From the IMG/VR virus record IMGVR_UViG_3300030333_004317, positions 1-22,326 of that record: 22,326 nucleotides of DNA; one strand, 5' to 3'. The notes below the pieces were generated by a model. The model was not told where the DNA came from. It did not search any database and saw only the letters and a list, made by a program, of their open reading frames with translations. The position numbers were made by a program, and so were the translations under genes. The stretch comes from a virus. Positions 1 to 22,326 of this stretch are shown piece by piece; within the stretch, counting starts at the first letter, position 1, and every line of letters begins with the position of its first letter.

Positions 1-16
1 TGATAGTGATCTACTT

Positions 17-48
17 TAAAAGAGAGAGAACTGTAACATTCTCTCCCT
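17..48 (-). terminator. Rho-independent terminator of the leftward small gene
   Basis: Read on the minus strand, GGGAGAGAA (plus 39-47) pairs with TTCTCTCTC (plus 22-30) around an 8-nt loop. This is a nine-pair stem with one G-U wobble, extended by an A-T pair, and it is followed by a short T stretch. It lies just after the stop codon of the leftward gene at 54-386, as expected for that gene's terminator. Confidence 0.7.
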
Positions 49-53
49 GTTGG

Positions 54-386
54 TTACCCTGCGTAACCCCAGAACAGGTTAGTCATTGGTTTACCAGTTT
101 GTTGGTTGATGACTGGTTTCTCAGAAGGAACTATCTGAAACTCATCACCTACCTTTGGTAGTTGACCTTTGGTTAGTTTGGTACAATCTAACTGTACGAA
201 GTACTGTTTACCAAAGTTGTGAAAAGCCTTACGGCCAGTTACGGTAGCACCACCTAATTTAAAGTTTACTGTTGTTGAACCTTTCTTACTGTCCCGAACT
301 TGTGAGGCAGTAGGTTTGTCAACACAGAACACTACACCCTTCTTTGATTGGGTGATTGATTTGAAATAAACTGTCTTTTTTGTCAT
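54..386 (-). CDS. Small conserved-looking phage protein of unknown function, leftward
   Basis: A 110-residue, lysine-rich, basic protein with no signal peptide or membrane segment. I do not recognise the family. Residues about 33-50 and 60-90 alternate polar and hydrophobic positions like a small beta-rich fold, and a tract near the end reads NLFWGY. A small nucleic-acid-binding (OB-like) protein is possible but unproven. It is the only gene on the minus strand, diverges from the large virion protein at 606, and has its own terminator. It is visibly richer in G and C, and uses more C-ending codons, than the long rightward gene next door, which fits strong expression or a different origin. The ATG at 384-386 is preceded by an A/T-rich leader without a Shine-Dalgarno sequence, and a weak TAACTTTA (-7-like) lies just upstream on the minus strand. 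Confidence 0.75.
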   Translation of the reverse strand: MTKKTVYFKSITQSKKGVVFCVDKPTASQVRDSKKGSTTVNFKLGGATVTGRKAFHNFGKQYFVQLDCTKLTKGQLPKVGDEFQIVPSEKPVINQQTGKPMTNLFWGYAG

Positions 387-505
387 AATTTTTTTATTTT
401 AAAGTTAAACATTTTGTGTTCCCGAAAGACCCGGGGGTACACACTGACAGGAAAAAGTGAGGGAGTTGTTTCACTAGGACCCTTCCACAATGCCATGCTT
501 ACAAC

Positions 506-572
506 TTTTTTTAAAACCATGGGGTATGTACCTAGGGGTGTCCCCGGTTTTTAAAACCGTGGGGGTATACCT
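506..572. repeat. Two imperfect ~26-bp direct repeats
   Basis: TTTTTAAAACC-A-TGGGG-TATGTACCT (about 508-533) and TTTTTAAAACC-G-TGGGGG-TATACCT (about 548-572) differ by a substitution and short indels. They start about 40 bp apart, in an otherwise AT-rich genome and in a divergent promoter region. Paired spaced repeats of this kind are typical of protein-binding sites (operators or iterons). No binding protein can be named. Confidence 0.6.
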
Positions 573-586
573 TGTATAGGTCCTGT

Positions 587-603
587 AATTTTAGTATATT
601 ATA
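587..603 (+). promoter_or_regulatory. Candidate late-gene motif AATTTTAGTATATTATA
   Basis: Its last 13 bases, TTAGTATATTATA, are identical to 14283-14295 ahead of the scaffold-like gene. Related copies lie near 19179, 20533 and 20614. Here the motif ends only two bases before the annotated ATG at 606. If it is a promoter, translation would be leaderless or would start at the in-frame ATG at 645. Confidence 0.35.
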
Positions 604-605
604 GT

Positions 606-3600
606 ATGGGAAAAACATTTAACGCATCAGTGGATTGGTTGGGGATGGTGGAAAATCCGGATCAAGACGTAAATCCTTCTGTTAACGGAGAGAAAGCACA
701 AACAGGAATAGAGTTTGAAGCACCAAAAAGAGATGGTGAAAGAATTAATTCTGATGGAAGTGAATCTACACATATAATGAAGACAGAAACAATTGATGGT
801 ATTAATTGGGTTTCTTTTCCTACATTATTTCAAAATGAAGATGGAACTTGGGATAATACATATGAGTTGATGATAAAAAAGAATCCAGATAATTGGAAGC
901 CTGCAATGTTAGAAGCTAAAAGACGTGGTGAATTAATCCACTTCGGTCCTAATAAAAAAGAAGCTTTGGAATATGGTAAAGGTTCGTGGAAACCTAAAGC
1001 ACAAATAGGGGATGAAATAAAACCTTATGTAGCAGTTCAAGATAATACATATGTTGATATACCACCACCTCCTCCAGCACCAACAAAAGTTATAGATCCA
1101 TTTCCCCATGGTACAATTTCACAAGCTCCTCCTGAAAAAGCATGGTATAAAAAATTACTTAATGTTGTAGCTCACCCAATGGAAGCTTTTGGTAGAAGTA
1201 TTCATAATCAAGATTGGTGGACAGGTGACTTAGGACAAGGATTACCAATGAGTCCACAACATAGTACAAATATTGGGGATGGTTTTGATATGGTTAATAC
1301 ATTCTTTAATCCTGCTAGTTGGGTGGAGGATATATCTGATTCTGAATCTATAACCGAAGGTGTTGTTAATACGGCAATGTTAATTCCTATAGTTAGAGGT
1401 GGTAAAGTCGTTGGATATACAAATAAGGCAAATAAAAGTAAACCTATATTTCATAAAGGATCTTCATACATAGAGGATCCAAATTCACTATATAGAGTAG
1501 TAAATGTTCCACCTGGAGGTACAAGTGTAGATGAATTAGTTAAAGCTGCAGAGTATGGTACGACAATACCAAAGGTAACAACTAGTGGAAGACGTGCAGG
1601 ATATTCAAAAATACAAAGAGAAACTCCTTTTGATGTATTAAATACCACTAGTAATCAAGGATGGATTTTAGGTAAAGGGACAAATGATCCATATAATCTA
1701 ATGAATTTATATGGAGGAAAAAATCCTTATGTAATAAAAATGGGTAGAGGAAACCCTCTTGTAGGACCAGAAAGTCTTAAAACTATTAATCAAAGAACAG
1801 ATATTTTAAGAGACTTTAGTTTTCCATATACTCAAAATGTAGGAAAATGGAATCCAGCTACAGGTCAATATGATGTACCTATAGAACTGGGTGCAGGTGT
1901 ATTTACAACAGTTGGAAAAAGTGCAGATGATCTTGCTAAGATAATGCCAGGATCTATTGTTAATCCTAATATGTTAAGTAGAGGTAACAATAATATTACT
2001 ACAATATTTGGTCCAAAAGGTTTTCAAGTTAGACAACCGCAAGAAGTTTTACCAATGGATGAATATATAAAATATATGAAGAATAATCCTAATTTTAAAT
2101 TTCAAGAAGGTGGTCCTACAACTGAAAGAGAAAAATATATTCAATTTGCATTAGATACTGAAAGTGGTTATCATTATATAAGAAATAAAGACTCAGCAGT
2201 AAAAAAATTAGGAGCTGATGGTAAATGGGACGGTAAAACGTATTATAAAATTTATGAAGACGGTAAATATTATCCACATTATGTAGGAGATGAAAAGCGT
2301 GCAACAATAGGTCATGGTCATGCTCCTGTAGATAGAGATATATTTGAAGAATATAAAGAGGGTATTACTGAAACTCAAGCGTTAGAATTATTAGGAAAAG
2401 ATATAGATGAAAAACTTAGATTAAGTGAAATATATTATAATTCAAGATTTGGTGATGGTAAATGGGATGATTTAACAGAGTCAGAACAATTTATGTTAAA
2501 TGACTATACATTTAATGTAAGAGGTGGTTTTCATAAAACATTTAGAAATTTTGCTAAAGCAATACATGATAAAGATCATAAATTAGCAAAAAAAGAATAT
2601 AAAAGAGCATTAGGTGAAAGAAATGAAATTTTCATGGAAAGGTATCTTAAACCATGGATGGATATTCAAATAGAAAGAACAACAGTAGCACCTCCATTAG
2701 AAGATATGCCTTTACCAATTGGTACTTTTCCAACAGATAGTGAAGGTAATCCTCAATCTATGAGTACTAATCCTAATGAACCAAAGAAAGAAACAAGTTG
2801 GTGGAGAGGTGAAGAAGGTTGGATACCAGATGAGTTAGAATTACCTTGGTTTATGGATGGTGCAGGTATAAATTCTAGAGGAAATACTCCATCTTCAGTG
2901 ACAGATATTCCTGCAACAGCAGATGGATCAAGAGCAGAAAACGCAACTATGAGTAGATCTGCAATGGACCCAATGCCTTCTTTAAATAATGATCTTACAG
3001 TAAATGATAATCTTGCATTAGATAATACTATAGCTGATTTAAGTGAAGAAACAAATATACCACAGGTAAAGTATGGAGGTCAATATATGTGGGGACTTGA
3101 TTTAAGATCTACAAAAGCACAAGCAGGAAAAGAGGTAAAATCAGATGATATATATGCTAATGATAGATATTCACAAAGTGCTACTAAGTACAAAAAAATG
3201 TTACCTAAGTATCAATCACAAGGTCAATTACCAAAAGCTCAGTTTGGTAGACATTCTATAATGAGTGGTAATGCACATGGTTTACGTCCTGAAGGATCTA
3301 CAGGAGTATTAGGAGATTTTTATGATAAATCAGGTATAAGTGATGGTAAATATAAGTGGTTACTAGGAGATACAAAAACAGGAGGTGCAGCAGGAGCATT
3401 TGTATCTAATCTTTTAGATATTGCAAATATTCCAAGTAACTTAATGGCTGAAGCAACAGAATACTTTGGTGGAAGAGGAGATAAAGAGTTTAATTTCTTA
3501 GATGCTATGCCAGGTTTTTCAGGAAATTTTTCTTTTACTAACATGTATGGTGAGCCAACAAAAACTGTATCAGGAACTGCTGATGATCAAGGGAATCCTC

Positions 3601-4310
3601 TTGTAGATAATTTCTGGGGCGCTTTAGCAACAGATATATTTACAGATCCTACTTCTTATGTAGGTTTAGGTTTAGTAACTAAAGGTACTAAATTACCAAA
3701 TGCAATAGGAAAAACTACTCGTAATGTAAAAAAAGGTCTTGGTAATGCAAAAACAAATATTAATAATGCTATGGGAGGAACCAAAATGACTAGTAAAGGT
3801 TTACAAATATGGGATGGAGAAGACTGGGTATTATCTAATAAACAACAAGCACTTAATACTATTAAAAAAATAATTGAACAGAAAAAAATACTTCAAAATC
3901 AAGCTGCTAGTAAAGTAAAAGGTGCACAACAAAAATTATACAATCTTGAAAAAAATAAAGCAAAGTTAATTTCTGATTTTGAAAAATTAGGTTTTGATAC
4001 AAAAGAGTTACAAAGTGAAGCTTGGTTAGATATGTTTACAAAAAAAGTTAAAATGGATAGAAGTGGAAAATTTCAACAAAATATAGTAGATGATATGACA
4101 GTTGAATTTTGGGAATTAAGTGATTTTCTAGATAATGTAGGTGGTGATAAATTTGATGATCTTTTAGATGCAATAAATAAAGGAGCAAAACTTGATGATG
4201 AATTAATAAAAAAACATTTAAGTAAAAGTGCATATGAAAGATTTAAAAATATAAAAAATACTCTTGATCCTAGTAGACAATATGATGAAGGAAGTACAAG
4301 AATAAAATAA
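606..4310 (+). CDS. Large modular virion protein with GH24 lysozyme domain
   Basis: 1234 residues. N-terminal region (about 45-130) resembles a domain found in phage internal virion proteins (DGSESTHIM, then RRGELIHFG and YGKGSWK). Residues 507-690 match GH24/T4 lysozyme: catalytic-type E519, D552 or D562, ATIGHGH at 566-572, then an ITETQALELLGKDI helix and a long helical C-lobe. The Glu-to-Thr segment is longer than in T4 lysozyme, so it carries an insertion. PKAQxG-like motifs at 130-135, 498-503, 822-825, 867-873 and 876-881 sit between domains. A module with LLNVVAHP (184-191) and FFNPASWV (233-240) recurs as LLDIANIP (936-943) and IFTDPTSYV (1011-1019). The C-terminus (about 1060-1234) is charged and helical. 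It probably degrades peptidoglycan during genome entry. Residues 290-490 are an unrecognised domain. The ATG at 606 is used; M14 (645) is an alternative. The lysozyme call is strong, while the virion location is inferred. Confidence 0.85.
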   Translation: MGKTFNASVDWLGMVENPDQDVNPSVNGEKAQTGIEFEAPKRDGERINSDGSESTHIMKTETIDGINWVSFPTLFQNEDGTWDNTYELMIKKNPDNWKPAMLEAKRRGELIHFGPNKKEALEYGKGSWKPKAQIGDEIKPYVAVQDNTYVDIPPPPPAPTKVIDPFPHGTISQAPPEKAWYKKLLNVVAHPMEAFGRSIHNQDWWTGDLGQGLPMSPQHSTNIGDGFDMVNTFFNPASWVEDISDSESITEGVVNTAMLIPIVRGGKVVGYTNKANKSKPIFHKGSSYIEDPNSLYRVVNVPPGGTSVDELVKAAEYGTTIPKVTTSGRRAGYSKIQRETPFDVLNTTSNQGWILGKGTNDPYNLMNLYGGKNPYVIKMGRGNPLVGPESLKTINQRTDILRDFSFPYTQNVGKWNPATGQYDVPIELGAGVFTTVGKSADDLAKIMPGSIVNPNMLSRGNNNITTIFGPKGFQVRQPQEVLPMDEYIKYMKNNPNFKFQEGGPTTEREKYIQFALDTESGYHYIRNKDSAVKKLGADGKWDGKTYYKIYEDGKYYPHYVGDEKRATIGHGHAPVDRDIFEEYKEGITETQALELLGKDIDEKLRLSEIYYNSRFGDGKWDDLTESEQFMLNDYTFNVRGGFHKTFRNFAKAIHDKDHKLAKKEYKRALGERNEIFMERYLKPWMDIQIERTTVAPPLEDMPLPIGTFPTDSEGNPQSMSTNPNEPKKETSWWRGEEGWIPDELELPWFMDGAGINSRGNTPSSVTDIPATADGSRAENATMSRSAMDPMPSLNNDLTVNDNLALDNTIADLSEETNIPQVKYGGQYMWGLDLRSTKAQAGKEVKSDDIYANDRYSQSATKYKKMLPKYQSQGQLPKAQFGRHSIMSGNAHGLRPEGSTGVLGDFYDKSGISDGKYKWLLGDTKTGGAAGAFVSNLLDIANIPSNLMAEATEYFGGRGDKEFNFLDAMPGFSGNFSFTNMYGEPTKTVSGTADDQGNPLVDNFWGALATDIFTDPTSYVGLGLVTKGTKLPNAIGKTTRNVKKGLGNAKTNINNAMGGTKMTSKGLQIWDGEDWVLSNKQQALNTIKKIIEQKKILQNQAASKVKGAQQKLYNLEKNKAKLISDFEKLGFDTKELQSEAWLDMFTKKVKMDRSGKFQQNIVDDMTVEFWELSDFLDNVGGDKFDDLLDAINKGAKLDDELIKKHLSKSAYERFKNIKNTLDPSRQYDEGSTRIK

Positions 4311-4321
4311 TTTAATAATCA

Positions 4322-4354
4322 CTTGCGAGTTATATAAAAAAGTTTATAACTTTG
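4322..4354 (+). promoter_or_regulatory. Bacteroidota-type promoter of the UVR-phoH unit
   Basis: CTTG at 4322-4325 and TAACTTTG at 4347-4354 are separated by 21 bp. They match the TTTG / TAnnTTTG (-33/-7) promoter layout known for Bacteroides and Flavobacterium. The predicted transcript start, a few bases downstream, leaves a short A-rich leader before the ATG at 4374. Confidence 0.55.
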
Positions 4355-4373
4355 CAACTAAAAACATAATACT

Positions 4374-4709
4374 ATGTCAGAATTAAATCCATTAGATGAA
4401 TATAACGGCTTATCAGAAGCACAAAAACTAGAAGCGGAGTACATTCTTTTAGACAAAGCTTTTAGAAATTCTTTTAAGATAATAGTAGGAACTACAACAT
4501 TAAAGTTCATCTTAAAAGAGACAGAGGGAGTTATATTAGCACATGATCCTGAATCACCATTAGATACTGAAAAAAATTGGGATAGTCTACAGAACATGAT
4601 GGATTATTTCATTGAAGAAGAAGAGTATGAAAAGTGTGCTAAGATTAGAGATATTATGAACTTATTCACTAAAGATGCCAAAACAAAACATAATGAAAAC
4701 CCCTCCTAA
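4374..4709 (+). CDS. Small acidic protein with UVR-like motif
   Basis: 111 residues. Residues about 74-96 (MMDYFIEEEEYEKCAKIRD) match the UVR helix-hairpin motif of UvrB, UvrC, ClpC and McsA, with the typical E-x-Y/F-E-x-A-A-x-I/L-R-D spacing. In those proteins the motif makes protein-protein contacts. The N-terminal half is unrecognised. The gene is the first of a two-gene unit and overlaps the phoH-like gene by 35 bases (17 if phoH starts at 4693). It may be a small adaptor that binds a host protease or helicase, but that partner is a guess. The leader is A-rich with no Shine-Dalgarno, as is usual for Bacteroidota. Confidence 0.8.
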   Translation: MSELNPLDEYNGLSEAQKLEAEYILLDKAFRNSFKIIVGTTTLKFILKETEGVILAHDPESPLDTEKNWDSLQNMMDYFIEEEEYEKCAKIRDIMNLFTKDAKTKHNENPS

Positions 4710-5340
4710 AGGGTCAATCAGATTTTCTATTAGTTTATCTGATGAGCAAAAAAAAGCTAAAACACAAATTTTAAAACATCCTTTTAATTTTATTGTTGGT
4801 AAAGCAGGTAGTGGTAAAACTTTATTAGCTGTACAGGTTGCGTTAGATCAATTCTTTAAAAGACAGTACAATAAAATAATTATAACTAGACCTACTGTAT
4901 CTACAGAAGATAACGGTTTTCTTCCTGGATCTGAACGTGAAAAAATGGAGCCGTGGCTTGTTCCTATCCGTTCTAATATGCGTAAAGTATATAATAAACC
5001 TGTCCTTTTAGAAAAAATGGAAAAGGAAGAAGCTATTGAATTAGTATCTCTGGCGCATTTTAGAGGCCGTACATTTGATAACTCTGTTGTAATAGTAGAT
5101 GAGTTCCAGAATTTAACTAGAAGTCAATTAGCAATGGCAATAGGGAGATTAGGTAAAGATTCTAAAATAATATTCTGCGGAGACTCTTATCAAATAGATC
5201 TTAAAGATAAAAACTGGTCTGCTTATCATGATATGGCTAAATTAACTAATTCAAAGTATGTATTTAAGACAGTATTAGAAGATTCTCATAGACATGCCGC
5301 AATAGATGACTTACTAGAGTTATTAAATGGGTATCACTAA
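4675..5340 (+). CDS. phoH: PhoH-family P-loop ATPase
   Basis: 221 residues with the PhoH-type ATPase core of the RecA/SF1 class. Walker A is GKAGSGKT (42-49), the family-typical RGRTFDN segment is at 130-136, and Walker B is VVIVDE (138-143) followed by FQN. Sensor-like IIFCGDSYQID is at about 165-175, and a final SHRH is near 206-209. PhoH proteins are common phage auxiliary genes and have been linked to RNA metabolism and phosphate starvation, but their role in infection is unsettled. The start at 4675 overlaps the UVR gene by 35 bases. An in-frame ATG at 4693 gives a 17-base overlap, closer to the other overlaps here, and may be the true start. The length is that of a core-only PhoH, without the extra RNA-binding domains of PhoH2 forms. 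Confidence 0.92.
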   Translation: MPKQNIMKTPPKGSIRFSISLSDEQKKAKTQILKHPFNFIVGKAGSGKTLLAVQVALDQFFKRQYNKIIITRPTVSTEDNGFLPGSEREKMEPWLVPIRSNMRKVYNKPVLLEKMEKEEAIELVSLAHFRGRTFDNSVVIVDEFQNLTRSQLAMAIGRLGKDSKIIFCGDSYQIDLKDKNWSAYHDMAKLTNSKYVFKTVLEDSHRHAAIDDLLELLNGYH

Positions 5341-5390
5341 GTTTTTTTTAAATTTTTAGCATTTATTTAAATTTATAAAGTTTTTTTTTG

Positions 5391-5398
5391 TATCTTTG
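5391..5398 (+). promoter_or_regulatory. Bacteroidota -7 promoter element TATCTTTG
   Basis: TATCTTTG exactly fits TAnnTTTG and lies 33 bp before the ATG at 5431, in a gap of 90 bp that is otherwise almost pure A/T. No good TTTG -33 element is seen at the usual spacing, so the promoter is only half supported. It would drive the overlapping gene cluster 5431-9149 and perhaps the packaging genes. Confidence 0.45.
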
Positions 5399-5430
5399 TT
5401 GTGTATTATTAATTTAAAAACCATAAAAAG

Positions 5431-5775
5431 ATGGCAAAATCAACTAAGGAGAATACAACTCCAGAAAATGAACAACTAAGTGAAAAAGAAATGGAAGCTA
5501 AGAAAGCTGAAATTACTGCTTGGTACAAAGACAATATCAAACATCTTAAAACTCAAAAGGAATATGAAGAGTTATTAAGAGATATTGAAAAGTTACGTGC
5601 TGAAAGATTACAAGCACAACAATTTATTGCACAGACAATGGCTACTAAACAAGCTGAGGAACAAAAAGCAAAGAGTCAAGCTGCGCAAGAGTGGAACCCT
5701 AATATGGATACAGCACCTCCTAGACCTGCAGCTCCAGCTAGGAAGCTAAAAAAAGTTGAAGCTGATGGACAATAA
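5431..5775 (+). CDS. Charged coiled-coil protein, unknown function
   Basis: 114 residues. Residues about 15-90 are rich in E, K, Q and A with heptad-like spacing (YEELLRDIEKLRAERLQAQQF), which predicts a long helix or coiled coil. Residues 91-108 are proline-rich (TAPPRPAAPARK). There is no membrane segment or catalytic motif. It is the first gene of the cluster behind the TATCTTTG element, and its last codons overlap the L,D-transpeptidase-like gene (ATG at 5765) by 11 bases. It could be a spacer, scaffold or small virion protein. No function can be assigned. Confidence 0.75.
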   Translation: MAKSTKENTTPENEQLSEKEMEAKKAEITAWYKDNIKHLKTQKEYEELLRDIEKLRAERLQAQQFIAQTMATKQAEEQKAKSQAAQEWNPNMDTAPPRPAAPARKLKKVEADGQ

Positions 5776-6397
5776 ATATAGTTTAGAACAAATAAGGAGA
5801 GCTATGGATTCAAAGAATCACAAATTTTTTGAAAAAGGAGCTTATAACGTAAATATTATTGGCATTAGAAATTCTGCTACTGCAGGTAAGGTGACTAATA
5901 AATTTGATGATACTCTTACTATATCTTTTAAAGATGAAGATGGTAATTGGATTTATCATGAATTTGATTGTACTACGGATCCAGGAAAATTTTATATGGA
6001 AGATCCTATTCTTGATGAAAAAGGAACAGCTATATTAAAACCTGGTCAGTATCCTAAATCACATAAGATTAGAAAACACCAAGGTAGATATGAAGCATTA
6101 GGTCAACAAAACCCAGTAACTGTATATAGAGATAATAACAGAGATGATATTTATAATTTAAATACAGAAAATACTGATACAGGTTTATTTGGAATTAATA
6201 TTCATAGAGCTACTAAATATGCAGGAAAAAAATCTACACAAGTAGATAAATGGTCAGCAGGATGTCAAGTAATTGCCTCTAATGATGATTTTACAAAGTT
6301 TATGAAAATATGTAGAAAAGCTAGAGATACATGGAGTAATAACTTTACGTACACATTATTAGAAAGTAAAGACATTCCTACATCATGGCTCTCGTAA
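5765..6397 (+). CDS. L,D-transpeptidase (YkuD)-like protein, possible lysis enzyme
   Basis: 210 residues from the ATG at 5765; the frame also has an upstream TTG at 5756, which I reject. The C-terminal half shows the YkuD-type arrangement GINIHRA (143-149) then WSAGCQVI (163-170), so the catalytic-type residues are H147 and C167 with 19 residues between. This fits the family pattern H-x(14-19)-[ST]-x-G-C, except that the usual histidine of SHGC is alanine here. A preceding DPGKFYMED, KPGQYP stretch resembles the substrate-side strands. YkuD enzymes act on the tetrapeptide stem of peptidoglycan, and some phage versions are endolysins. No signal peptide is visible. The gene overlaps its neighbours by 11 and 13 bases. 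The fold is likely; catalytic activity and a lysis role are inference. Confidence 0.65.
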   Translation: MDNKYSLEQIRRAMDSKNHKFFEKGAYNVNIIGIRNSATAGKVTNKFDDTLTISFKDEDGNWIYHEFDCTTDPGKFYMEDPILDEKGTAILKPGQYPKSHKIRKHQGRYEALGQQNPVTVYRDNNRDDIYNLNTENTDTGLFGINIHRATKYAGKKSTQVDKWSAGCQVIASNDDFTKFMKICRKARDTWSNNFTYTLLESKDIPTSWLS

Positions 6398-6750
6398 ATA
6401 CAGTAGAAAAAAGAATTAAGATGCAGAAGGATGGTGTGATTAAATATCAGATCATCACTTTCTGCTTTCTTAATGATTTACAATTAAGTAAATCAGATTT
6501 AGAATGTCTTCTTGAACTAGCCAAGAAAGGTTCTATTAATGTTACTAATTTTTGTAAGCATATTTCTGATCTTAATATATTTAAGAGTCCTCAGTCTTGT
6601 AGAAATGCTGTTCAGAAAGCTAAAAAGAAAGATCTTATTATAATGGATGGAAAGAATATTATATTGAATCCTGATATGAAAATACAAGTAGAAGGTCAAA
6701 TATTGTTAGACTTTAAAATACTTGGAATAACTGATGAGATTGGAAGATAA
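6385..6750 (+). CDS. Winged-helix-like DNA-binding protein
   Basis: 121 residues. About residues 30-105 alternate helices and a terminal hairpin in a winged-helix order: SKSDLECLLELAKKG, then NVTNFCKHISDL, then SCRNAVQKAKKKDLI, then the wing DGKNIILNPDMKI. The basic third helix would be the recognition helix. Such proteins could regulate phage genes or be small packaging factors; a small terminase is conceivable but unsupported. It starts inside the previous gene (13-base overlap), ends 17 bases into the HU-like gene, and is followed within 400 bases by a second DNA-binding gene. No function is certain. Confidence 0.6.
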   Translation: MALVNTVEKRIKMQKDGVIKYQIITFCFLNDLQLSKSDLECLLELAKKGSINVTNFCKHISDLNIFKSPQSCRNAVQKAKKKDLIIMDGKNIILNPDMKIQVEGQILLDFKILGITDEIGR

Positions 6751-7120
6751 AAATGACCATTTGAATCCAAAATCCTATAAGGAATTTTTTAGTGTAATAG
6801 CTAAAAAATGTGAGGTTCATGAAGATTTGGTAGAAGAGTTAGTAAGATTCTTTTATAATGAAGTTAGAAGGAACTTAGAAGAATTAGAACACACACGTAT
6901 ACTGCTTCCTAATTTAGGAACCTTTACATTAAGGAAAGGTAGATTAGATAGAGCAATTAAAAGACATAAAGACATGCTTGGTAATATTGAAAAAACAACT
7001 TATACTGGATATGGTAATCATCTACCTGTAAAAGATAAGTTAATAAAAATGGAAAAGGCAATAAAAAGAGTTGAACAAGAAATAACCAATAAAAAAAGAT
7101 GGAAAGATGAAAATAAATAA
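6734..7120 (+). CDS. HU/IHF-like nucleoid DNA-binding protein
   Basis: 128 residues, longer than the 90-100 typical of HU. The N-terminal helices (13-52: SYKEFFSVIAKKCEVHEDLV, then an acidic helix) and the strand LPNLGTFTLRKGR (57-69) match the HU/IHF body, with G62 and F64 at the conserved GxGxF-type turn. The DNA-binding arm is shortened or altered: RAIKRHKDMLGN replaces the usual proline-tipped arm. The C-terminus is a basic helical tail of about 45 residues. IHF-like genes are known in crAss-like phages. It probably bends or compacts phage DNA near replication, nuclease processing or packaging. It overlaps genes on both sides (17 and 14 bases). Confidence 0.8.
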   Translation: MRLEDKNDHLNPKSYKEFFSVIAKKCEVHEDLVEELVRFFYNEVRRNLEELEHTRILLPNLGTFTLRKGRLDRAIKRHKDMLGNIEKTTYTGYGNHLPVKDKLIKMEKAIKRVEQEITNKKRWKDENK

Positions 7121-7427
7121 ATTATTTCAAGGTCTTAAAAATATTGACCACATTGTTGAAGGTATTAAAAATAAAACCTTTAAAAAACCATGGATTGAAG
7201 AAATTGCAAACCATAGATGGCAGATATGTAAAAAATGTGAACATTTAGATACTATAGGTGGACAATGTGCTGCACCTGGAACTCAACCATGTTGTGCTGA
7301 TTGTGGTTGTAGTTTAGGATTTAAAACACGTTCTTTATCTTCTTCATGTCCAAAAAATAAATGGAAAGCACATGTAACTGCAGATCAGGAAGCTGAAATT
7401 ATCAGAAAAATGAACGGTAATCAATAA
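7107..7427 (+). CDS. Cysteine-rich putative zinc-binding protein
   Basis: 106 residues. The central region (about 35-80) has eight cysteines: CKKC, GQC, PCCADCGC and SSC. This is a spacing that suggests one or two zinc ribbons. The N-terminus is amphipathic and lysine-rich. I know of similar short cysteine-rich ORFs in Bacteroidota phages but no established function. The ATG lies inside the HU-like gene (14-base overlap), 14 bases after AACCAATAA (7084-7092), a motif repeated ahead of other starts. A role in DNA or RNA binding is possible. Confidence 0.75.
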   Translation: MKINKLFQGLKNIDHIVEGIKNKTFKKPWIEEIANHRWQICKKCEHLDTIGGQCAAPGTQPCCADCGCSLGFKTRSLSSSCPKNKWKAHVTADQEAEIIRKMNGNQ

Positions 7428-7435
7428 TAAATAAA

Positions 7436-8266
7436 ATGGCTGTAATATTTAAAGAAGACGGACATATATATGAAAGTTTAAATGAAGATTTAGAAAAAGA
7501 TAAAATCAAATGGACAAGTGTAACTTCCTTTATTAGTAAGTTTAAACCTAAATTTGATTCTGATGCTATTTCAAAAAAATCTTCTAAAAATAAACGTTCA
7601 AAGTGGTATGGTCTTAAACCTAAAGAAATTCAAGAAATATGGAAAAAAGAAAGTGAACGTGCTATTGAATTAGGTAATTGGTATCATAATGAAATAGAAC
7701 AAAGAATTCTTGATTGTAAGACTTTAGAACGTGAAGGAGTAGAAGTACCCATCATAAGACCAATAGTTGATAAGAGCGGTATTAAAATAGCTCCAGATCA
7801 AAAATTAACTGACGGAGTATATCCAGAACACTTTGCATATCTAAAATCTGCATGTATATGTGGTCAAGCAGATTTAGTAACAGTAGTTAATGGTCGTATA
7901 AATATTACAGATTATAAAACCAATAAAGAAATAAAAGAAAAAGGTTTTACAAACTGGGAAGGTATAACATCTAAAATGTTTAAACCTTTATCACATCTTG
8001 ATGATTGTAATTTAAACCATTATAATATACAATTAAGTTTATATATGTATATTATGCTAAAACATAATCCAAAATTAAAACCAGGTAAACTTGTAATACA
8101 GCATGTTAAGTTTGAAGAAGAAGGAAAAGATGAATATGGTTATCCAATTACTAAGTATGTAAATGATGAACCAGTATTAAAAGAAATAAAAATGTATGAA
8201 CTACCATATCTAAAAGATGAAGTTAGATCATTAATAATGTGGTTAAAAGATAATTCAATATGTTAG
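7436..8266 (+). CDS. PD-(D/E)XK nuclease, RecB/Cas4-like
   Basis: 276 residues with the layout of RecB-type PD-(D/E)XK exonucleases. H84 lies in GNWYHNEIE, D146 in CGQADLV, and D159-Y-K161 in INITDYKTNKE, followed by Q199 in YNIQLSLYMY. Together these residues form the metal-binding active site and its supporting motif. No helicase domain or Cas4-type cysteine cluster is attached. In phages such enzymes process DNA ends for recombination, replication or packaging. It sits 3-4 genes before the large terminase, so processing of concatemers or damaged ends is plausible. Its stop (TAG at 8264) overlaps the next ATG by 7 bases. Confidence 0.88.
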   Translation: MAVIFKEDGHIYESLNEDLEKDKIKWTSVTSFISKFKPKFDSDAISKKSSKNKRSKWYGLKPKEIQEIWKKESERAIELGNWYHNEIEQRILDCKTLEREGVEVPIIRPIVDKSGIKIAPDQKLTDGVYPEHFAYLKSACICGQADLVTVVNGRINITDYKTNKEIKEKGFTNWEGITSKMFKPLSHLDDCNLNHYNIQLSLYMYIMLKHNPKLKPGKLVIQHVKFEEEGKDEYGYPITKYVNDEPVLKEIKMYELPYLKDEVRSLIMWLKDNSIC

Positions 8267-8778
8267 CAAAGTTATTTGATATATCAAACGGTAAAGTTAT
8301 ACCAACTGAACATTGTTATACTTTAAAGTTTTTAAAAGCAATTATGGATAAGTATCCTGATACACATTTATCAGTATATCAATATTTATTTTATATGACA
8401 TGTCCTGATCCAGATCTTAATCCTTTTTTTAATGTACCAGAAGTAGATAAAGAAGAAATAATATTGGATGAAATAGACATGGAAGAGTCATTAGAATGCC
8501 CTAAAATAAGATACGCACTAGACAAATGTGCAGAATTATATGAAACTCCAACTTTTAGAGCTTACAAAGGTATCAAATCTATGATTGACAAATTAGCTAA
8601 ATACATGGAAAATACTCAAATAGAACATGGTAGAGACGGTAACATAAACTCACTAGTTAGCGCAGCTAAAAACTTTGACTCAATAAGACAATCATTTAAA
8701 GGTGCTTATAATGATATGAAAGAAGAACAAAAAAGTTCTGTCCGTGGTGGACAAGGACTTGCATATGATCAACTATGA
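8260..8778 (+). CDS. Unknown protein upstream of the packaging genes
   Basis: 172 residues, mostly helical, without a signal peptide, membrane segment or motif that I recognise. It begins with a possible helical core (FLKAIMDKYPDTHLSVYQYL) and a CPDPDLNPF loop, continues through an acidic stretch (about 65-82) and ends in a helical, basic tail. Its place between the nuclease and GroES/TerL suggests a packaging or replication job. A small-terminase role was considered, but no helix-turn-helix can be seen. It overlaps the nuclease gene by 7 bases, and its TGA overlaps the ATG of the next tiny ORF (ATGA). Confidence 0.75.
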   Translation: MLAKLFDISNGKVIPTEHCYTLKFLKAIMDKYPDTHLSVYQYLFYMTCPDPDLNPFFNVPEVDKEEIILDEIDMEESLECPKIRYALDKCAELYETPTFRAYKGIKSMIDKLAKYMENTQIEHGRDGNINSLVSAAKNFDSIRQSFKGAYNDMKEEQKSSVRGGQGLAYDQL

Positions 8779-8861
8779 TTGCAAATTATCTAGTTGTCAT
8801 ATTATTTTTAGTAATAACTGCATGGTGCATATTTGGTGACCATGATAATAATTATAATTAA
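8775..8861 (+). CDS. Tiny single-pass membrane peptide (28 aa)
   Basis: A 28-residue ORF starting in an ATGA overlap with the previous stop and ending in TAA. It reads MIANYLVVILFLVITAWC followed by IFGDHDNNYN. Residues about 4-20 are strongly hydrophobic with no charge, so it should cross the membrane once, with a polar acidic tail. The stop-start coupling and the 12-base gap to the GroES ATG make translation plausible. Peptides of this size can be holins or membrane-anchored regulators, but the sequence is too short to decide. It was found by reading the gap, not by similarity. Confidence 0.5.
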   Translation: MIANYLVVILFLVITAWCIFGDHDNNYN

Positions 8862-8873
8862 ATAAAAATCAAA

Positions 8874-9149
8874 ATGGAAAAAGTAATACCAATTGGAAAC
8901 AAAGTTTTAGTTAAACAAGTAAAAGCTAAAGAAACTTATGGTGACACAGGAATATTTATACCTGATGCACAACAAACACAAGAATTAAAAGGAATTGTAA
9001 TATCTGTAGGTGATACAGTAGAAGGTATACAAGAAGGAGATCTTATTCAATATGGTGAATATGCACAGCCTGTATCTATGTCACATGATGGTGAACCTCA
9101 TCTTTTAATTAATAAACAAGATATATTAGCTATTATTATAAGTGTATAA
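8874..9149 (+). CDS. groES: GroES-type co-chaperonin
   Basis: 91 residues, close to the ~95 of GroES. The Cpn10 barrel is recognisable: IPIGNKVLVKQ at the start, a mobile-loop region with TGIFIPDA (about 26-33), KGIVISVGD (about 39-47), EGDLIQYGEYA (about 54-64) and the closing strand LLINKQDILAIII. It caps GroEL to fold proteins. No groEL gene is visible, so it presumably works with the host GroEL, as T4 gp31 does for the major capsid protein. Its position directly before the terminase, portal and capsid genes fits that role. Its last bases overlap the terminase start by 8. The leader (AAATAAAAATCAAA) has no Shine-Dalgarno. Confidence 0.9.
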   Translation: MEKVIPIGNKVLVKQVKAKETYGDTGIFIPDAQQTQELKGIVISVGDTVEGIQEGDLIQYGEYAQPVSMSHDGEPHLLINKQDILAIIISV

Positions 9150-11328
9150 AGTTGTACCTACATATGATAATGGAACTTGGACAACTACAGAATTTGAATC
9201 AATAGAATCTTTCAGAGAATTTATTGATTCAATTTTTTCTGAACCAGGAAAATATGAGTTTGATGAAACTGCATTATTGTTTAATGAACAAGCAATACTA
9301 TTCAATACTCAAGGTTTTTATTGTGATAAACCAATGAGGTCTAAAGACTTTATGGTATACTGGGAAGATCAGAAAAACAAATGTAGACAAGGAGTTATAT
9401 ACAAGAATAAAAAAAAGACTTGGTATTTAACTAGAGATTATTATATGTGGTTAAATTTCTTACCTATCTATGATAAGGAAGAAAAAGCATATGGTTTTGC
9501 TAAAGTAAGAGATGCTCAATACCATATGGCCTTATATGAAATAATGGCTGAGATTAATTATAAACATGTTGCAATACTTAAAAAAAGACAGATAGCATCA
9601 TCTTATTTTCATATGGGTAAACTGATAAATATGTATTGGTTTGAAGAAGGTGCTGTATTAAAGATTGGATCATCATTAAAAGATTATATAAATGATAAAG
9701 GATCTTGGAAGTTCTTAGATGAATATCAAACATTTTTAAATGAGCATACAGCTTGGTACAGACCATCAAATCCTGGTAAGGTTCTTTTATGGGAACAGAA
9801 GATTGAGGTAAGAATAAACAATAGAAAAACACAAAAAGGACTTAGATCTAAAATACAAGGTTCTTCTTTTGAAAAAAATGCTACTGCAGGGGTAGGGGGT
9901 CCATGTACTTACTTCTTTCATGAAGAGGCTGGTATTGCTCCAAAAATGGATCAAACATATGAGTATTTGCGTCCTGCAATGTCTTCAGGTATGATGACAA
10001 CTGGACAGTTTATTGCTGCAGGATCTGTGGGTGATTTAGATCATTGTAAACCTCTTAAGAATTTTATACTTAATCCAGAAGCAAATGGTATACTAGGTGT
10101 AGAAACAGACTTAATGGATGATAAAGGTACAATTGGTATAGCAGGTTTATTTATACCAGAACAATGGTCAATGCCTCCATATATAGATAAATATGGTAAC
10201 TCTTTAATTAAAGAAGCATTAGAGTCAATAAAAAAAGAAAGAGCAGAATGGAAAAGAGATCTTGATGCTGAAGCTTATCAATTAAGGGTATCTCAGAAAC
10301 CAATTGATATTGCAGAAGCATTTGCATATAGAAAAGAATCAATATTTCCTCAAAGTTTTTTAAGTAAACAAATTAGAAGAATTGAAGAAAAAGAATATTC
10401 ATATGAACATATAGAGTTAGAAAGAGATCAAGATGGAATAAAAGCAACAAGATCAAAAAGATTACCTATAAATGAATTTCCTGTAAACAAAAAGAGAGAA
10501 GATAAAAGAGGTGTACTAGTTGTTTGGGAAAGACCTATAGATAATCCAGAGTTTGGAACTTACTATGCTTCTATTGACCCTGTTTCAGAAGGAAAAACTA
10601 CTACGTCAGATTCATTATGTTCAATATTTGTATATAAAAATGCTGTTGAAGTAACAAAAGAAACACAAGATGGATTAGAAGTATTTATTGAAGGTGATAA
10701 AGTTGTAGCATCATGGTGTGGTAGATATGATGATATAAATAAAACACATGAGCAATTAGAATTAATTATTGAGTGGTATAGAGCATGGACACTAGTAGAG
10801 AATAATATATCTTTATTTATACAACATATGATTGCTAAAAGAAAACAAAAATGGTTAGTACCAAGACAGCAAATTGTTTTCTTAAAAGACTTAGGATCAA
10901 ACAATAATGTATTTCAAGAATATGGATGGAAAAATACAGGAACATTATTTAAAAGTCACTTAATATCCTATGCAATTGAGTTTATTAGAGAATCAATTGA
11001 TGAAGAACTTGATGACAACGGAGAAGTAATGAGTATTAAGTACGGTGTAGAAAGAATTCCTGATAAAATGTTACTAACAGAAATGCTACAATATTTCCCT
11101 GGATTAAACGTGGATAGACTTGTTGCATTTGCTGCATTAGTTGCATTTGTTAAAATACAACAAGCAAATAGAGGTTATGCAAAGAGAAAAGAAAGAGATA
11201 AATCACTAGAACCTTTGGATAACTCAAAGAAATTTAGTAAATTAAGTATAGGACCTTTTAGAAACATAGGTAGAAATAAATCACTAGGAAAACGTAAAAA
11301 AAGATCTCCTTATAAAAATTTAAAATAA
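9142..11328 (+). CDS. terL: Terminase large subunit (TerL)
   Basis: 728 residues, at the long end for TerL. The ATPase half has a variant Walker A region KKRQIASSYF (147-156) and Walker B TYFFHEE (256-262). The nuclease half has the RNase H-like acidic set: D479 in SIDP, E553 in VEN, and D658 in VDRLVAF. The C-terminus is basic (KSLGKRKKRSPYK), probably for DNA contact. It translocates DNA into the procapsid and cuts it at the portal. The start is GTG at 9142, overlapping groES by 8 bases; no nearer ATG gives a complete domain. The order TerL-portal-scaffold-capsid is the classic packaging order. The P-loop lacks a clear GxxxxGK[ST]. Confidence 0.93.
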   Translation: MYKVVPTYDNGTWTTTEFESIESFREFIDSIFSEPGKYEFDETALLFNEQAILFNTQGFYCDKPMRSKDFMVYWEDQKNKCRQGVIYKNKKKTWYLTRDYYMWLNFLPIYDKEEKAYGFAKVRDAQYHMALYEIMAEINYKHVAILKKRQIASSYFHMGKLINMYWFEEGAVLKIGSSLKDYINDKGSWKFLDEYQTFLNEHTAWYRPSNPGKVLLWEQKIEVRINNRKTQKGLRSKIQGSSFEKNATAGVGGPCTYFFHEEAGIAPKMDQTYEYLRPAMSSGMMTTGQFIAAGSVGDLDHCKPLKNFILNPEANGILGVETDLMDDKGTIGIAGLFIPEQWSMPPYIDKYGNSLIKEALESIKKERAEWKRDLDAEAYQLRVSQKPIDIAEAFAYRKESIFPQSFLSKQIRRIEEKEYSYEHIELERDQDGIKATRSKRLPINEFPVNKKREDKRGVLVVWERPIDNPEFGTYYASIDPVSEGKTTTSDSLCSIFVYKNAVEVTKETQDGLEVFIEGDKVVASWCGRYDDINKTHEQLELIIEWYRAWTLVENNISLFIQHMIAKRKQKWLVPRQQIVFLKDLGSNNNVFQEYGWKNTGTLFKSHLISYAIEFIRESIDEELDDNGEVMSIKYGVERIPDKMLLTEMLQYFPGLNVDRLVAFAALVAFVKIQQANRGYAKRKERDKSLEPLDNSKKFSKLSIGPFRNIGRNKSLGKRKKRSPYKNLK

Positions 11329-11441
11329 TGTATGATTGGGTAACAACAACAACAGTAGATGAAACAGGTGAGTTTAGTTCAATTCAATATATTTATATTT
11401 ATGAGTATGATGACATTGTTTATAATGAAAAAGATAATTAG
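11328..11441 (+). CDS. 37-residue acidic ORF between terminase and portal
   Basis: The ATG shares its A with the terminase TAA (TAATG), and the TAG ends 3 bases before the portal ATG, so the ORF exactly fills the gap. It reads MYDWVTTTTVDETGEF, then a tyrosine-rich stretch IYIYEYDDIVYN. It is acidic, with no membrane segment. The tight fit suggests coupled translation; a role as a small accessory of terminase or portal is only a guess. Confidence 0.5.
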   Translation: MYDWVTTTTVDETGEFSSIQYIYIYEYDDIVYNEKDN

Positions 11442-11444
11442 AAT

Positions 11445-14216
11445 ATGAGAGTACTCAACGCAATGCAAATAAAGAAAGGTGCTAAAGCTAAAGGACCTTC
11501 TGTACATGCATCTTTAACACAGCCAATACAATTTGTTTCTGCAAAAGAAAAAGATGAAAACTGGACCCAGTGGAATATGGACTGGTTAGAAGTAAGAGGT
11601 CTAGATTTTCTTAGAAGAAATGCACGTAAAATATTAAAAAATTATAAATTAGCAAAAGGTATAATTGATAAGACTGATTATATAGTTGAAGAAAATAATG
11701 AATACAGAGATCTTCTTGAAGTACTTACACAAGAAGATGATTCAGCATTAGAATTAAAATTCTATCCTATTATACCAAATGTAGTTAATGTACTTACGGG
11801 TGAGTTTACTAAAAGGTTTCATAAAGTACAGTTTAGAGCAGTTGATGATACTTCTTATAATGAAATGCTTGAAGAAAAAAGAGCATTAATAGAAGAAAAT
11901 TTATTAACTGATGCATATAATAACTTGATGATTGAAATGATCAATCAAGGTGCTGACCCTGAATCAGAAGAAGTACAAGAACAATTATCTACAGAAAATT
12001 TAAAAACACTTCCTGAAATAGAAGATTTCTTTTCTAAAGATTATAGAAGTTTAGTTGAAGAATGGGCTACACATCAGTTAAATGTAGATGAAGAAAGATT
12101 TAAAATGAATGAGCTAGAGGAAAGAGGTTTCCGTGATATGCTTATTTGTGATAGAGAATTCTGGCATTTTAGAATGATGGAAGATGATTATGATGTTGAA
12201 TTATGGAATCCTGCTTTAACGTTTTATCAAAAATCTCCAGACTCAAGATATATATCTGATTCAAATTTTGTTGGTAAATGTGATATGATGACTGTTGCAG
12301 ATGTAATTGATAAGTATGGTTATCTTATGAATGAAGATCAATTATTCTCAATGAATCAAATACATCCTGCTGCAAATGCTAGATATATGGTAAGAGGTAT
12401 GCAAAATGATGGATCATATTATGATGCAACTAAATCACATGCTTGGAATACAGAACAACCAAGTTTAGCATATAGACAGTTTATGAGTAATTGGGATGCT
12501 AATCCTGGAGGAGGAGGAGATATTGTTAATTGGATCCTAGGAGAAGGAGATGATATAAATGCTTGGGGTGATGGAGATATGTTAAGAGTTACAACTGCAT
12601 ATTGGAAGACACAAAGAAAAGTAGGTCATTTAACTAGAATTACTAAAGAAGGTGATATTATACAAGAAATAATTGATGAAGCATATAAGGTAACAGAAAA
12701 ACCTATTTATAATACAACTTTATTTAAACAAAAAACAAAAGACAATCTTATAGAAGGTGAACATATTGATTGGATTTGGATTAATGAAGTATGGGGTGGT
12801 GTTAAAATTGGTCCTAATGCTCCTACATCATGGAGAACTGAAACATCAGATGAATTAAATCCTATATACTTAGGTATTAATCAACCTAATGTTGGTAAAG
12901 TACAATATCAATTTAAAGGTGACAATTCATTATATGGATGCAAGCTTCCTGTAGAAGGAAGAGTATTCTCAGATAGAAATACAAGATCTACTTCACTTGT
13001 AGATTTAATGAAACCATATCAAATTGGATATAATATGGTTAATAATCAAATAGCAGATATTCTAGTAGATGAATTAGGTACTGTTATTATGTTTGATCAA
13101 AATGCATTACCACGTCATTCAATGGGTGAAGATTGGGGTAAGAATAATTTAGCAAAAGCATATGTAGCAATGAAAGATTTTGGTATGATGCCATTAGATA
13201 CTTCTATTACTAATACAGAAAATGCTACTAATTTTAATCATTATCAAACATTAAATTTAGAACAAACAAATAGATTAATGTCTAGAATTCAATTAGCTAA
13301 TCATTTTAAACAACAAGCATTTGAAGCATTAGGTATTAATCAACAAAGAATGGGATCACCTATTGATCAACATGCTACAGCTACAGGTATTACTCAAGCA
13401 ATGCAACAGTCATATGCACAAACAGAACAATACTTTGTTAACCATTCAGATTACTTAATGCCAAGAGTTCACGCTATGAGAACTGATTTGGCACAATATT
13501 ATAATTCTACTAAACCTTCATTAAGACTAACCTATATGTCTTCTGAAGCAGAAAAAGTTAACTTTACCATAAACGGTACTGAATTGTTAATGAGAGATTT
13601 TAACATATTCTGTACAACTAAAACAAATCATAGAAATACATTAGAGCAATTAAAACAAATGGCACTTACAAACAATACTACTGGTGCTACTATTTATGAT
13701 CTTGGTAATGTTATTAAGGCTGACTCAATTGCTGAAGTTACAGATATTCTTAAAGATGCTCAAGATAGAACAGAAAAAGAAAGACAAGAGCAAATGCAAC
13801 AACAAGAACAAATGCAACAACAGCAAATTCAAGCTCAGGCAGCAGAAGCTGAAAAACAAAGAGCATTTGAAAAAGAAAAAATGGATAAAGAGATTCAAAA
13901 AGATATTACTGTTGCTGAGATAAGATCAGCTAGTTATGGATCTCAAGTAGATATTAATCAAAATCAAGTTAGTGATTTCCAAGATGCAATGAAAGATATA
14001 CGTGAAAGAGATCAGTATAGAGAGCAGATGAATCTAAAAAGAGAACAAGCTGCAGTAGACAATGCTAATAATCAATCAAAACTTGAAATTGAAAGAGAAA
14101 GATTATCTAATCAAAGGCAAATTGCAGATACAAATTTACAGATAGCTAGAGAAAATAAAAACCAATATGATGTAAAAAGTAATGCAAAAAAGAAAGATGA
14201 CAAGAAGAAAAAGTAA
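11445..14216 (+). CDS. Portal protein with long glutamine-rich coiled-coil tail
   Basis: 923 residues, longer than most portals (400-700) but in line with crAss-like phages. The portal body occupies about 30-760: an N-terminal helical region, the NVVNVLTGEF helix near 112-121, large wing-type beta/alpha segments, and the crown-side segment beginning about LEQTNRLMSRIQLANHF. From about 775 to 923 it becomes a long, highly charged helix with a Q-rich run (QMQQQEQMQQQ) and a lysine-rich end, likely a coiled coil in the channel or a scaffold contact. The identification rests on position after TerL, length and body pattern rather than a short catalytic motif. The ring sits at one capsid vertex and is the pathway for DNA. 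Confidence 0.87.
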   Translation: MRVLNAMQIKKGAKAKGPSVHASLTQPIQFVSAKEKDENWTQWNMDWLEVRGLDFLRRNARKILKNYKLAKGIIDKTDYIVEENNEYRDLLEVLTQEDDSALELKFYPIIPNVVNVLTGEFTKRFHKVQFRAVDDTSYNEMLEEKRALIEENLLTDAYNNLMIEMINQGADPESEEVQEQLSTENLKTLPEIEDFFSKDYRSLVEEWATHQLNVDEERFKMNELEERGFRDMLICDREFWHFRMMEDDYDVELWNPALTFYQKSPDSRYISDSNFVGKCDMMTVADVIDKYGYLMNEDQLFSMNQIHPAANARYMVRGMQNDGSYYDATKSHAWNTEQPSLAYRQFMSNWDANPGGGGDIVNWILGEGDDINAWGDGDMLRVTTAYWKTQRKVGHLTRITKEGDIIQEIIDEAYKVTEKPIYNTTLFKQKTKDNLIEGEHIDWIWINEVWGGVKIGPNAPTSWRTETSDELNPIYLGINQPNVGKVQYQFKGDNSLYGCKLPVEGRVFSDRNTRSTSLVDLMKPYQIGYNMVNNQIADILVDELGTVIMFDQNALPRHSMGEDWGKNNLAKAYVAMKDFGMMPLDTSITNTENATNFNHYQTLNLEQTNRLMSRIQLANHFKQQAFEALGINQQRMGSPIDQHATATGITQAMQQSYAQTEQYFVNHSDYLMPRVHAMRTDLAQYYNSTKPSLRLTYMSSEAEKVNFTINGTELLMRDFNIFCTTKTNHRNTLEQLKQMALTNNTTGATIYDLGNVIKADSIAEVTDILKDAQDRTEKERQEQMQQQEQMQQQQIQAQAAEAEKQRAFEKEKMDKEIQKDITVAEIRSASYGSQVDINQNQVSDFQDAMKDIRERDQYREQMNLKREQAAVDNANNQSKLEIERERLSNQRQIADTNLQIARENKNQYDVKSNAKKKDDKKKK

Positions 14217-14328
14217 TCTTAGCTATATACTGCAAAAAATCTACAACGAACTATCAAATTTCTAAGGTTTATTATAAAAATCTTAGTATATTATATATGT
14301 AATAACCAATAATTAAAACCAAATAAAC
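14215..14328 (+). promoter_or_regulatory. Intergenic region with two copies of a late motif
   Basis: This 112-bp gap holds AATCTTAGCTATATAC (14215-14230) just after the portal stop and AATCTTAGTATATTATA (14279-14295) 33 bp before the next ATG. It also contains AACCAATAA (14304-14312), a leader motif repeated elsewhere. No good TAnnTTTG element is present. It probably holds the promoter for the scaffold-capsid genes, perhaps a phage-specific late one. Confidence 0.45.
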
Positions 14329-15642
14329 ATGTCAGAAGAAAAAAATATGGAACAAACAGAGGTAAAAAAGAATGTAGAAGTTAACTTGGATGAGATCTTT
14401 AATGGAGCTCCAGGTGCTGATTCTATTACGTTACCTGAAGAGAACAGTTCCAAAAAACCTAATATGTTCTCAAGACCAGAAAATGTTGATTTATCATTTA
14501 TAGATGAACCTAAAAAAGAAGTAAAAGAAAAAGTTGCAGAAACTGCTGATACTAAAGAAGTTAAAGAACCTGAAACTCCAGTAGTAGCAGAAGGAGGAGA
14601 TACTCCAGTTGCTGAAAAAACAGTATCAAAAGATGAGATAGATGAAATCCTAAATGAAGGATTAGAAGTAGCAGAAGGAGAAGAAGAAAAGTCTACTGCT
14701 AAAGGTAGAAAAAGAATTGAAGGTATGGCTGATGTTTTCAAAAAAATGATTGCAGATGAACAAATTATACCTTTTGATGATGATAAAGATCTAGATGATT
14801 ATTCTGCAAAAGATTGGAAAGAACTTATCCAAGCTAATATGGATGAGAGAGCTAATAAAGTAAGAAGAGAAACTCCAAAGCAGTTCTTTGATAGTTTACC
14901 AAGAGAATTACAAACTGCAGCAAAATATGTTGCTGACGGTGGTCAAGATTTAAAAGGATTATTTTCTGCATTAGCATCAGTAGAAGAAACAAGAGAATTA
15001 GACTTAGAAACTGAACAAGGTCAAGCACATATAATTAGAGAATATTTATCTGCAACTGGTTACGGATCAGCAGAAGATATTCAAGAAGAAATTGAAATTT
15101 GGAAAGATTTAGGAAAGCTTAAAAAACAAGCATCTAAATTTAAACCAAAATTAGATAAGATGTCAGAAGCTGTTGTAGCTAGAAAGCTTAAAGAGCAAGA
15201 AATGAAACAAGCACAACAACGTAAAGCATCTGAGGATTATATGCACAATGTATATAATACTCTTAAAGATGGAAAAATTGGTGATATGAAAGTTAATAAA
15301 AAAACTCAATCACTATTATATAATGGATTAGTTAATCCGTCATATCCATCTATATCAGGACAAAATACAAACCTGCTAGGGCATTTACTAGAAAAATACC
15401 AATTTGTTGAGCCTAACTACAATTTAGTATCAGAAGCATTATGGTTGTTAGCTGATCCAAAAGGATACAAAGAACAAATAATGGCTAAAGGTGAAAACAA
15501 AGCTGTTGAGAAAACTGTAAGAAAACTTAAATCAGCACAATCTAGTAGAAATGCATCTTCTACAGGGGTAGAACCAAAAGAAACAAAAACCACTAAGAGA
15601 AGAACATTACCTAGAGGTAATAATATATTTAAAAGATTTTAA
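14329..15642 (+). CDS. Scaffolding-like capsid assembly protein
   Basis: 437 residues between portal and capsid, the usual place of a scaffolding protein. Residues 1-130 are acidic, proline/glutamate/lysine-rich and low in complexity, with an NPxF-type helical start (LDEIFNGAPG). Residues about 130-260 are helical, including a segment IPFDDDKDLDDYSAKDWKEL. Residues about 245-300 form a charged coiled coil (KLKKQASKFKPKLDKM). The C-terminus is basic (KRRTLPRGNNIFKRF), as scaffolds that bind the capsid shell often are. No protease active site is visible. The assignment rests on position and composition, so an internal core protein is an alternative. The leader is A-rich with no Shine-Dalgarno. 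Confidence 0.65.
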   Translation: MSEEKNMEQTEVKKNVEVNLDEIFNGAPGADSITLPEENSSKKPNMFSRPENVDLSFIDEPKKEVKEKVAETADTKEVKEPETPVVAEGGDTPVAEKTVSKDEIDEILNEGLEVAEGEEEKSTAKGRKRIEGMADVFKKMIADEQIIPFDDDKDLDDYSAKDWKELIQANMDERANKVRRETPKQFFDSLPRELQTAAKYVADGGQDLKGLFSALASVEETRELDLETEQGQAHIIREYLSATGYGSAEDIQEEIEIWKDLGKLKKQASKFKPKLDKMSEAVVARKLKEQEMKQAQQRKASEDYMHNVYNTLKDGKIGDMKVNKKTQSLLYNGLVNPSYPSISGQNTNLLGHLLEKYQFVEPNYNLVSEALWLLADPKGYKEQIMAKGENKAVEKTVRKLKSAQSSRNASSTGVEPKETKTTKRRTLPRGNNIFKRF

Positions 15643-15680
15643 CAACAACAATAATTATTAATTAACTAAAAAGTGAAAAA

Positions 15681-17312
15681 ATGGCAACACCAGTTTTAAA
15701 CAACGGTCTCTTCCTCAGAGACACAAATTATGAAGCTAGTTCCCATATAGATTCATATCACTTAACTAATATGCTTGGTAACGCAGAGCCAATGGACATG
15801 GGTCCAGTGGATTTGTGGGCAATGACGCAAAAGGTAGAAATGCCTTTATACCAAATGGCATCTTTTGGTGGTAAGAATACTATTATGGTTGACAATGCTA
15901 GAGGAGAATACAAGTGGCAAACACCTGTATCACAAGAACTTCCAGTATCTATGGGTAAACAAGATAGTATTACAGATACTTTAGGAAATTCAAGAGGGGT
16001 TGATGGAGCAATTTTCAAGATTAAATTATCTCGTAGAGAGTTTGGTCATGGAGACATCATAACCTATGACAAGTATAATGGACTAGAACTTTACGTTACT
16101 GCTGATGATATTATTCAGGTAGGTGACGGATGGATTTATTCTGTTCAACTTGTAAACAACGCATCAGGTCAAGGACTTAAAGATGTATACCTTAAGATGG
16201 GTACTAAATTCTTTAGAAAAGGTTCTGCACGTGGTGAGTATGGAGAAAGATTCTCTGATATTCAAGTAGGAAATGGTTTCCGTGAATTCTACAACTTTGT
16301 AGGAGGAGCTGAAGCACACGTTCACTATTCTATATCTTCTAGAGCAGACTTAATGCTTAAAGGAGGAATGAATGCTGACGGTACAGTTCCTGTAACTGAA
16401 ATATGGAGAAATTTTGATACTAACGTAGATCCATCAATTTCTTCTATTGAAGATATTGCATCAATCATGGGTAAAGACTATGTTAAACGTGCATTTGATA
16501 ATGGTACTCTAACTAGAACGTTCTTAACTTCTATGGAAGCAGCACACTTATCAAAAATTGCAAGTGACATTGAAACTTACTTAATGTGGGGTCACGGTGG
16601 TAGAGTTAGACAAGACGGTCCAGATGACATCAGACTTTCTGTTGGTCTTTGGAAACAATTAGACAACTCATATAAGCGTGTATACAACAAGACTGCATTT
16701 AGTTTAGATATGTTCAAAAATGAACTATATAACTTCTATGTAGGAAAAGTTGACTTTGATGGACCAGATCCAAAACGTCAATTAATTGTACAAACAGGTA
16801 TTGGAGGTATGCAATTAGTTAATGCTGCAATTGCTGCAGAAGCTAATGGTGCTAACGGTATGATTACAAACGCTGATAACATTGGAGCTATCACTGGTAA
16901 AGGGATGGATCTAGGATTTGGATTTGCTTACACAAGTTATGTAATTCCATTCTTAGCTAATGTTAAGTTTGTATTAAACCCAGCATTTGATAACTTGCAT
17001 ACTAATGATATTGAGAACCCATTAGTAGATGGTAGACCATTATCTTCTTACAGCTTCATCATCTTTGATGTAACTGACGAGGGTAATGATAACATCCACT
17101 TATTGAAACTATCTTGGGATAACCAATTAAAATGGTTCTACCAAAATGGTACAATGGACTACATGGGAAGAACTCAAGGTTTTGCATCATCAGGTCACTT
17201 TAATGGTTACCGAGTAATGATGACTCAAACAATGCCAGCAGTATGGGTTAAGGATCCAACTAAAGTCCTTAAGATAGTAATGAAGAATCCAGTAACAGGA
17301 GGTTCATTCTAA
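15681..17312 (+). CDS. Major capsid protein, HK97-type inferred
   Basis: 543 residues, soluble, without membrane segments. The identification comes from position directly after the scaffold-like gene, length, an even mix of beta and helix, and strong expression signals. It uses more C-ending codons (AAC, TTC, TAC, GAC) than neighbouring genes and is followed by a strong terminator. The early stretch DMGPVDLWAMTQ (38-49) and the mid-protein acidic loops fit a shell protein. Residues about 385-440 carry an alanine-rich helix and glycine turns like the central axial domain. The fold cannot be proven by eye. It would self-assemble with the scaffold and probably fold with the help of GroES/GroEL. 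Confidence 0.8.
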   Translation: MATPVLNNGLFLRDTNYEASSHIDSYHLTNMLGNAEPMDMGPVDLWAMTQKVEMPLYQMASFGGKNTIMVDNARGEYKWQTPVSQELPVSMGKQDSITDTLGNSRGVDGAIFKIKLSRREFGHGDIITYDKYNGLELYVTADDIIQVGDGWIYSVQLVNNASGQGLKDVYLKMGTKFFRKGSARGEYGERFSDIQVGNGFREFYNFVGGAEAHVHYSISSRADLMLKGGMNADGTVPVTEIWRNFDTNVDPSISSIEDIASIMGKDYVKRAFDNGTLTRTFLTSMEAAHLSKIASDIETYLMWGHGGRVRQDGPDDIRLSVGLWKQLDNSYKRVYNKTAFSLDMFKNELYNFYVGKVDFDGPDPKRQLIVQTGIGGMQLVNAAIAAEANGANGMITNADNIGAITGKGMDLGFGFAYTSYVIPFLANVKFVLNPAFDNLHTNDIENPLVDGRPLSSYSFIIFDVTDEGNDNIHLLKLSWDNQLKWFYQNGTMDYMGRTQGFASSGHFNGYRVMMTQTMPAVWVKDPTKVLKIVMKNPVTGGSF

Positions 17313-17324
17313 TAATAACATGAA

Positions 17325-17360
17325 AGAAGGGGGAGCCTAGTGCTCCTCCCTATTTCTTTT
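17325..17360 (+). terminator. Rho-independent terminator after the capsid gene
   Basis: GGGGGAGC (17329-17336), loop CTAGT, GCTCCTCC (17342-17349), giving eight pairs with one G-U wobble. Flanking AAAGAA and TTTCTTTT can extend the stem and supply the T tract. Nearly the same stem occurs after the 420-residue gene (20565-20588). Confidence 0.8.
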
Positions 17361-17398
17361 AAACCAATTAATAATTATTAAACCAATAAATTTAAATT

Positions 17399-18451
17399 AT
17401 GAAAGCTACAGAAACAAAAAGTAATAGTAGAGGATTCAATAAGGATCTTACAATTGTAGAAAAATATCAACAGAATAAAAATCAATCTGTTGCAATAAGA
17501 CCATATTTTGATGAGACTAAAGAAAATATGGGATTAGAAAAATATAACATGACATTATTTGATGGTGTATTTCATCATGAAAGTTTGGCATGTCTAGAAC
17601 AAAATGGTGTAAAAAGATACGTGACTGGATTAAATGAATTTGCTCCAGATGTAAAAAAACTACCAGCAGATAAAAGAGCTGCAAAAGTTAAAGAAATTAG
17701 AAAAGTAGTTGCACAGTTAGAAGCTGAGTTAGCAACTAATGTTATTGATCCAGATGATAAAGATTTCTGGAATAAGGTTCAAGTATTAAGACCTGATAAT
17801 GGGGAATTTTGGGATAAAATTTCAATTAAAGTTGGGAATGAGCCATTATTTTTAGATCCAGCAGTTGATCCTTATGATTTAATAAAAATATATTCAATTG
17901 AAGCAGGAGGTTTTTCAATAGTAGCAAAAGATCTTGAGACATGTAAAAGAAGTCAAAATATAAGATTTTATTTAGATAGACAAAAAGATAGTGTAAATAC
18001 ACGTACAAAAGTATCTAAAATTAGAAATAGAGCTTTATCATCATTACAAAATCTATATGATTCTGATACAACTAAATTATTATATGTAGCAAAAGTTGTT
18101 GATGGTAATAGTACACAATATACAAAAGGTACTCCAATAGATGTTATATATGAAAATATGGATAAATACATTAATGGTAATGGTATAGAAAGATCAAAGA
18201 AAAAAGCTGCAGAACATTTTTTATCTATTTCTAATGAAAGTATGCAAGATCTTAAAATAAGAGCTATGATAAAAGATTCTATATCTCATAATTTTATACA
18301 AGCTAAAAGTGATGGATATTTTCATGATGAATTTGCTGGTGTAAAAATGGGTAAAAGACCTTCTGAAATTCTTGAGTTTTTAAAGAATCCAGCTAATGAT
18401 GAAACATTAACCCATTATCTTAATAAGATAGAGGAATATTGGAATGAATAA
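17399..18451 (+). CDS. Unknown virion-region protein downstream of capsid
   Basis: 350 residues, soluble, alpha/beta, without a recognised motif. Distinct segments are DPDDKDFWNKVQVLRPDN near 120-137, GEFWDKISIKVGNEP near 138-152, a DPYDLIKIYSIEAGG stretch near 159-173, and a basic helical C-terminal half. The C-terminal helical section carries DGYFHDEFAGVKMG. Its place just after the capsid and directly before the connector gene (2-base gap) suggests a head-completion, decoration or assembly role. It is preceded by AACCAATAA (17381-17389) and a capsid terminator, so it needs its own promoter or read-through. I do not recognise the family. Confidence 0.75.
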   Translation: MKATETKSNSRGFNKDLTIVEKYQQNKNQSVAIRPYFDETKENMGLEKYNMTLFDGVFHHESLACLEQNGVKRYVTGLNEFAPDVKKLPADKRAAKVKEIRKVVAQLEAELATNVIDPDDKDFWNKVQVLRPDNGEFWDKISIKVGNEPLFLDPAVDPYDLIKIYSIEAGGFSIVAKDLETCKRSQNIRFYLDRQKDSVNTRTKVSKIRNRALSSLQNLYDSDTTKLLYVAKVVDGNSTQYTKGTPIDVIYENMDKYINGNGIERSKKKAAEHFLSISNESMQDLKIRAMIKDSISHNFIQAKSDGYFHDEFAGVKMGKRPSEILEFLKNPANDETLTHYLNKIEEYWNE

Positions 18452-18453
18452 TT

Positions 18454-19155
18454 ATGAATGTAGGTACTATTCAAATAAAATTTAGACAAAGGCTTAACAA
18501 ACTTGCCAGTAATGACTATGATAATATAGAGTGCTGGCAAATTGTTGAAGCTTTTAATAAAGCACAAATTGAATGGTGTAGAAGACAATTACATGGTACT
18601 AATGCAATGAAAGAAGGAGATGAAATGTCAAAGAGACGTATAGATGATCTTCAAATCCTTCTTACAACGCAAACATTAGTAGGTACTACATTTAATGATT
18701 TTTTTCAATCAAATAATTGGCCAACTAATTATTTAGAATATAAGAGAGTTAGTACTGATGCTACAAATGAATGTTGTAAAGATCCTAGATCAATGACAGT
18801 TTATTTAGCAGAGGAAGCTAATATTGATTTATTAATGAGAGATGAATTAAAAAGACCTGACTTTGATTGGGGAGAAACTTATTGTACTCTTAATAATGAT
18901 ACAGTTAAAATATTTAGAAGAGATTTTAACGTAGTTAATCCTTCTCTTACTTTTTATAGAAAGCCAAGAAATATAGAAATATTAGGATGTGTTGATCCAT
19001 ATACGGAAACCACATCTTTAGCAGATGTTGAACCAGAATTTAAAGATGATATTGTTGAAGTTATCATTGATGATGCTGTTGCAATTATAGCAGGAGACAT
19101 TGATGCTGTAAATCAAGCAATTAGAGGATCACAAGCTGCAGAAAAAAATAATTAA
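18454..19155 (+). CDS. Head-tail connector-like protein
   Basis: 233 residues. The N-terminal helices (7-45) include NIECWQIVEAFNKAQIEWCR, the pattern of gp6/adaptor-type connectors and the ring proteins of Bacteroidota phages. A beta-rich middle includes NWPTNYLEYKRV and DFDWGETYCTLNNDTVKIF, and an acidic helical C-terminus ends with DDAVAIIAGDIDAVN. Adaptors of this class form a ring under the portal. The call is by architecture, with position two genes after the capsid. A CC pair lies near 107-108, a feature shared with later genes. It begins 2 bases after the previous stop, so translational coupling is likely. Confidence 0.6.
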   Translation: MNVGTIQIKFRQRLNKLASNDYDNIECWQIVEAFNKAQIEWCRRQLHGTNAMKEGDEMSKRRIDDLQILLTTQTLVGTTFNDFFQSNNWPTNYLEYKRVSTDATNECCKDPRSMTVYLAEEANIDLLMRDELKRPDFDWGETYCTLNNDTVKIFRRDFNVVNPSLTFYRKPRNIEILGCVDPYTETTSLADVEPEFKDDIVEVIIDDAVAIIAGDIDAVNQAIRGSQAAEKNN

Positions 19156-19178
19156 AGACTTGTTTAATTTAAATAAAA

Positions 19179-19215
19179 GTCTTATATTATAATTGGGTGT
19201 ACCACGAAGGTACAC
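19179..19215 (+). promoter_or_regulatory. Late-type motif and hairpin before the 420-residue gene
   Basis: AGTCTTATATTATA (19179-19192) resembles the late motif with a short deletion. It is followed by a perfect 7-bp hairpin GTGTACC-ACGAA-GGTACAC (19197-19215). There is no strong T tract, so the hairpin may protect or regulate the mRNA rather than terminate it. Confidence 0.45.
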
Positions 19216-19251
19216 ATTGTTTGTTAATTAAAAAAGCCCTCTGAGTAAAGT

Positions 19252-19257
19252 AGGAGG
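19252..19257 (+). promoter_or_regulatory. Unusual Shine-Dalgarno AGGAGG
   Basis: A perfect AGGAGG lies 11 bases before the ATG at 19269, the only clear Shine-Dalgarno among the gene starts of the window. The spacing is long. The sequence can also pair with GCCCTC at 19236-19241, so it may be partly folded. Confidence 0.4.
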
Positions 19258-19268
19258 CAATAAAAAAA

Positions 19269-20531
19269 ATGAGTTATTTTAATCACGCCTACAAAAAAGC
19301 TATGCTTGGGCAAGGTGATGGTTGGCATGCTGCAGGTGTTTCAACAGCTACGCTAACTGCTGGAGAGTTGGCTATTGTTGATGCATGTACGTATCAAACA
19401 TTAGCACCAACTCAAAACACAACTTACTCTGGAGACATTATGATTGTTCAGGGTAATTACAATCAGACTGATGTATTAGGTAATAATCCTCTTCACGGTG
19501 GTTATGCTGAAAGTATTAAGTCTAAAATTATTAAGCCTCAATACATCACTAGACTTTGGTCTTCATGTTGTAATGATGCAAAATGTCCAACAATTACATT
19601 AACAGTTCCAGATGACTGTTATGATTGTGATCCTTCAAATGCACTAGTTGCAGGTACTGATGGAACAGGACATCCTCAAATCCGTATAGATATTAAAGGT
19701 ACTGAGGTAATGAGAGCTTTAAACAGAAATGCTTACTTTGTAGCAGACATGACTGGATGTTGTCCAGCTGGTGGATACTACACTGGAGCTAGTGTTGCCT
19801 CAGCTTGGGCTGATGCAATTAATAGAGATGCTTCTAATATGAAGGACTTTATTACTGCTGTAGCAACTAATAATACATTAAAGATTACTTTATGTCCTGA
19901 AGAGACAGTATTTGACTGTTGTTCATTTGATACTAGAGATGCTTATTCTCATGAGACTCTTGACTTAGGTGTATCATTATTAACTGCTGAAGGAGATCCT
20001 TGTGCTAGTACTTGTGTTACTTACGGTACTACTACTGACGGAACTACTGAAGGAGTTGCTGCTGGTACTGCATTCCCTAACACTACAGCTTGGATTACAA
20101 GAACTCCTGCTGAAACATTAGGTGAGCAAGTATTAAGAGAAATCATCTTAGATGGACGTTACAGACAAGATGGTGGATGGAATCAAGGTAATAAAGATTC
20201 TGCAAGATTCAGAGAAATTGAAGGTGGATCTAAATTATGTGCAGAATTCCCAGTTACTACAGATGGAGCTGGAAAAGGAAGACGTGCAACATACAGATGG
20301 TTCTATGTTCAGCATACTGTGCCTAGATTCAACAACCCAACTGGTGTATTTGATAATGATCAATACGTAGTTGCTGTTGCTATTCCATGTGGTAATGCTT
20401 CTTTAATTACAGCTACTGAAAAAGTTTGGGATAATCTTGCATTAACTGCAACTAATCTTAGTAAAGATGATTACGCATACACTTGTAATGCTTCTGGTCA
20501 AGGAGGTGCAGCAGGTTGTACGCAAAGCTAA
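19269..20531 (+). CDS. Cysteine-rich major structural protein, tail-type inferred
   Basis: 420 residues, beta-rich, glycine- and threonine-rich, no signal peptide or membrane segment. It opens with MSYFNHAYKKAMLG and a GWHAAGVST stretch, and ends with a glycine-rich tail. Cysteines come in groups: SSCCNDAKCP, DDCYDCDPS, GCCPAGG, DCCSFD and CASTC. It shares with the capsid gene an enrichment in C-ending codons and a strong terminator right after it, so it is likely abundant in the virion. A tail tube, sheath or major decoration protein are candidates; I cannot choose. The CC groups could bind metal or form disulfides that stabilise the particle outside the cell. Confidence 0.65.
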   Translation: MSYFNHAYKKAMLGQGDGWHAAGVSTATLTAGELAIVDACTYQTLAPTQNTTYSGDIMIVQGNYNQTDVLGNNPLHGGYAESIKSKIIKPQYITRLWSSCCNDAKCPTITLTVPDDCYDCDPSNALVAGTDGTGHPQIRIDIKGTEVMRALNRNAYFVADMTGCCPAGGYYTGASVASAWADAINRDASNMKDFITAVATNNTLKITLCPEETVFDCCSFDTRDAYSHETLDLGVSLLTAEGDPCASTCVTYGTTTDGTTEGVAAGTAFPNTTAWITRTPAETLGEQVLREIILDGRYRQDGGWNQGNKDSARFREIEGGSKLCAEFPVTTDGAGKGRRATYRWFYVQHTVPRFNNPTGVFDNDQYVVAVAIPCGNASLITATEKVWDNLALTATNLSKDDYAYTCNASGQGGAAGCTQS

Positions 20532-20532
20532 T

Positions 20533-20547
20533 AATCTTAGTATATAG
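20533..20547 (+). promoter_or_regulatory. Copy of AATCTTAGTATAT motif after a stop codon
   Basis: AATCTTAGTATATAG follows the stop of the 420-residue gene and precedes its terminator, as AATCTTAGCTATATAC follows the portal stop (14215). With a terminator directly downstream, this copy is unlikely to be a useful promoter, so it may be an RNA-processing site or a remnant. Confidence 0.3.
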
Positions 20548-20556
20548 CTAACATGC

Positions 20557-20595
20557 AAAAAAGAGGGGGAGACGTTAAGTTCTCCTCCTTTTTTG
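20557..20595 (+). terminator. Rho-independent terminator after the 420-residue gene
   Basis: GGGGGAGA (20565-20572) pairs with TCTCCTCC (20581-20588) around an 8-base loop, extended by flanking A and T pairs, and followed by a run of T. It has the same GGGGGAG/CTCCTCC core and the same wobble position as the terminator after the capsid gene. Confidence 0.85.
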
Positions 20596-20613
20596 TTTTT
20601 TATATCTATTTTA

Positions 20614-20629
20614 TTTTGTATATTATTAA
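20614..20629 (+). promoter_or_regulatory. Candidate late promoter TTTTGTATATTATTAA
   Basis: This AT-rich block contains GTATATTAT, the core of the late motif, and ends 24 bases before the ATG at 20654. It comes directly after a strong terminator, so a promoter is needed here. Evidence is similarity and position only. Confidence 0.35.
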
Positions 20630-20653
20630 TACATAGTAATCTAATAATATAAC

Positions 20654-21199
20654 ATGGCGGCCAAACACATATTAAGTCTTGAGGTTCTAGATGTAGCAAA
20701 CTCTGAAATTCTAGTAATAAAAGATACAAGTCAATACTCAGAAAACCTAGGTACAGATTGTGGTGATTTAGCAATAACACCTCCAGGTTGGAATGCACCT
20801 TCACAAATAGAAGTTAAACCAGGTTTTGACTTATCAATAACAGGATGTGCATTAAAACTTCAAACAACAACATGTAATTCTGAAAGAACTAATCTACAAG
20901 ATGGAGTATATATTATTAGATATGGTATAGCACCTAGTGATAAAGTATATGTAGAATATAATCACTTAAGAACTACAGCTATAATGAAATTATACTATGA
21001 AAAACTATGTAAATTAGATATAGATAAGTGTAGTCCATCATCTGATAGAGATGGCGTACTTAGACAAATGTATGATATTAGAACTCTTATTGACGCAGCA
21101 AAATCACAAGTTGAATATTGTGGTAGCCCTGTAAAAGGAATGGAGTTATATAATTATGCTAAAAGAAAGTTAGAAAAGATTAATTGCAATATTTGTTAA
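20654..21199 (+). CDS. Virion-region protein with beta N-half and helical C-half
   Basis: 181 residues. The N-terminal half (about 5-100) is beta-rich, resembling a small Ig-like or tail-completion domain (HILSLEVLDVANSEILVIKD; DGVYIIRYGI). The C-terminal half is helical with regularly placed cysteines (KLCKLDIDKC, CGSP, INCNIC), eight in all across the protein. No signal peptide or membrane segment is seen. Proteins of this shape could join tail parts, but I do not recognise the family. It is the first gene after a strong terminator and is followed, 14 bases later, by a tiny cysteine-rich gene. Confidence 0.7.
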   Translation: MAAKHILSLEVLDVANSEILVIKDTSQYSENLGTDCGDLAITPPGWNAPSQIEVKPGFDLSITGCALKLQTTTCNSERTNLQDGVYIIRYGIAPSDKVYVEYNHLRTTAIMKLYYEKLCKLDIDKCSPSSDRDGVLRQMYDIRTLIDAAKSQVEYCGSPVKGMELYNYAKRKLEKINCNIC

Positions 21200-21213
21200 A
21201 CCAATAAAACCAA

Positions 21214-21366
21214 ATGATTATGAGTAATCAAACAAATATCTGCGCACATTGTGGTAAGCCCTTTTCTTGTGGTTGTCAAAAGATAGCTGGTATTGATGGA
21301 AAAATGGTTCATAAAACATGTAAAGCAGATTATGATATAAAAATTACAACAAAGGATAAAAAGTAA
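21214..21366 (+). CDS. Small zinc-finger-like protein (50 aa)
   Basis: A 50-residue ORF from ATG (21214; another in-frame ATG at 21220) to TAA. It has CAHCGKPFSCGC at 10-21 and MVHKTCKADY at 31-40, i.e. CxxC, CxC, H and C, which suggests a compact zinc ribbon. The rest is lysine-rich. The leader has AACCAATAA (21199-21207) and the next gene starts 3 bases after its stop, so it fits the operon. Similar tiny zinc proteins occur in many phages, often as regulators or assembly factors; no function can be assigned here. Confidence 0.7.
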   Translation: MIMSNQTNICAHCGKPFSCGCQKIAGIDGKMVHKTCKADYDIKITTKDKK

Positions 21367-21369
21367 AAA

Positions 21370-22326
21370 ATGCCAATTACTCCATTTAATCAACTAAGAA
21401 ATCCACAGAGTGTTGGACGAACCTTCTTAAAATCAGATGGTAGTACAGTAACTACAGGTACAGGGTATGCAGTAATAGTTAGACTAAATACTATAATGTA
21501 CAGAAGATGGGAACCTTGTTTACCTTTAACAAATCCAATAACATTTAATTGTGGAAATCCTCCAATACAAATTAATGAACTTAATGTTGATGCTTCTACT
21601 CCTGGACTTGTTGATTTAGGTGGATCAGGTATTGATGCAGGTGATTGGGATAGTTGTTGTTCTGAAACAGGTCAACCAACTCATGCTTCATATACTGCGT
21701 TTATTTCTTTTGATGATTGGGCTAATAGTGATCTTTCTCAAATTGCTAATAATCCAGCTACATGGCAAAAAGATGAAAAACTTGTTTATAAGTTTGAAAG
21801 TAAAGATCCTACTTGGGAACCTCAAGCTAATGGTGCAGTACGTGCTACTGCAATATTTAGTTTTTCAATAATTGAAGTTGTAGATGAAACAATGTATAAT
21901 GCTGGAGCAGGTATTCCAGTAGATAATACTATTAGTAATCAATATGCTACTTATGGAGATATTCCTGTAGGTACAATTATGGCTACTCCAGGAGATCCTA
22001 ATTGTAATGGATGTACTGATTTATATGAAAATTTAGGTATAAAAACTAGACAAGGTGAAATAATAAATCAAAATCCTGGTTATTTTTTAGAATCTAAAGG
22101 TCCACAACAAATAAGTGGTATTGGTGCAGGTGCAGAAATAACTAGTACTGGAATGCATCCTTATGATGCATCATTTTCTTGGCCTTATCTAATGTATGAT
22201 CAACTTATTCCGCAAGTAGATTTAGTTCCAAGTGATATTCTACAGATGCTTAATGGATTTACATCTGGTTGGTATTTTGGAAAATTATGGAACTTTGAAT
22301 CAATAGCTTTACAAGGAACATGTGAA
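21370..22326 (+). CDS. Beta-rich virion-region protein, cut by the window end
   Basis: The frame from ATG at 21370 stays open for 319 codons to the last base, so the gene is partial at its 3' end. It opens MPITPFNQLRNPQSVGRTFL and is beta-rich, with cysteine groups FNCGNP, DSCCSETG and DPNCNGC that echo the 420-residue protein. Low charge, frequent glycine, asparagine and threonine and no membrane segment suggest a structural or fiber-type virion protein. The start follows the stop of the zinc-finger ORF by 3 bases. A reading frame of 83 codons inside it (21620-21871) is a shadow. Function beyond virion structure cannot be given. Confidence 0.75.
   Translation, partial: MPITPFNQLRNPQSVGRTFLKSDGSTVTTGTGYAVIVRLNTIMYRRWEPCLPLTNPITFNCGNPPIQINELNVDASTPGLVDLGGSGIDAGDWDSCCSETGQPTHASYTAFISFDDWANSDLSQIANNPATWQKDEKLVYKFESKDPTWEPQANGAVRATAIFSFSIIEVVDETMYNAGAGIPVDNTISNQYATYGDIPVGTIMATPGDPNCNGCTDLYENLGIKTRQGEIINQNPGYFLESKGPQQISGIGAGAEITSTGMHPYDASFSWPYLMYDQLIPQVDLVPSDILQMLNGFTSGWYFGKLWNFESIALQGTCE

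Follow-up and report, generated by a model that had tools for sequence, protein, structure and literature searches.

Crassviruses rank among the most abundant of known phages. In the structure of phiCrAss001 the cargo is resolved only as fragments, with residues 425–552 of the cargo protein C1 (gp45) located at the portal and the N-terminal part of this protein occupying the tail barrel; unfolding upon ejection has been proposed for gp45-like cargo (PMC10172136). Comparable themes are known from other systems. The polyvalent proteins of phages and plasmids are multidomain proteins of changing domain order, which are thought to enter the host along with the DNA and are perhaps processed (PMC5512222). 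The T4 proteins IPI–III and Alt carry a 10–19-residue N-terminal tag that targets them to the head and is then cut, these proteins being gp21 substrates (PMC9026906). In the SPN3US/phiKZ gp245-type system, one cleavage motif is found across many head and ejection proteins, mostly in N-terminal propeptides (PMC10052503).

Here we describe P0001, a large modular protein of a crAss-like phage with a short recurrent motif at its module junctions, a motif which in related viruses also heads proteins as an N-terminal tag. It is a variation on the polyvalent-protein and capsid-targeting-propeptide themes. As a group, P0001 and its relatives resemble polyvalent proteins (Iyer et al. 2017), with peptidoglycan-cutting, zincin and kinase-like domains among the effectors that they combine in variable order, but differ from them in the junction motif common to the modules, which is a new feature here. 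We found no mention of linker or crass in Iyer et al. 2017 (PMC5512222), and our literature search recovered no relevant link between polyvalent proteins and crAss phages. As with the T4 capsid-targeting sequences, a short N-terminal tag is present on cargo, its cut being known in T4 and predicted here; in contrast, the motif differs from gp21 sites, the S78 protease was not detected in the motif genomes searched, and T4 has no tags between fused modules. The SPN3US/phiKZ system likewise uses one short common motif, mostly N-terminal with several sites in some proteins, but that motif is a different one, and the SPN3US cut serves to remove propeptides and not to part effector modules from each other. 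Finally, gp45 of phiCrAss001 shares with the N-terminally tagged family a basic N-terminus and a weak profile similarity over residues 425–541, and both of its resolved segments start with F/Y-G-G-x-L half motifs (208–212 and 426–430); unlike that family, it has no LPKAQ, the full motif being lineage-specific.

P0001 and its modules

The window, i.e., the entire stretch of DNA analyzed, is a 22,326-bp IMG/VR contig fragment from a crAss-like phage (Crassvirales), with a capsid (Crass_capsid, E 9e-31), a portal (PHROG, 5e-89) and a terminase (PHROG, 3e-60) all encoded on it. P0001 (606..4310, plus strand, as are all features below; 1234 aa with an ATG start) is encoded near phoH–terminase and away from the muzzle/cargo block, as is the modular protein of genome G001. 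It has no match in Pfam or PHROG, nor in INPHARED by tblastn, and a relative used as query in the same way yielded LysM-type matches only.

The initial annotation had noted five short motifs in this protein, all of which are present at the residues that it gave: KPKAQIG at 129–135 (990..1010), KFQEGG at 498–503 (2097..2114), VKYGG at 821–825 (3066..3080), LPKYQSQG at 866–873 (3201..3224) and LPKAQFG at 875–881 (3228..3248). Two further copies had been overlooked, namely KAQTG at 30–34 (693..707) and KAQAG at 837–841 (3114..3128), the latter corresponding to KAKAG in relatives. Overall, P0001 has six matches to K[AYF]Q-x(1,2)-G as against 0.09 expected, with none of 20,000 shuffles reaching six, and the pattern is absent from the remaining ORFs of the window (5,816 aa). 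Canonical copies in P0001 are limited to those at 129, 866 and 875, with several others being degenerate. Compared with the consensus of the relatives (KYGGQLQKAQNG, KFGGSLPEAQDG, PKYQDGGSLPKAQTG), KFQEGG and KYGG are degraded or only half present. Of these three sequences the first two correspond to KFQEGG and the third, from L004, to LPKYQSQG; the VKYGG half motif is kept in L002 and L004. The counterparts of KPKAQIG are RKTGGQLPKAQYG, KKNGGSLPQAQYG and FQDGGQLMRAQYG in L091, L061 and L089. L020, L053 and L062 have linker-type sequence aligned with KAQTG, and relatives show QFQNGG, VYQEGG or PMAQYG at this point, which indicates that position 30 is the junction preceding the first folded module.

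That module (residues 35–128; 708..989), with the signature ...FPTLFQ...FGxGSWK, recurs in L002, L020, L023, L034, L053, L062 and L133, and an AlphaFold model (m8d88d7661a6c) places its folded core, a small recurrent domain, at residues 56–127. The model of residues 1–500 was used for this module only; the second module (residues 136–497; 1011..2096), which is 78–84% identical in L091, L061 and L089, is poorly modelled. It is followed by a module (about residues 505–693; 2118..2684) for which AlphaFold (pLDDT mostly 65–87) predicts a fold like that of T4 lysozyme and the gp5 tail lysozyme. Foldseek recovers 7cn7 with a probability of 0.99 though at an E of only 0.012, as well as 6xc0 at the same probability (E range of the two, 0.012–0.035), and an HMM comparison with T4 lysozyme gives a weak match (E 0.07). 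On the basis of these models, we assign it a probable T4-lysozyme fold (GH24/T4-type). Its identity to T4-type lysozymes, including gp5, is about 20%, and unlike these it is embedded between cargo linkers. A near-invariant glutamate in the TESG region and an invariant threonine in ATIGHGH are candidate members of the catalytic Glu-Asp-Thr set based on the alignment. Of the C-terminal module (residues 882–1234; 3249..4307), a part is also found in L036 and L018, where it follows YGGALPKAQDG. The earlier description of recognizable domains between the motifs is thus partly supported, by the lysozyme fold and the recurrent domain at 56–127; the remainder lacks Pfam or PHROG matches; the lysozyme is the sole recognized domain, by fold, and P0001 has no HExxH.

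Consensus, spread and N-terminal use of the motif

The relatives display a sharper consensus, [K/R/E]-x-G-G-[S/Q/E/D]-L-P-K-A-Q-x-G, the full form of which lies between modules in four IMG/VR relatives (KYGG-SLPKAQ-FG and similar). A back-translated GGxLPKAQxG pattern matched at least 120 viral stretches, almost all in frame inside large ORFs, and more than 100 IMG/VR contigs carry the motif. Given that the resulting non-redundant set of 163 motif ORFs was collected by the motif itself, the consensus was tested on instances outside the seeds. Unseeded KAQ-x-G sites (n = 72) are preceded by L in 61% and P in 64% of cases, with G at −5 in 42%, and unseeded GG-x-L sites (n = 140) have Q at the expected place in 34%, a sevenfold enrichment.

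The crAss capsid family is present on 36 of the 50 motif contigs tested, which narrows the earlier mention of similar motifs in Bacteroidota phages to crAss-like phages, the contigs themselves carrying no host assignment. In three near-complete genomes the motif is almost wholly confined to large cargo-type genes, with other matches at about the number expected by chance. The cultured and gut crassviruses that were checked lack it entirely or almost entirely, and it was not found in the parts examined of the human-gut records cr1_1, csAssE-Sib and MT835470. An origin from bacterial chromosomes was considered and rejected: 257 Gb of bacterial and archaeal genomes (85,000 bacterial genomes) yielded 62 DNA matches, of which only one, L191, has a plausible protein context, and the MAG contig that carries it is possibly of viral origin. 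In our literature search we found LPKAQ printed in no phage context and no published description of the motif. It is a real and widespread short linear motif in the cargo of crAss-like phages, and apparently one that had gone undescribed.

A second scan revealed many ORFs beginning MK[I/V][R/K][I/V]...LPKAQxG, with the motif within the first ~20 residues. In all, 41 N-terminal and 147 internal sites were counted. Twenty non-redundant N-tagged ORFs exceed 300 aa, and most N-tagged ORFs of more than 300 residues form one family, which is joined by muzzle/cargo-block genes of G001, G006 and G012. The tag is thus short and common to several head/cargo proteins, as in capsid-targeting systems. The profile of this family matches phi4:1 gp040 (hhalign probability 94.6%, E 6e-8), and MS/MS identifies phi4:1 gp040 and gp041, whose modules are similar, as virion proteins. 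The best match of the profile to the phiCrAss001 proteins compared is gp45 residues 425–541, with an E of 0.001 and a probability of only 20.7%. From these single pairwise comparisons we consider the family likely to be related to C1 (gp45). The basic N-termini of csAssE-Sib C1 and gp45 (MKLRIIKNRPIFAPGG, MAKKKIKRRGKMPPNIFDTGG) are alike and have no LPKAQ. The cultured Leptolyngbya phage Lbo-JY46, of which the literature search found no mention, codes for one N-tagged protein (XAI97384) that starts MKIRIIGLPKAQIG and has the motif stretch MKIRIIGLPKAQIGMEE.

Module exchange and conservation of the peptide

Ends of local alignments among motif proteins lie at most 10 aa from a motif in 12.8% of cases, as against 3.5% for random positions (maximum of 5.3% in 500 draws); with the motifs masked, the values are 8.8% and 3.4%. 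Module swaps are also directly seen. The relatives sharing the second module of P0001 (L091, L061 and L089) have NLGGSLPKAQ where it has KFQEGG, and the sequence downstream differs, while the lysozyme module is 78–88% identical in L002, L004 and L075, where it stands behind different modules. Overall, modules that are 78–88% identical meet different neighbors across the linker. Moreover, the motif stretches flanking the lysozyme and the domain at 56–127 have pLDDT values below 50 and lie outside the folded modules. The enrichment of alignment ends, the swaps and these low-confidence flanks together bear out the earlier placement of the motifs at domain borders.

Motifs likewise bracket recognizable domains elsewhere: L133 has a SET domain (478–556) between motifs at 439 and 576, L103 a kinase-like domain (825–890) between motifs at 715 and 996, and L091 and L019 have LysM and L,D-transpeptidase (YkuD) domains downstream of the linker. 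Across the relatives, the modules comprise LysM, YkuD, SET, APH-like and HExxH versions, along with several that have no Pfam or PHROG match. The motif proteins thus combine several unrelated effector domains per polypeptide in variable architectures, in the manner of polyvalent proteins.

At homologous junctions, considering only those whose discovery was independent of the copy being compared, the motif residues are 80% identical as against 60% for the flanks, with the motif being higher in 20 of 22 comparisons that are not fully independent of each other. At the DNA level, the codons for P, A and Q are at background, with a mild bias in L (TTA 72% vs 55%) and K (AAA 89% vs 78%), and the likeness of copies within one protein (0.862) is close to that between proteins (0.854). 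Hence, the motif is conserved as protein and not as DNA, and its conservation exceeds that of the flanking folded modules. Because of this stronger conservation and the N-terminal copies, we see it as a functional short linear motif and not a passive hinge; a passive linker would show the opposite pattern.

Function of the motif and candidate enzymes

Given that the same peptide is found at protein starts and at module borders, it is probably recognized by some partner. As the leading but tentative explanation, we propose that P0001 belongs to a plug-and-play class of large cargo proteins of crAss-like phages, presumably located in the virion, whose motif-led modules are read by such a partner. 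Each module would be headed by a recognition element of the form [K/R/E]-x-G-G-x-L-P-K-A-Q-x-G, and the same element, as MK[I/V][R/K][I/V]...LPKAQxG, would head the stand-alone relative of the cargo protein C1 (gp45). At virion assembly or ejection the element might be read by a virus or host protein, most likely a protease that would cut at or beside the LPKAQ-xG bond. The cut would free the lysozyme, LysM/L,D-transpeptidase, zincin, kinase-like and SET modules from a polyprotein, and from single cargo proteins it would remove a propeptide some twelve residues long, comparable to the T4 capsid-targeting sequence. The initial annotation had offered processing sites as one reading of the motifs; this is compatible with all the observations, and cleavage is accordingly proposed here as a prediction. 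It has precedents in the cut N-terminal tags of T4, the common cleavage motif of giant phages and the suspected processing of polyvalent proteins. Weighing against it are the failure to detect S78 in 28 motif genomes, the degenerate copies in P0001 and the position of its gene away from the muzzle/cargo block.

A somewhat unlikely yet serious rival is docking without cutting, whereby the element would bind the portal, tail barrel, muzzle or scaffold as a packaging tag, with the modules being loaded and held for ejection. It owes its standing to the search for a general protease, which found neither S78 prohead proteases in 28 motif genomes (controls being positive, though divergent proteases would escape) nor JAB domains in 20. 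The tag being N-terminal on C1-related proteins also fits, as the N-terminal part of C1 sits in the tail barrel of phiCrAss001, as do the similar basic N-termini that csAssE-Sib C1 and gp45 share despite having no LPKAQ. However, a single tag per protein would be enough for docking, yet internal copies are kept and conserved at many junctions, and docking does not require their exact placement at module borders. Alternatively, the modules might once have been separate N-tagged genes, with the internal copies being leftover starts that have no present role. Both the occurrence of the same tag in N-terminal (41) and internal (147) positions and the start-like Met retained by some internal tags (e.g., GGAMKRVKIHSLPKAQYG in L232) are in keeping with such fusions. 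Leftovers, however, should decay faster than folded domains, whereas the motif exceeds its flanks in 20 of the 22 non-independent comparisons, and GG precedes the motif far more commonly than a relic start needs, making this account improbable.

More improbable still is a flexible hinge by means of which a large protein could unfold and traverse the tail, the other reading of the initial annotation. While the position of the motifs in low-confidence stretches (pLDDT < 50) outside the folded modules and the proposed unfolding of gp45-like cargo on ejection agree with it, a hinge needs length and Gly/Ser content and not an exact LPKAQ-x-G. The reading is weakened by the conservation of the motif (80% vs 60% for flanks), and it leaves unexplained the N-terminal copies in single proteins, where a hinge would serve no purpose. 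We attach the least probability to a DNA recombination site, in which repeated linker DNA promotes module exchange: the modules are indeed exchanged at the linkers and the Leu and Lys codons are slightly biased, but the Pro, Ala and Gln codons are at background, and copies sharing a protein do not exceed those from different proteins in DNA identity. The codon data largely refute this as the primary role, and recombination may still profit from the motif.

Returning to the recognition-and-cleavage reading, a bolder version, which we regard as rather unlikely, is that GGxLPKAQxG is a universal address and cut site on the ejected proteins of one crAss-like lineage, such that recombination could add any enzyme module to the payload, which would be loaded and released automatically by an unrecognised viral protease or receptor. 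The presence of the motif at cargo starts and module borders makes the loading and release of crassvirus cargo directly testable, as the exact residues at which cutting or binding would take place follow from it. It also provides a sequence rule for finding cargo proteins that have no known relatives, and divides unannotated proteins of multiple thousands of residues into units suitable for expression and folding. Should it function as a tag, it would offer an existing signal by which foreign proteins could be loaded into phage particles.

As to the enzyme, the control of an S77 prohead protease search was silent. A JAB/JAMM protease cutting after GG, an idea stemming from phiCrAss001 gp76–gp77, was rejected upon finding Prok-JAB absent from the 20 motif genomes tested. 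DUF2201_N, a putative metallopeptidase, is found in 21 of the 28 motif genomes, as against zero of the five reference crassviruses, a contrast that is confounded by lineage; it is a lead only as the motif protease, since lineage alone possibly accounts for its distribution. The embedded zincins were discarded as the general enzyme, with HExxH missing from both P0001 and the G001 modular protein. HExxH zincin modules are present in 25 of the 163 motif ORFs, as against 0.6 expected.

Modules and half motifs in cargo proteins

A SET domain, usually a lysine methyltransferase, is found at residues 478-556 (Pfam E 2.6e-9) of the motif-bearing stretch L133:5423-11695 (25423-31695 in genome G006), a phage cargo-locus protein in which the domain is sandwiched by two motif linkers. 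The crAss001 cargo protein gp45 displays F/Y-G-G-x-L half motifs at residues 208-212 and 426-430, and both of its cryo-EM-resolved segments (214-245 and 425-552) have such a half motif at their start.

Motif-bearing proteins in other contexts

Five further stretches (L242, L243, L239, L224 and L258) code for small lysine-rich proteins of about 100-300 aa with the motif GGAMKxFKKSLPKAQxG, some of which have a AALAPPYNKATAADRIAGAKKN-like C-terminal end. A canonical copy of the motif, LKDGGALPKAQFGIPP, also occurs within a 1139-aa ORF (L191) of contig WLWP01000004.1, which is binned as a Pseudomonadales MAG and may be a mis-binned viral contig. Leptolyngbya phage Lbo-JY46 (PP438436.1), whose portal is 34% identical to that of the window, codes for a single, N-terminal LPKAQ tag; its listed cyanobacterial host is a surprising assignment for a crAss-like relative.

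The DUF2201 gene, and two genes of the window

The DUF2201 protein (G001:6318-7475), combining a putative metallopeptidase and a VWA-like domain, has counterparts in 21 of the 28 motif genomes and in none of the five reference crassviruses. It is adjoined by a conserved gene whose product looks like a MoxR-type ATPase, for which Pfam gave no match. In the window, the protein at 5756-6397 matches PHROG 3000, of unknown function (E 5e-32), and, more weakly, an endolysin PHROG. The sequence of the small protein at 8874-9149 reads as GroES/Cpn10-like, and its gene lies a few genes away from the terminase, as in other crassviruses.
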